This document shows, piece after piece, positions 1 to 64,000 of a DNA stretch of 64,000 nt (position 1 is its first letter; every line of letters begins with the position of its first letter). The translations under genes were made by a program, and so were the position numbers. Under the pieces are notes generated by a model. The model made no database searches. It saw only the letters and a program-made list of their open reading frames with translations, and was not told the origin of the DNA. This stretch comes from Candidatus Bacteroides merdigallinarum (GTDB lineage: Bacteria > Bacteroidota > Bacteroidia > Bacteroidales > Bacteroidaceae): NCBI GenBank assembly GCA_019116285.1, contig DXBX01000089.1, forward strand, positions 1-64,000, written 5' to 3'.

Positions 1-1410
1 ACTTTCCGTGAAGACGGCTACTCTCGTCTGATCAACAATCGTTGGGGCTTCTTCCCCGGTGTGTCTGCCGGCTGGATTTTCTCAGAGGAAAATTTCTATG
101 CACCTTTGCGCGACATCGTGAACTATGGTAAGTTGCGTGCCAGCTTTGGTGTGAACGGTAGTATCGACACAAACTATATCGGCATTTATACTTTGCATGG
201 TGCTTATGGTTCAGCCATGTATAATAGTGCTATTGGTTTCCGCTTGAGTACGTTGCCCAATCCGGACTTGCGTTGGGAAAAGACCCGTACAGCCGAAGTC
301 GGCCTTGACTTGGGCTTCTTGAACAACCGCTTCACGCTAGGCTTCACGTTCTATGACCGTGTGACTTCGGACAAATACGCCAGCATGCCGTTGCCGCCTA
401 CCAGCGGTTGGGATGCTATTACGAACAACAACGGTAAGTTCCGCAACCGGGGTATTGAAATCGATATTAATGCCAACATCTTAAAGATTAAGGATTTCAG
501 TTGGACATTGGGTGCCAACATTGCCTATAATAAGAACACGGTAGTGGAATTACCGGATAACGGCTTGCTCAACAACCGTCAGGGCGGTACAGAAATTTAC
601 ACGGGCAACGGGGATGAAACGATGTTCGTGGGCGGCCTGCAGGAAGGCCAGACTCCCTACAATGTGATTGTAGGCTACGGTGTGGATAGAATGGTACGTT
701 CGGAGGCCGACTTGGTGGATGGCTATTGCGACATCTCGCAGGGACAAGCTGTCTATTATGGTCCCAAGGGTCTTCAGAAGTTGCAGGATGCCGGCTGGAC
801 AGGCAACGCTTATGAGCTGGCTCCCGGTGACCTGATGTTCCAAGATATCAATGGTGATGGTATGATTGACTCTTACGACCGCAAGGTGATTGGCCACACC
901 ACGCCGAAGTGGAATGGCGGTTTCAACACGACGCTAAGTTGGAAAGGATTGTCGCTCTACCTGCGTACAGACTTCGGTTTGGGATTCGATACCTATGACG
1001 GTGTCCGCCAGTGGTTCAATGGTTGCGCTCAAGGTAACTACAATATGACTACCGATATTTGGGATTCCTGGACACCGGAGAACCCGGGTGCCAAGTATCC
1101 GCGCTATGACTATGCTGATCAGTTGGGTAAGAACAACTACGTCCGTACCTCCGAGTATTGGGTGACAAAAGGTAATTACCTGGCTCTTCGTGAGTTGCAA
1201 CTGTCCTATACGTTGCCAACGCGCATCTGCAACAAATTCCATTGCCAGGGCCTGACGGTATCCGTGACGGGTCAGAACCTGGGCTACTGGACCAGCAGTG
1301 CTAATCCCATACCGGATTATACCCAGTATACTAGTGGTGATACCGGTGGTAATGGTGGTACCTACGCACTGCCCCGCACCGTTCTTTTCGGACTCAATGT
1401 TACCTTCTAA
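1..1410 (+). CDS. SusC/RagA-family TonB-linked outer membrane protein, C-terminal part (truncated by window start)
   Basis: Frame is open from base 1 (TFREDGYSRLINNRWGFFPGVSAGW...). SusC C-terminal barrel motifs (ASFGVNGS, NPDLRWEKT, ends LFGLNVTF). Followed directly by a SusD gene. Confidence 0.93.
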   Translation, partial: TFREDGYSRLINNRWGFFPGVSAGWIFSEENFYAPLRDIVNYGKLRASFGVNGSIDTNYIGIYTLHGAYGSAMYNSAIGFRLSTLPNPDLRWEKTRTAEVGLDLGFLNNRFTLGFTFYDRVTSDKYASMPLPPTSGWDAITNNNGKFRNRGIEIDINANILKIKDFSWTLGANIAYNKNTVVELPDNGLLNNRQGGTEIYTGNGDETMFVGGLQEGQTPYNVIVGYGVDRMVRSEADLVDGYCDISQGQAVYYGPKGLQKLQDAGWTGNAYELAPGDLMFQDINGDGMIDSYDRKVIGHTTPKWNGGFNTTLSWKGLSLYLRTDFGLGFDTYDGVRQWFNGCAQGNYNMTTDIWDSWTPENPGAKYPRYDYADQLGKNNYVRTSEYWVTKGNYLALRELQLSYTLPTRICNKFHCQGLTVSVTGQNLGYWTSSANPIPDYTQYTSGDTGGNGGTYALPRTVLFGLNVTF

Positions 1411-1442
1411 ACTCTTGTCTCACTTAACAGAATTATACGACA

Positions 1443-3179
1443 ATGAAAAGAAATAAATTGTTTACATTTGCTTCCGCAGCCTTGATTTCGGCCGGCATGG
1501 GCTTGACATCCTGTTCGGACTGGCTGGACCTGTCGCCGATAGACTATTATGGCGCCAGCAATTTCTGGCAGACGGAAGACCAGGCTCTCGGTAATCTGAC
1601 AGCTGTGATGCAGCAGTTCCGCAATTCCTCATTCCAGACCTTGATACTGTATGGCGAAATGCGAGGTGGCGCTTACACCACGTTCGACAGTGGTTCCGAC
1701 GGTTCCAGCCTTTATCAGGGCTATTTGCGCACACAGAACTTGTCGCAGACCAATCCCGGCATTTCTAATTTCGGTGGTTATTGGCAGCAGATAGGAGCGT
1801 TGAACCTGTTCATCGCCAATGTGGAGAATGCAAATTACTTCTCCGATGAAGACACCAAGAACTATTGCCTGGGCATGGCCTATGGCATGCGTGCCTACTA
1901 TTATTTCGTGATGTACCGTGCCTATGGCGGAGTACCCCTGCGTCTGACTCCGGAGGTGGAAAACGGTAACTATGACCAAAGCTCTTTGTACATGGCGCGT
2001 GCCACGGCTTCTGAGACGATGACCCAGATTAAGTCGGACGTCAATCGTTCGTTGGAATACTTCGGTGACCAGACCTCTTTCAACTTCAATGGAAGCAGTT
2101 CCAACGCCAAGTACTATTGGTCTAAAGCAGCCAGTGAAATGTTGGCGGGCGAAGTCTATTTGTGGAATGCCAAGGTGGCTACCGGTGACCAACCGGCCAC
2201 GCGGGAAGACCTGACCGTGGCCAAGGAGCACTTTACCAATGTCACGGAAGATTTCGGTCTGGTCATGCAGGATGATTTTGCCGATGTGTTTAGTGCCAAC
2301 AACAAACAGAATTCGGAAATCATCTTTGCGGTGATGTATGATGAAAATGAGGCTACCAACGGTAATTTGCAGTATTACATGTACTCTACCAATTCCGGTT
2401 CTACAATTGGCGCAGGCTATGACAGCGACGGTAATTTGTGGGAGAACCCGACGATGATCTCGCAGACCCAGCACCGTTACCAATACGCTAATGCCTTGTG
2501 GTATCAGTTTGATGCTGCCGATACGCGCCGGGATACTACGTTTATTCCGTCGTGGCACGATCAGGCCGGTACGCAGTTGCGTGGAACATTCGTCACCAAG
2601 AACCTGGGCAGCATTTTGTCCACCACTGGTTATCACTGTTACAACGGCGACCAGCCGGTCTACCGCCTGCCGCTGGCTTACCTGTCATTGGCTGAGATTG
2701 CCAACATGGAGGGTGACAATGCATCGGTGGAATATTACGTGAACTTGGTTCGCGAGCGTGCGTATGGCGACAACTGGGACCGTACCGTGTATGGCTATAC
2801 CGCCGGTACCTTTGTGCAGAACGAGGTGGCCATCCTGCACGAGAAGGACAAGGAATTTGTGCAGGAAGGTCAGCGTTGGTATGATGTACGCCGCATGACC
2901 ATCGACCCGGCTTGCGGGGAGACGGATCATCTGGTGTTCCACGATGAAGGGCACATTGCCTATGGCCTGACTATCACGGAGAATATGAAGGAATTGAGCG
3001 ATGCACCTTGGGGTACGGATGCGGACAAGGGTCAGGAAGTACCGCCTGAAATTGTGGTAGAGCCTATTCTCCCGACAAACTTGGCCTATCGTGTCTTGTG
3101 GCCGCTCAGCACGTCTGACTTGAGCAATGACCCCGAACTGAAACAAACTCCAGGTTACGAAATGACTGATGAAGAATAA
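1443..3179 (+). CDS. SusD/RagB-family nutrient-binding outer membrane lipoprotein
   Basis: Lipoprotein signal (MKRNKLFTFASAALISAGMGLTSCSDWLDLSP), RagB/SusD-like fold sequence, directly downstream of SusC. Confidence 0.93.
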   Translation: MKRNKLFTFASAALISAGMGLTSCSDWLDLSPIDYYGASNFWQTEDQALGNLTAVMQQFRNSSFQTLILYGEMRGGAYTTFDSGSDGSSLYQGYLRTQNLSQTNPGISNFGGYWQQIGALNLFIANVENANYFSDEDTKNYCLGMAYGMRAYYYFVMYRAYGGVPLRLTPEVENGNYDQSSLYMARATASETMTQIKSDVNRSLEYFGDQTSFNFNGSSSNAKYYWSKAASEMLAGEVYLWNAKVATGDQPATREDLTVAKEHFTNVTEDFGLVMQDDFADVFSANNKQNSEIIFAVMYDENEATNGNLQYYMYSTNSGSTIGAGYDSDGNLWENPTMISQTQHRYQYANALWYQFDAADTRRDTTFIPSWHDQAGTQLRGTFVTKNLGSILSTTGYHCYNGDQPVYRLPLAYLSLAEIANMEGDNASVEYYVNLVRERAYGDNWDRTVYGYTAGTFVQNEVAILHEKDKEFVQEGQRWYDVRRMTIDPACGETDHLVFHDEGHIAYGLTITENMKELSDAPWGTDADKGQEVPPEIVVEPILPTNLAYRVLWPLSTSDLSNDPELKQTPGYEMTDEE

Positions 3180-3231
3180 TGTGATTTTGATGTACTGATT
3201 TAAGTCCTAGCAGATTCTTTTTTGTATTTTT

Positions 3232-3278
3232 CTTCACGCTTGTCCCTGCTTTCTAGCAGGGCGGGCGTGAAGTTTTTT
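3232..3278 (+). terminator. Rho-independent terminator after the first susCD pair
   Basis: CTTCACGCttGTCCCTGCTttctAGCAGGGCgGGCGTGAAG followed by TTTTTT. Confidence 0.8.
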
Positions 3279-3339
3279 ACGATTTATACCGTTTGAATAG
3301 CTTCTTGAAGGTCGGATAAAGTTTAATCGTGTAGTTCAT
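3277..3339 (-). pseudogene. Truncated RelE/ParE-like toxin remnant (20 codons)
   Basis: Minus strand ATG AAC TAC ACG ATT AAA CTT TAT CCG ACC TTC AAG AAG CTA TTC AAA CGG TAT AAA TCG TAA = MNYTIKLYPTFKKLFKRYKS*. The start overlaps the antitoxin-like stop by 17 nt, as in TA operons. Too short for the ORF track. Confidence 0.5.
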
Positions 3340-3616
3340 GCTTGAGTTCCTCCGCGGGTCTTCCTTTTAATTTTCCTGCCCGTATCAGCTTGATTTCTTC
3401 GCACACCTCGTTCAGGTCTTCTATCAGTTCGGCCTTGGTCTTGGGGCGGTAGGACTCGGCGTCTTCGGAGACGACAGACACGGTAGGTACCGGTGCTTTG
3501 TATTGTTGCGCCACCAGTTTCTTGACATACTTCAGCAGCTTCTTCATGCTGTTCTCGTCGTCGGCAATGTAGCTCAGTTCGCGGAAAAGCTCCGCATTCA
3601 GGTTCAAGGTGTTCAT
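3323..3616 (-). CDS. Antitoxin-like small protein
   Basis: 97 aa; C-terminal ...EDLNEVCEEIKLIRAGKLKGRPAEELKHELHD resembles Bacteroides type II antitoxins. Confidence 0.6.
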   Translation of the reverse strand: MNTLNLNAELFRELSYIADDENSMKKLLKYVKKLVAQQYKAPVPTVSVVSEDAESYRPKTKAELIEDLNEVCEEIKLIRAGKLKGRPAEELKHELHD

Positions 3617-3661
3617 ACTTACTCTCTATTATCAGTTATGGGGACAAAGATACGCAATAAA

Positions 3662-3698
3662 GCGCGGATTCCGAAGCATTGCCGTCGAAATCCGCGTT
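3662..3698 (-). terminator. Hairpin/terminator downstream of copA
   Basis: Minus-strand ACGCGGATTTCG...CGGAATCCGCGC followed by TTTATT. Confidence 0.5.
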
Positions 3699-3708
3699 TG
3701 CATCTACT

Positions 3709-6210
3709 TTACTCGCTCAGCCCGTATTCCCCTGCCTCTTCCGTCACCTGCTGTTGCAGCTCTTCCAACGTGTATTCCTTGCCGCTGAACTGCACCGTGG
3801 CTACGGGCGGGTCGAGGGTGACGGTGGCACTGACGCCTTCCAACTTGTTCAACGCTTTCTCTACGTGCATGCGGCAGTGGTTGCACATCATGCCGCTTAC
3901 TTTGAATTGCTTTTCCATTGTCTTCATTTCGATTTTAATAGGACTATCTGTTTTGATAGAGTTATCTATAAGTTCTTCATTAGTATCCGAGAGCCTCTTC
4001 CTCCGCAACCGCAGGCTGTTTGTCACCACGCTGACACTGCTGAACGCCATGGCTGCCCCGCCAATCATCGGATTGAGCAGGAAGCCGCAGACGGGGTAGA
4101 GCACGCCGGCGGCGACGGGCACACTGATAGTATTGTATATGAAGGCCCAGAAGAGGTTTTGCCGGATGGTGCGCACCGTCAGACGGGAAAGGCGCAGGGC
4201 TTCGGGTATCTTGCGCAGGTCGGAGGAGATGAGCGTCATCTTTGCCACGTCCATGGCAATGTCGCTGCCGCTGCCCATGGCAATGCTCAAATTTGCCTGT
4301 GCCAGGGCGGCACTGTCGTTGATGCCGTCGCCCACCATGGCCACCACCTTGCCCGCCTGTTGCAATTGATTGATATAAGCCGCCTTATCCTGGGGCAATA
4401 CGCCGGCGCGGTATTTCGCGATGCCTGCCTGGCGGGCAATGGCTCCGGCAGTGGCTTCATTGTCGCCCGTCAGCAGATGGATCTCTACGCCTTCGGCTTG
4501 CAGGGTGCGGATGGCCTCGACGGACGAAGGCTTGATGCGGTCGGCGATAGCGATGACAGCCAAGGCTTCTGTCTCGTTGGCAAACCAAACGACTGTCTGT
4601 GCTTCTGCTTCCCAAGCTGTGGCGGCCTCTTGCAGGGCGGGAGCGATGTGCTTGCCTTCCACCAAGTGGCGGTTGCCTGCATAGTAACACATATTATTAT
4701 AATAACCCTTCACGCCTTGTCCCGTCAGGCTTTCGAATCCGTCCACACGCAGTTCTTCATTATTCATTCTTAATTCTTCATTCAGCAGTATGGCTTCAGC
4801 CAGCGGATGCTCGGATTGCTTTTCTAGAGCTAACAGGATGGAGGCGGATGTATTGGCTCTTTCATCTGTCCAAAGGATGTGTTGCACGGTAGGATGCCCT
4901 TCGGTCACGGTGCCCGTCTTGTCCAGCACTACGGCATTGACCATCTTTGCGGTCTCCAGGCTCTCGGCGTCTTTAATCAAGATGCCCCGCTCGGCTCCTT
5001 TACCGATTCCTACCATGATGGCCGTAGGCGTAGCCAGTCCCAAGGCACAGGGACAGGCAATGATGAGCACCGTCACCAGGGCCAGCAAGCCGTGGGAGAA
5101 GCCTTCTGTGGGTGCGAGGAGTATCCAGAGAATGAACGAGAGCAGTGCGATGCCCATGATGGTCGGTACAAAGACGGCTGCCACCTTGTCCACCAGCTTC
5201 TGTATGGGAGCTTTGGAGCCTTGCGCATCCTGCACCAGGTGGATAATCTTCGCCAAGAGCGTATCCGTCCCCACTTTCTCCGCGCGGAAGCGGAAGCTGC
5301 CCTTCTGGTTGATGGTGCCGGCGTACACCTTGGTGTCCGGTCGCTTGGCCACAGGCACCGGTTCGCCGCTCAGCATACTCTCGTCCACGTAGGAGCTGCC
5401 TTCGGTCACCACACCGTCCACGGCGATGCGTTCGCCCGGCTTTACGACCAGGATATCATCCGGACGTATCTGTTCGATGCGCACTTCTTCTTCGTTGCCC
5501 GATGCGGAGAGACGGGTAACGGTCTTAGGCTGCAGCCCCATCAGTTTCTTGATGGCTTGCGAAGTATTGCCCTTGGCCCGCTCTTCCAGCAAGCGGCCCA
5601 ACAGGATGAAGGCGATGATGACGCTCGATGATTCGAAGTAGACGTGTGGTGTGATGCCTCGCGAGAGCCAGAAGTCGGGGAAGAACAGATTGAACATGCT
5701 GAACAGATAGGCCACGCCCGTACTGCCGGCCACCAGTGTATCCATGTTGGCCGAGCCGTGCTTCAGTTGCTTCCAGGCATTGCCAAAGAATGACCGCCCC
5801 AATCCAAAGACAACCGGCGTGGAAAGTGCCCAGGTGATCCAGCCTGCCCAAGACTGCTCCATGAAGCCCATGCCGATGACGGCGATGGGGATGGCCAGGA
5901 GAATGGTCCACGTGGTGCGTTGCTTCAGCGATTGGTATTTTTGGCGATGTGCTTCCTCTACCTCGTCCGCTGTATGTTCATCGTGTGTGATGAGGAGGTC
6001 ATACCCCGCTTCCTGTACAGCGTGTTGCAGGGACTCGGGTGAGGTTTGTGCCGGGTCATACTCCACCAGTGCCGTGGCGGCGGCGTAGTTGACGGAAGCC
6101 CGGCATACGCCCGGCTGCTTGTTCAGCGTCTTGTCTACGCGGGCAGCGCAGGCGGCGCAACTCATCCCCAGGATGGGGAAGGCCTCTTGTCGGTTAGTAG
6201 TCTTTTCCAT
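3709..6210 (-). CDS. copA: Copper/heavy-metal translocating P1B-type ATPase with N-terminal HMA and additional C-terminal HMA (CopZ-like) domain
   Basis: GMSCAACAARVDK (HMA), CPCALGLATP, DKTGTVTEG, GDGINDSAALAQA; C-terminal MEKQFKVSGMMCNHCRMHVEKAL. Start chosen at MEKTTNRQEAF rather than the longer ORF start. Confidence 0.9.
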   Translation of the reverse strand: MEKTTNRQEAFPILGMSCAACAARVDKTLNKQPGVCRASVNYAAATALVEYDPAQTSPESLQHAVQEAGYDLLITHDEHTADEVEEAHRQKYQSLKQRTTWTILLAIPIAVIGMGFMEQSWAGWITWALSTPVVFGLGRSFFGNAWKQLKHGSANMDTLVAGSTGVAYLFSMFNLFFPDFWLSRGITPHVYFESSSVIIAFILLGRLLEERAKGNTSQAIKKLMGLQPKTVTRLSASGNEEEVRIEQIRPDDILVVKPGERIAVDGVVTEGSSYVDESMLSGEPVPVAKRPDTKVYAGTINQKGSFRFRAEKVGTDTLLAKIIHLVQDAQGSKAPIQKLVDKVAAVFVPTIMGIALLSFILWILLAPTEGFSHGLLALVTVLIIACPCALGLATPTAIMVGIGKGAERGILIKDAESLETAKMVNAVVLDKTGTVTEGHPTVQHILWTDERANTSASILLALEKQSEHPLAEAILLNEELRMNNEELRVDGFESLTGQGVKGYYNNMCYYAGNRHLVEGKHIAPALQEAATAWEAEAQTVVWFANETEALAVIAIADRIKPSSVEAIRTLQAEGVEIHLLTGDNEATAGAIARQAGIAKYRAGVLPQDKAAYINQLQQAGKVVAMVGDGINDSAALAQANLSIAMGSGSDIAMDVAKMTLISSDLRKIPEALRLSRLTVRTIRQNLFWAFIYNTISVPVAAGVLYPVCGFLLNPMIGGAAMAFSSVSVVTNSLRLRRKRLSDTNEELIDNSIKTDSPIKIEMKTMEKQFKVSGMMCNHCRMHVEKALNKLEGVSATVTLDPPVATVQFSGKEYTLEELQQQVTEEAGEYGLSE

Positions 6211-6320
6211 TTGCTTGATTCCTTTCATTCTTTTTGGAGGCAAAGGTAAGCAGGAAAGGTGGAAGGAATGTTATAAGATTATGGGTAAGATTTATGGATT
6301 TCTGGGGGAAAAGAAGGCTT

Positions 6321-6411
6321 ATCCTCGAAAAAGTGTGGGCTTTCCTGATTTGAATCCTCGAAAAAGTGTGGGTTTTCTTGGTTTGAATCATCGAAAAAGT
6401 GTATTTTTGCC
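6321..6411. repeat. 33-bp tandem direct repeat, two full copies plus a partial third
   Basis: atcctcgaaaaagtgtgggctttcctgatttga / atcctcgaaaaagtgtgggttttcttggtttga / atcatcgaaaaagtgtatttttgcc. Confidence 0.9.
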
Positions 6412-6434
6412 AAATAATAAAAGATGTGAGGGCT

Positions 6435-7736
6435 ATGAAACGAAAGATATTCAAGGAATTATGTAGGTGGAAAGAAAGTGAATCCCGCAAGCCACTTGTC
6501 TTGTTGGGTGCCCGTCAGGTAGGGAAGACCTGGATTATGAAAGATTTCGGTCGGCAGGAGTATGAACGGGTGGCTTACGTGAACTGTGATGAGGAACCCC
6601 GTATGAAAGACCTATTGGCACTGGATTATGATTTGGATCGCATCCTGTTAGGTTTGCAGGCCATTACCGGAGTGAAGATTGAGGCAGGCAATACGTTGGT
6701 CATTCTGGATGAAATACAGGAAATTCCCCGGGGGTTACACTGCTTGAAGTATTTCTACGAGAATGCCCCTCAGTATCATGTGATGGTGGCAGGTTCCTTG
6801 TTGGGGGGTACGTTGGGCAGAGGGGAGAACTTTCCGGTAGGACAGGTGGATTTGTTGCACATGTATCCTATGAGTTTCTGCGAGTTTCTGGATGCTGTGG
6901 GGGATGAATCGTGGAATGAACTGCTACGTTCCGGCGACACCCGGCTCATTCATGGGATGGGGCCTAAATTCATAGACTTGCTTCGCCAATATTATTTTGT
7001 GGGTGGCATGCCCGAAGCCGTTGCCAGCTATGTGTCCCGCAAGGATTTGGCCGAAGTTAGGCGCGTGCAGTCGGCTATTTTGGAGGCCTACCGTAATGAC
7101 ATTTCCAAGCATACGACCGCACGCGAATCCATGCGTATCGGGCAGGTGCTTGATTCGTTGCCGTCCCAATTGGCCAAGGAAAACAAGAAATTCGTATATG
7201 GTGCCATTCGCAAGGGAGCGAGGGCGACCGATTTTGAACTGGCCATTCAGTGGCTGATGGATGCGGGGATTGTCTACAAAGTCAAGCGGGTTCGGGAAGT
7301 CCGTATGCCTTTGAAGTTTTATGAAGACTTGAGCGCTTTCAAGCTCTTTCTGCTGGATTGCGGTCTGTTGGCATGTATGGTAGAGGCTCCGGCCGGGCAG
7401 ATGCTGTTGGGCGGGGATGTGTTTGTGGAGTTCAAAGGGGCCTTTACCGAGCAGTTTGTTCTCCAGCAATTCAAGTCGCTCTCGTTGAATCCATATTATT
7501 GGAGCAGTGAAAAAACGTCTGCCGAGATTGATTTTGTCATTCAAAAAGGCGAGCGGGTCATACCTGTGGAGGTGAAGGCTGAAGAGAATGTCCGGTCCAA
7601 GTCTTTGTCCCAGTATATTAAAGACAATGAAGGATTGAAAGGTCTCCGGATTTCGATGCGTGGCTACATGGATCAAGGTTGGATGGAGAATATCCCGCTT
7701 TATGGCATTGAACCTTTCTTGGAGAGCCATCAATAG
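6435..7736 (+). CDS. AAA-family ATPase with DUF4143 C-terminal domain
   Basis: MKRKIFKELCRWKESESRKPLVLLGARQVGKTW (Walker A), LVILDEIQEIP (Walker B), C-terminal SSEKTSAEIDFVIQKGERVIPVEVKAEENVRSKSL. Start placed at MKRKIF. Confidence 0.88.
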   Translation: MKRKIFKELCRWKESESRKPLVLLGARQVGKTWIMKDFGRQEYERVAYVNCDEEPRMKDLLALDYDLDRILLGLQAITGVKIEAGNTLVILDEIQEIPRGLHCLKYFYENAPQYHVMVAGSLLGGTLGRGENFPVGQVDLLHMYPMSFCEFLDAVGDESWNELLRSGDTRLIHGMGPKFIDLLRQYYFVGGMPEAVASYVSRKDLAEVRRVQSAILEAYRNDISKHTTARESMRIGQVLDSLPSQLAKENKKFVYGAIRKGARATDFELAIQWLMDAGIVYKVKRVREVRMPLKFYEDLSAFKLFLLDCGLLACMVEAPAGQMLLGGDVFVEFKGAFTEQFVLQQFKSLSLNPYYWSSEKTSAEIDFVIQKGERVIPVEVKAEENVRSKSLSQYIKDNEGLKGLRISMRGYMDQGWMENIPLYGIEPFLESHQ

Positions 7737-7751
7737 ATCTTTGTCTGTCCC

Positions 7752-7819
7752 TTCAACTGAACACTGGGGGTAGTCTTCAACTGAACACTCGGACAGCTTT
7801 CAACTGATCACTTCGGAAG
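7752..7819. repeat. Short-period (23-24 bp) repeat array, core TTCAACTGAACACT, 3 copies
   Basis: ttcaactgaacact at 7752 and 7776, ttcaactgatcact at 7799. Confidence 0.85.
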
Positions 7820-7834
7820 CGTTCTATAACATTG

Positions 7835-8653
7835 TCAGCAGTCTTTTCTGTATTCCGATGGTGACAGCTTGATCCGCTTCTGTACGTACCGGCTGAAATA
7901 AGACACGGAAGAGAAATTCATCCGTTCTGCAATCTCGGTCAGCGAGAGCTCTTTCTGCCGGAGCAGACGAGTGATTTCCTGCATGGTGAAACGGTCAATC
8001 CAGTAAGTGGCAGGTTTCCCGCTAATCTTTTTACATATTTCCGACAGGTAATGCGGCGTGATGCAAAGGCGTGAAGCGTAAAATTCAAGATCACTGTTTC
8101 GGATATATTCACCGGCATACAGCAATTCTATGAATTTTCGTAGCAGGGAGGTGACGCGCTCAGATACTTGCAATTCTTTGTGACTGCGTGCATGAATATC
8201 GTAAAGGTCAAGAATGTGTGCGGTCAGCAGGCTGCCCAGTAATTCTTCCCGGAAAAAATGTTTATCCTCTTCCATGCGCATCCGAAGATATTGCAAGGCT
8301 GTTTCGCATATCCGGAAGTCTCGTTCGGACAATTGTATGACAGGATTCCGCAAGAGCGACAGATGCCCTATGATGCCATAGTTGCTGCGGATGGCAATCG
8401 AAGTGACAAATGCTTCCGAAAGAATCATCAGGATGCCTTGAAAATCATCCGATACCGAGAAGTCCGAAGCAAGTGTTGCATTGGGCAGAATCACATAATC
8501 ACCGGCAGAAATGTTATAATGGGTGTCCTGAAAGGTGAATCCCATATTGCCTTTTCTGCAAAGGATATGGATTATCCGTCCCACGTATCGCAAGGTATTA
8601 AAATCCTGCCATGTATCGGCAAAAATAATTCCGTCAAATTTCGTATCGCTCAT
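7835..8653 (-). CDS. AraC-family transcriptional regulator
   Basis: C-terminal double HTH (LRQKELSLTEIAERMNFSSVSYFSRYVQKRIKLSPSEYRK). Confidence 0.9.
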   Translation of the reverse strand: MSDTKFDGIIFADTWQDFNTLRYVGRIIHILCRKGNMGFTFQDTHYNISAGDYVILPNATLASDFSVSDDFQGILMILSEAFVTSIAIRSNYGIIGHLSLLRNPVIQLSERDFRICETALQYLRMRMEEDKHFFREELLGSLLTAHILDLYDIHARSHKELQVSERVTSLLRKFIELLYAGEYIRNSDLEFYASRLCITPHYLSEICKKISGKPATYWIDRFTMQEITRLLRQKELSLTEIAERMNFSSVSYFSRYVQKRIKLSPSEYRKDC

Positions 8654-8782
8654 CGTCTAAGTTTATTTTCTTGCAAAAATACGCAGAAACCACGAATAGT
8701 GAAAATAGTACCCCCAATTATGTAACAACAATACGACAGGTAACCCGTAACTTTGCATCAGTATTTAAAACTCAGAAAGAAT

Positions 8783-9631
8783 ATGAAAGATGTACGATTG
8801 AACAATGGTGTAATGATGCCGGCCATCGGCTTCGGCGTTTTCCAAGTTCCTGTCAGTGAAACGGAACGTATCGTAAGCGATGCCATCGAAGTAGGCTATC
8901 GGATGTTCGACACAGCCTCTGCTTATTTCAACGAAGAGCAGTTAGGCAATGCCATCCGACAGAGCGGCATCCGGCGCGAGGATTTTTTCATCACCACCAA
9001 ATTGTGGGTGCAGGATTATGAATACGATGACGCACTCCGTGCCTTTGACAAGTCTTTGAAGTTGCTCGGACTTGATTATATTGACCTCTACCTGCTTCAC
9101 AAGCCTTATGGCAATTATTACGCAGCATGGAGAGCCTGCGAGCGGCTTTACAAGGAAGGTTTTATCCGCGCCATTGGCGTAACCAGTTTTTCCAATGAAC
9201 GGCTGCAAGACCTTTTCCTGCATAATGAAATAAAGCCTGCCGTAAACCAGCTTGAGACACATCCGTTTTTCCAGCAGCAAGCCGCCAACGCATTCTTGCA
9301 GAAAGAAGCCATCCAACATGAGGCATGGGCGCCGTTTGCCGAAGGACAGAACAACATCTGGAACAATCCCATACTGAAGTCCATCGCGGAAAAACACGGA
9401 CGGACGGTAGGCCAGGTCGTTCTCCGCTGGCTGAACCAACGCAATGTGGTGGTCATTCCCAAGACCGTACGCAAAGAACGTATGGTGGAGAATTTCAACA
9501 TCCTCGATTTTACGCTTACCGAACAAGAGATGGATGCCATTGCCACGCTTGAAACCGGGAAAAGCCCGATTTATGACGACATGGATTTGGCAACGGTGAG
9601 AGGCATCGGACTGCACAAAATACATGATTAG
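8783..9631 (+). CDS. Aldo/keto reductase
   Basis: MKDVRLNNGVMMPAIGFGVFQV, GYRMFDTASAYFNEEQLG, YIDLYLLHKP, VIPKTVRKERMVENFNI. Start moved to MKDVRL. Confidence 0.93.
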   Translation: MKDVRLNNGVMMPAIGFGVFQVPVSETERIVSDAIEVGYRMFDTASAYFNEEQLGNAIRQSGIRREDFFITTKLWVQDYEYDDALRAFDKSLKLLGLDYIDLYLLHKPYGNYYAAWRACERLYKEGFIRAIGVTSFSNERLQDLFLHNEIKPAVNQLETHPFFQQQAANAFLQKEAIQHEAWAPFAEGQNNIWNNPILKSIAEKHGRTVGQVVLRWLNQRNVVVIPKTVRKERMVENFNILDFTLTEQEMDAIATLETGKSPIYDDMDLATVRGIGLHKIHD

Positions 9632-9664
9632 GACAAATCTTCAACTTATTAAAAGAATAAAGCT

Positions 9665-10531
9665 ATGCAAACCGTAAGATTGAACAATGGAGTGGAGATG
9701 CCGATACTGGGTTACGGTGTTTTCCAAGTATCACCTGAAGAGTGCGAACGCTGTGTGCTTGATGCCATCAGCGTAGGTTACCGCCTGATTGACACCGCGC
9801 AGGCTTATTACAACGAAGAAGGCGTAGGCAACGCCGTAGCGAAATGTGGCGTGCCCCGCGAAGAACTGTTCCTTACTACCAAGGTGTGGATAACCAATGC
9901 CGGAGAAGAAAAGGCGGCTGCCAGCATTGATGAATCGCTGCGCAAGCTGCGGACAGATTATATCGACTTGTTGCTGATCCATCAGCCTTTCAGTGATTAT
10001 ACGGGCACCTGGCGGGCGATGGAGAAAGCCGTGCGCGAAGGCAAGGTTCGTGCCATCGGACTTTCCAATTTCTATCCCGATCGTTTTGTGGATATGGCGG
10101 AATATGCAGAGATTAAGCCTGCTGTAAATCAGTTGAAGGCCAATGTATTCAGCCAGCAATGGGATGCCGAAGCAGAAATGAAGCCTTACGGCACGCACAT
10201 TATGGCTTGGGGACCTCTGGCACAGGGTGACCCCGAATTGGAGAGTAATTCCGTCCTGAAAGCCTTGTCGGAAAAGTACGGGAAGACTCCTCAACAAATA
10301 GCTCTGCGCTATCTCATACAACGTGACATCATCGCCATTCCCAAGAGTACTCACATCAAACGTATGGAGCAGAATTTGGATGTTTTTGATTTTGCGCTTA
10401 CCTCGGAGGAGTTGGAAAGCATCCGTCCGCTGGACAAGCCGCAGGATTTCCGCTGGTCGCACCGCAATCCGGAACTTGTCAAGTTCTTGTGGAATTACGA
10501 CAAGCAGTTTAATCCGGATAATAAAAAGTGA
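9665..10531 (+). CDS. Aldo/keto reductase (tandem paralogue)
   Basis: MQTVRLNNGVEMPILGYGVFQV, YRLIDTAQAYYNEEGVG, YIDLLLIHQP, IPKSTHIKRMEQNLDVF. Confidence 0.94.
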   Translation: MQTVRLNNGVEMPILGYGVFQVSPEECERCVLDAISVGYRLIDTAQAYYNEEGVGNAVAKCGVPREELFLTTKVWITNAGEEKAAASIDESLRKLRTDYIDLLLIHQPFSDYTGTWRAMEKAVREGKVRAIGLSNFYPDRFVDMAEYAEIKPAVNQLKANVFSQQWDAEAEMKPYGTHIMAWGPLAQGDPELESNSVLKALSEKYGKTPQQIALRYLIQRDIIAIPKSTHIKRMEQNLDVFDFALTSEELESIRPLDKPQDFRWSHRNPELVKFLWNYDKQFNPDNKK

Positions 10532-10710
10532 ATGCTTGACGAGGAAACAGAATAGAGACGGTGCTTGCAGAAGAAAATTATAAGTTTATTTTGTTAGCAC
10601 CGTTTCTCATTCCCACAAAGATTCCTCCTGCCCATCTTCCTGTTTCCGGTGAGGAATACGGTTTGGTGAAATTCGTTTTTCATATAGGTATAAGAAAAAA
10701 ACATTGCCGC

Positions 10711-11277
10711 TCATAGTTCGTCCAGTCCCTTGCGCTTCTTGTCCTTGGACTGCTTGTAGGCACTGGGCGTGAGTCCGGTGACCTGTTTGAACTGTGCGCT
10801 GAGGTAGGCTGCACTGGAATAGCCTAGCCGGTCGGCAATCTCGTTCAGCGTCAGTTCGTTGTAAGTCAGCAGTTCCTTGACGCGCTCTATCTTTTGGATG
10901 ATGAAGTATTTCTCGATAGTGATGCCGGTCTCTTCGGAAAAGAGCTTGCTCAGTGTGCTGTAGTCCTTGTGCAGCAACTCGGAAAGATACCGGGAAAGGT
11001 TGGCGGAGGGAGCCTGTTGGCGATAGTGAACCAACTGTATGACGGCATCCTTGATTTGTTCAGTCAACCGGGCGCGCGGATCTTCCAGCAGCTCGAAGCC
11101 TTCTGCTTCCAAGGCTTGTCGGAGACGGTTGCAAAGAGTATCGTCCACCTCTTCTTCGACTTTGGCCATGCCGAGTTCCACGGTCACGGGGTGTAGGCCT
11201 AGGGCGGTGAGGCAATCCGTCACCGCCCGGATGCAGCGGGGGCAGACCATGTTTTTGATGTGGAGGGTAGTAGTCAT
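10711..11277 (-). CDS. HMA-domain / AraC-type HTH fusion regulator
   Basis: MTTTLHIKNMVCPRCIRAVTDCLTALG (CxxC HMA) followed by AraC HTH (LTLNEIADRLGYSSAAYLSAQFKQVTGLTPSAYKQ). Start at MTTTLH. Confidence 0.85.
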   Translation of the reverse strand: MTTTLHIKNMVCPRCIRAVTDCLTALGLHPVTVELGMAKVEEEVDDTLCNRLRQALEAEGFELLEDPRARLTEQIKDAVIQLVHYRQQAPSANLSRYLSELLHKDYSTLSKLFSEETGITIEKYFIIQKIERVKELLTYNELTLNEIADRLGYSSAAYLSAQFKQVTGLTPSAYKQSKDKKRKGLDEL

Positions 11278-11369
11278 CAGCAATCTTTTCTTCTGCAAAA
11301 GTATGAATAAACTTTGGGAATCTTTCTTTCTCCGGATGAATTCTCTTGTGGAAAAGCTTTTATAGTTAG

Positions 11370-12677
11370 TTATGGTTGGAAAGCTTTCCGAGTGATTCCC
11401 CGTGCCAGTCCTGTCTGCACAGCTCCGCGCATGGCCAGGTAGAGCAGGAAAGCCAGCCATAAGGCATGGTTGCCCCAGGTATCCCGCAGACCAAAGTAGC
11501 ACCCGAAGAAGCAGAGAGCCGCTACCGCCATGGCTACCAGCATGCCTCGCGTGGCCGTGGCTCCGATGAAGACACCGTCCCAGACGAATGCCGCCACTCC
11601 GGCCAAGGGTATGGCCAATGCCCAGAAGAAATAATCGCTTGAGGCTGCGATGACTTCCGGCTCATCCGTCAGGAGGCTTAGGAAATTGTTTCCACCCAGT
11701 GCGTAGGCTGTGGTAAAGAGAATAACCATGCCCGCTCCCCACACGAACAGTCTGCGTACTGTGTGGCGGAAGGCGTTGGGATTCCGGGCACCGATGTAGC
11801 GTCCGCTCAGTGCTTCGCCTGCATAGGCAAAGCCATCCATTACGTAGGAGAACAGTGTGAATAGCTGCATCAGCAAGGTGTTTACCGCCAGTATGATTTC
11901 CCCTTGCTCCGCGCCGGCAGAGGTGAAGAACAGAGTCACTGTCACCAGGCAGAGCGTCCGCAGAAAGATGTCACGGTTCACGCCGAAGAAGCGCTGCATG
12001 GCTTCGCGTTGCCACAGACCTTGCAAGCGTTGGTGTCGCAGGTGGCCATATTGTCTGAACCATAGGAGAAGTCCCATCCCGAAACCTGCCCATTGGGCTA
12101 TCAATGTGCCCAGGGCTACACCTTCCACCTTCATGCCTCCCATGTAGACGAAGGACAGGCTGGCCACGATGTTCACCACGTTCTGCGTGATGGCCACGGC
12201 CATCGGGATACGCGAGTTCTGCATGCCGATGTACCAGCCCGTCAGTCCATACAGGCCCAGCATGGCCGGTGCGCCCCAGATGCAGATACGGAAGTAGGTG
12301 GTAGCCAATTCCCGGATTTCTTCGGTAGGATGAATGAAAAGGAAGGCACCCCGTACAATGGGAGTTTGCAAGGCTACGAGCAGCACGGCAATCAGCAAGC
12401 CAAGTCCGATGGCCCGTACCAGCAGGCGGAATACCTCCGCAGAGTCCTGCCGTCCGTAGGCCTGGGAGGTCATACCGCTGGTGCCCATCCGCAGGAAGGC
12501 GAATATCCAGTAGATGATGTTGAATAGCAAGCCTCCCACGGCAATGGCACCGATATAGGCGGGATCGCCCAAGTGTCCCACGATGGTGACATCCACCAGT
12601 CCCAGCAGGGGCACGGTGATGTTGCTCACGATGGAGGGCAGGGCGATGTGGAGTATCTGTCGATCGATGGTTTTCAT
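11370..12677 (-). CDS. MATE-family efflux transporter
   Basis: IALPSIVSNITVPLLGLVDVTIVGHLGDPAYIGAIAVGG and multiple TM segments; DinF-like. Confidence 0.92.
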   Translation of the reverse strand: MKTIDRQILHIALPSIVSNITVPLLGLVDVTIVGHLGDPAYIGAIAVGGLLFNIIYWIFAFLRMGTSGMTSQAYGRQDSAEVFRLLVRAIGLGLLIAVLLVALQTPIVRGAFLFIHPTEEIRELATTYFRICIWGAPAMLGLYGLTGWYIGMQNSRIPMAVAITQNVVNIVASLSFVYMGGMKVEGVALGTLIAQWAGFGMGLLLWFRQYGHLRHQRLQGLWQREAMQRFFGVNRDIFLRTLCLVTVTLFFTSAGAEQGEIILAVNTLLMQLFTLFSYVMDGFAYAGEALSGRYIGARNPNAFRHTVRRLFVWGAGMVILFTTAYALGGNNFLSLLTDEPEVIAASSDYFFWALAIPLAGVAAFVWDGVFIGATATRGMLVAMAVAALCFFGCYFGLRDTWGNHALWLAFLLYLAMRGAVQTGLARGITRKAFQP

Positions 12678-12678
12678 G

Positions 12679-13437
12679 TCAGAGTATATATTGCACTTCC
12701 TTGAACAGATAGCTGCGTTCCTTGCCTGTCTCGTCTAGCAAAATGTAGCGGCCGTCCGGGTCTACCCGAAGCAGGCGGGCGATGAAACAGCCGGAGGCAT
12801 CTTCATAAGGATGCCATCCTTCGCGGCGAAACAAAGCCTGGTCATATTGACGGGCAATTTCTTCTTCGATACCGCTGTGGTTGTCTCGGAGGGCTTCGTA
12901 GTATGACTGCAGGCGCGTCAGGATGTCATTCAGGATATTCCTGCGGTCGTGCTCCTGTCCGGTGATAAGTCTCAAGGATATTGGGTTGGGGGCATTGCTA
13001 CGGAAAATCTCTTGGTTGACGTTCAGCCCGATGCCCACGATGCTTCGGGCGATGCCGCCGGCGTTGAGTTCGTGTTCAATCAGCATGCCGCATATCTTCT
13101 TTTCCTGCCAGTAGATGTCGTTGGGCCACTTGATGCGGATGTCGTCCGTCCATGTGTCCAGCGTCTCCTTGACGGCCAGTGCCGTAAGTTGGGAGAGGAT
13201 GAACTGTTGCTGGGGGGGAAGGAACGTAGGATAGAGCACGAGGCTGAACATCAGGTTCTTTCCTTTTTCCGATTCCCAGGTATTGCCCCGCTGACCTTTA
13301 CCGGCGGTCTGGTAGTCGGCGCAGGCGGTGGTGTACTCAGCCACTTGTTGCCGGTCGCAGAGTTGGGTCAGGTAGCGGTTGGTGGAATCGGTTTCCTCCA
13401 GTAGGATAAGCGGAAAGGTGTTTGTTTCTTTATACAT
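12679..13437 (-). CDS. birA: Biotin--[acetyl-CoA-carboxylase] ligase
   Basis: EETDSTNRYL, GKGQRGNTWESEKGKNLMFSLVL, IKWPNDIYWQEKKICGMLIE. Confidence 0.93.
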   Translation of the reverse strand: MYKETNTFPLILLEETDSTNRYLTQLCDRQQVAEYTTACADYQTAGKGQRGNTWESEKGKNLMFSLVLYPTFLPPQQQFILSQLTALAVKETLDTWTDDIRIKWPNDIYWQEKKICGMLIEHELNAGGIARSIVGIGLNVNQEIFRSNAPNPISLRLITGQEHDRRNILNDILTRLQSYYEALRDNHSGIEEEIARQYDQALFRREGWHPYEDASGCFIARLLRVDPDGRYILLDETGKERSYLFKEVQYIL

Positions 13438-13443
13438 AGTTAT

Positions 13444-13824
13444 TCAATTGAACAGGGGAGAATCGAATGCATCCTCAATGTGGGTTATTTGGAAATGGTC
13501 CGGTTCGCCCACCACCTCCATGATGTCAAACCGTATGCGCGCATCGATGGCGTGCATTTTGACATATGCGTCTGCGGCTACCACGATATGGCGTATCTTT
13601 TTCCAGTCCACTGCTTCGTGGGGTTCACGGAAGTCAGTGTTCCGTCGGGTTTTCACCTCTACGAAGGCGATGATATCGTCTTTTGTGGCTACGATGTCCA
13701 ATTCCAGGCGATTCTTGCGCCAGTTGCGGTCCCGGATGATGTAGCCTTTCCGTGTCAAATATTCTACGGCGGCATCTTCTCCGGCTTTCCCGAGGATTTT
13801 GGGGTTGGTTTGAGGGGCAGTCAT
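13444..13824 (-). CDS. YraN/UPF0102 family endonuclease-like protein
   Basis: GKAGEDAAVEYLTRKGYIIRDRNWRKNRLELDIVATKDDIIAFVEVKTR. Confidence 0.9.
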   Translation of the reverse strand: MTAPQTNPKILGKAGEDAAVEYLTRKGYIIRDRNWRKNRLELDIVATKDDIIAFVEVKTRRNTDFREPHEAVDWKKIRHIVVAADAYVKMHAIDARIRFDIMEVVGEPDHFQITHIEDAFDSPLFN

Positions 13825-13907
13825 TCTATTCTTTTTAATTCTTGGGCGCAAAAGTAATTTTTTTGTCTTATCTTTGCCGCCATTATTAACACAAACAAGA
13901 TATTTTT

Positions 13908-15041
13908 ATGAAAGCACAGACCACCTACCTCGCCTCGAAGCCGCACTACGAGATACTGGACGGCCTGCGTGGCGTGGCCGCGCTGATGGTGATTATTTTC
14001 CATCTCTTCGAGGCGCATTCAGGAGGCAACCATTTGGTTCAAATCATCAATCACGGCTATCTGGCTGTCGATTTTTTCTTTATGCTCTCCGGGTTTGTGA
14101 TAGGATATGCCTATGACGACCGTTGGGATCGTATGACCTTGGGGACTTTCTTCAAGCGTCGTATCATCCGGTTGCACCCCATGGTCATCATGGGGAGTGT
14201 CGTGGGAGCCGTGTTCTTCTATTTCCAGAAGTCCGATACGTGTTTCCCGCAGATAGCAGACACGCCCGTATGGATGCTCTTGCTGTTGATGGTGTGGGGT
14301 GCCACGTTGCTTCCTCTACCGTTGAAGTGGGACGTACGAGGCTGGACGGAGATGCACCCGTTGAACGGTCCGGCCTGGTCGCTCTATTATGAATACATCG
14401 CCAATATCCTTTATGCCTTGTTTGTCCGTCGCTTCAGCAAGACGGCGCTCACGGTGCTGGTGGTTCTTGCCGCTTGCCTGACGGTCTATCGCAGCCAGAC
14501 GGCTCCTTTGGGCGACATGGTAGGAGGCTGGGCCTTGACGTGGGAGCAGCAATATGTGGGCTTCACCCGTCTGTTGTATCCCTTCTTCGGAGGCTTGCTT
14601 CTGTCCAGGTTGGGTTGGCTGATCCGGTTGAAGAAGCGCGCCTTCTGGTATTGCAGCCTGCTCATCGTGGTGATGCTCTCCGTGCCCCGCATCGGTGGGG
14701 AGGACGGCTTCTGGATGAACGGGCTTTACGAGGCCTGCTGTATCCTCTTCGTCTTCCCGCTCATCGTGTCGATGGGAGCCGGCGGCAAGGTGACAGGCAA
14801 GCACTCCACGGCCATCTGCAAGTTCCTGGGCGATATTTCCTATCCTATCTATATCACGCACTATCCGCTGGTGTATGTCTACACGGCATGGGTATGCAAC
14901 ACGGGAGCCGGCATCAAGGACGGCATTCCTTACATGATTCTGGTCTTCGTAGGTGCCGTGGCCTTGGCTTATGCTTCGTTGAAGTGCTATGATATGCCGG
15001 TTCGTCGCTGGTTGACAGATCGTTTCCTTAAACGAGCTTGA
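13908..15041 (+). CDS. Acyltransferase family 3 (OafA-like) membrane protein
   Basis: YEILDGLRGVAALMVIIFHLFE, GYLAVDFFFMLSGFVIGYAY, many TM segments. Confidence 0.9.
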   Translation: MKAQTTYLASKPHYEILDGLRGVAALMVIIFHLFEAHSGGNHLVQIINHGYLAVDFFFMLSGFVIGYAYDDRWDRMTLGTFFKRRIIRLHPMVIMGSVVGAVFFYFQKSDTCFPQIADTPVWMLLLLMVWGATLLPLPLKWDVRGWTEMHPLNGPAWSLYYEYIANILYALFVRRFSKTALTVLVVLAACLTVYRSQTAPLGDMVGGWALTWEQQYVGFTRLLYPFFGGLLLSRLGWLIRLKKRAFWYCSLLIVVMLSVPRIGGEDGFWMNGLYEACCILFVFPLIVSMGAGGKVTGKHSTAICKFLGDISYPIYITHYPLVYVYTAWVCNTGAGIKDGIPYMILVFVGAVALAYASLKCYDMPVRRWLTDRFLKRA

Positions 15042-15510
15042 AGCGCATCCGCCAAACCTTCCGCTCTTCATCCCAGTCATGGCTGAGGATGCGGAAGGTG
15101 CCTATCTCTGCTGTATTCTCTACGTGAGCGCCGATGCAAAGACATTCGTCGTAGTCTCCCACGTGTACCACGCGCACCGTTTCCGAAGCATCCTCCGGCA
15201 GACGGGCCAGGTCGAAGCGGCCGCGGGCCTCCTCCTGGGTGATGTATTCCGTGGTGACGGGCAAGTGACTGGCGATGACCTCATTGACAGCATTTTCCAG
15301 TCTTTGAACCTCCTCGTCTGTAGGACGGTGATCCAGCCGGTAGTCTAGCTTGCTTTTCTTACGTTCGATATGTGCCGAGATTGAGCGTCCGCAGCCGAAG
15401 AGGCGTATCATCGTCTGGTTGACAATGTGCTCGCAGGTGTGCATGGGGCGATGCTCTTCCTTGTTGTGTGCATTCAGCACGGGAGTTTCAGTGGTTTTCT
15501 TTTCTTCCAT
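15028..15510 (-). CDS. AlaX-like alanyl/threonyl-tRNA editing (SAD) domain protein
   Basis: HTCEHIVNQTMIRLFGCGRSISAHIERKKSKLDY... ECLCIGAHVENTAEIGTFRI. Start at MEEKKTTE. Confidence 0.75.
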   Translation of the reverse strand: MEEKKTTETPVLNAHNKEEHRPMHTCEHIVNQTMIRLFGCGRSISAHIERKKSKLDYRLDHRPTDEEVQRLENAVNEVIASHLPVTTEYITQEEARGRFDLARLPEDASETVRVVHVGDYDECLCIGAHVENTAEIGTFRILSHDWDEERKVWRMRFKLV

Positions 15511-15596
15511 AATGACTATAAATAAAAAGGTATATCGCTGCAAAGATACGCAAAAATGCCGAATGCTAAACAAGGCTTTGAGCTTTCCAAAGAGGC

Positions 15597-15680
15597 ACTT
15601 TGGCGGCCTCAAGAGGGACTTTAGCGATGTGGACAGCTACTTGGCTGGTGCGGACGTGGACTTTATCCCCGCTCTGGGGC
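15597..15680. repeat. Degenerate 21-bp periodic repeat, ~4 units
   Basis: actttggcggcctcaagaggg / actttagcgatgtggacagct / acttggctggtgcggacgtgg / actttatccccgctctggggc, starts at 15597, 15618, 15639, 15660. Confidence 0.55.
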
Positions 15681-15805
15681 TTTGTGGAGGGGGTAGTGGG
15701 ATTTCTTGCAAGTCAGAAATCAGTTTTTTTGCATTAAAGGACTATTTTTCAAAGAATAATGCGTAACTTTGCACCCACATTTTTAAAAGAGTTTTTGCGA
15801 CATAT

Positions 15806-17470
15806 ATGATAGAAGGATTTCAAACTCCCGATTACGTTTTTGCAGCCAGTTGGGAGGTGTGCAACAAAGTGGGCGGCATCTATACCGTCCTGTCGACGCA
15901 GGCTAATACCCTGAAAGCTAAGTTTGGAGACAAACTGTTTTATATTGGTCCCGATGTATGGCAAGGGAAGGAAAATCCGTTGTTCATAGAGTCTGATAAT
16001 CTGTGTGCTACGTGGCGCAAACATGCCAATGAGAAGGACGGTCTCTCCGTCCGTGTGGGCCGTTGGAACATTCCCGGCGAGCCGATAGTCATCCTGGTTG
16101 ATTTCCAATCTTTTTTCCCTTATAAGAATCAGATATATACAGATATGTGGAACCGCTATCAGGTGGATTCCCTGCATGCGTATGGCGATTATGACGAGTC
16201 GTCCATGTTCGCGTATGCCACGGGACGGGTGGTGGAGAGCTTCTACCGCTACAACCTGACGGAAACGGACAAGGTGATATTCCACGCACACGAGTGGATG
16301 CTGGGCATGGCTGCCCTCTACTTGCAGACGAACGTGCCGGAGATTGCTACCGTGTTCACCACACACGCCACGTCCATCGGACGCTCCATCGCGGGCAACA
16401 ATAAGCCCCTGTATGACTATCTCTTCGCCTACAACGGCGACCAGATGGCCGGAGAGTTGAACATGCAGTCCAAGCACTCTATCGAGAAGCAGACGGCTCA
16501 CTATGTGGATTGCTTCACGACGGTAAGCCAAATCACGAACAACGAGTGCAAGGAATTGCTGGACAAGCCTGCCGATGTCGTCTTGATGAACGGTTTCGAG
16601 GATGATTTCGTGCCGAAAGGAGCTTCCTATGCCGGCAAGCGGAAACGTGCCCGTGCCTTGATGCTGCGCCTGGCTGATTGTCTGCTGGGGCAGGAGTTGG
16701 ACGACGATACACTGATCGTGGGTACCAGCGGACGCTACGAGTTCAAGAATAAGGGCATCGATGTGTTCCTGGAAGCGTTGAACCGTCTGAATCGGGATAA
16801 GAACCTGCAGAAGAAGGTATTGGCCCTGGTCAGCGTGCCCGGTTGGGTGGGCGATCCCCGCGAGGATCTGTTGCAGCGTTTGAAGAGCAAAGAGAAGTTC
16901 AATACGCCGCTGCAATGCCCTCTCATTACGCATTGGTTGCATGATATGACGCACGACCAAGTGCTGGACAAGTTGAAATATCTGGATTTGAACAACCGTC
17001 CGTCGGATTCTGTGAAGGTTATCTTTGTGCCCTGCTATTTGGACGGGCGGGACGGCATTGTCAATAAGGCTTATTATGATATCATGCCCGGCCTCGACCT
17101 CAGCGTCTATCCTTCCTATTATGAGCCGTGGGGCTATACCCCGCTGGAAAGCGTGGCCTTCCACGTGCCTACCATCACTACCGATCTGGCAGGTTTCGGC
17201 CTCTGGGTGAAGAGTTTGCGTGGCCAGCGTGGCATCATCGAGGATGGCGTGCAGGTGTTGCACCGTTCGGATTATAACTATTCGGAAGTTGCGGATGGCG
17301 TGAAGGACACCATTTCGCTGTTCTCTTCGAAGACTCCGGACGAAGTGAAGGCTATCCGCAAGCGCGCCGGTCAGGTGGCCGAGCAGGCTTTGTGGAAGCA
17401 CTTTATACAATATTATTATGAGGCATACGACATTGCCTTGCGCAATGCGATGAAACGCCTCTTGGGTTAA
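15806..17470 (+). CDS. Glycogen synthase, GT3 (eukaryotic Gys-like) type
   Basis: [65 protein letters not shown]. Confidence 0.92.
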
Positions 17471-17502
17471 CGAATTATATTTATCACTCAAGTTATCATA
17501 CA

Positions 17503-20067
17503 ATGAAGATTAAAGTTAGTAATGTAAACACTCCCAATTGGAAAGACGTGAATGTGAAATCTCACATTCCCGCTGAATTGGAGAAACTGTCTGAATTGGC
17601 CCGCAACATTTGGTGGTCATGGAATTACGAGGCTACCGAATTGTTTAGAGACCTTGATCCTGCCCTTTGGAAAGAAGTGGGTCAAAACCCGGTTCTCCTG
17701 TTGGAGCGTATGAGTTATGCAAAGCTCGAGGCTTTGGCCAATGATAAAGTCATCTTGCGCCGCCTGGATGCTGTCTATTCCAAGTTCCGCAACTACATGG
17801 ATGTGGAACCCGATAAGAAGCGTCCTTCCGTAGCCTACTTCAGCATGGAGTACGGCCTGACGCATGTACTTAAAATATATTCCGGTGGTTTGGGCGTATT
17901 GGCTGGCGACTACCTGAAAGAGGCTTCGGACAGCAACGTCGATATGTGCGGCGTGGGCTTCCTCTATCGTTATGGCTACTTCACGCAGACATTGTCCATG
18001 GATGGTCAACAGATTGCCAACTACGAGGCACAGAACTTCGGACAGTTGCCTATTGACCGCGTGCTGGACGAGAATGGCCAGCAGGTCATCGTGGATGTTC
18101 CTTACTTGGATTATTATGTTCACGCTTATGTTTGGCGTGTCAATGTAGGTCGTGTATCTCTCTACTTGCTGGATACGGACAACGACATGAACAGCGAATT
18201 TGACCGTCGCATTACGCACCAGCTTTATGGTGGCGATTGGGAGAATCGTCTGAAGCAGGAAATCCTGCTGGGTATCGGCGGTATCCTGACGCTGAAGAAG
18301 CTGGGTATCAAGAAAGATATCTATCACTGCAACGAGGGACACGCCGCATTGATCAATGTGCAGCGTATCTGTGACTATGTGGCCGAAGGCTTGACCTACG
18401 ATCAGGCCATCGAGCTGGTACGTGCCTCTTCGCTGTACACGGTACATACGCCGGTACCTGCCGGTCATGACTACTTCGACGAAGGCCTCTTCGGCAAGTA
18501 CATGGGCGGTTATCCCCAACGCATGGGTATCAGCTGGGATGACCTGATGGATCTGGGTCGCAACAATCCGGGCGACAAGGGCGAGCGTTTTTGCATGTCC
18601 ATCTTTGCTTGCAACACGTCTCAGGAAGTCAACGGCGTAAGCTGGCTGCACGGCAAGGTGTCGCAAGAGATGTTTGCTCCCATCTGGAAGGGTTACTTCC
18701 CCGAAGAGATGCACGTGGGTTATGTGACCAACGGCGTACACTTCCCCACATGGAGTGCTACTGAATGGAAACAGCTCTACGGCGCTCACTTTGATGAGAA
18801 CTACTGGTTCGACCAGTCCAATCCTGAATATTGGAAGGCTATCTACGAGGTGTCCGACGAGGAAATCTGGAAGACCCGCATGCAGCTGAAGAACAAGCTG
18901 ATTGACTACGTGCGCAAGTCCTACCGCGAGACGTGGCTGAAGAACCAGGGCGATCCCTCGCGCATCGTATCTCTGCTGGACAAGATCAATCCGAATGCCC
19001 TGTTGATTGGCTTCGGTCGTCGTTTCGCTACCTACAAGCGTGCACACCTGCTTTTCACCGACCTCGATCGTCTGGCCAAGATTGTGAACAATCCTGACTA
19101 TCCCGTACAGTTCATTTATACCGGTAAGGCTCACCCGCACGATGGTGCCGGTCAGGGCCTGATCAAGAAAATCATTGAAATCTCCCGCCGTCCGGAGTTC
19201 TTGGGCAAGATTATCTTCCTAGAGAACTACGACATGAAGCTGGCCCGTCGCCTCATCTCCGGTGTGGATATCTGGTTGAACACGCCGACACGTCCGCTTG
19301 AGGCTTCTGGTACGTCCGGTGAGAAGGCACTGATGAACGGTGTTGTCAACTTCTCCGTATTGGATGGCTGGTGGCTGGAAGGCTATCGTGAAGGTGCCGG
19401 CTGGGCATTGACCGAGAAGCGTACGTACCAGAATCAGGAATATCAGGATCAGCTGGATGCCGCTACCATCTACAGCATCCTCGAGCAGGAAATCCTGCCG
19501 TTGTACTACGCCCGCAACAAGAAGGGCTATTCCGAAGGCTGGGTACGCACCATCAAGAACTCCATCGCACAGATTGCTCCGCACTACACGATGAAGCGTC
19601 AGTTGGACGACTACTACAAGAAGTTCTATAACAAGGAGGCTGAACGTTTCAAACTCCTGGCTGCCAACAACTATGCCAAGGCTAAGGAAATCGCAGCCTG
19701 GAAGGAACAGGTAGTTGAGAAGTGGGATAGCATCCAGGTCGTATCGTGTGAGAAGACCGAGGAACTGATCAAGGGTTCCATCGAGAGCGGCAAGGAATAC
19801 ACCATCACCTATGTTGTAGACGAGAAAGGCTTGGACGATGCCATCGGTCTCGAATTGGTAACAACGCATACCGGCGAGGACGGCAAGCAGCATATCTACT
19901 CTGTAGAGCCGTTCAGCGTGGTTAAGAAGGAAGGTACGCTGTACACATTCCAAGTGAAGCATAAATTGGAGAATGCCGGCAGCTTCAAGGTGGCTTACCG
20001 TATGTTCCCCAAGAATCCGGACCTGCCTCACCGTCAGGACTTCTGCTACGTTCGTTGGTTCTATTAA
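17503..20067 (+). CDS. glgP: Alpha-glucan (glycogen) phosphorylase, GT35
   Basis: [58 protein letters not shown]. Confidence 0.95.
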
Positions 20068-20096
20068 TCGTTTGCGATAGCATATAACTTAACTAT

Positions 20097-20137
20097 AAAG
20101 CGGGCCGTATCCCTAAAAAGGTACGGTCCGCTTTTTT
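20097..20137 (+). terminator. Terminator downstream of glgP
   Basis: AAAGCGGgCCGTAtccctaaaaaggTACGGtCCGCTTTTTT. Confidence 0.85.
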
Positions 20138-20256
20138 GATTTATGATACCGCATAATACCATGGACAGATATACTGCATAAGCGGTTTAATATATACTGC
20201 TCCGGCCTACGGAGATATACTTACTTGTTCACGTCAGTACTGCTGATTTTTTGATT

Positions 20257-23238
20257 TTATTCTCCTCTGCGTAAACCCTTGCGGAAGTCGTGCACAATCT
20301 GTTGACCCATGTTGACGATAGTGCTGTCTACCTTGTGTATTTCCACGGGAGTGACGGCATCTTTATACTTGGCTTTGCCAATACCGAACTTCATCTTATC
20401 AAGATTTCCTCGGATGTTCAAGCCGAATTTGATGGGGATGGGCGACTTGAGGACAGAGATGTGGTAGTCAAAGTTCATGGCCAAATCCTGCGTGCCGCCT
20501 ACGGCTGCCCGGTAACGGTCCATTTGCACCACGAAGGGATAGATGGTGACATTGCCATCCTGTACACTGATGTTGACGGAAATACTGTCTATTAAGTTGC
20601 GTTCCTTGTTTTTGAAGAAGAATTTTTTGGAAATTTCCGCAAAGGTTTCACCATCCATCAGCACCAGACTGTCGCCTCTCAGTTGAATGGCCGAGCGGAG
20701 TGTCGGGATGCGAAGGTTGAGGCAGGAGTCCAAGTGGGTCTCTGCAGCTACGTTGAAATCCACCGTGCCTTCAAATGAACGCAGCATCGGCACGATACTG
20801 TCCAGCGAAGGGATAAAATCTACCAATCGTCCGATGTCCACACGGTGCAGGCGGAAGTCAAAGCCGGCATATCCGTCGGAGGGCTGTTGGGCGCGGTAGA
20901 GCAGGGTGGTGTTCATCGTAGCGCCCAGGCCGGTCATGCTTAGTTCTTGTAGGTGAACTGTCTGATCTTGAATGTCTACGGCACCACGAACATTCTTGAA
21001 GACCATTTTGCCATAGCGTACGCGTCGCAGATTGGTTTGCAGTTCAAAGTCGATATTCTTCGGGATGACAAACAGTTTCAGGTCTGTAGCGGTCGTATCA
21101 GTTTCTGCAGCCAACGTGTCTTGCGGCATGGAGATGGAGCGGATGAGCTGGTTGCAGTTCAGGTTATGCGAAGTCAAGGTCAGTTTGGCGCGCAAGGGCT
21201 TGTGGTGTTTCATCGTGCCATAGAGGTCGTAGACGGCACCAGAGGCGGTGAGGTCTGAACGTCCGATGCGCATTGTTGCATTGCGTAGGGTGATCATGCG
21301 ATTGCCCACGGTAAGCGAAGTCTTCTGCATACGGACGGGCAGGGCGAACATCGGAGTACGCACAAAGAGGCGGTTGAAGCCCACAATGCCCCGGGGTATC
21401 CAAAGCGAATCGCGCAGTTTTTCCGCTTTTACACCAATGCCTGCTTTGTCCATACCCATTCGGGTAGAACCCATCCGGCAGAAGAGGGTATCCGCCTGTA
21501 GTGACAAGCCGATTTGTGGCTTTGCAGGATTATGTTCACCGGGTTGCAGGCGAATGGTGGCTGTGCTTCGACCGCAGAAGACGTTCAACGAGTCGTTTAC
21601 GGAGTCATTCAAGGCGGCTTTCAGACGGTTCATTTCCAGTTTACATTCCATTTCCGCAATGCGTGTGGTATCTTGTGGATTGGTGGTCTTCACCCGGGCA
21701 GTCAGGCTTTGCAAGTCAGAGTTGAGGCGGCGTGAGCGCAATGTCAGGTTCTTTACTTCGGCTTTGGCACCCAAGACTTCATTGCCGATGAAGGCCAGGG
21801 AGGCATCTGAGGTAAAGTCGAAATCTTTGTTCGTATCCCGGAGGAAAAGGCCTGTCATGGTCAGTTTACCTCCGGCCTTGATGCGGCCCAGGTCTTTCTT
21901 TTTCAGCGAAGAAAGACGGGTATGGACACGCATTTGGGCATCCAGTTTGCCCCCCATGCTGACGCCTTCCTGCAGGGGAAAGGTTTGTGCCAGTGCTGTG
22001 AGGTCTATGTTCGATTCGGTATGAAAATCAATGACAGGGTCTTCCAACAGGTCGGTTACCTTGGCATCGGCCAGGATATCGGTGTGAGCTCCTTTGAATT
22101 GCAGGATTTTCAAGTCGGCGTAGGAGGGTGCCTGACGCATCAAATCCACTTGGCCGTAAAAGTCGGCCTTGAAATTATCCACTCCGTAGGGAAGCCGGTC
22201 ATATTTGGCCGTAATGTCATTCAGCTGGATTTTTAAGGTAGCCAGTGGCATCTTGCGCTTGCCATAAAGTCCTTTCAGGGTACCTTCTACCCGGACTTCT
22301 CCTCCGGCTTTGACCGTCTCTTTTTTCAGCACGCTTTCCGGTATCATGTGTAGGATGGTTTCCACGGAAGGAGCATGCAGGCCGTATGCCAAGTCTACTT
22401 CCAATGCGCGGGCGGTGGTATCCCGTCGGAGCGTGCCTTGTATATCCAGCTCCACGCCGTTGATGTCCAGGCGGGCATCGTGCAGGGCCAGGGTGCGGTT
22501 GGCACGTGTCAGCTCGAGGTTGGTGCGCAGGCGTGTGGCGATACGGTTGGCCAGCAATTCGCCATCCTGCCAGAAAAGTATGTTCTTGTTGCTCCAGTCA
22601 AGGGCCAGAGTCGTATGTCCTTTTTGCAGGTGGGCTTTAAGACCGAGGTTGACACCCCATAAGTTAGCGAATACCTTTGTTTCGCGGTCATCGAAGGTTA
22701 GTGAAGCATTGTGCAGGGCTATGCGTTGAATATCTATTTCGTGGAAGAGACGGGTCGTGTCGGTAGAGATGGTGTCCTTGTCGATGGTGGTGGTGTCATC
22801 GGGCATGATATCCCAATTGGCTCGTCCATCCTCATGTTTATAAGCGTATAACTTCGCGCTGTCCAAGGCAAGGCGGTAGAGGGTAATCTTTTTCCGCTTC
22901 AGGTAGTCGACGGGGTTAATGACAAGCACGGCCTTGTGGAAGGAAGCCAGTGTGTCGGGTCTTTCCCAAAGGGTGTCTCGTATGGCTTTGGAGACAAGAG
23001 TGCCATCGGTCAGTTTCAGTCCGAAACGGGGGAAGGTGGAGAAGAAAGTCAATTCGACGGCATCCAAGTCCAATCGGGCGTTTATATGCTGGTTGGCGGC
23101 CTTGACCACCATTGGCGTCAGCTTTTCCGGCGTGAAGATGAAGTTGATGGCCAGGGCAATGGCAGAGGCGAGAAGTACAATCAGTACCCCTATGGTGAGG
23201 AAGCTGATGCGCAGCGTTTTTCTGAGGGATGCTTTCAT
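20257..23238 (-). CDS. AsmA-family large membrane-anchored protein
   Basis: N-terminal TM (ISFLTIGVLIVLLASAIALAINF), TPEKLTPMVVKAANQHINARLDLDAVELTFFSTFPRFGLKL; repetitive beta-rich AsmA-like body. Confidence 0.82.
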   Translation of the reverse strand: MKASLRKTLRISFLTIGVLIVLLASAIALAINFIFTPEKLTPMVVKAANQHINARLDLDAVELTFFSTFPRFGLKLTDGTLVSKAIRDTLWERPDTLASFHKAVLVINPVDYLKRKKITLYRLALDSAKLYAYKHEDGRANWDIMPDDTTTIDKDTISTDTTRLFHEIDIQRIALHNASLTFDDRETKVFANLWGVNLGLKAHLQKGHTTLALDWSNKNILFWQDGELLANRIATRLRTNLELTRANRTLALHDARLDINGVELDIQGTLRRDTTARALEVDLAYGLHAPSVETILHMIPESVLKKETVKAGGEVRVEGTLKGLYGKRKMPLATLKIQLNDITAKYDRLPYGVDNFKADFYGQVDLMRQAPSYADLKILQFKGAHTDILADAKVTDLLEDPVIDFHTESNIDLTALAQTFPLQEGVSMGGKLDAQMRVHTRLSSLKKKDLGRIKAGGKLTMTGLFLRDTNKDFDFTSDASLAFIGNEVLGAKAEVKNLTLRSRRLNSDLQSLTARVKTTNPQDTTRIAEMECKLEMNRLKAALNDSVNDSLNVFCGRSTATIRLQPGEHNPAKPQIGLSLQADTLFCRMGSTRMGMDKAGIGVKAEKLRDSLWIPRGIVGFNRLFVRTPMFALPVRMQKTSLTVGNRMITLRNATMRIGRSDLTASGAVYDLYGTMKHHKPLRAKLTLTSHNLNCNQLIRSISMPQDTLAAETDTTATDLKLFVIPKNIDFELQTNLRRVRYGKMVFKNVRGAVDIQDQTVHLQELSMTGLGATMNTTLLYRAQQPSDGYAGFDFRLHRVDIGRLVDFIPSLDSIVPMLRSFEGTVDFNVAAETHLDSCLNLRIPTLRSAIQLRGDSLVLMDGETFAEISKKFFFKNKERNLIDSISVNISVQDGNVTIYPFVVQMDRYRAAVGGTQDLAMNFDYHISVLKSPIPIKFGLNIRGNLDKMKFGIGKAKYKDAVTPVEIHKVDSTIVNMGQQIVHDFRKGLRRGE

Positions 23239-23401
23239 AGCCGTTTTCCTTTCGTTTTTGGTTCGTACGACAAAAGTAGCATTTAAATTCTAATGTAGCA
23301 AGAGGCGTGAGAATTTTAATGGGGTCATCGCGGGGAGGACAGGTGAGGAAGGGGATTAAAAAAGAAGATGCACCTCTTTGGATCGGTACATCTTCTTGTC
23401 T

Positions 23402-23478
23402 TGGTAGCGGGACCCGGGATTGAACCGGGGACCTCATGATTATGAATCATGCGCTCTAACCAGCTGAGCTATCCCGCC
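23402..23478 (-). tRNA. tRNA-Met (CAT), CCA encoded
   Basis: Minus strand GGCGGGATAGCTCAGCTGGTTAGAGCGCATGATTCATAATCATGAGGTCCCCGGTTCAATCCCGGGTCCCGCTACCA folds as a cloverleaf with anticodon CAT. Elongator Met vs lysidine-modified Ile2 not separable by eye. Confidence 0.95.
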
Positions 23479-23694
23479 ATCGTTTCTCGATTGCGGGTGC
23501 AAAGGTAGGATGTTTTTTTGAATTGGCAAATACTTCCTCGACTTTTTTGCATTTTTTTTCTTTCAAGGATTCTAGGAGGGGATAATTGTGTAAAAAAACA
23601 ATGCCAATCTTTAAAAGTGCTGAATTATGGAGCTAATGTAAGAAAAAGTATTTAACTTGGCTGCCCGAAAGCAAATCTGAATACCTGATTTTGT

Positions 23695-24081
23695 ATGGGA
23701 CGTAAAAAGATTCATTTAGAATACCTGTTAAACGCAACTTCCAAGAATATACTTTGGGAAGCCATCAGCACCCCCTCCGGCTTGGAAGGCTGGTTTGCGG
23801 ACAAAGTCTTGTCCGATGACCGGCGGGTCATTTTCTGCTGGGGGAAGAGCGAGCGGCGCGAAGCCGTGATAGTAGGGGTAAGGGCTTTTTCCTTCATACG
23901 CTTCCATTGGCTGGATGCAGAGATAGAGCGCGAGTACTTCGAACTGAAGATGACAAACAACGAGCTGACCAACGATTTTGTGCTTGAAATTACAGATTTC
24001 GCTGAGGAGGATGAGGTGGATGATACCTGCGAGCTTTGGGAATCTGAGGTAGAGACCCTGCGTAGGAAATGCGGCTTTTAG
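23695..24081 (+). CDS. START/SRPBCC (AHSA1-like) domain protein
   Basis: MGRKKIHLEYLLNATSKNILWEAISTPSGLEGWFADKV... pattern of START-like small proteins. Confidence 0.75.
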   Translation: MGRKKIHLEYLLNATSKNILWEAISTPSGLEGWFADKVLSDDRRVIFCWGKSERREAVIVGVRAFSFIRFHWLDAEIEREYFELKMTNNELTNDFVLEITDFAEEDEVDDTCELWESEVETLRRKCGF

Positions 24082-24192
24082 TTACTTTCTGCTAAAAATT
24101 TCCCTTACTCCCGATTTTGTGCTACTTTTGTGCGGTAAAATAGTGAGCACAGATGTCTTCGTGCCTCTGTATATGATTTAGACAAGAGTGAG

Positions 24193-26100
24193 ATGCTGCA
24201 TATAAAAAAGTTAGATATATTCATTCTGAAGAGCTTCTGTCTGCTCTTCACGGGCACCTTCTTCATCTGCCTATTCATCTTTATGATGCAATTCTTATGG
24301 AGATACGTGGACGAACTGGTTGGCAAGGGATTGGAGATGAGCGTGCTGGCGCAATTCTTCTTCTATTCGGCGCTGACCTTGGTGCCTTTGTCTCTGCCTT
24401 TGGCGGTATTGCTGGCGGCACTCATCACTTTCGGAAACTTCGGCGAACGCTTTGAATTGCTGGCCATGAAGGCGGCGGGTATATCCTTGCTTAAAATCAT
24501 GCGCCCGCTTATTGTATTTATCGCGCTGGTTTCCTGCGTATCTTTCTTCTTCCAGAATGTCATCGGCCCCCGCGCTCAAACCAAACTTTGGACGTTGTTG
24601 ATTTCCATGAAGCAGAAGTCGCCCGAAGTAGATATCCCTGAGGGGGTCTTCTATGATGAGATAGATGGCTATAACCTTTATGTCAAGCACAAGAACCGCG
24701 ACACGGGCATGCTTTACGATGTGCTTATCTATAACTTTGAGAAAGGTTTTGAAAATGCACAGATTATCAAAGCGGATTCTGGGCGTTTGGAGATGACAGC
24801 GGATAAACAGCATCTCTATCTTCATCTCTATAGCGGGGAGCAGTTCGAGAACTTGAAGGATCAGAGCGTCAGCCGGAAAAATGTGCCCTATCGGCGAGAA
24901 GCCTTCCGCGAGAAACATGCGATTATTGAGTTTGACTCCGGGTTTAATATGGCGGATGAGGGAATCATGAGCAATTCCGAGAAGAGTAAGGATATGTGGA
25001 CCATCCAGGCCGATGTGGATTCGATGATGCAACGGAATGATAGTTTGGGTCGCGTCTACTTCCGTGAAGCCATGCAGGGTGCCTATGCCGTCAATGCTCA
25101 ATTGGATAAAGAAGATACTATTCGCTTGGCTGAGGCTTCTGTGGCCGATTACGATGTGGATAGTCTGTTCGATGTGGCTACCCTGACGGAAAAGGAGAAA
25201 GTCCTTTCCACCGCTGTGAACCGTGCCGGAAGCACCGGGAGTGACTGGAATTTCAAGGCTTTCAATATTCAGCAAACAGATAGTAGCTTGCGCAAGCACA
25301 AGGCCGCCTGGCATGAGAAACTGACCCTTTCGCTCTCCTGCCTGATATTTTTCTTCATTGGTGCGCCTTTGGGAGGTATTATCCGAAAAGGAGGCCTGGG
25401 CATGCCGGTGGTGGTGTCTGTGGTGATTTTCATCATTTACTACATTATTAATAATACAGGATTCAAAATGGCGCGCGATGGCAAGTGGATTGTCTGGATG
25501 GGCATGTGGACAAGTACAGCAGTCTTGGCTCCCGTAGGCGCTTTCTTCACTTACAAGGCCAACAAGGATTCTGTAGTGCTCAATGCTGATGCCTATATTG
25601 CTTGGATAAAGAAGATATTGGGTATCCGGAGTGTGCGTCATCTCTATCGGAAAGAGGTGATTATTCACGACCCGGATTATGTTCGCTTGCCCGGAGAACT
25701 CCAGGCTCTTTCTGCGGATTGCCGCGCTTATGCCGAGTCTCATCGGTTGAAGCGGATACCTAACTATTTCCGGCTTTGGACAAATACCGTTGAGGACCGG
25801 GAGATGGAGGATATCAATACCCGTATGGAGACGCTTATCGAAGAGATGTCCAATACCAAGTCTCCTCGTCTGATAGGAGTATTGAATAACTATCCTGTCA
25901 TACCTGTCCGTGCCCATGTGCGTCCTTTCCGGAATTATTGGCTCAACGTGGCGTGTGGATTGTGTGTTCCGGTAGGGTTGTTCTTTTTCTTCCGGATCTG
26001 GGCTTTCCGCATTCGGTTGGCTAAGGATATGGAGCGTATTATAAAAACAGATGAAGATGCTGCTTACGTGATAAAGCAGATACAGGATGGAACTCTCTGA
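24193..26100 (+). CDS. LptF/LptG (YjgP/YjgQ) family permease
   Basis: MLHIKKLDIFILKSFCLLFTGTFFICLFIFMMQFLWRYVDELVGKGL, FFFIGAPLGGIIRKGGLGMPVVVSV. Confidence 0.92.
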   Translation: MLHIKKLDIFILKSFCLLFTGTFFICLFIFMMQFLWRYVDELVGKGLEMSVLAQFFFYSALTLVPLSLPLAVLLAALITFGNFGERFELLAMKAAGISLLKIMRPLIVFIALVSCVSFFFQNVIGPRAQTKLWTLLISMKQKSPEVDIPEGVFYDEIDGYNLYVKHKNRDTGMLYDVLIYNFEKGFENAQIIKADSGRLEMTADKQHLYLHLYSGEQFENLKDQSVSRKNVPYRREAFREKHAIIEFDSGFNMADEGIMSNSEKSKDMWTIQADVDSMMQRNDSLGRVYFREAMQGAYAVNAQLDKEDTIRLAEASVADYDVDSLFDVATLTEKEKVLSTAVNRAGSTGSDWNFKAFNIQQTDSSLRKHKAAWHEKLTLSLSCLIFFFIGAPLGGIIRKGGLGMPVVVSVVIFIIYYIINNTGFKMARDGKWIVWMGMWTSTAVLAPVGAFFTYKANKDSVVLNADAYIAWIKKILGIRSVRHLYRKEVIIHDPDYVRLPGELQALSADCRAYAESHRLKRIPNYFRLWTNTVEDREMEDINTRMETLIEEMSNTKSPRLIGVLNNYPVIPVRAHVRPFRNYWLNVACGLCVPVGLFFFFRIWAFRIRLAKDMERIIKTDEDAAYVIKQIQDGTL

Positions 26101-26141
26101 GAATGTGTAAATATGTAGTGTAATTTTTTAATGTAATATAT

Positions 26142-27356
26142 ATGGAATCGATAAAGCTGAATACGATAGAAGAGGCCGTAGAGGATTTCAAGGCCGGGAA
26201 ATTCGTGGTAGTAGTAGATGACGAGGACCGCGAGAATGAGGGTGATCTCATTATTGCCGCCGAGCTGATAACGCCTGAAAAAGTCAACTTCATGCTGAAA
26301 CATGCCCGGGGAGTTCTTTGTGCTCCTATTACAATTTCCCGTTGTAAGGAACTGGATTTGCCTCATCAGGTGCTGGACAACACGTCCATGTTGGGTACTC
26401 CCTTTACGGTGACCATCGATAAACTGGAGGGATGCACCACGGGAGTGTCTGCGGCCGATCGTGCTGCCACTATCCGTGCGTTGGCAGACCCGGCTTCTAC
26501 TCCGGCCACCTTCGGTCGTCCCGGACACATCAATCCTTTGTATGCCCAGGAGAAAGGCGTGCTGCGCCGCGCCGGCCACACGGAAGCCGCCATCGACCTG
26601 GCTCGTCTGGCCGGACTCTATCCTGCCGGCGCCCTGATGGAAATCATGAACGAGGATGGCACCATGGCCCGTTTGCCCGAGTTGCGCAAGTTTGCCGACG
26701 AGCACGACTTGAAACTCATTTCCATCCACGACCTTATCGCCTATCGCCTCAAGCAAGAATCCATCGTGGAGAAAGGCGTGGAAGTGAACATGCCCACCGC
26801 CTATGGTGATTTCCGACTCATTCCTTTCCGTCAAAAGTCCAATGGTCTGGAGCATGTCGCTCTGTTCAAGGGCACGTGGAAGGAAGATGAGCCCATCTTG
26901 GTGCGCGTGCACTCCTCATGTGCTACGGGCGACATCTTCGCCTCCAAGCGGTGCGATTGTGGTGAACAACTGCACAAGGCCATGCAGATGATTGACCAGG
27001 CCGGCAAGGGCGTGGTGGTTTATCTCAACCAGGAAGGGCGCGGCATCGGACTGATGGAAAAGATGCGTGCCTACAAACTTCAGGAAGATGGTATGGATAC
27101 CGTGGACGCCAACATCTGTCTGGGTCACCTGGCCGACGAGCGCGATTATGGTGTGGGTGCCCAAATTCTTCGTGAACTGGGTGTGCACAAGATGCGCCTG
27201 CTGACCAATAACCCTGTGAAGCGTGTCGGGCTTGAGGCGTATGGACTTGAAATCAGCGAGATAGTGCCTATCGAGACTACCCCTAATCCCTACAATGAAC
27301 GCTACTTGCGCACTAAGAAAGAGCGCATGGGGCACACGTTGCACTTCAACAAGTAA
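26142..27356 (+). CDS. ribBA: Bifunctional 3,4-dihydroxy-2-butanone-4-phosphate synthase / GTP cyclohydrolase II
   Basis: [60 protein letters not shown]. Confidence 0.96.
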
Positions 27357-27388
27357 TCAAGTATATTAATTATATAAGGAGAAATAAC

Positions 27389-28582
27389 ATGAATCAATTA
27401 TCAGACCGCTTGAACAGCTTGTCGCCCTCGGCAACGCTGGCCATGTCCCAAAAGAGCGCCGAACTGAAAGCGCAAGGCGTGGACGTTATCAACCTGAGCG
27501 TAGGTGAACCCGACTTCAACACTCCCGACCATATCAAGGAAGCTGCCAAGAAAGCCATCGACGAGAATTATTCTCGCTATTCACCCGTCCCCGGCTATCC
27601 CGCTCTGCGCAATGCCATCGTGGCCAAGCTGAAGAACGAGAATGGCTTGGACTACACGCCCGCACAAATCTCGTGTGCCAACGGTGCCAAGCAATCCGTG
27701 TGCAACACCATTCTTGCTTTGGTCAATCCGGGCGATGAGGTCATCGTACCCGCTCCCTACTGGGTCAGCTATCCGGAGATGGTGAAGCTCGCCGAAGGCG
27801 TGCCCGTCATCGTATCTGCCGGCATCGAGCAGGACTTCAAGATAACGCCCGCCCAGTTGGAAGCCGCCATTACGCCCAAGACCAAGGCTTTGATCCTGTG
27901 CTCTCCGTCCAACCCGACGGGTTCGGTCTATGGTGCCGAAGAGCTGGCTGCATTGGCCGCCGTGCTCGAGAAGCATCCGCAGGTCATCGTCATCGCCGAT
28001 GAAATTTACGAGCACATCAACTACATCGGCCGCCATCACAGCATCGCTTCCGTGCCCGGTATGAAGGAGCGTACGGTCATCGTGAACGGCGTGTCCAAGG
28101 CTTATGCCATGACAGGATGGCGCATTGGCTTCATTGCAGGACCCGAATGGATCGTGAAAGGCGTCAACAAGCTGCAAGGCCAATACACGTCCGGTCCTTG
28201 CTCTGTTTCCCAAAAGGCCGCCGAAGCCGCCTACACCGGCACGCAGGCTCCCGTGGAGGAAATGCGTCAGGCCTTCCAGCGCCGTCGCGACCTCATCGTT
28301 CGCTTGGCCAAGGAAGTACCCGGCTTCGAGGTCAACGTGCCCGAAGGTGCTTTCTACCTCTTTCCCAAGTGCAGCTCTTACTTCGGTAAGGCTGCTGGTG
28401 AGCGCAAAATCAATACGGCCGAGGACCTGGCCATGTACCTGCTCGAAGTAGGTCACGTGGCTTGCGTGGGCGGTACTTCCTTTGGCGCTCCCGACTGCAT
28501 CCGCATGAGCTATGCCACGAGCGACGAGAATATCGTGGAAGCCATTCGCCGCATTAAGGAGGCATTGGCTGAACTGAAATAA
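27389..28582 (+). CDS. aspC: Pyridoxal phosphate-dependent aminotransferase (aspartate aminotransferase family)
   Basis: INLSVGEPDFNTPDHIKEAAKKAID, SNPTGSVY, VNGVSKAYAMTGWRIGF. Confidence 0.94.
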   Translation: MNQLSDRLNSLSPSATLAMSQKSAELKAQGVDVINLSVGEPDFNTPDHIKEAAKKAIDENYSRYSPVPGYPALRNAIVAKLKNENGLDYTPAQISCANGAKQSVCNTILALVNPGDEVIVPAPYWVSYPEMVKLAEGVPVIVSAGIEQDFKITPAQLEAAITPKTKALILCSPSNPTGSVYGAEELAALAAVLEKHPQVIVIADEIYEHINYIGRHHSIASVPGMKERTVIVNGVSKAYAMTGWRIGFIAGPEWIVKGVNKLQGQYTSGPCSVSQKAAEAAYTGTQAPVEEMRQAFQRRRDLIVRLAKEVPGFEVNVPEGAFYLFPKCSSYFGKAAGERKINTAEDLAMYLLEVGHVACVGGTSFGAPDCIRMSYATSDENIVEAIRRIKEALAELK

Positions 28583-28629
28583 GTAGAAAAAGACTTTTTT
28601 TCTTGGAGAGAAATCTCCGGCTTCTTCCG

Positions 28630-28683
28630 GCGCGGATGGCGCGAAATACCCGGTAAAAACCGTGTTTTTCCCGTCATCCGCGC
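28630..28683. other. Long intergenic hairpin
   Basis: GCGCGGATG ... CATCCGCGC 9-bp outer stem with inner CGGTAAAAACCG. Confidence 0.6.
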
Positions 28684-28855
28684 TTACTTTTGCGGAAAGA
28701 AGAAGCACTCTTTTCAATATCGATCTTTACAATTGAGGCAGGCTTTTATTCTTCGGACGTTTAATATTTGTTTGCACTTGTTGAATCGTCGTTGAACAAG
28801 AATCTGCATATCCTTGCCGACCTTTGCAGCATCAGAACCAAAAAAAACAAATAGA

Positions 28856-29686
28856 ATGATGAAAAGAACACTTGCACTGATGCTGCTCTTGCTTCCGCTC
28901 TGCTTGGGTGCCCAAGAGAAAGCCGTCTATCGTGTCACTTATGATTGCGATGCCTTGCGTGACAACAAAGTACGGAAAGCCTATCGCTGGCAGTTGGACA
29001 TAGGGGAGGCTACCGCTGTCTTCTACAATTCAGCTAACCGTCAATATCTCATAGAGTCCGAGGAACTCCAGCATTCCAAAGATGTTATGGCAGGCATAGC
29101 TGGTTTGCAACAACTTTGGGCCAAGTATCCCAATCGAAACAGCTTGCAAGTTTTGATTGGCAAACCCAAAGCGGGGAGATATACGTATATGAATAGGATA
29201 GGTGCGGATGACTTGAAGTATGAAGAACCCTTGCCCCAACTGGATTGGACGCTGACAGATAGTGTGAAGACGATATGCGGTTATACCTGCCACCAGGCCA
29301 AGGCCGGGCTGTATGGCCGCACGTGGACGGTATGGTATTGTCCGGAGCTGCCGTTGTCCTACGGCCCTTACGTATTGGGTGGATTGCCGGGACTTATCTT
29401 GGAAGCGATGGATGCGGACGGCCTGTTCCATTTCGCGGCGGTCGGCATCGAGCAGGCTCCAGAGAATACCGAGGTGGAGTTAGGACCAAGTATACATAAA
29501 CCTGTGAAATGTACGCGGAAGAAGTACTTGGCTCTGCGCAAGGCCCGCGCCGAACAGACTTACTCGGATTTGGCGAACGATGCCTTGGCCGGATCGGGAG
29601 CGAAGATTGTCAAGATTACGGATGCCAGCGGGAAAGAGATTACAGACCAAAAGCAAACCAAGAAGAACTATCTGGATTTGGAATAA
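28856..29686 (+). CDS. GLPGLI family protein
   Basis: Signal peptide (MKRTLALMLLLLPLCLGAQ), internal PYVLGGLPGLILEAMDADG. Confidence 0.88.
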   Translation: MMKRTLALMLLLLPLCLGAQEKAVYRVTYDCDALRDNKVRKAYRWQLDIGEATAVFYNSANRQYLIESEELQHSKDVMAGIAGLQQLWAKYPNRNSLQVLIGKPKAGRYTYMNRIGADDLKYEEPLPQLDWTLTDSVKTICGYTCHQAKAGLYGRTWTVWYCPELPLSYGPYVLGGLPGLILEAMDADGLFHFAAVGIEQAPENTEVELGPSIHKPVKCTRKKYLALRKARAEQTYSDLANDALAGSGAKIVKITDASGKEITDQKQTKKNYLDLE

Positions 29687-29690
29687 GCCG

Positions 29691-32213
29691 ATGCGGACGC
29701 TCTTATTTATAATACTATGTGTCCTTGGAGTGGCAAGGGGGATGGCCCAGTCTCCCTTGTCTTTCGAGGGAACCGTGCACGATGCGTCCGGCCAGCCGCT
29801 TCCGGGAGCCAATGTCGTGCTCTACTCGGATGCAGACAAGGTATTGACCTTTGCGACCGTGGGGCAGGATGGGCATTTCTCCTTGAAGCACGTGCCGGGG
29901 GCGGACAGATTGACCGTCAGCTTTATCGGTTATAAGACATTCACCATATCGGTGGAAGATTTTCGGGAAGGACAGGACATCGTGTTGGCGGAATCGGCTT
30001 TCCAACTTCGGGAAGTGGTGGCCAAACCTGAACGCATTTCCCAGCGGGGAGACACCTTGACGTATTCCGTGGCCAGCTTCAAGCAAGCGCAGGACCGCTC
30101 CATAGCTGACGTCATCCGCAAGATGCCGGGGCTGGAGGTGAAACCCAACGGCAGCATCGAGTATCAGGGCAAGGCCATCAATACCTTCTATATTGAGGGC
30201 CTCGACCTGATGGGCGGGCAATATGCCGTGGCCAGCAGCAACATCCCGGCGGACAAGGTGCAGAACGTGCAGGTGCTGGAGCATCATCAGAAGGTGAAGT
30301 CCCTGCGCGGGGTCAGCTTCAGCGAGCAGGCTGCACTCAACATCGTCTTGAAGGAAGATGCCCGGTCGGTGTGGACGGGATTGGCCGACCTGGGTGTGGG
30401 CGTGGCGGGCAAGGAGGAAGGCGTGACGTATGACAACCGCCTGATGGGGATGCAGTTCAACAAGCGTTTCCAGACTTTGATGATGTACAAGAACAACAAC
30501 ACAGGCACCGACATCGGCCACGAGGTGCTGGACATTGCCAACCTCGGCGGATACCAGGCAGAGCCGGGATTGATCAGCCTGATGGAACTGGGCGGACCGT
30601 CATTTAGCGAGCAACGCTACACGTTCAATGCCAGCCACCTTCTGGCCGGCAACTGGCTGTGGAAGACCGGCAAGGACGCCGACCTGCGTGTCCAGGCCAG
30701 TGGCTTTCACGACCGGGAAAGGCAGCGCAGCGGGAGTTCCCTTACGTATCTGACCATCGATGGGATGCCCGTCGTCACGGAAGATTATCGGCTGACCAAC
30801 CGCCGGAATGAGCTGAAAGGCGAGGTGTGCTACACCCTCAATGCCGACCGCATCTATCTGCGGAGTAGCACGCGGGTCTATGCCGACTGGGACGAAGGTT
30901 CGGGTGTGATGCGCTGTAACGACCGGGATGTCCCCTTGCGGGTGAAGCCCTACAAGCGGGTGTGGTCGGAAGACGTGAGCCTGTCGCACACCACGACGCG
31001 GGGGGATGTGTGGCAACTGTCCTCGTCCACCGGACAGACCTTCCTGCCCGGCCAGCTCCTGACCCTCAACGGCCTGACCCAACGGCTGGACTTGAATCTG
31101 TTCTCCACCCGCAACCGGGCTTCTTTCAGCAAAAAGCTGGGACGGCATTTCCTGGGAAACAGAATAGGTATTGACTATCGGCGGCAATCCATCAACGGAG
31201 CCGTCTGGCAACTGGTGCAGCCCTATTGGGAACCTTCCACCCAACTGAAATTTGGTCAACATAGGCTGGAGGGAGGCGTCAAGGTCAGTTATGTCCGCCA
31301 AGCCTACGAGGGGGCATCCTCCCGGCAGGTTTGGGCGGAACCTTTTGGGGAGTGGGAATGGAAACTCTCTGCCCAGTCTGAATTATCGCTGAACTACCGG
31401 CTTTCGGCAACGCCCCGTGAAGGGACTGCGTTGGTCACCGGCCCCTTGTTTACTTCCTATCGCAACCAATATGCCGGGAGCGGGCAGATGGGCGAACGGA
31501 GGTCGCATCTCCTGTTGGGGAGTTACAAGTACCGCCATCCGGTGACGGGCGTTTTCTTCAACCTCCGTCCGATGTATGTGCGTTCGTCCGGTAATGTTTT
31601 GTCCGAGAATGTGTTGGAGGATGACGTCTATGTGCAGCGGGCCACGCAGCGCACCTATCGTTCGGACTCGTACAGCGTCCATACCCGGTTGGCGAAAAAC
31701 TTCTTTTTGGGGAATACCACTATCGGGCTGGACGGTTCGTTCAATGCCACGACGTACGCCTTCCTCTCTTCCGGGCAAGTGATGAAGTCGCGGATGGACA
31801 GCTACGCCGCGTCGTTGGATTACTCGCTCCGCCCAACCAAGTGGCTCTCCGTGGAGGGGAAATCCGGGGCGACGGTCACCAGCCGCAAGGAGCTGAGTGG
31901 CGCGTCTGTCCCGTTGAGTTGCGTGGTGGATTGGTCCCATTATGCGAATTTCCACATCCTGCCTACCTCGGGATGGATGCTCTCGTGGAACAACGAACTG
32001 TATCACAGCAGCGAGGAGGGTTTCGGGTTGAATTATTTCTGCGACCTTTCCCTGAACTATCGGGCGAACCGATGGGAAATCACGCTGTCGGCCAACAACG
32101 TCATCGGCACTGCGGAATACCGTCAGCGGGTGGTATCTTCCACGCTCCAGTCCTATACGTTGACCTATCTTCGGCCACGGGAGTTCCTGCTGAAGTTCAG
32201 CATTGATTTGTAG
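29691..32213 (+). CDS. Outer membrane beta-barrel protein with N-terminal carboxypeptidase-regulatory-like domain (TonB-receptor-like)
   Basis: Signal MRTLLFIILCVLGVARGMAQ, FEGTVHDASGQPLPGANVVLYSDADK, barrel-like C-terminus. Start placed at MRTLLF. Confidence 0.88.
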   Translation: MRTLLFIILCVLGVARGMAQSPLSFEGTVHDASGQPLPGANVVLYSDADKVLTFATVGQDGHFSLKHVPGADRLTVSFIGYKTFTISVEDFREGQDIVLAESAFQLREVVAKPERISQRGDTLTYSVASFKQAQDRSIADVIRKMPGLEVKPNGSIEYQGKAINTFYIEGLDLMGGQYAVASSNIPADKVQNVQVLEHHQKVKSLRGVSFSEQAALNIVLKEDARSVWTGLADLGVGVAGKEEGVTYDNRLMGMQFNKRFQTLMMYKNNNTGTDIGHEVLDIANLGGYQAEPGLISLMELGGPSFSEQRYTFNASHLLAGNWLWKTGKDADLRVQASGFHDRERQRSGSSLTYLTIDGMPVVTEDYRLTNRRNELKGEVCYTLNADRIYLRSSTRVYADWDEGSGVMRCNDRDVPLRVKPYKRVWSEDVSLSHTTTRGDVWQLSSSTGQTFLPGQLLTLNGLTQRLDLNLFSTRNRASFSKKLGRHFLGNRIGIDYRRQSINGAVWQLVQPYWEPSTQLKFGQHRLEGGVKVSYVRQAYEGASSRQVWAEPFGEWEWKLSAQSELSLNYRLSATPREGTALVTGPLFTSYRNQYAGSGQMGERRSHLLLGSYKYRHPVTGVFFNLRPMYVRSSGNVLSENVLEDDVYVQRATQRTYRSDSYSVHTRLAKNFFLGNTTIGLDGSFNATTYAFLSSGQVMKSRMDSYAASLDYSLRPTKWLSVEGKSGATVTSRKELSGASVPLSCVVDWSHYANFHILPTSGWMLSWNNELYHSSEEGFGLNYFCDLSLNYRANRWEITLSANNVIGTAEYRQRVVSSTLQSYTLTYLRPREFLLKFSIDL

Positions 32214-32218
32214 GTGGC

Positions 32219-32306
32219 CTATCAAAGGTACGACCTTTGCCTACCAAAGGTGCCACCTTTGCCTATTAAAGGTGCCACCTTTTCTATAAAGAGGTATCAC
32301 CTTTTT
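32219..32306. repeat. Four exact 22-bp units with palindromic AAAGGTnnnACCTTT core
   Basis: ctatcaaaggtacgacctttgc / ctaccaaaggtgccacctttgc / ctattaaaggtgccaccttttc / tataaagaggtatcaccttttt. Confidence 0.95.
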
Positions 32307-32351
32307 ATCATCAAGGCACGGAGAAGGTCTGCCCTTAGTCGGATATTGGGT

Positions 32352-33041
32352 TCAATAAAGCAGCCGGTAGCCTTCTCTCCGCTGGTTAATCAGCTTCACA
32401 TCGGGGTCTTTGGCGAGGCGGCGGCGCAGGCGGGAGATGAGGGTCTGGAAACTGCGGGTGCTGAAGAAGTCGTCGTCGCCCCAGAGGTCCAGCAAGATGT
32501 CCTTGGCGGGGACAATGGCGTGTGGAGTCTGGCAGAGGCGTTGCAGGATTTCGCTTTCCCGGTTGGGCAGTTCGTGACATTCGCCCGTGGGCAGGTAGGT
32601 CAGTGTCCGTTTGCCGGGGTCGAAGCGGTAGTTCCCGATTTGTATCTTTTCTTTCTGGGGGACGCAGGTGGGGGTAATTCTGCCCAACAGGGCTGTGATG
32701 CGCACCATCAGTTCCTTCATTCCAAATGGTTTCTTCAGGTAATCATTGCCTCCGGCGTGGAAGCCTTCCACCACGTCGTCCACCGTGCTCTTGGCCGTCA
32801 GGAAGAGGATGGGCGTGTGTCGGTCGGTCTCGCGGATTTTCCGCACCATATCCAGGCCGGACAGTTGGGGCATCATAATGTCGGCCACCAGGATGTTCGG
32901 GGTCACTTGGGTAAACGCTTCCAGTCCGGCTACCCCGTCGGCGGCCAGGGAAACCTTGAAATCATTGGCCTCCAAGGCATCCTTGATGATGCGGGCCAGC
33001 GTGGGTTCGTCTTCCACGACTAATACGTGTATCTTGCTCAT
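32352..33041 (-). CDS. Response regulator, OmpR/PhoB-type
   Basis: HVLVVEDEPTLARIIKDALEAN, ILVADIMMPQLSGLDMVRKI, FLTAKSTVDDVVEGFHAGGNDYLKKPF, C-terminal winged helix. Confidence 0.95.
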   Translation of the reverse strand: MSKIHVLVVEDEPTLARIIKDALEANDFKVSLAADGVAGLEAFTQVTPNILVADIMMPQLSGLDMVRKIRETDRHTPILFLTAKSTVDDVVEGFHAGGNDYLKKPFGMKELMVRITALLGRITPTCVPQKEKIQIGNYRFDPGKRTLTYLPTGECHELPNRESEILQRLCQTPHAIVPAKDILLDLWGDDDFFSTRSFQTLISRLRRRLAKDPDVKLINQRREGYRLLY

Positions 33042-34390
33042 AAACTTGGAATTTCAATGTGAAAAGTACTGCCATTGCCCGGCTCGCTCTCTACCGTCAG
33101 GCGGCCGCCGTGCTTCTCCACAATACCCTTTGCGAAGAAGAGTCCGATGCCGTACCCTTTGACGTTGTGCACGTCGCCGGTGGGCACGCGATAGAACTTT
33201 TCGAAGATGTGGGCTTGGTCCCGCGGGGCGATGCCGATGCCGTCGTCCGTGATGGAAATCCGTGTCTTTTCCCCGTTCCGTCTGGCTTCGAGGGAGATCG
33301 TCACTTGCTTGCCGGAGTATTTCACGGCATTGTCCAGGAGGGTGGAGAGCACGCTGGACATCAGCTTGCGGTCCGCTTGGGCGGTGAGGTCATCGGGCTG
33401 GACAGTGAGGGTTATCGTGCAGGGCTTCTTGCTGCTCAGCCGGGTTTGGGCAGCGACTTCTTCCAGCAGGGGCTTTATGGGCGTGTCGGTCAGTTCGAGT
33501 TGCAGGCTGTCCCGGTTCTTCAGTGTGGTGGAGAGAATCATTTCCACCAGTCCCGCCAGCTTGTCCAGTTGGCCTTTGATGATGTTCAGGTATTCTTCGC
33601 GCAGGGTGGGATTCTCGCCCAGTCCGCATTCCAGCAGGGTGTCGCTGGCGGCGTAGGCCACGGCGATGGGGGTCTTCAGCTCGTGGGTGATGTTGCCGGT
33701 GAAGTCGTTTTTCATCCGCTCCAAGTCCCGTTGTTTCCGCAAAGCCTTTCCGATGAAACCGAAAGCGGCGACGACCATCAGCAGGATGCCCGCCGAAACG
33801 GCCAGCACGCCAGCCATTCCCCGGAGGATGTGCGTGGAGAGTGAGGGGGCACGCAGTTCGTAGGTGCCGCCGTTGAGATTGGAGGTGATGGAAATGACCG
33901 GGTCATCCTCGGCTGGTTGATACCCCGCTGTGCTTACGGAGTCCATCGCCTCTCCGTCACGGAAGAAGCGTAGTTGATGGGGCAGGGGCAGCCCGATGGA
34001 GTCCAAGGAGAGCGAGAAAAGCTCGTCCACCCGGCGGATGTCGAAATTGCCGGCGATGAATATCTCTCCGGCTTGCGTGTCGGGGTCGATGCGGTGTACG
34101 GTGATTTCTTTGGGCTTCCCTTTGAGGGTATCCATATCGATGGAAATGACTGTGCCTTGCGGATTGGGCGAAGGGGTATAAAGGATGCTGTTGTCCGACT
34201 CCAGGCTCTTGCGTAGCTTCTCGGCATATTCATAGCCTTCTGCCTCGGTCAGCAGGGAACTGATTTGGGTGGTGAGTGCCCGGTGTTGGGTGCTGTACAA
34301 CCCATGCAGCCAGTAGGTTTCATAAGCGGCCACGACCAGCAGGGTCAGAGTGGCGGTGAGGGAGATGAGGTGTTTCTTGAGAAATGACAT
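33038..34390 (-). CDS. Membrane sensor histidine kinase
   Basis: FTGNITHELKTPIAVAYAASDTL (HisKA), SVLSTLLDNAVKYSGKQ, ITDDGIGIAPRDQAHIFEKFYR, GYGIGLFFAKGIVEKHGG; overlaps the response regulator by 4 bp. Confidence 0.95.
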   Translation of the reverse strand: MSFLKKHLISLTATLTLLVVAAYETYWLHGLYSTQHRALTTQISSLLTEAEGYEYAEKLRKSLESDNSILYTPSPNPQGTVISIDMDTLKGKPKEITVHRIDPDTQAGEIFIAGNFDIRRVDELFSLSLDSIGLPLPHQLRFFRDGEAMDSVSTAGYQPAEDDPVISITSNLNGGTYELRAPSLSTHILRGMAGVLAVSAGILLMVVAAFGFIGKALRKQRDLERMKNDFTGNITHELKTPIAVAYAASDTLLECGLGENPTLREEYLNIIKGQLDKLAGLVEMILSTTLKNRDSLQLELTDTPIKPLLEEVAAQTRLSSKKPCTITLTVQPDDLTAQADRKLMSSVLSTLLDNAVKYSGKQVTISLEARRNGEKTRISITDDGIGIAPRDQAHIFEKFYRVPTGDVHNVKGYGIGLFFAKGIVEKHGGRLTVESEPGNGSTFHIEIPSL

Positions 34391-34490
34391 CGTTTCTTGG
34401 ATACTAACTTAGCTATTATCCTGCAAAAGTACACATTTTTCCCTTTTTCTATTTCATTTTTACCGCAAGAAGCCTACCTTTGCAAAGAAT

Positions 34491-34724
34491 ATGAGGAAAA
34501 GAGACAAAACCTGCGCCAAAGCCACTCCGCTCGAACCCAAACGCGAGCAGCGCATCGTCTGCCTGATGAGCGACGAGGAAATGCGTATCGTGGATCGTTA
34601 TCTTGCAAAGTATAAGATAACCAATAAGTCGCGCTGGTTTCGCGAGACCATCCTGGGATTTATCCACAAGAATATGGAGGAGGACTATCCGACGTTGTTC
34701 GGAGAACATGACATGAGGAGGTGA
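34491..34724 (+). CDS. Small basic protein, possible ribbon-helix-helix DNA-binding
   Basis: 77 aa, EQRIVCLMSDEEMRIVDRYLAKYKITNKSRWFRETILGFI; ends 4 nt before tadA. Confidence 0.55.
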   Translation: MRKRDKTCAKATPLEPKREQRIVCLMSDEEMRIVDRYLAKYKITNKSRWFRETILGFIHKNMEEDYPTLFGEHDMRR

Positions 34725-34728
34725 AGAC

Positions 34729-35166
34729 ATGCCGATGGATGACGTTTATTATATGAAACAGGCGCTGGCCGAGGCGCGTAAGGCGGCCGAGCGTGGGGAG
34801 ATTCCCGTAGGAGCCGTTGTGGTCTGCAAAGATCGTATCATAGCCCGTGCGCACAACCTTACGGAGACGCTGACGGACGTCACGGCCCATGCCGAGATGC
34901 AGGCCATCACCGCCGCCGCTTCCACCCTGGGCGGAAAGTATCTGAATGAATGTACGCTATATGTCACCGTAGAGCCTTGCGTGATGTGTGCCGGGGCCAT
35001 CGGCTGGTCCCAGTTGAAGCGCCTCGTCTTCGGGGCAGAGGATGTGAAGCGCGGGTATCGTCTCTATGCTCCCCAAGCCCTGCACCCCAAGACGGAAGTC
35101 GTGCAAGGTGTTCTGGCGGAGGAATGCGCCGCGCTGATGAAGGAGTTCTTTGCGGCGCGCAGGTAG
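34729..35166 (+). CDS. tadA: tRNA-specific adenosine deaminase
   Basis: MKQALAEARKAAERGEIPVGAVVV, DVTAHAEMQAI, LYVTVEPCVMCAGAI. Confidence 0.94.
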   Translation: MPMDDVYYMKQALAEARKAAERGEIPVGAVVVCKDRIIARAHNLTETLTDVTAHAEMQAITAAASTLGGKYLNECTLYVTVEPCVMCAGAIGWSQLKRLVFGAEDVKRGYRLYAPQALHPKTEVVQGVLAEECAALMKEFFAARR

Positions 35167-35174
35167 CCCCCCAT

Positions 35175-35837
35175 TTACCACGCAATCGGGGCCTCTCCGT
35201 GTTCCTGCAGGTATTCGTTGGTGCGACTGAAGTGTCGGTTGCCGAAGAATCCATTGTAGGCAGATAGGGGAGAGGGGTGTGCGGAAGTGAGCACCAAGTG
35301 TTTGTTGCGGTCAATGAAGGCACCCTTGCGTTGGGCGTAGGCTCCCCACAAGATAAATACCAGATGTTCTTTTTCTTCGGCCAAGATGCGTATGACGGCA
35401 TCCGTGAAGGTCTCCCAGCCGTGTCCTTGGTGCGACCCTGCCTGATGGGCACGCACGGTCAGCGTGGCGTTCAATAGCAGTACGCCCTGTTGCGCCCAGC
35501 GGGTCAGATTGCCCGTGGCGGGCATGTCCGTGCCGATGTCATTCTTGATTTCCTTGAAGATATTCTGCAAGGAGGGCGGAAAGGGCACCCCGTCGTTCAC
35601 GGAGAAACACAGCCCATGTGCCTGTCCCGGTCCGTGATAGGGGTCTTGACCGATGATGACCACTTTTACACGGTCGAACGGGCAGAGATTGAAGGCATTG
35701 AATATCAGACTGCCCGGCGGATAGACCGCTCCTTTGTGGTATTCTTCCCGCACAAAGTCTGTCAAGGTGCGGAAATAGTCTTTGTCAAACTCGGGTTGAA
35801 GCCGGGCTTTCCAGCTTTCTTCTATCTGTACGTTCAT
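35175..35837 (-). CDS. ung: Uracil-DNA glycosylase
   Basis: [60 protein letters not shown]. Confidence 0.97.
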
Positions 35838-35897
35838 AATGTGACTTATGATGGTTTGGGGGATAAATAGGAATTTATGCGCGCAAGCGCACCTCCT

Positions 35898-35986
35898 AGA
35901 AGTTAGAATTTAGAAGTTAAGAAGTTAAGTAGAACACACTTCGCTGGAACATTCCTTCTTAACTTCTTAACTCCTTAACTTCTAAG
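35898..35986. repeat. Dispersed hairpin repeat, copy A
   Basis: agaagttagaatttagaagttaagaagttaagtagaacacacttcgctggaacattccttcttaacttcttaactccttaacttctaag; nearly identical to the reverse complement of 55618-55704. Confidence 0.92.
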
Positions 35987-35999
35987 AATAAATTATCAT

Positions 36000-37037
36000 T
36001 TAAATAAGGTGTATATTATGTGCCTTGCACTCCCGACGCATTTCTTCCGGCCAGATACTGGCTTGAATCTCACCGATGTGTGCCTTGCGCAGGTAGAACA
36101 TACACAGACGGGACTGGCCGATACCTCCACCGATGGAGAGGGGCAGGGTGTCGTCCATCAGACGCTTGTGGAAGTAGAGTTCCAGACGTTGTTCCTGTCC
36201 CTCCAGCTTGAGCTGGCGCATCAAGGCTTCCTTGTTCACGCGGATACCCATGGAGGACAGTTCGATGCTGCGTTGCAGGACATCGTCCCACAGCAGCAGG
36301 TCTCCATTCAGTCCCGGCAGGTCGTTCAGTCCCGGGCTGGTGTAGTCGTCATAGTCCGGGGCACGTCCGTCATGTTTCTTCCCGTCGCCCAGTTTGCAGC
36401 CGATGCCGATGACAAATACCGCTCCGTATTTTTTCGTGATGGTGTGCTCGCGGCATTTGGGCTCCAGGTGCGGGTAGAGTTGGCGCAACTCCTCCGCGTG
36501 GATGAAGTGCAGCTTTTCGGGCAGGCAGGGCTTGATCTGCGGATACATCTCGTAGACCATGTACTCCGTCCGTACCATGGCCGCGTAGATGCGTGTGACG
36601 ATTTCTTTCAGGAACTCCACGTTGCGGTTGGCCTCGGTGATGACCCGCTCCCAGTCCCACTGGTCCACGTAGAGCGAGTGCAGGTTGCCCAGTTCCTCAT
36701 CGGCACGGATGGCGTTCATGTCCGTGTAGATGCCATAGCCCGGCTCGATGTTATACTCCGCCAAGGTCAGCCGTTTCCACTTGGCCAGCGAATGCACCAC
36801 CTCGGCCTGTGCGTCTCCCAGGTCCTTGATGGGGAAGGAGACCGGCCGTTCCACGCCGTTCAGGTCATCATTGATACCCATGCCTTTCAGCACAAAAAGC
36901 GGTGCCGTGACGCGCCGCAAGCGCAGTTCGGACGAGAGGTTCAACTGGAAGAACTCTTTTATTTGTTTGATTCCCAACTCGGTTTGTTTCAAGTCGAGCA
37001 GGGGTTTGTATCCTTCAGGGGTTATCAGATAGCTCAT
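36000..37037 (-). CDS. asnA: Aspartate--ammonia ligase
   Basis: MSYLITPEGYKPLLDLKQTELGIKQIKEFFQLNLSSELRLRRVTAPLF, GGGIGQSRLCM. Confidence 0.96.
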   Translation of the reverse strand: MSYLITPEGYKPLLDLKQTELGIKQIKEFFQLNLSSELRLRRVTAPLFVLKGMGINDDLNGVERPVSFPIKDLGDAQAEVVHSLAKWKRLTLAEYNIEPGYGIYTDMNAIRADEELGNLHSLYVDQWDWERVITEANRNVEFLKEIVTRIYAAMVRTEYMVYEMYPQIKPCLPEKLHFIHAEELRQLYPHLEPKCREHTITKKYGAVFVIGIGCKLGDGKKHDGRAPDYDDYTSPGLNDLPGLNGDLLLWDDVLQRSIELSSMGIRVNKEALMRQLKLEGQEQRLELYFHKRLMDDTLPLSIGGGIGQSRLCMFYLRKAHIGEIQASIWPEEMRRECKAHNIHLI

Positions 37038-37287
37038 ATACGATGGTTGTTATGTGAATTTGTCCGGCAAATATAGGGAAAATATTGATAAGTGATTACG
37101 TTTTCTTAAAATAAATGGCAAAATGATTGGGTTTTTCTCTTAAGATGAACGATGCGTATAGTGTTTATTCCTCTTGTCCATGTGGCGAATAAGCATCAAT
37201 TGACCCGCAAATTGCAGGATGCTCGAAAAAAATCGGGAAAAATTAGGCGCATTCCATCCTTTTTTATACTTTTGCACCCGCAATTAA

Positions 37288-37361
37288 GGCTCCGTAGCTT
37301 AGTTGAATAGAGCGTCAGATTCCGGTTCTGAAGGTCCTGGGTTTGAGTCCCAGCGGGGTCA
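37288..37361 (+). tRNA. tRNA-Arg (CCG)
   Basis: GGCTCCGTAGCTTAGTTGAATAGAGCGTCAGATTCCGGTTCTGAAGGTCCTGGGTTTGAGTCCCAGCGGGGTCA; loop TTCCGGT, anticodon CCG. Confidence 0.93.
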
Positions 37362-37578
37362 CCGGAGAAAGAGGAAAATCGGCAACGGTTCTCCTCTTTT
37401 CTTTTTTGTATCCCACGAAGCGATCTACATAAACTAAATTCCGACGGGAAGAAAAGATGAAATATGCAGACAGCTATGGTCTGAATTTGTCAAATGACAT
37501 TTCCGATTCCTATGGGCGTTTTATTCGAATCGTGTCAAATTCTTTGTCCCTCCGCTGTTTCTCCGTTTCCGGATAAGA

Positions 37579-37633
37579 CTTGAAAGAGAGCAAAAAGAGA
37601 GGAGAAAGAGAGGAAAAAGAGACCGGAAAGAGA
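37579..37633. repeat. Five 11-bp polypurine tandem repeats
   Basis: cttgaaagaga gcaaaaagaga ggagaaagaga ggaaaaagaga ccggaaagaga. Confidence 0.85.
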
Positions 37634-37945
37634 GAGGAAGGGGGATTCGAACGAAAATAAAGCCATTTTCTTGGATATTCGGGGGTTAGGATGAATGATT
37701 TGTCGTCTTTTCTGCTTTCGGGCGTCTGTGGGCGCGAGAATGAGCCGAGGGGTTGAGTGCTCCGTTTGGCTTGGATTTTGTGGCCGGTGGAGGTTTGTGA
37801 TGTAAAATAAGCAGTGAAAAATTTGAAAGGAATAAATTTGACTGTATGCACTGCGCAAGGAACCAATCTCTGCAATTTTATCCCATCTTGGCGGATATTT
37901 CGGAGAAATTCCGTAAGTTTGTAGCCTGATAAATCAAGTTAGACT

Positions 37946-39871
37946 ATGAACTACGGATTCGTGAAAGTCGCGTCGGCCGTGCCTCGTGTGAAGGTGGCCG
38001 ACTGTGCGTTCAATGCTTCGCAGATTGAGAAGGATATCATCATTGCCGACGGCAAGGGGGTGGAAATCATTGTTTTCCCGGAGCTCTGCCTGACGGGCTA
38101 TACGTGTGGGGATCTGTTTGCCCACCATCTTTTGCTGGAGAGTGCGGAGATGGGGTTGATGCAGATTCTCAACAATACGCGTCAATTGGACATTGTCTCC
38201 ATCCTGGGGATGCCTGTGCCGATGAACGGGATGTTGCTGAATACGGCGGTGGTCATCCAGAAGGGGAAAGTGCTGGGCGTGGTGCCCAAGACCTATCTGC
38301 CCAACTACAAGGAGTTTTATGAGAAACGCTGGTTTACGTCGGCTGCCGAGGTGCGTGAGACGACGGTCCGGCTGTGTGGGCAGAATGTGCCGCTGAGCAG
38401 CCGCCTTTTGTTTGACACGACCGCGACAATCTTTGGCATTGAGCTTTGCGAGGATTTGTGGGCACCTGTGCCTCCCAGTTCGATGCTGGCCTTGCAGGGG
38501 GCGGAAATCATCTTCAATCTGTCGGCTGATAACGAGGGGGTGGGCAAGCATGCCTATCTGCGTTCGCTCATTGCCCAGCAGTCTGCGCGCTGCATTGCGG
38601 GCTATGTCTTCAGTTCGTGCGGCTTTGGCGAGTCCACTACGGACGTGGTGTTTGCGGGCAATGCCATGATTTACGAGAACGGTTCGTTGCTGGCGGCGAG
38701 CAAGCGCTTCTCCTTCGACGAGCAGGTGGTGATCAGCGAGATAGACGTGGAGCGCCTTCGCACGGAGCGGAGGGTCAATACCACGTTTGCTTCCTGTCGG
38801 GCGTGCATGACGCCGGATGTCTATACCCATATTGCCACGGAGTATGTCAATCCGCGTGATTTGCAGTTGACCCGCACGTTCAATCCGCATCCGTTCGTGC
38901 CTCAGGGTGCCGCGCTGGACGAGCGTTGCGAGGAGATTTTCTCCATCCAGGTATCGGGTCTGGCCCAGCGGCTGGTGCATACGCATGCCAAGTCGGCCGT
39001 GGTGGGCATATCGGGCGGACTGGACTCTACGTTGGCCCTGCTGGTGTGCGTGCAGACGTTCGACAAGCTGGGGCTGTCCCGCAAGGGCATCGTCGGGGTG
39101 ACCATGCCCGGATTCGGCACGACGGACCGCACGCATACCAATGCCGTAGACCTGATGGAATCCCTGGGCGTCACCGTGCGCGAGGTGAGCATCAAGGACG
39201 CTTGCCTGCAGCATTTCAAGGACATCGGCCACAATCCGGAGGTGCACGACGTGACGTACGAGAATTCCCAGGCTCGGGAGCGTACCCAGATCCTGATGGA
39301 CATTGCCAACCAGACGGGAGGCCTCGTGGTGGGCACGGGCGACCTGTCTGAGCTGGCTTTGGGCTGGGCCACGTATAATGGCGACCACATGTCCATGTAT
39401 GGTGTCAATGCCAGTGTGCCCAAGACGTTGGTGAAGCACCTGGTGAAGTGGGTGGCAGAGAATAGCGTGGACGAAGCCTCCCGCCGTACCTTGCTCGATA
39501 TCGTGGATACCCCCATTAGTCCCGAACTGATACCGGCCGACGAGAACGGAAACATCCGGCAGATTACGGAAGACCTGGTGGGTCCCTATGAGTTGCACGA
39601 CTTTTTCCTCTATTACTTCCTGCGAGGCGGGTTTGCACCTTCCAAGATTTATTTCCTGGCCGTCCGCACCTTCAAGGGGACGTATGACGAGGAGACCATC
39701 AAGAAATGGTTGCAGACCTTCTGCCGGCGCTTCTTCAACCAGCAGTTCAAGCGTTCCTGCCTGCCCGACGGACCGAAGGTGGGCAGCGTGTCGCTCAGTC
39801 CGCGTGGCGACTGGCGGATGCCCAGTGACGCTTCTTCGGATGTCTGGCTCAATGATGTAGCACCTCTTTAG
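37946..39871 (+). CDS. nadE: NAD(+) synthase, glutamine-hydrolysing
   Basis: N-terminal nitrilase-like domain (VFPELCLTGYTCGDLF), VVGISGGLDSTLALLV, GTGDLSELALGWATYNGDHMSMYGVNA. Confidence 0.96.
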   Translation: MNYGFVKVASAVPRVKVADCAFNASQIEKDIIIADGKGVEIIVFPELCLTGYTCGDLFAHHLLLESAEMGLMQILNNTRQLDIVSILGMPVPMNGMLLNTAVVIQKGKVLGVVPKTYLPNYKEFYEKRWFTSAAEVRETTVRLCGQNVPLSSRLLFDTTATIFGIELCEDLWAPVPPSSMLALQGAEIIFNLSADNEGVGKHAYLRSLIAQQSARCIAGYVFSSCGFGESTTDVVFAGNAMIYENGSLLAASKRFSFDEQVVISEIDVERLRTERRVNTTFASCRACMTPDVYTHIATEYVNPRDLQLTRTFNPHPFVPQGAALDERCEEIFSIQVSGLAQRLVHTHAKSAVVGISGGLDSTLALLVCVQTFDKLGLSRKGIVGVTMPGFGTTDRTHTNAVDLMESLGVTVREVSIKDACLQHFKDIGHNPEVHDVTYENSQARERTQILMDIANQTGGLVVGTGDLSELALGWATYNGDHMSMYGVNASVPKTLVKHLVKWVAENSVDEASRRTLLDIVDTPISPELIPADENGNIRQITEDLVGPYELHDFFLYYFLRGGFAPSKIYFLAVRTFKGTYDEETIKKWLQTFCRRFFNQQFKRSCLPDGPKVGSVSLSPRGDWRMPSDASSDVWLNDVAPL

Positions 39872-40634
39872 CTGCCCGGCGCCCGGCTTCTATGATTTCC
39901 TCGGCGTGGAAGAATTCCATCATGTCATAGTCTTCTCCGCACAGTTGGATGAGGAGGTCGGGCGGTGTCTGTGCCAGTTCGTAGCGGGTGATTTGCTGCA
40001 TCATCAGCCGGGAAGATTTCGTGGCCAGTTGGTAGGGAGTGAGTCGTTTCCGGCCCGGTTTTCCCGCAGGGGCGTTTACGTCTACGGCCACCAGCAGGTC
40101 GCCCGGTGTGCGGATGGCATGGTTCAGCGGCAGCGGGTTGAGGATGCCCCCGTCTACCAGCCGTTGTTCGCCCCGGCGGAAAGGGCGGAACAACAAGGGG
40201 ATGGAAATGGATGCCCGGATGGCATCGAACAGATTGCCGCGGTCGAACCGCACTTCTTGTTCGCTGATGAGGTCCGTAGCCAGGGCCACGTAGGGCAGGG
40301 GCAGGTCTTCGATATTCACATCGGGCAGGATTTCTTTCAGTTCGCGGATGAAGCGGTCGCCTTTGACGATGCCGTCGCTGCTCAGGCTGAGGTCGGCCAG
40401 TTGCCACATCTTGCGTTTGTTCCACGTGCGTAGCCAGTCCTTGCAGGCTTCCAGTCGGCCGGTGGCATACATGGCACCGACCATGGCTCCCATCGAGCTG
40501 CCGGCAATGGAGGTTATCTCGTAGCCTTGTGCCAGCAGTTCCTCGATGACGCCGATGTGGGCCATGCCCCGTGCCCCGCCCATGGAAAGGACGAGGGCGA
40601 CGCGTGGCCGGGGGGTAATAGAATGGTTCTCCAT
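39849..40634 (-). CDS. Patatin-like phospholipase family protein
   Basis: VALVLSMGGARGMAHIGVIEEL, IAGSSMGAMVGAMYATG (GxSxG), LVDGGILNPLP. Start at MENHSI. Confidence 0.9.
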   Translation of the reverse strand: MENHSITPRPRVALVLSMGGARGMAHIGVIEELLAQGYEITSIAGSSMGAMVGAMYATGRLEACKDWLRTWNKRKMWQLADLSLSSDGIVKGDRFIRELKEILPDVNIEDLPLPYVALATDLISEQEVRFDRGNLFDAIRASISIPLLFRPFRRGEQRLVDGGILNPLPLNHAIRTPGDLLVAVDVNAPAGKPGRKRLTPYQLATKSSRLMMQQITRYELAQTPPDLLIQLCGEDYDMMEFFHAEEIIEAGRRAAKEVLHH

Positions 40635-40720
40635 ATAGATTTTTGTTGGATTTGATATATTGACTGCCACAAATATAGGGATTTCTTCCGTTTGTCGGCT
40701 GTTTTGGATGTTAAACAAAG

Positions 40721-41302
40721 ATGAAAATACTGATACTGAATGCCAGTCCCCGTCCGGACGGGAATATCGCCCGGATGCTGGAGGCGATGAGGGAGGAGGC
40801 TGTCCGGGGTGGGGCGGAAGTCTGTCATGAAGTGGTGTCCCACCTCCATGTACATCCCTGCACGGGGTGTATGAAGTGTCGTTCTGCCCGGCAGTGTGTG
40901 CTTCCGGCGGACGATGCCCAGCGCATCCTGGCGTTGCTGTCCGAGGCGGATGTATTGATTGTCGGCTCTCCTTGTTATTGGGGCAATATGCCCGGCACGC
41001 TGAAGGTGCTTTTCGACCGGATGGTTTATGGCCTGACGGGAGAGAGCCCGCGCGGCTTGCCTCGTCCGCTGCACAAGGGAAAGCGGGCTGTCCTGGTGAC
41101 TACCTGCTCCACACCTTGGCCTTTCAACGTCTGGTTCCGTCAGTCGCGGGGTACGGTCCGTGCCTTGCGCGAGATCTTGAAGTGGAGCGGGTTCAAGATA
41201 GTGCGCTCCATCGAGCGGGGAGGCACAAAGACGCGTCCCCTGACGGAGCGGGACTTGGTGCGGTGCCGGCGGGCGGTGCGCGATAGTACTATCGTTGGCT
41301 GA
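40721..41302 (+). CDS. Flavodoxin-like NAD(P)H-dependent oxidoreductase / iron-sulfur flavoprotein
   Basis: MKILILNASPRPDGNIARMLEAM, HVHPCTGCMKCRS, ADVLIVGSPCYWGNMPGTLKVLFDR. Confidence 0.9.
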   Translation: MKILILNASPRPDGNIARMLEAMREEAVRGGAEVCHEVVSHLHVHPCTGCMKCRSARQCVLPADDAQRILALLSEADVLIVGSPCYWGNMPGTLKVLFDRMVYGLTGESPRGLPRPLHKGKRAVLVTTCSTPWPFNVWFRQSRGTVRALREILKWSGFKIVRSIERGGTKTRPLTERDLVRCRRAVRDSTIVG

Positions 41303-41368
41303 CGATAGCTCTATCGTTGCCCGACGAAAGCTCTATCGAGAGGTGATGATAGCTCTATCGCAAGAAGG
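41281..41368. repeat. Four exact 22-bp units with palindromic CGATAGctCTATCG core
   Basis: cgatagtactatcgttggctga / cgatagctctatcgttgcccga / cgaaagctctatcgagaggtga / tgatagctctatcgcaagaagg; first unit lies in the 3' end of the flavodoxin CDS, last overlaps the glycerate kinase 3' end. Confidence 0.95.
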
Positions 41369-42491
41369 CATTGGTCGTGGCGAATGCAGCCTGTGCCAGC
41401 TGCCGGCGGGAAAAGTCCGGACGGACAGCTGTCTCCAAGGGTGTGTCCGGCGGATTGATGCATTGCACGGCACGGAATCCGGCTTGGAGCAACGCTTCCT
41501 TGTCTTGTACTTGTCCGGCCAGCAGGATGACCGGGATGTCTTGTCGGCGGGCTTCCCGCAAGATGCCGGCAGGAACCTTGCCCATCAGGGTCTGGCGGTC
41601 GGCACGTCCTTCGCCTGTGATGACCAGGTCGGCATCGTGCAGGAGGGTGGGGAAATCCGCAGCGGCCAATACCAGTTCAATGCCGGGCTTTAGTTCAGCG
41701 TGGAGGAAAGCCGACAGCCCTCCGCCCATACCACCGGCCGCACCCGCTCCCGGCAAGGTGGAGATATCCGTACCGAGCTCCCGGCGAAGCACTTCCGAGA
41801 AATGGCGGAGTCCGGTATCCAGCTCCTGCACCATCTTAGGCGTAGCTCCCTTCTGCGGGGCAAAGACAAAGGCCGCCCCCTCCGGTCCGTACAGCGGGTT
41901 GCGGACATCGCAGGCGGCGGTGAAGACTGCCTCCCGGAGTTCCGTCGGTATGCAGGAAGTATCCACGCTCTCCACACGGGCCAGAGCTTGTCCGCCGAGT
42001 CCCACCTCTGTACCATTCCCGTCCAGGAAGCGGAAACCCAGTGCCTGAAGCATGCCCAGTCCGGCATCGTTCGTGGCGCTTCCCCCCAGTCCGATGAGGA
42101 AATGACGACAGCCCCGTTGCAAGGCGTCCGCTATCAGTTCCCCGGTGCCATAGGTGGTGGTCAGCAAGGGATTGCGCTGTTCTTCGGGCACCAAGGGCAG
42201 TCCGCTGATGCGGGCCATTTCGATGAAGGCTGTCCGTCCGTCGCCCGACAGGCCGTAGCAGGTGTCGCGCAATTCCATCAGCGGGCCGTGGGCACGGCAG
42301 TGAATGAGACTTCCGCCCGTGACACTGACCAAGGCTTCCAGCAGTCCCTCGCCCCCGTCGGCTACGGGTACCACCCGTACTTGGCAATCAGGACAAGCCT
42401 GTCGGACACCGCGGGCTGCGGCTTCGCCTGCCTCTTGCGAGGACAGACAACCTTTGAAGGAGTCCAGGGCTATGACGATTTTCGTTGGCAT
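41355..42491 (-). CDS. Glycerate kinase
   Basis: MPTKIVIALDSFKGCLSSQEAGEAAARGV, ADGGEGLLEAL, FLIGLGGSATNDAGLGMLQALGFRFLD. Confidence 0.94.
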   Translation of the reverse strand: MPTKIVIALDSFKGCLSSQEAGEAAARGVRQACPDCQVRVVPVADGGEGLLEALVSVTGGSLIHCRAHGPLMELRDTCYGLSGDGRTAFIEMARISGLPLVPEEQRNPLLTTTYGTGELIADALQRGCRHFLIGLGGSATNDAGLGMLQALGFRFLDGNGTEVGLGGQALARVESVDTSCIPTELREAVFTAACDVRNPLYGPEGAAFVFAPQKGATPKMVQELDTGLRHFSEVLRRELGTDISTLPGAGAAGGMGGGLSAFLHAELKPGIELVLAAADFPTLLHDADLVITGEGRADRQTLMGKVPAGILREARRQDIPVILLAGQVQDKEALLQAGFRAVQCINPPDTPLETAVRPDFSRRQLAQAAFATTNAFLR

Positions 42492-42515
42492 GGTTGAAAC
42501 TTGGAGATAAAAGAA

Positions 42516-42553
42516 AGCGCGGATTACACAGATAAGTCCGTGCAATTCGCGCT
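42516..42553 (-). terminator. Terminator downstream of pgi
   Basis: Minus strand AGCGCGAATTGCAC...GTGTAATCCGCGCT followed by TTCTTTTAT. Confidence 0.55.
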
Positions 42554-42576
42554 CCTGGTGAATTCGGTTTTAGTTT

Positions 42577-43914
42577 TTACAGTCTGGCTTGGATGGCCTT
42601 GGACTCTTCTTCATAGCCCGGCTTGTTCAGCAGAGCGAACATATTCTTCTTATAAGCTTCTACGCCCGGCTGGTTGAAGGGGTTCACACCCAGGATGTAG
42701 CCGCTGATGCCGCACGCCTTCTCGAAGAAGTAGAGCAGGCCGCCGATGCTTTCCTCGTTCAGGGCGGGGATGGTGAGGCGCAGGTTGGGCACGCCGCCGT
42801 CCACGTGAGCCAGCTGAGTGCCCAGTTCGGCCATCTTGTTCACCTCGTCCACGTGCTTGCCGGCCAGGAAGTTCAGGCCATCCAGGTTCTCCTCGTCGCT
42901 GGGCACTTGCAGGCTGTGGTTGGTCTTCTCTACGGAGATGACTGTCTCGTAGATGGTGCGCTCGCCTTCCTGGATCCATTGGCCCATGCTGTGCAGGTCG
43001 GTGGTGAAGTCCACGGATGCGGGGAAGATGCCTTTGTTTTCCTTACCCTCGGACTCGCCATAGAGTTGCTTCCACCATTCGCTGACATAGTGCAGTTTCG
43101 GGTTGAAGTTCACGAGGATTTCAATCTTCTTGCCGTTCTTGTACAGCTCGTTGCGCGTGGCGGCATAGAGGGCGGCGGGGTTCTCGGCGAAGGGCACGTC
43201 CTTGCCGCAAGCCTTCTCCATGGCTACGGCGCCGGCCACCAGCTTCTCGATGTCGAATCCGGCAATGGCAATGGGCAACAGGCCTACCGGGGTCAGCACG
43301 GAGAAGCGGCCGCCTACGTTGTCGGGGATGATGAACGACTTGTAGCCTTCCTTGTCGGCCGTGGTGCGGGCAGCGCCCTTCTTGGCGTCCGTGATGGCCA
43401 CGATGACTTTCTTGGCCATTTCCTTGCCGCGCTGCTCTTCGCACTGCTTCTTCAGGAGGCGGAAGGCCAGGGCAGTCTCGGTAGTCGTGCCGGACTTGGA
43501 TATGTTGATGACGCCGAACTTCTTTCCTTTCAGGTATTCGGTCAGCTCGTACAGGTAGTCTTCGCCGATGTTGTGTCCGGCAAAGAGGATGACGGGACCG
43601 TCCTTCTTCTCTTGCAGCCAGGCGAAGCTGTTGGACAAGGCCTCGATGACGGCGCGTGCGCCCAGGTAGCTGCCGCCGATGCCGGCAACGACTACGACGT
43701 CACAATTCTCGCGCAAGGTCTGTGCGGTGGCCTTCAGGTCATTCAAGTGCTCCTGCGTGATGGAGGAGGGGAGGTGCAGCCAGCCCAGGAAGTCGTTGCC
43801 CAGGCCCGTGCCGTTTTCCAGCATCTCTTGTGCGTCCTGTACCTGCTTTTCGTAAGCGTACACATTCTCCTTGGAAATGAATCCGAGGGTCTTCTCGATG
43901 TTCAAAGTAATCAT
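42577..43914 (-). CDS. pgi: Glucose-6-phosphate isomerase
   Basis: [58 protein letters not shown]. Confidence 0.97.
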
Positions 43915-44089
43915 GTTCGTTCCAATTTTGGGCTTGCCTTATTCCTCATCCACCGGACAAGGAACGGTAAGCGGTTATTAAATTCTTATTCTCAGACTTT
44001 TTTAGGTGGGGCAAATATACACCTTTTTTATAGGAATAAAGAATAATGCGGATGAAAAAAATAGAATGCCTGCGTTTCTTTGCGTTTTC

Positions 44090-44584
44090 TTAGGGGTTGT
44101 ATGAAAATGCCACCGCCTTTTGTGCCCGGAGCGAGGCCGGTACGTCTATCAGGCGTTGGTTGCTGCTGCCCCGGAAGTACAGGCTCTCGTCGCGCAGCTC
44201 CTGACGGAAGCGTCCGTCCACCAATACGTCGATGTATTGCAACAGCTTCCGTTGGCGCGGGTTGGACAACAACCGCTCGAATGTATAGCCGGTGTAGCAC
44301 CAGATGTTCTTCCCGCTTTTCTCCTTGATGGCCTGCGCCAGCTCGGCAAAGCCTTCGGGCTGGAACATGGGGTCGCCTCCGCTGAAGGTGACGTCGGCAA
44401 AGGGGTCTTCCAATACCTTGTCCAGGATCTCTTCCGTGCTCATCGGATGTCCGTGTTGTATGTTCCAGGATTCGGGGTTATGGCAACCGGGACAGGCATT
44501 CGGGCATCCGGCGGCATAGATAGCCGTGCGGAAACCCGGTCCGTCCACAGTGGTATCTTCCAGTATGTTCAGGATAGACAGCAT
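44090..44584 (-). CDS. nrdG: Anaerobic ribonucleoside-triphosphate reductase activating protein
   Basis: DGPGFRTAIYAAGCPNACPGCHNPESWN radical-SAM motif; follows nrdD. Confidence 0.96.
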   Translation of the reverse strand: MLSILNILEDTTVDGPGFRTAIYAAGCPNACPGCHNPESWNIQHGHPMSTEEILDKVLEDPFADVTFSGGDPMFQPEGFAELAQAIKEKSGKNIWCYTGYTFERLLSNPRQRKLLQYIDVLVDGRFRQELRDESLYFRGSSNQRLIDVPASLRAQKAVAFSYNP

Positions 44585-44593
44585 GGCGAGAGG

Positions 44594-46801
44594 TTATTGG
44601 TGAGTGGTACGGTCATTCAGTTCGGCCAGCTTCGCCTTGTTCCAGCGGTCGGTGGTGCCCACCAGATAGCCGGTGATGCGTTGCAGGCGGTCGATGTGCG
44701 TGCTGCCGCACTTGGGGCAGGCCTCCAGGTCGGGCGTGGAGTTCTCGTAGCCGCAGTCCATGCAGCGGTTGCGGTTGTGGTTCACCGAGCCGTAGCCCAT
44801 GTTGTAATGGTCCATCATGTCCACGATGCGCATGATGGCTTCGGGATTGTGCGTGGCGTCGCCGTCCATCTCCACGTAGAAGATGTGTCCGCCGCGGGTC
44901 AGGTCGTGATAGGGAGCCTCCACCTCGGCCTTGTGGCGGGCGCTGCACTTGTAGTACACCGGCACGTGGTTGGAGTTGGTGTAGTATTCGCGGTCCGTGA
45001 TGCCGGGCAGCAGGCCGAAGTCCTTGCGGTCGATGCGGGTGAACTTGCCGGACAAGCCTTCGGCAGGCGTGGCCAGTACGCTGTAGTTGTGTTGGTACTG
45101 TTCGGAGAAGTCGTTGGCACGGTCGCGCATGTAGGTCACGATGCGCAGCCCCAGGGCCTGTGCCTCTTCCGATTCGCCGTGGTGCTTCCCCGTGAGGGCC
45201 ACCAGACATTCCGCCAGTCCGATGAACCCGATGCCCAGCGTGCCCTGGTTGATGACGGAGGCGATGGTGTCGTTGGGCTTCAGCTTCTCGCAACCTATCC
45301 ACAGGGCCGACATCAGCAGGGGGAACTGCTTGGCGAAGGCCGTCTTCTGGAACTCCAGCCGCTCGTGCAGTTGGCGGGCGGTCACCTCCAGCATGTGGTC
45401 CAGCTTGGCGAAGAAGGCCGCGATGCGTTCCTCGGGCGAGGCGATGCCCCTGCACTCGATGGCCAGGCGCACGATGTTGATGGAGGAGAAGGACAGATTG
45501 CCGCGCCCGACGGAGGTCTTGGGCCCGAAGCGGTTCTCGAAGACGCGCGTGCGGCAGCCCATGGTGGCCACCTCGTGCAGGTAGCGTTTCGGGTCGTCGG
45601 CCTGCCACGCCTCGCTCTGGTTGAAGGTGGCGTCCAGGTTCAGGAAGTTGGGGAAGAAGCGGCGTGCCGTCACCTTGCAGGCCAGGCGGTAGAGGTCATA
45701 GTTGCGGTCGGTGGGCAGGTAGCTGACGCCGCGTTTCTTCTTCCAGATCTGGATGGGGAAGATGGCGGTCTCGCCGTTGCCCACGCCCTGGTAGGTGCTG
45801 TTCAGCAGTTCGCGGATGATGCAGCGTCCCTCGGCCGAGGTGTCCGTGCCGTAGTTGATGGAGCTGAACACCACCTGGTTGCCTCCGCGCGAATGGATGG
45901 TATTCATATTGTGGATGAACGCCTCCATGGCCTGATGCACGCGGGCCACCGTCTGATTGACGGCGTGCTGCACCAGCCGTGCCTCGCCCTCCAGGCCGTC
46001 CAGCGGGCGGGTGAGGTAGTCGTCCAGCGGATAATTATAAAGATGTGAGTAGTCCGCTCCGTTCAGCCGCTCCAGGGTCTCCACCTCTTCGATGAAGCTG
46101 TAGCGCACGTAGGGGGCCAGGTAGAAGTCGAAGGCCGGGATGGCCTGTCCGCCGTGCATTTCGTTCTGGGCGGTCTCCAGCGAGATGCAGCCTAGGATGC
46201 TGGCAGTCTCTATGCGCTTGGCGGGACGTGACTCGCCGTGCCCGGCAGAGAAGCCGTTCGTCAGGATGTGGTCCAGCGGATGCTGCACGCACGTCAGGCT
46301 CTTGGTGGGGTAATAGTCCTTGTCGTGGATGTGCAGGTAGTTGCCCTGCACGGCCTGGAGGCTCTCCTCGCTCAGCAGATAGTCGTCGACGAAAGGTTTC
46401 GTGGTCTCGCTGGCAAACTTCATCATCATGCCGGCGGGCGTGTCCGCGTTCATGTTGGCGTTCTCGCGCGTGATGTCGTTGGACTTGATGTTGATGATTT
46501 CCAGGAAGATGTCGCGTGTCTTGGCCTTGCGGGCAATGCTGCGCTGGTTGCGGTAGGCGATGTACTTCTGTGCCACGTCCTTGCGGCTGCTTTTCATCAG
46601 TTCCACTTCCACCATGTCCTGGATTTCCTCCACGGTCATTTGTGCGGCACCCCGGAAGGAGATACGGTCGGTGATCTGGCGGATGAGTTGCATGTCTTCG
46701 CCCTTGTCGGTATGAAGCATGGCCTTGCGGATGGCGGTGGCTATCTTTTCTTCGTTGAAACCGACGATGCGTCCGTCCCGTTTGATAACTGTCTGTATCA
46801 T
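44594..46801 (-). CDS. nrdD: Anaerobic ribonucleoside-triphosphate reductase
   Basis: N-terminal ATP-cone (VIKRDGRIVGFNEEKIATAIRKAM), C-terminal CMDCGYENSTPDLEACPKCGS and RITGYLVGTTDRWNKAKLAEL. Confidence 0.97.
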   Translation of the reverse strand: MIQTVIKRDGRIVGFNEEKIATAIRKAMLHTDKGEDMQLIRQITDRISFRGAAQMTVEEIQDMVEVELMKSSRKDVAQKYIAYRNQRSIARKAKTRDIFLEIINIKSNDITRENANMNADTPAGMMMKFASETTKPFVDDYLLSEESLQAVQGNYLHIHDKDYYPTKSLTCVQHPLDHILTNGFSAGHGESRPAKRIETASILGCISLETAQNEMHGGQAIPAFDFYLAPYVRYSFIEEVETLERLNGADYSHLYNYPLDDYLTRPLDGLEGEARLVQHAVNQTVARVHQAMEAFIHNMNTIHSRGGNQVVFSSINYGTDTSAEGRCIIRELLNSTYQGVGNGETAIFPIQIWKKKRGVSYLPTDRNYDLYRLACKVTARRFFPNFLNLDATFNQSEAWQADDPKRYLHEVATMGCRTRVFENRFGPKTSVGRGNLSFSSINIVRLAIECRGIASPEERIAAFFAKLDHMLEVTARQLHERLEFQKTAFAKQFPLLMSALWIGCEKLKPNDTIASVINQGTLGIGFIGLAECLVALTGKHHGESEEAQALGLRIVTYMRDRANDFSEQYQHNYSVLATPAEGLSGKFTRIDRKDFGLLPGITDREYYTNSNHVPVYYKCSARHKAEVEAPYHDLTRGGHIFYVEMDGDATHNPEAIMRIVDMMDHYNMGYGSVNHNRNRCMDCGYENSTPDLEACPKCGSTHIDRLQRITGYLVGTTDRWNKAKLAELNDRTTHQ

Positions 46802-47028
46802 AATACTAAGCTGTTTTTTGAGGTCCTAATGTTGTGGTTTTTAGACAGCGCAAAGGTACGGAAAGTAATCGTAAGTTTTCTGTTTCGGGAAACTTTTGTG
46901 TGGTTAAAATCTGTTTATCGGCTGATAATCAGTAGTGTGTATTTGTGTTTTGGAAAACTTTGGAGGAATGGCGGTCGTCTTGTTTGGCTTAGATGCAGGT
47001 TGCAGGTCGTGGCCTACGGACAAAAGTA

Positions 47029-47049
47029 AAGGCGGGGATGTCCCGCCTT
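47029..47049 (-). terminator. Terminator downstream of gpsA
   Basis: Minus strand AAGGCGGGACATCCCCGCCTT followed by TACTTTTG. Confidence 0.65.
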
Positions 47050-47104
47050 CCTGTTTGGGTATGCAAAAGAAACTGTGGTACTGTGGTTGTGGTCGTTGGG
47101 CACG

Positions 47105-48100
47105 TCAGCGGAACGAGTCCGTCAGCAGCTTGATTTCGATGCTGGGCGAGATGCGTTCGTAGAGGATGTTGTACACCGCGTCGACGATGGGCATGTTCAC
47201 GTGATAGTGCTTGTTGATTTCCTTGATGCACTTGGTGCCGTAGTAGCCCTCGGCAATCATCTCCATCTCTATCTGCGCGCTCTTCACCGAATAGCCCTTG
47301 CCAATCATTGTGCCGAACGTGCGGTTGCGGCTGAAGTTGCTGTAGCCCGTCACCAGCAGGTCGCCCAGGTAGGCCGAGTCGTAGACGTTGCGCTCCAGCG
47401 GATGGACGGTCGTGAGGAAACGGTGCATCTCCTGCACGGCATTGGACATCAGCACCGCCTGGAAGTTGTCGCCATACTTCAACCCGTTGCAGATGCCGGC
47501 GGCGATGGCATACACATTCTTCAGCACCGAGCCATATTCAATGCCCACCACGTCGTTGCTCACCGAGGTCTTGATGTACGAGCTGGCGAAGCGTTCGGCG
47601 ATGACCTTGGCCTTGGTCGTGTCCGGACAGGCAAGCGTGAGGTAGGACAACCGCTCCAGCGCCACCTCCTCCGCATGGCAGGGACCGGCGATGACGGCGA
47701 TGTTCTCCGGCGGCACGTTGTATTCCTCCGTGAAGTACTCCGACACGATGAGGTTCTCGTCGGGGACGATACCCTTGATGGCCGAGATGATGAACTTGTC
47801 CTTGATCTTCGTCTTCAGCTTCTTCAGGTGCGACTTCAGGTAGGGGGACGGCGTGACGAATATCAGCGTGTCCGATTCCTTCACGATGTCGTTGATGTTG
47901 GAGCTGAAGTGGATGCGGCGGACGTCAAACTTCACGCTGGTCAGGTACGCAGGGTTGTGCCCCAGACGCTTGAAGTCGGCGATGCGGTCGTCGCGGCGCA
48001 TATACCAGTTGATGCTCTCCGTCCTGGAGAGGACAATCTTGGCGATGGCCGTTGCCCAACTGCCTCCACCCATCACGGCTATCTTTCCCGGGAGTTTCAT
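47105..48100 (-). CDS. gpsA: Glycerol-3-phosphate dehydrogenase [NAD(P)+]
   Basis: [35 protein letters not shown]-type core and GLGDLLVT-like [11 protein letters not shown]. Confidence 0.95.
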
Positions 48101-49833
48101 TTCTCTATCTTTTCAATCCATGCTTGCACGTCGGCCACGCTCGGGTTGGCCAACTCCAGTTTGTACTTCTTATTGATGCCACAGATGTCCATGTGGAGCT
48201 TCTGCGGGTTCACGTCCTTCATGTCGCTCACCAGGTTGTATCCGGCCTTCTGGATGACCGGCACCCAGTCGGCGGGAATGCCCAGCTCGGTATATTTCGC
48301 GGGAGCGTCCTTCGGGGCTACCTTCTCCGGGCGCATCTGCGGGAAGAAGAGCACCTCCTGGATGAAGGGTTTGCCCGTCATGAGCATGGTCAGTCGGTCG
48401 ATGCCGATGCCGATACCGCTGGTGGGAGGCATGCCGTATTGCAGCGCCTTGAGGAAGTCCTGGTCGATGAACATGGCCTCGTCGTCGCCCTTCTCGCTCA
48501 GGCGGAGCTGCTCCTTGAAGCGTTCCTCCTGGTCCAGCGGGTCGTTCAGCTCGCTGTAGGCGTTGGCCAGCTCCTTGCCGTTGACCATCAGTTCGAAGCG
48601 TTCGGTCAGGCCGGGTTTCGAGCGGTGCATCTTGGTCAGGGGCGACATCTCCACGGGATAGTCCGTGATGAACGTGGGCTGGATGAACGTGCCCTCGCAG
48701 AACTCGCCGAAGATTTCGTCAATCAGCTTGCCCTTGCCCATGGTGTCGTCAATCTCCATCTTCAGCTCCTTGCAGATCTGGCGGATTTCGTCTTCCGACT
48801 TGCCCTCCAGGTCATAGCCCGTCTTCTCCTTGATGGCCTCCAGGATGGGCAGGCGGCGGTAGGGAGCCTTGAAGCTGATGACCTTGCCGTCAATCTCCGT
48901 CTCGGGCTTGCCGTTCACGGCGATGCAGATGCGCTCCAGTAGACGTTCGGTGAAGCCCATCATCCAGTTGTAATCCTTATATTGCACGTACAGCTCCATG
49001 CAGGTGAACTCCGGGTTGTGGTTCTTGTCCATGCCCTCGTTGCGGAAGTTCTTGCCAATCTCGTAGACGCCCTCGAAGCCGCCGACGATGAGCCGCTTCA
49101 GGTACAGCTCCGTGGCGATGCGCAGGTAGAGGTCGATGTCCAGCGAGTTGTGGTGCGTGATGAACGGCCGTGCGCTGGCACCTCCGGGGATGGCTTGCAG
49201 GATGGGTGTCTCCACCTCGGTATATCCGGCTTCGTCCAGCACGGCACGCATGGTGCTGATGATTTTGGAGCGCTTCAGGAAGGTGTCCTTCACGCCCTCA
49301 TTAACAATGAGGTCAACGTAGCGTTGGCGGTAGCGCAGCTCGGGGTCTTCGAACGAGTCGTAGGCCACGCCGTCCTTGTACTTCACGATGGGCAGCGGAC
49401 GCAGGCTCTTGGCCAGGACGGTCAGCTTCTTGGCATGGACGCTGATTTCGCCCGTCTGTGTGCGGAAGACGAAGCCCTCCACGCCGATGAAGTCGCCCAG
49501 GTCCAGCAGACGCTTGAAGACGACGTTATACATATCTTTATTATCATCGGGACAGATGTCGTCGCGGGTGATGTACACCTGCACGCGGCCTTTGGAGTCT
49601 TGCAGCTCGACGAACGAGGCCTTGCCCATGACGCGGCGGCTCATGATGCGTCCGGCGATGGACACCTGGCGCGGTTCGGCGTCGTCCTTGAAGTCCGCCT
49701 TGATGTCTGTCGAGAAGGCATTGGTTACATACTCAGCCGCAGGATAGGGGTCGATACCCATCGCGCGCAGCTCGTTGAGGCTGTTGCGGCGGATGATTTC
49801 CTGTTCTGTAAGGTCTAATACGTTATAGTTCAT
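48097..49833 (-). CDS. lysS: Lysyl-tRNA synthetase, class II
   Basis: [26 protein letters not shown]-type motif, [39 protein letters not shown]. Start at MNYNVLDL. Confidence 0.97.
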
Positions 49834-49903
49834 TTTTTGCAATAGTTCGTCAATTTGGGGACAAAAGTACGAAAGAATTTTCATATAGATAAAAAACGGG
49901 ACA

Positions 49904-50320
49904 TCATTCTTGTTTCCGTTTAATCCAATTCTCTATTTTAAGTCCCGCGATACGTTGGAAATGTTTGATGTTGTCCGTGACCAGGATGTATCCTCCGGAA
50001 AGTGCGGTGGCTGCTATCATCAGATCAAATTCGTCAATTAAAATTCCGTCTGAGCGAAGTCGTGTTTTGGTGATGGCATATTTTTCTACAGCATCAATCA
50101 GGGGTATTATGGGGAAGTGTTCTACAAACATCTTCACTTTAGGTACTTCTTGTTCTTGGTGTTTGGAATAATATGCACCAAACATCAATTCGTAGAGCGT
50201 GATGACAGACAAGGCGCACCGGCCTTCGCCCAGTGTTATCAGTTTCCGGGAGACGTCCGTATTGCCCCGCAACAACTCGATGCAGATATTGGTGTCCAGC
50301 AAGTAATTACTCGTTTTCAT
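49904..50320 (-). CDS. PIN-domain VapC-like toxin
   Basis: [58 protein letters not shown]; overlaps the upstream small gene by 14 bp. Confidence 0.92.
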
Positions 50321-50576
50321 CTGTCAACGGCATGATATGGCGTGTCACATGGAACTGCCTGGAGTTTCGTATATCGTCCTTGATCTCTTCTGTCGTGCGC
50401 GGATCATCTTTCCATGCGCCGCATATTTCGTTGATAAAATCGGCGTAATTCGTTTTTGTTTCTTCTTCCCGCGCCTCTTCTATCAGTTTCTCACCCAGCC
50501 ACCGTTTGTTGCTCGCACTCAGCGAAAGCTCGTGGATAAGGCCTAATAGTCCGTCTAATGAGATTGTTGCTTTCAT
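50307..50576 (-). CDS. VapB-position antitoxin-like protein
   Basis: 89 aa from MKATISLDG; 14-bp overlap with the PIN toxin. Confidence 0.75.
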   Translation of the reverse strand: MKATISLDGLLGLIHELSLSASNKRWLGEKLIEEAREEETKTNYADFINEICGAWKDDPRTTEEIKDDIRNSRQFHVTRHIMPLTDENE

Positions 50577-50724
50577 TGCTGTAATGTTATGTTCCTGCAA
50601 AGATAAAAATAAAAGGGGAGAGTGCAATAGGGATTGCAGAAAAAAAGGGGCGTGCCCGTCCGGATTTCTCCTTTTTCAGGTACGCACCCTCTGTGTTGTT
50701 CCGTCTTATCCACTCTGTCGGGGC

Positions 50725-51204
50725 TTAACCGTAGGTGCCCTCCTCGCCTTCGTCCTCGCCGCCGGGCTCGGTGGGTTCTTGCGTCTCGGTGGATTCCTCC
50801 TCCCGTTCGTTGTACTCCAGCCATTCGATGTTCGTGGGCACCAGGGCGCGGGTGGCCGTAGAACCCTTGGTGACCGCCCCTTCACGCTGGGGGACAAACT
50901 GCACGCGTACGGCGCGGAGCTGCTTCTGGAAGTCGAACTCATCTTCCGTCTCCACGCCCTTCGTGTGGAGGGTGTAGCGGAACGTGCCCAGCCCGTCCAG
51001 CCGCACGGACTTCCCCTGGCTCATGTAGTCGGCCATCACGCCCGGCAGCTCGCCCAGCACGGCCATCACGTCGGCATACGTTGCGGTACACATCTGGCTC
51101 AACCGCTTGGCCACTTGCTTGACGGGCACGGGCTGGCCCACCACGACGGCGGCGGGATACCACACGCCGTTCTTCTCATTGAAAACTTTCTTGTAGAAAC
51201 TCAT
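50725..51204 (-). CDS. HU-family DNA-binding protein with acidic C-terminal tail
   Basis: MSFYKKVFNEKNGVWYPAAVVVGQPVPVKQVAKRLSQMCTATYADVMAVLGELPGVMADYMSQGKSVRLDGLGTFRYTL...; tail EEESTETQEPTEPGGEDEGEEGTYG. Confidence 0.85.
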   Translation of the reverse strand: MSFYKKVFNEKNGVWYPAAVVVGQPVPVKQVAKRLSQMCTATYADVMAVLGELPGVMADYMSQGKSVRLDGLGTFRYTLHTKGVETEDEFDFQKQLRAVRVQFVPQREGAVTKGSTATRALVPTNIEWLEYNEREEESTETQEPTEPGGEDEGEEGTYG

Positions 51205-51338
51205 AAGAAATAAAGGTTTAGGTGAAACAATAGTACGTTGAAACTCTCTCTCTGCGGCTTCGTGCCCCGGAGGCGGCGTCTTGTGGCCTGCAAGCGGCCG
51301 ACTTTGCGGGAGATAGCCGGTGGCAAAGCTTTGCACTA

Positions 51339-51370
51339 CAAAGATAAGAAATATTCCAAACATATGCAAA
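51339..51370 (-). promoter_or_regulatory. Bacteroidales sigma-ABfr type promoter for the HU-like gene
   Basis: Minus strand TTTG-N20-TATCTTTG matches the -33/-7 consensus (TTTG, TAnnTTTG). Confidence 0.65.
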
Positions 51371-51394
51371 TTATCCGTGAACTTTTTTGTGAAG

Positions 51395-51426
51395 TTGCGA
51401 CAGAGACAGTAACGACAGTTTTATTT
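51395..51426 (+). repeat. GACAG element copy 1 (left arm of inverted repeat)
   Basis: TTGCGACAGAGACAGTAACGACAGTTTTATTT. Confidence 0.92.
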
Positions 51427-51591
51427 ACATATTAAACAGAGTAGGGGAGAAATATTATTTTCCATAACAGCAAACTCAAAACACTTGAAACAACAAAGAC
51501 ATGGTTTAATTTAGAAATAATATAAATCTATTCATATAAAGCAAAGATATATTCAATTTTATTTAGTAACTGAGTAATTGATGAATACGAA

Positions 51592-51623
51592 AAATAAAAC
51601 TGTCGTACTGTCTTTTGTCGCAA
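51592..51623 (-). repeat. GACAG element copy 2 (right arm, inverted)
   Basis: Minus strand TTGCGACAAAAGACAGTACGACAGTTTTATTT. Confidence 0.92.
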
Positions 51624-51765
51624 GTAGTCATGCTACTTTTGGAGTTTTCCAAAAAAATTTTTTGTTGCAGATATAATTTCATTGTTTTTGTTTTGCTATG
51701 TGGGAAATATTGCTGAACTTTGTGGCGAAGTAAAGGATAACCTAAACTTAAATGTTTTTATTTTT

Positions 51766-54033
51766 ATGGGAATGCATTTTGAATTTTTATTCGGCCTTGT
51801 GCCGAGTGCAGACAAGGGGCACGTGGACCCTTGTGGGGTTAATAATCTGAAAGAGGGCTTCCTCAACCCGCAGGTGCTGGAAATCTGTCTGCGGATAGCC
51901 GGGGCGGCCACCCGCAGTAACAAGAGGGGAATCACGCAAGAGGAGTTCGAAGACATCAAGTCCCGCGAGAAGAAGAAACTGTCCGGCTGGACGCCCCAGG
52001 CCGCTTTCGGGGGGACACGCAGGCTGAATGCGGAGGCCATCCCTAACGGACTGGTCATGGCGGACTTGGACCATCTGACGGCACCCATCCGTGTGTATGA
52101 ACGCAGCATCCGGCCGCTGGCCGAGGAGGGCATCGTCCGCCTCTGCCACCTGACGCCCAGCACGGCTTCCGACCGCACGACGGGAGGCTTGCGCATCATC
52201 TTCCGCAGTCCCGAGGGAATGGACATCGAGCAGGCGCAGGCGTGGCTCTATGGTCAGCTGACGGACGTACCGGAGGAGTGTAAGGATAAGTGTATCAAGG
52301 ATTTGGCGCGTATCAGCTTCTTCGTTCCTGCCAATTACATCCTTTATCCTACCGACGGCGTGGATGGGCTGGAGCGGGTCTTTGCTGATATAAAGCTATC
52401 CGAGGCCGTGCCGGCGAAAGCGCCCGAGGCCGTGCAGCCTCCGCAACAAGTCGCACCTGCGCCCGAGGCTGTTACCGCCGTTGCGGACAGCTCTCTGCCC
52501 ACCAGTTTCCGCGGCATCGCCTATACAGATATTGTGCGCGGGCTGCTCGCGGCACTGGGTGGCGTGCCTGCTCCCGGCGAACGCAATACCCGTCTGCACC
52601 GGTTGGCCGTCCACTTGCGGGGCATCACGGACAACCGCGAAGACTTGCTGCTGCACATCATTCCGTCCTGTGGCCTCAGCGAGGCGGAGATGCGGGATAT
52701 CGTGCATAGCGCGTGCAAGAGCAGCGGTGCCTACTACGTGACCCATCTGACGCAACAAGTGCTCTATAACCTGAACCCTGAAGCCGCCATGCCTGCGCCG
52801 CCCCTGCCCGCGAAGCTGCCCCGCCTCATCAGCTTGCTGTTGGAGAATACCCCGGAGCTGTACCGTCCCGCCGTGGCGCAAGCGGTGTGTCCTGCGTTGG
52901 CTGCCTACTTGCAAGTGACGTTCGACTATATCGACGGGCGCGAGATGGAGCCTGCGCTGATGCACCTGACCATTGCTCCCACCAGTGTCGGCAAGAGCTG
53001 CGTGAAGGATGTGATAAGCCATATCACTGCCCGCATCCGTGCCCGCAGCGCCGTCAACCGTGAGCGCGACCAGCAATGGAAGGACCGGTCCGCCAGCCGC
53101 AGTGCCAACGAGCGCGGTCCGCAGCGTCCCAAGGGTCTGGTGATGCAGTATGTGCGGCCGGACATGACTTCTGCCGCCCTCATCCAGCGCCTGCACGATG
53201 CGGAAGGCCGCTTCCTCTTCACCCAGATGGACGAGCTGGACAACCTTGACAAGCTGAAAGACCAGAAATTCACGGTCATCAAGTGTGCGTTTGATTGTGC
53301 CGACTGGGGCGCGGAACGCGTGGGTAAGGAGTCTGTCTCCTACACCGTCCCGATGAGGTACAACTGGGTGGCCTCCACCACGCCGGGCGGGGCACGCAAG
53401 TTCTTTGCCCGCAATATGACGGACGGCACGGTGAACCGTCTGAACATCTCCACCATCCCCCAGCCTGAAATCGGCGCGCCCATTCCCCGCTATGGACGCT
53501 ACACCGAGCAGTGGGAAGCGCGGCTGGCCAAGTATCTGGACAACCTGGAGGCGGTCACAGGGCATGTCCGTTGCCCGCAGGCACTGAAACTGGCCGAGGC
53601 GATAGACCGCGAACTGAAGGACTTGGCCATTGCCACGGACGACCGCACGTTTGAGACCCTCTCTTTCCGTGCCAACGCCATCGGCTACCGCAAGGCCATG
53701 GCACTTTGGGTGGCCAACGGCAGGAAGTGGGAAAAGGCCATCGAGGACTTCATCCGCTGGTCGGTGGAGTATGACCTATGGTGCAAATATCGCTTCTTCG
53801 GCGAGGCCATTCATCGGGCGGAGGAGGAGGACAATGCCTGCATCGGACGGCGCGGGCCGGTGAACTTCCTGGTCGAGTTGCCGCACACGTTCACCGTGGC
53901 CGACTTCCTCGCCAAGAGCGCCCAGGTGGGCAAAGCTACGGATGTAGTACATGCCAAACGGTTGATACAGAAATGGATTGACCGGAAGAAGGTGGTGCGC
54001 GGCGCGGAGCAAGGCACCTTTGTCAAGGTATAA
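51766..54033 (+). CDS. BT4734/VirE-N-type primase domain plus DUF3987 helicase-like protein
   Basis: N-terminal primase-like (ADLDHL, TPSTASDRTTGGLRIIFRSPEG) and DUF3987 P-loop APTSVGKSCVKDVI. Start codon uncertain (51682, 51766 or 51772). Confidence 0.82.
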   Translation: MGMHFEFLFGLVPSADKGHVDPCGVNNLKEGFLNPQVLEICLRIAGAATRSNKRGITQEEFEDIKSREKKKLSGWTPQAAFGGTRRLNAEAIPNGLVMADLDHLTAPIRVYERSIRPLAEEGIVRLCHLTPSTASDRTTGGLRIIFRSPEGMDIEQAQAWLYGQLTDVPEECKDKCIKDLARISFFVPANYILYPTDGVDGLERVFADIKLSEAVPAKAPEAVQPPQQVAPAPEAVTAVADSSLPTSFRGIAYTDIVRGLLAALGGVPAPGERNTRLHRLAVHLRGITDNREDLLLHIIPSCGLSEAEMRDIVHSACKSSGAYYVTHLTQQVLYNLNPEAAMPAPPLPAKLPRLISLLLENTPELYRPAVAQAVCPALAAYLQVTFDYIDGREMEPALMHLTIAPTSVGKSCVKDVISHITARIRARSAVNRERDQQWKDRSASRSANERGPQRPKGLVMQYVRPDMTSAALIQRLHDAEGRFLFTQMDELDNLDKLKDQKFTVIKCAFDCADWGAERVGKESVSYTVPMRYNWVASTTPGGARKFFARNMTDGTVNRLNISTIPQPEIGAPIPRYGRYTEQWEARLAKYLDNLEAVTGHVRCPQALKLAEAIDRELKDLAIATDDRTFETLSFRANAIGYRKAMALWVANGRKWEKAIEDFIRWSVEYDLWCKYRFFGEAIHRAEEEDNACIGRRGPVNFLVELPHTFTVADFLAKSAQVGKATDVVHAKRLIQKWIDRKKVVRGAEQGTFVKV

Positions 54034-54035
54034 GC

Positions 54036-54064
54036 AAGCGACAGCGACAGTAAGACAGTTTTCT
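54036..54064 (+). repeat. GACAG element copy 3
   Basis: AAGCGACAGCGACAGTAAGACAGTTTTCT, starts 3 nt after the primase stop codon. Confidence 0.88.
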
Positions 54065-54076
54065 GCGCTTATGTTT

Positions 54077-54104
54077 CCCCGGGCATCCTCGTCCGGGGAT
54101 TTTT
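54077..54104 (+). terminator. Terminator after the primase-helicase gene
   Basis: CCCCGGgcatcctcgtCCGGGGaTTTTT. Confidence 0.75.
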
Positions 54105-54107
54105 ATT

Positions 54108-55601
54108 TTACCGCGGATTCTGCACCATGTTCGGATTGGCATCCAGTTCCGTCTGCGGGATGGGCAGGGCGATGCGGAGGTCATTGGGCCGGATGGTCCA
54201 GGCGTCGGAGGTGTCCAGCGTGATGAGGTGCCAGCCACGGTTGCGGACGATGGGTTGGCCGTTGCGCAGGAAGGCGAAGAACACCTGGCCCTCGCCCACC
54301 AGCTCGCGGCGGTATTCGTCCAGCAGGCGCGTCAGGGTAAAGCCGTCGGCAGCGACCTGCATGGCGGGGTTCGCGGTGCGGTTGGCGATGAGCGTGTTCA
54401 GGTAGGTCCGTCCCGTTTCGGCTTGTGCGCCGCCCAGGTGCAGGCCCGCCTCTGCGGCATTGAGGTAGACCTCGGAGAGGCGGATGATGCAGATGTCATT
54501 GTCCTGCGGTGTGCCGGTCTTGCCGGGGAATTTGGTCAGGAAGACGTTGCGGTCGCGGGCTTCGGCGGGCAGTCCTGCATTGTTCGGGGTGACGGAGGGA
54601 GCGGTGACGCTGTGGCGCACGTCCGTGGGGTCTTGGTCCAGCAGGTCGAGGTAGTCTTCGGTCAGGATGAGGTTGTTCCAGTCGAAGGTGGCCTCGTTGG
54701 CGTAGACCATCGGTGCGCCCTCGCCGCCTGTGCCGCCCGAGGGTTCGGTGGCGGTGATGTAGAGTTCGAAGAGTGATTCGGCCTGGAAGTCCTGTCCCCA
54801 GACGGTGGGGTATTCACTCGGGGTGTAGAGCCGGTAGAGTCCGCCGTTGTTCTCGATGACGTCCGTGGCGGCGTCCCAGGCTTGTTGGTATTCGCCCATG
54901 TCGAGGTAGATGCGCGACAGCAGGGCTTGGGTGGCCCAATAGTTGATGCGTCCGTCGGTCTTCTCCGTGGGCAGGTCGGGCAGGGCGTCGGTCAGGTCTT
55001 GGACTGCCTGGGCATAGCATTCGGCCACGGTGTTGCGGGCGGGGGCGCTGCCGGGGTCGGAGGGCGTGGTGACGATGGGTACGCCCAGGGACGCGCCGTG
55101 GTCTGTCATGTAGGGCATGCCGAAGAAGCGCGTCAGGTTGAAGAGGGTGAGGCCGCGCAAGACGAGGGTCTGGGCACGGATGGAGGCCAGGTCGGCGTCG
55201 GAAGCGTCGGCGATGCCTCCTTGGGCGATGCGTTGGAGGATGTTGTTGGCCTGGCGGATGACCACGTAGGGTTGTTGCCAGGGCAGGGTGATGTTGAGGT
55301 TGTCCGTGGCCTGCACGTTGTATTCATAGTAGGGCGACACGCGTCGTCCGTCGCCCTTGGTGACGCGGGCTTGCACGTCCATGGCGCGGCAATCGCCGTA
55401 GTACCAGTAGTTGTCCCCGTAGTAGCTGTGCAGGGAGAGTTCGCGATAGACGCCGTTGAGGGCGGTCTGGACGTCGTTCAGGGTGGAGAGTGCCTGTTCG
55501 GTGGTGACGGAGGTGGACGGGTTCAGGTCCAGCCAGCTTTCCGAGCAGGAGGTGGCCGTCAGGGCGGCGGCCAGGCAGAGGTATGTGTAGATTCGTTTCA
55601 T
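54108..55601 (-). CDS. SusD/RagB-family outer membrane lipoprotein
   Basis: Lipoprotein signal MKRIYTYLCLAAALTATSCSESWLDLNPST; RagB/SusD features; downstream of SusC. Confidence 0.93.
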   Translation of the reverse strand: MKRIYTYLCLAAALTATSCSESWLDLNPSTSVTTEQALSTLNDVQTALNGVYRELSLHSYYGDNYWYYGDCRAMDVQARVTKGDGRRVSPYYEYNVQATDNLNITLPWQQPYVVIRQANNILQRIAQGGIADASDADLASIRAQTLVLRGLTLFNLTRFFGMPYMTDHGASLGVPIVTTPSDPGSAPARNTVAECYAQAVQDLTDALPDLPTEKTDGRINYWATQALLSRIYLDMGEYQQAWDAATDVIENNGGLYRLYTPSEYPTVWGQDFQAESLFELYITATEPSGGTGGEGAPMVYANEATFDWNNLILTEDYLDLLDQDPTDVRHSVTAPSVTPNNAGLPAEARDRNVFLTKFPGKTGTPQDNDICIIRLSEVYLNAAEAGLHLGGAQAETGRTYLNTLIANRTANPAMQVAADGFTLTRLLDEYRRELVGEGQVFFAFLRNGQPIVRNRGWHLITLDTSDAWTIRPNDLRIALPIPQTELDANPNMVQNPR

Positions 55602-55617
55602 TGTTGTAGAGGATTTT

Positions 55618-55704
55618 TAGAAGTTAAGAAGTAAAGAAGTTAAGAAGGAATGTTTCAGCGAAGTGTATTCTACTTAACTTCTTAACTTCTAAATTCTAAC
55701 TTCT
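55618..55704. repeat. Dispersed hairpin repeat, copy B (inverted relative to copy A)
   Basis: tagaagttaagaagtaaagaagttaagaaggaatgtttcagcgaagtgtattctacttaacttcttaacttctaaattctaacttct. Confidence 0.92.
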
Positions 55705-55708
55705 TTGA

Positions 55709-58700
55709 TTAAAAACTCAGTTGTATTCCAAAACTAAATGTCCGCATGGGGGGAGTCTCGCAGAAGACTTCGCCGTTGACGGGCGTTTCGGGGTCATAAT
55801 GTTTCCACTTGGCCCAGGTCAGGAGATTGCTGCCGGAGAAGTAGACGCGGGCATTGTCCACCAGTAGCTTGCGCATCCACCGGCGGGGCAGGGTGTAGCC
55901 GAAGGTCAGGCTCTTCAGACGCAGGTGGTTGGTGGAGTGGATATAGCGCGACGAGTTCTGCGGACCGGCCGCCTGTCCGTAGACGAAGCGGGGCACGTCG
56001 GTCACGTCACCCGGTTTCTGCCAACGGTCCAGGGCATAGGCGGGCAGGTTGTAGCCCGTGCTGCCGGTCTCGTTGCCATAGATGGTGGCCGTGCCGTTCT
56101 CGATGTAGGTGCCGGCCTTGTCGAAGGAGTATCCGCCGAGCGAGTAGGTCAGGGTGAAGCTGAGGTCGAAGTCCTTGTAGCGCATCTGGTTGGTCAGTCC
56201 GCCGGACACGGTAGGCTCGGCCGACTTGTAGGGTATGGCCTGCGCGGCATTGCCGTCCGTGGTGAGGGTGCGGTCCAGGGTGCCGTCCGCGCGGGGAGTA
56301 TTCATATAGTATTGGGCCTCACCCGTTTGGGGATTGACGCCGGCATATTCCTTCACGTAGAACGTGTGGTAGGGCAGTCCCACCTTGTGGATGAACCAGG
56401 TGCCCTCGATGGACTGTCCCAGTTCGCCGTTGAGCGAGACAATCTTGTTCTTGTTATGGCTCAGGTTGAGGATGGTGGTCCAGTTGAAGCCTTTGGCGGC
56501 GATGTTCAGCGTGCGCACTTCCAGTTCCACGCCCTTGTTGTTCAGTTGGCCCACGTTGGCCAGGTAGCTGGTGAAGCCGGTAGTCGAGCTGATGGGCATG
56601 TTATAGAGCAGGTCTTTCGTATTGCGGTTGTAATACTCCAGCGTGACAAAGATGCGGTTGAGGAACGAGAAGTCCAGTCCGATGTTCAGGTTGTAGTTCT
56701 TCTCCCATTTCAGTCCGGGGTTGGGTTGGGACGATTCGTAGGAACCGGCGTTGCCAAAGTAGTTCTGTCCGTAGGAGTAGAGGCCCATGTATCCATACAG
56801 TGCGTTGGGCTGGTTGCCGTTGACGCCATACGAGGCACGCACCTTCAGTTCGCTCAGGATGTGGCGGGCCGATTGCATGAAGCGTTCGTTGCCGATGTTC
56901 CACATGCCCGATACGGACCAGAAGTTGCCCCAGCGGTTGTTCGGCGCCAGGCGTGAGCTGCCGTCCCGGCGGAAGCTGCCCGCCACGTAGTAGCGGTTGT
57001 CATAGTCATAGTTGAGTCGCGAGACGTAGGAGATCATCCGGTAGGCCTGCGTGGAGGAGAGGAAGTCGCTCAGCACGGCGGCATTGTCCGGCTCGGTCAG
57101 GAGGTCGGAGGGCATGCGGTAGGCCTCGCCCACGGCATGGTCGGTGTTGTAACTCTCAATCTCGTAGGCAGCCAGGATGTCCACGTTGTGTCGCCGGGCA
57201 AAGGTGTGCGTATAGTTGACGGACGTGGACGAGTTCAGACGTCCGTATTCGATGAAGCCCTTGGCCGTGCGGGCGTCGCTTCCGCTCTTGGGTCCGGCGG
57301 AGGACAGGGGATTGTAGTAGCGTGCATCCTTCTGGATGTTGTAGTCATAGCTGATGTTCTCCTTGATTTTCAGTCCCTCGATGGGTTCTACCTGTGCATA
57401 GCCCGTACTGAACATGCGGGTCATGCGGGTGCGGTTGTAGTCGGTCAGGATGTCGCGCAGGGGGTTGAGGGTGGAGCCTTCATAAGCGCCCACATAGTTG
57501 CCCTCCTCGTCGCGCACGGTCATGGAGGGGTTCATGGTGACGGCCACGTCGAAGAAGGGGTTGATGGCCGAGGTGCGCTCTTCGTTCAGCTCCTGGTTGA
57601 GTTGGGAGAACATCACGTTGGCGCCCACTTCGCCATGTTTGCCGACCTTGGTCTTCAGGTTCAGGCGGGCGGAGTAACGCTCCAGGCCGGAGTTCTTGGC
57701 CAGGCCCTCCTGCTTGTTGTAGCCCAGCGAGGCGTAGTAGCTGGTGCGCTCTGTGCCGCCGGAGACGCTGGCTTCGTAGCTCTGCTGGGTGGCGGTGCGG
57801 AGCAACTCTTTGCGCCAATCTGTGTAGCCCAGGGCAGGGCGGGCGGCATAGTTGTCTATCAGTCCGTCCGCATAATCCGTGGGCGAGGCCATGCCTTGGT
57901 CGGTGGCATAGTTCACCAATCCCTCGTAGAGCAAGGCACGCCGTTCGTCGCCCGAGAGGGTGGGGCGGAAATCCACGGCCGAGTTGGAGAAGCCGCCGGA
58001 CACGTTGAGCGTCACGCGGGCTCTGCCCTGCCGGCCTTGCTTGGTGGTGATGAGGATGACGCCATTGGCTGCCCGCGAGCCGTAGAGCGAGGCCGCTGCG
58101 GCATCCTTGATGACGGTGATGTTTTCGATGTCCGAGGGGTTGAGCGTGCTCATGATGTTGGTCTTCGAGTTGTTCATGTAGGAAGCGTCGAAGCCGCCCG
58201 TGCTCAGGCTGCCCGAGGTGACGGGTACTCCGTCGATGACGAACAGCGGTTCTTGCGAAGCATTGAACGAGCCCATGCCACGGATGCGGATGCTCTGGTT
58301 GGCGCCGGGTTGGCCGGAGCTGCCGGTGATGCTGACGCCCGTGGTCATGCCTTGCAGTTTTTGCTCGACGCTCATGACGGGCACGTCCTTCATCATGTCC
58401 GCGCGCAGGGTGTTGGCCGAGCCGGTGAAGGATGATTTGGTGAAATTGCCGTAGCCCGTCACCACGACCTCTTGCAGGAGGAGATTGTCCGGCTGCATGA
58501 TGACGTTCACCCGGTTGCGGTTGCGGGGGATGCGGATTTCCTGCGTCTTCATGCCGATGTAGGACACGACCAGGATGCGCGCGTCGGCGGGAAGGCGGAG
58601 CGAATATTGTCCGTCGATGTTGGTGATGACGCCCTGTCCGGTGTTGCCCTTGACAGAGATGGCGGCTCCGATAAGGGGTTCCCCGTCTTCGGCGGAGGTG

Positions 58701-58792
58701 ACGGTACCTTGCAGGGTCCTGTCTTGGGCAAATACTTGCAAGCCCGTCAGCAGGAAAAAGGTAACTAAAAATACAGCATTGATTCTTGTCAT
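55709..58792 (-). CDS. SusC/RagA-family TonB-linked outer membrane protein
   Basis: QGTVTSAEDGEPLIGAAISVKGNTGQGVITNIDGQYSL, GMGSFNASQEPLFVIDGVPV, ITVIKDAAAASLYGSRAANGVILITTKQG. Confidence 0.97.
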   Translation of the reverse strand: MTRINAVFLVTFFLLTGLQVFAQDRTLQGTVTSAEDGEPLIGAAISVKGNTGQGVITNIDGQYSLRLPADARILVVSYIGMKTQEIRIPRNRNRVNVIMQPDNLLLQEVVVTGYGNFTKSSFTGSANTLRADMMKDVPVMSVEQKLQGMTTGVSITGSSGQPGANQSIRIRGMGSFNASQEPLFVIDGVPVTSGSLSTGGFDASYMNNSKTNIMSTLNPSDIENITVIKDAAAASLYGSRAANGVILITTKQGRQGRARVTLNVSGGFSNSAVDFRPTLSGDERRALLYEGLVNYATDQGMASPTDYADGLIDNYAARPALGYTDWRKELLRTATQQSYEASVSGGTERTSYYASLGYNKQEGLAKNSGLERYSARLNLKTKVGKHGEVGANVMFSQLNQELNEERTSAINPFFDVAVTMNPSMTVRDEEGNYVGAYEGSTLNPLRDILTDYNRTRMTRMFSTGYAQVEPIEGLKIKENISYDYNIQKDARYYNPLSSAGPKSGSDARTAKGFIEYGRLNSSTSVNYTHTFARRHNVDILAAYEIESYNTDHAVGEAYRMPSDLLTEPDNAAVLSDFLSSTQAYRMISYVSRLNYDYDNRYYVAGSFRRDGSSRLAPNNRWGNFWSVSGMWNIGNERFMQSARHILSELKVRASYGVNGNQPNALYGYMGLYSYGQNYFGNAGSYESSQPNPGLKWEKNYNLNIGLDFSFLNRIFVTLEYYNRNTKDLLYNMPISSTTGFTSYLANVGQLNNKGVELEVRTLNIAAKGFNWTTILNLSHNKNKIVSLNGELGQSIEGTWFIHKVGLPYHTFYVKEYAGVNPQTGEAQYYMNTPRADGTLDRTLTTDGNAAQAIPYKSAEPTVSGGLTNQMRYKDFDLSFTLTYSLGGYSFDKAGTYIENGTATIYGNETGSTGYNLPAYALDRWQKPGDVTDVPRFVYGQAAGPQNSSRYIHSTNHLRLKSLTFGYTLPRRWMRKLLVDNARVYFSGSNLLTWAKWKHYDPETPVNGEVFCETPPMRTFSFGIQLSF

Positions 58793-59034
58793 AACTAATT
58801 TATTTCATTTGCTTTTGGGGAGGAAAATGCAAAAGAGAGTCCAAACAGACATGTGCCGATGTTAAATAAGATAACGCTTTGTGGAAGAAAGGCTTCCGGC
58901 GGTGGCCTTTGTCTGCTTGACGGAAATAGAGTGTGGAAAGTGTAGAGATATTCCCCATTGTGCACAGGCGTGTCTTCGCAAGGCGGCGGATAAAACAGCC
59001 ATTATGCGAGTTGATGCGGATATACCTCATATAT

Positions 59035-59065
59035 TTTGCCACTTGACGGATAATTGCTACATTTG
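59035..59065 (+). promoter_or_regulatory. Bacteroidales promoter upstream of ftsK
   Basis: TTTG-N19-TACATTTG, a full -33/-7 consensus match ~30 bp before the ftsK ATG. Confidence 0.75.
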
Positions 59066-59093
59066 CAACCATCTTTTTTTAGGTACTCATTCA

Positions 59094-61529
59094 ATGGAAA
59101 AGAAAACTGCAACAAAGGATAAAGCCGCACCGATGTCTTTCCTGGACAAGGTGAGAGGCATATTTCGGAGCGAGACTGTCCGCTTCATCATCGGCCTGCT
59201 GGTCGTCCTCTTCTCGGTCTATCTGTTATTGGCCTTCACGTCGTTCTTCTTCACCGGCGCGGCCGACCAGAGCATCATCGACAATGCCACGGAGGCAGAA
59301 TTGGCCTCGGTAGACAACGGGGTGGAGAATTCGGCGGGGGCGCGTGGAGCACAGCTGGCCAGTTACCTCATCAATGATTGCTTCGGCTTGGGAGCGTTTT
59401 TCATTATCATTTTCCTGGCCGCCGCCGGGTTCCGACTGATGAAGGTGGGGCGCGTGCGCTTGTGGCGGTGGTTTATCATCTGTTTTGTGCTGATGATATG
59501 GTCTTCCGTATTTCTGGGCTACGGCTTCCGGCATGTTTACGAGGATTCGTTTGTCTACCTGGGAGGCCTGCACGGATACAATGTGGGCAATTGGCTGGAG
59601 TCGCAAGTGGGCGCTCCCGGCGTATGGCTCATTTTGCTGGCCGTGGCGGTCTGCTTCCTGGCGTATGTCAGCACGCGCACGGTGGTATGGATGCGCCGTC
59701 TGTTCTCCCTCCGCTTCTTGAAGAAGCAGGCGAAGGCAGAGGCTGCCGCCCAACCGGGGGAGACGCCCGAAGAGTTCAACGCCTCGTGGGGATTCAAGCC
59801 GAAGAAGGCTGGTGCGTCCGAAGAGAAATCTGCTGAACCTGAGCCTGAGCCTGAATCTGATCTTGACCCCGACCCTATGCCGGATAGTGCTGACGATGTA
59901 CCTTTGGTATTTGATATGCCGCAACCCGAAGCGCCGGCCGAGCCGTCTGTGCGACCCGTCACTGCGTCGGCCGAACCTGCTTTCGACGTGGAGGTCAACC
60001 GGGATGAATATGCCCCGCATCAGTTGGAGCCTTACAATCCCCGCCTCGACTTGGAGAATTACCACTTTCCCACGCTCGACCTCCTGAAGGAATTCGACGA
60101 GTCCGAGCCGGTGGTGAACATGGAGGAGCAGAATGCCAACAAGGACGAGATTGTGAATACCCTCCGCAGCTTCGGCATCGAGATTAACAGCATCAAGGCC
60201 ACCGTAGGCCCCACGGTGACGCTCTATGAGATTACGTTGGAGCGCGGTGTGCGCATCTCCCGCATCAAAGGACTGGAGAATGACATCGCCCTGGCGCTCT
60301 CTGCCCTGGGCATCCGCATCATCGCGCCCATACCGGGCAAGGGAACCATCGGCATCGAGGTGCCCAACAAGAAGCCGCGCATCGTGTCCGGGCGCAGCAT
60401 CATCGGCAGCAAGAAATTTCAGGAATCCACGTACGACCTGCCCATCGCTCTCGGCAAGACCATCACGAACGAGGTCTTCATGGTAGACTTGGCCAAGATG
60501 CCCCATATCCTCGTGGCGGGTGCCACCGGCCAGGGTAAGTCCGTCGGGCTGAACGCCATCATCACTTCCTTATTATATAAGAAGCATCCGGCCGAGCTGA
60601 AGTTCGTGTTGATAGACCCCAAGAAGGTGGAGTTCAGCATCTATTCCGCCATCGAGCATCATTTCCTGGCCAAGCTTCCGAACGAAGCAGAGCCCATCAT
60701 CACCGATGTGACCAAGGTGGTGCAGACGCTCAACTCCATCTGCGTGGAGATGGATACGCGCTACGACCTCCTGAAGCTGGCACACGTGCGCAACGTCAAG
60801 GAGTATAACGAGAAGTTCATCAACCGCCAGCTCAATCCGGAGAAGGGACACAAGTACATGCCCTACATTGTGGTGGTCATCGACGAGTTCGGCGACCTCA
60901 TCATGACGGCCGGCAAGGACGTGGAGCTGCCCATCGCGCGCATCGCCCAGCTGGCTCGTGCTGTGGGCATTCACATGATTATCGCCACACAGCGACCCAC
61001 GACCAATATCATTACGGGTACCATCAAGGCCAACTTCCCCGCACGCATCGCCTTCCGCGTGTCGCAGATGGTGGATTCGCGCACCATCCTCGACCGTCCG
61101 GGGGCCAACCAGCTCATCGGACGCGGAGACATGCTCTTTCTGCAGGGAGCCGACCCCGTGCGCGTGCAGTGTGCCTTCATCGACACGCCCGAGGTGTCCG
61201 ACATCGCCGAATACATCTCCCGCCAGCAGGGTTATCCCACGGCTTTCTTCCTGCCCGAGGTGGAGGACGAGAGTGCCAATACCTTGGACGATGTGGACAT
61301 GGATCGGCTGGATCCGTTGTTCAAGGATGCCGCGCGGCTCATCGTCTCCAGCCAGCAGGGGTCTACCTCGCTCATCCAGCGCAAGTTCTCCATCGGCTAC
61401 AACCGGGCGGGGCGCATCATGGATCAGCTGGAGAAGGCGAATATCGTAGGTCCTGCCCAGGGCAGCAAGCCGCGTGAAGTGCTCTTCGTGGACATCGTGG
61501 CACTGGAGGAATACTTGAACAATTTTTGA
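59094..61529 (+). CDS. ftsK: FtsK/SpoIIIE family DNA translocase
   Basis: N-terminal TM segments, LVAGATGQGKSVGLNAIITSLLYKKHP, IARIAQLARAVGIHMIIATQRPTTNIITG, C-terminal gamma domain. Start at MEKKTATK. Confidence 0.96.
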   Translation: MEKKTATKDKAAPMSFLDKVRGIFRSETVRFIIGLLVVLFSVYLLLAFTSFFFTGAADQSIIDNATEAELASVDNGVENSAGARGAQLASYLINDCFGLGAFFIIIFLAAAGFRLMKVGRVRLWRWFIICFVLMIWSSVFLGYGFRHVYEDSFVYLGGLHGYNVGNWLESQVGAPGVWLILLAVAVCFLAYVSTRTVVWMRRLFSLRFLKKQAKAEAAAQPGETPEEFNASWGFKPKKAGASEEKSAEPEPEPESDLDPDPMPDSADDVPLVFDMPQPEAPAEPSVRPVTASAEPAFDVEVNRDEYAPHQLEPYNPRLDLENYHFPTLDLLKEFDESEPVVNMEEQNANKDEIVNTLRSFGIEINSIKATVGPTVTLYEITLERGVRISRIKGLENDIALALSALGIRIIAPIPGKGTIGIEVPNKKPRIVSGRSIIGSKKFQESTYDLPIALGKTITNEVFMVDLAKMPHILVAGATGQGKSVGLNAIITSLLYKKHPAELKFVLIDPKKVEFSIYSAIEHHFLAKLPNEAEPIITDVTKVVQTLNSICVEMDTRYDLLKLAHVRNVKEYNEKFINRQLNPEKGHKYMPYIVVVIDEFGDLIMTAGKDVELPIARIAQLARAVGIHMIIATQRPTTNIITGTIKANFPARIAFRVSQMVDSRTILDRPGANQLIGRGDMLFLQGADPVRVQCAFIDTPEVSDIAEYISRQQGYPTAFFLPEVEDESANTLDDVDMDRLDPLFKDAARLIVSSQQGSTSLIQRKFSIGYNRAGRIMDQLEKANIVGPAQGSKPREVLFVDIVALEEYLNNF

Positions 61530-61548
61530 TTGAAAGCGTTGCAAAGAT

Positions 61549-62172
61549 ATGAGGAAACTGATTGGATTCATAGGACTTTGGTGGGCACTTTGTTTGGCAA
61601 TGCCCGTCTCTGCGCAAAACAATGCGAGGGGGATCCTGCAGAGGGCTGCCGAGACTTTCCGGCGAAGTGGAGGGGTCAGTGCCTCGTTCGCGATCCACTC
61701 TTCCGAAGGAAACTCCACCGGCATCATCCGCCTGAAAGGGGAGAAGTTCGTGCTGGAGGCCGGAGGTATGACTACCTGGTTTGACGGGCGCACCCAGTGG
61801 ACCTATCTGCCTTCGTCCGACGAGGTGAACATCTCCGAACCGACGGACGAGGAATTGCAGACGCTCAATCCCTATGCCTGGCTCTACCTCTACGATAATG
61901 GCTACGATTTGCAAATCTTGCCGGCCGAGACATCTGATATATATAAGGTGAAGATGTCCGCCCGCTCGGCTGAGGCGCAAGTGGAGCAGTTGGTGCTTTG
62001 GTTGGACAAGTCCTCCTTGCATCCCATGAAGTTCAGTATCACCTTGGCTGGCAATGTGGAGCCGACGCTCATTATCGTCCGGGATTATCGCACAAGGCAG
62101 GCATACACGGATGCCATGTTTGTCTTCGACCCGGCTGAGTATCCGACGGCGGAGGTGATTGATTTGAGATGA
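61549..62172 (+). CDS. LolA-like outer membrane lipoprotein carrier protein
   Basis: Signal peptide, GGVSASFAIHSSEGNSTGIIRLKGEKFVLEAGGMTTWFDGRTQWTYLPSSDEVNISEPT; located between ftsK and trxB. Confidence 0.88.
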   Translation: MRKLIGFIGLWWALCLAMPVSAQNNARGILQRAAETFRRSGGVSASFAIHSSEGNSTGIIRLKGEKFVLEAGGMTTWFDGRTQWTYLPSSDEVNISEPTDEELQTLNPYAWLYLYDNGYDLQILPAETSDIYKVKMSARSAEAQVEQLVLWLDKSSLHPMKFSITLAGNVEPTLIIVRDYRTRQAYTDAMFVFDPAEYPTAEVIDLR

Positions 62173-62199
62173 ATGATCATTTATATAACCCAATAGACA

Positions 62200-63138
62200 A
62201 TGGAAACAGAACAAGTGAAATGCCTGATTATCGGCTCCGGCCCTGCCGGCTATACGGCGGCTATTTATGCCGGACGAGCCAATCTCTCGCCGGTGCTCTA
62301 TGCCGGCTTGCAACCCGGCGGTCAGCTGACTACAACGACCGAAGTAGAGAACTTTCCGGGCTATCCCTCCGGCATCGGAGGCCCCGAGTTGATGGAAGAC
62401 CTGCGCAAGCAGGCCGAGCGTTTCGGCACGGACATCCGTTATGGCGTGGCCATGTCTGCCGACCTCAGTGCTTCTCCCTATAAGATTACGATGGACGACG
62501 GTAAGGTCATTGAGGCTAAGACGGTCATCATCGCTACGGGAGCCACGGCCAAGTATCTGGGCCTGGATGATGAGAAGAAATACGCCGGTATGGGTGTCAG
62601 TGCCTGTGCCACGTGCGACGGCTTCTTCTACCGCAACCGGGTGGTAGCCGTAGTGGGCGGCGGAGATACGGCCTGCGAGGAGGCTTCCTATCTCTCCGGC
62701 CTGGCTTCGAAGGTATACCTGATTGTGCGCAAGCCTTTCCTGCGTGCCTCCAAGGTGATGCAGCAGCGCGTCTTCAACAATCCCAAGATTGAAGTCCTCT
62801 TTGAACATAATGCCGTGGGCCTGTATGGCGAGAACGGTGTGGAGGGCGTACACCTGGTGAAGCGCTTGGGTGAGGCGGACGAGGAGCGTTATGACCTGCC
62901 CATCGACGGCTTCTTCCTGGGTATCGGACACCGTCCTAATTCTGATGTCTTCAAGCAGTGGCTGGACACAGATGAAGTGGGCTATATCCTCACCGAGCCG
63001 GGTACGCCGCGCACCAAGGTGCCGGGAGTCTTTGCTGCAGGCGATGTGGCCGACCCGCATTACAGACAGGCCATTACAGCAGCTGCATCGGGTTGTATGG
63101 CCGCGATAGAGGCCGAACGCTACCTGCTGAATGCATAG
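62200..63138 (+). CDS. trxB: Thioredoxin-disulfide reductase
   Basis: CLIIGSGPAGYTAAIYAGRANL, GVSACATCDGFFYRNRVVAVVGGGDTACEEA. Confidence 0.97.
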   Translation: METEQVKCLIIGSGPAGYTAAIYAGRANLSPVLYAGLQPGGQLTTTTEVENFPGYPSGIGGPELMEDLRKQAERFGTDIRYGVAMSADLSASPYKITMDDGKVIEAKTVIIATGATAKYLGLDDEKKYAGMGVSACATCDGFFYRNRVVAVVGGGDTACEEASYLSGLASKVYLIVRKPFLRASKVMQQRVFNNPKIEVLFEHNAVGLYGENGVEGVHLVKRLGEADEERYDLPIDGFFLGIGHRPNSDVFKQWLDTDEVGYILTEPGTPRTKVPGVFAAGDVADPHYRQAITAAASGCMAAIEAERYLLNA

Positions 63139-63219
63139 GAAAGGCGGCCGGAAAGACATAATGACCTGATAAAGATTAATACCAAAAACGATTATTTACC
63201 TTTTAAAAAACAACTTCAA

Positions 63220-64000
63220 ATGATGAACAACCGAAAGTGGAAGCAAGCCTTGTTGGCTGCTTGTCTGATCTGTCTGGCAAGTCCGGCATTGGCTTCCGGA
63301 GACGAAGACCGGAAACCTTATTGGCAGGACATCCAGACCGTATCAGTCAACCGGGAAGAACCCCGCACAGACTTCATGACCTTCAGCAACCGTACGTCGG
63401 CTCTGAATGACTCGTATGAGGAAAGCCCTTACTACCATTCGCTGAACGGCACGTGGAAATTCTACTTCGTGGACAGTTACAAGCAGTTGCCGGCCAACAT
63501 CACCGACCCGTCCGTGGACGCATCGGAATGGGCCGACATCCAGGTGCCCGGCAACTGGGAGGTGCAGGGCTTCGGCACGGCCATCTACACCAACCACGGC
63601 TATGAGTTCAAGCCCCGCAATCCCCAGCCGCCCACTTTGCCCGAAGCAACTCCCGTGGGCGTTTACCGCCGGGATATCGACATTCCTGCCGAGTGGATGG
63701 AACGTGACATCTACCTGCAGATTGCCGGCGCCAAGTCCGGCGTCTATGTCTACCTCAACGGTCAGGAGGTGGGCTACAACGAGGACTCCAAGAATCCCGC
63801 CGAGTTCCTCATCAACCCCTACGTGAAGGCCGGCAAGAACGTGCTGACCCTGAAAATCTTCCGCTGGAGCACCGGCTCCTACCTGGAATGCCAGGACATG
63901 TGGCGCATGAGCGGCATCGAACGTGATGTGTTCCTCTATTCGCAGCCCAAGGCTGCCGTGCGCGACTTCCACTTGAAGTCCACGCTGGACGATACCTACC
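63220..64000 (+). CDS. Glycoside hydrolase family 2 (beta-galactosidase-like), N-terminal part, truncated by window end
   Basis: Not in the ORF track (no stop in window). Translation MMNNRKWKQALLAACLICLASPALASGDEDRKPYWQDIQTVSVNREEPRTDFMTFSN..., ITDPSVDASEWADIQVPGNWEVQGFGTAIYTNHGYEF. Confidence 0.92.
   Translation, partial: MMNNRKWKQALLAACLICLASPALASGDEDRKPYWQDIQTVSVNREEPRTDFMTFSNRTSALNDSYEESPYYHSLNGTWKFYFVDSYKQLPANITDPSVDASEWADIQVPGNWEVQGFGTAIYTNHGYEFKPRNPQPPTLPEATPVGVYRRDIDIPAEWMERDIYLQIAGAKSGVYVYLNGQEVGYNEDSKNPAEFLINPYVKAGKNVLTLKIFRWSTGSYLECQDMWRMSGIERDVFLYSQPKAAVRDFHLKSTLDDTY

Follow-up and report, generated by a model that had tools for sequence, protein, structure and literature searches.

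Iteron sets in SaPIs are said, in the work of Ubeda et al. 2007, to flank an AT-rich segment, and the iterons bound by the alpha protein of phage P4 are the same at its two separate cis sites, ori1 and crr. Gut Bacteroidota commonly carry DUF3987/BT4734 genes, in many cases several per genome. The Rep protein of SaPIs recognizes, through its C-terminal domain, iterons that lie directly downstream of its own gene, and the SCCmec gene encoding Cch2 is followed by three iterons bound by the C-terminal domain of that protein (PMC7581432). BT4734-like proteins are a recognized family of AEPs, and DUF3987 is a predicted helicase of mobile elements (PMC5862659). We suggest, from sequence comparison, that three GACAG-rich elements of a Bacteroidales chromosome are probably iteron sites of a primase-helicase initiator module, in which an inverted pair and its spacer would form an origin-like site. 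In the non-subscription literature searched, we found no earlier description of such iterons.

The elements lie in the window, by which we mean the whole 64,000-nt stretch analyzed (contig C79 of host assembly G000, which comprises 2.7 Mb in 93 contigs and is 80.6% complete). Named relatives of this genome point to a Prevotella-like bacterium. Arm 1 (51395..51426, + strand, TTGCGACAGAGACAGTAACGACAGTTTTATTT) carries three GACAG iterons and arm 2 (51592..51623, - strand, TTGCGACAAAAGACAGTACGACAGTTTTATTT) carries GACAA, GACAG, and GACAG; the two arms, each of 32 bp, are inverted and face inward toward a 165-bp AT-rich spacer (51427..51591, no strand; 76% A+T versus 46% for the whole window). Copy 3 (about 54038..54062, + strand, GCGACAGCGACAGTAAGACAGTTTT), a triple iteron on the strand of the primase gene, starts 4 nt past the primase stop, and a terminator-like GC hairpin with a T run (54077..54109, + strand) lies 3' of it. 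The initial annotation had reported an inverted GACAG-rich pair around a spacer of ~165 bp and a third copy past the primase stop, and both were found again when the sequence was re-read; its count of three GACAG motifs per copy stands as three words per copy, the first word of arm 2 being GACAA. A three-word GACAG-like detector returned exactly arm 1, arm 2, and copy 3 and nothing else in 64 kb, and a two-word pattern recovered arm 1 alone in the window, where 0.16 matches are expected by chance. A further tandem inverted repeat (AGAAGTTAAGAAGTAAAGAAGTTAAGAAG ... CTTAACTTCTTAACTTC) lies at 55618-55696, between susD and susC, and looser repeats of that kind are frequent near the DUF3987 genes of relatives.

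The gene between arm 2 and copy 3 (51766..54033, + strand) encodes a BT4734/DUF3987 primase-helicase of 755 aa, identified by Pfam, alignment, fold matches, and a PrimPol model, which the protein also matches. Its domains are an AEP primase (DxD at 100-102), an MCM-like helicase (GK at 409-410 and E490), and a winged-helix-like C terminus at about 700-755. Both profile matches fall slightly under the cut-off for the window protein (PF08800, BT4734-like N, E=4e-4, a profile that scores 51 bits in L145; PF13148, DUF3987, E=2e-5), and the original gene call holds with the backing of 28 aligned relatives, in which D100 and D102 (primase motif I), G409-K410 and E490 (Walker A/B), and R558 are invariant. 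The protein shows the hhhDhD pattern of AEP motif I and the DUF3987 P-loop with Walker A/B; the position of AEP motif II (sxH) reads TGGLRIIF, with no obvious H, and is outside the invariant columns. The best PDB fold matches are MCM helicases, with E values down to 1e-6, and the best viral ones are phage primase-polymerases and DUF3987 proteins; the phage and plasmid collections searched contained no relatives. The AlphaFold2 model, a confident one (pLDDT 87.7), has helices and two short strands at 701-754, and the C-terminal segment so modeled resembles a winged helix and is a putative DNA-binding domain.

On the other side of the pair, and transcribed away from it, lies a gene for an HU-HIG (HU_rel) DNA-binding protein (50725..51204, - strand), whose earlier designation as HU-like is borne out by PF18291 (E=4.4e-18) and by NCBIfam TIGR01201 above its cut-off. 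The -7 consensus of Bacteroidota is TAnnTTTG. The -7-like motifs predicted for the two divergent genes were both located, that of HU at 51339..51346 (- strand, TATCTTTG) and, past arm 2, that facing the primase at 51634..51641 (+ strand, TACTTTTG). The TTTG at 51614-51617, 16 nt upstream of TACTTTTG, belongs to the primase-side promoter and is situated inside arm 2, while ~50 bp separate arm 1 from the HU -7 motif downstream of it. This arrangement would suit operators, that is, sites at which the initiator or HU only represses the divergent promoters and tunes the 3' end, with no replication involved.

In most of the modules examined, the repeat found at the stop codon returns as an inverted pair around an AT-rich segment next to a divergent HU gene. 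A pair adjoins both HU and DUF3987 genes in L044, L145, L149, and L155, an HU gene in L096, and a DUF3987 gene in L144; wherever HU stands beside a pair (the window, L044, L096, L145, L149, and L155) it is directed away from it, and adjacency to the HU start in these six modules would again be expected of operators. Three features speak against that explanation. Copy 3 lies past the stop, where an operator would have little role, and yet it is the most general feature of the family; an AT palindrome would be superfluous for an operator; and pairs occur directly 3' of the gene in L147 and, as solo pairs, at sites not tied to HU or DUF3987. We therefore regard regulation without replication as unlikely. 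Autoregulation, which the initial annotation had raised as a switch, is possible as a by-product of iteron binding, because the TTTG of the primase-side promoter falls within arm 2.

The AT segment between the arms of recurrent pairs mostly holds an A/T run of 24-46 nt, and it is palindromic in L002, L044, L073, L074, L079, and L131; a comparison of these palindromes with Rfam gave sub-threshold matches of the miRNA-precursor type only. The spacer of the window is a weak version of this structure, its longest A/T run being 13 where most relatives have 24-46. The arms of the pair match the 3' iterons of their own module, on the same strand, better than those of any other in five of six modules (17/20 in the window, where shuffles reach at most 14, and 18, 18, 18, and 20 elsewhere), the exception being L151, which has a pair and no matching 3' iterons. 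In G025, one paralogue has a pair built of GGTTTCAT and another a pair built of CGTTTCAT; in the latter (L146), CGTTTCAT units occupy the place where GGTTTCAT stood. The inverted pair was not found in the plasmid collection searched. Other HU/DUF3987 loci, where absence of the elements would have spoken against the initial annotation, share the architecture, since relatives have triple iterons at both places, but not the letters, which are private to each gene, the motif itself not being constant.

The 3' iterons extend across the gene family. Within 100 bp of the stop, a triplet with <=2 mismatches occurs in 17 of 40 non-redundant BT4734-type genes, taken from genomes that are mostly draft MAGs and in which relatives from the same genus are not independent. 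The corresponding figures are 0.4% for shuffles, 0/40 for mid-gene windows, and 1/30 for hisH stops; with <=3 mismatches the figure is 27/40, against 3.0% of shuffles and 2/30 hisH stops. Remote PF13148 genes have a stop-proximal triplet in 12/30 cases versus 0.3% of shuffles. About one third of the family genes are without a clear triplet, as judged by an iteron finder of fixed unit length that misses some genes, and copy 3 of the window, too degenerate for the 8-mer triplet test, was recognized by its GACAG core. Chance, or a low-complexity repetition typical of Prevotella intergenic DNA, is an extremely improbable source of the elements: these genomes do hold many other tandem inverted repeats, but triplets are far rarer in the shuffle, mid-gene, and hisH controls than at the stops of the family genes, and the matches are private to genomes. 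Chance is refuted for the class as a whole, and single instances could be due to it.

The letters of the iterons differ from gene to gene (GTATACAG in L016, GGTTTCAT in L019, CGTGCCAT in L055, and TCACAGA in L027), and those of G013 and G025 were absent from all 11 of the other genomes searched. When paralogues were chosen by their downstream gene, blind to the iterons, and scored by a fixed rule, iteron copies 1 and 2 had the same variable triplet in 12 of the 15 that were readable, against 2.5 expected. The iterons thus appear, from these comparisons, to be private to each gene, with units that change in concert. Where iterons overlap the coding sequence, they sit in the codons for the final strands of the winged helix; protein sequence does not account for the repetition, because some iterons are wholly past the stop (the window, L005, L016, L019, and L055). 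Many DUF3987 genes (L007, L023, L047-L053, and others) have, starting directly 3' of the iterons, a small downstream gene whose product begins MEL/MEM-TL and which on reading its sequence we take to be DUF5675-like. Four CGTGCCAT iterons at about 1500-1531 of L130 (G013:C34) lie upstream of a RhuM-like gene present as two tandem partial copies; these iterons match those of the G013 DUF3987 gene.

Two paralogues within the host genome lie on contigs C20 and C34. The core DNA of the C20 and C34 genes is mostly 75-98% identical, identity falls to 42% in the 60 nt that encode the end of the protein by the iterons, the iterons themselves differ, and similarity resumes after them. The C20 gene has iterons similar to the pair on C1 (CATTACAGTCATTACAG), beside which a DUF3987-type gene is cut off by the contig end after its 5' part. 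Exact overlaps of 131 bp, inside near-identical DUF3987 cores, link C1 to both C20 and C34, and such paralogues therefore break the assembly.

Pairs, in many cases with an AT palindrome, also occur alone, with no HU or DUF3987 gene within the fetched flanks of about 1 to 8 kb. From reading the adjacent genes, we take their sites to be upstream of hisH in this genome, in the gyrA/clpC gap in G038, near uvrB/tilS homologues in G130, and elsewhere. The hisH-upstream pair is present in 1/30 hisH loci and the gyrA/clpC pair in 1/30 clpC loci, gyrA and clpC being adjacent in most of the 29 clpC loci without a pair. DUF3987 genes are present in this genome and in the solo-pair genomes G038, G101, G130, and G147; the solo iterons match the resident DUF3987 gene in G038 and G147 and not in G130 or this genome. 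For the solo pair of this genome, a match to a resident DUF3987 3' end was sought and rejected, the best score (15/18) being to another genome. Three contigs (L067, L078, and L083) end within an AT palindrome. A single triple GACAG site stands between flavodoxin-like and nagB-like genes at an equal position in two genomes, G015 (L094 1868-1888, G015:C76) and G076 (L060 1503-1522, G076:C118).

The distribution of the solo pairs suggests that they spread by copying, and their lineage-specific intergenic sites (1/30 in each case) are what one would expect of ordinary miniature transposable elements served by an unrelated transposase, with the proximity to DUF3987 arising by chance or preference. 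Such elements would not be expected to match the 3' end of the neighboring gene, module by module, as the iterons do; by inspection, two solo pairs of the same genome have spacers that differ outside the iterons and the AT core, which would not be so in recently copied elements; and near-identical copies, a clean empty site, a target-site duplication (L002 was checked), and a cognate DDE or other transposase were all sought for the pairs and not found, which makes this origin quite unlikely. In G002, the nearest relative, a different gene, presumably encoding formyltetrahydrofolate deformylase by our reading of its sequence, lies between the lipoprotein gene and hisH, where this genome has its solo pair. 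No clean empty-site junction is available at hisH because G002 carries that gene there, and the gain of the solo pair may have been coupled to the loss of the G002-type gene (L156 and L157).

The surroundings of the window module include lysS, PIN/antitoxin genes, SusD/SusC, and ftsK, by sequence reading and profile hits. A PIN-domain toxin gene and a probable antitoxin gene occupy 49904-50627, between lysS and HU. The G015 orthologue (65% protein identity) likewise precedes ftsK and conserves copy 3 and the terminator (L045), with an IS21 element upstream and with HU and the pair absent. In G033, lysS and ftsK flank another gene, encoding an ATPase; the interval, considered as a possible empty site, was set aside because its content varies and does not look like the scar of an excision. 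From these comparisons, the lysS-ftsK interval is evidently a variable spot, in which the gene keeps its 3' iterons. Inverted arms flanking a spacer with a promoter, and outward arms around the primase gene, could in principle make 51395-51623 an invertible segment or 51592-54064 an excisable cassette, possibilities that the initial annotation had considered, but this is very improbable. No recombinase gene was seen in the immediate neighborhood of the repeats, the arms are imperfect and made of tandem words as in initiator sites, and the layout elsewhere is in one orientation, which argues against a phase switch. That copies 2 and 3 delimit a mobile unit is likewise unsupported: copy 3 goes with the 3' end of the gene rather than with a terminus, and in G015 it remains there although the pair and HU are absent.

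The proposal of a replicon-like origin is the best fit of the three that had been put forward, given that relatives have triple iterons of their own at both places and that the protein has the domains of a self-loading initiator, and it stands as a prediction. We infer that the primase-helicase, not HU, would be the iteron binder and that replication would be the outcome. The predicted C-terminal winged helix would bind the iterons, both at the origin-like site made up of the two arms and the AT-rich spacer between them and at copy 3, a second iteron site that accompanies the initiator gene at its 3' end. The MCM-like helicase would then be loaded on either side of the AT-rich segment, which HU may help to open, the AEP domain would prime, and a host polymerase would copy outward; a protein bound at the pair would lie over the primase-side promoter as well and could limit expression. 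An integrase, a relaxase, and an att site were not seen between 44 and 61.5 kb of the window, and the phage and plasmid collections contained no relatives, so that any episomal stage would be hypothetical; this counts against a replication module, and the module may be either active or a domesticated or decaying remnant.

A broader and, in our view, doubtful extension is that Bacteroidales chromosomes harbor selfish mini-replicators, whose DUF3987 initiators would use private three-iteron passwords and scatter non-autonomous solo origins into intergenic DNA, with new passwords arising as the wing and the overlapping iterons change together. If each DUF3987 gene does carry its sites at its 3' end, protein and site can be read together for dozens of paralogues, and origin recognition and its evolution would therefore become directly testable from single sequences. 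The same reading, if true, would explain a class of dispersed repeats that sometimes interrupt the short-read assemblies of such genomes.

Among known systems, SaPI pri-rep/ori resembles the window module in its primase and helicase activities and its C-terminal DNA-binding domain (both predicted for the window) and in its downstream iterons (PMC7581432), and the window has both iterons directly downstream of the gene and an iteron-flanked AT-rich segment. The window module differs in its primase and helicase families, in its HU gene, and in having a separate inverted pair of triple iterons; moreover, the integrase, att repeats, and packaging genes of a SaPI island were not encountered at the window locus, where no helper phage was seen and the only two tRNA genes are both >14 kb away. 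SCCmec Cch2 and the window both have a gene for a self-loading helicase (putatively so in the window) with exactly three short iterons behind it (PMC7581432). In SCCmec the helicase, of the D5 type, and the polymerase are separate, whereas the window protein is a fused AEP primase/MCM-like helicase with a second, inverted iteron site.

REPIN/RAYT and TnpAREP systems also comprise gene-specific short inverted repeats that occur alone in intergenic DNA and coevolve with the gene (PMC6006769), but their repeats are small hairpins rather than tandem triple iterons around AT palindromes, and their gene encodes an HUH transposase, not a primase-helicase. The window gene belongs to the BT4734-like AEP/DUF3987 family, whose description, in the passages of PMC5862659 consulted, mentions no iterons, HU partner, or origin. 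Phage P4 combines a primase-helicase with iterons at two cis sites, as the window does, although its primase is unrelated and the life cycle of P4, a satellite phage, is known. By analogy, the anatomy of the module would be that of an initiator-iteron replication module of the SaPI/SCCmec/P4 type, here in Bacteroidales and together with an HU gene.
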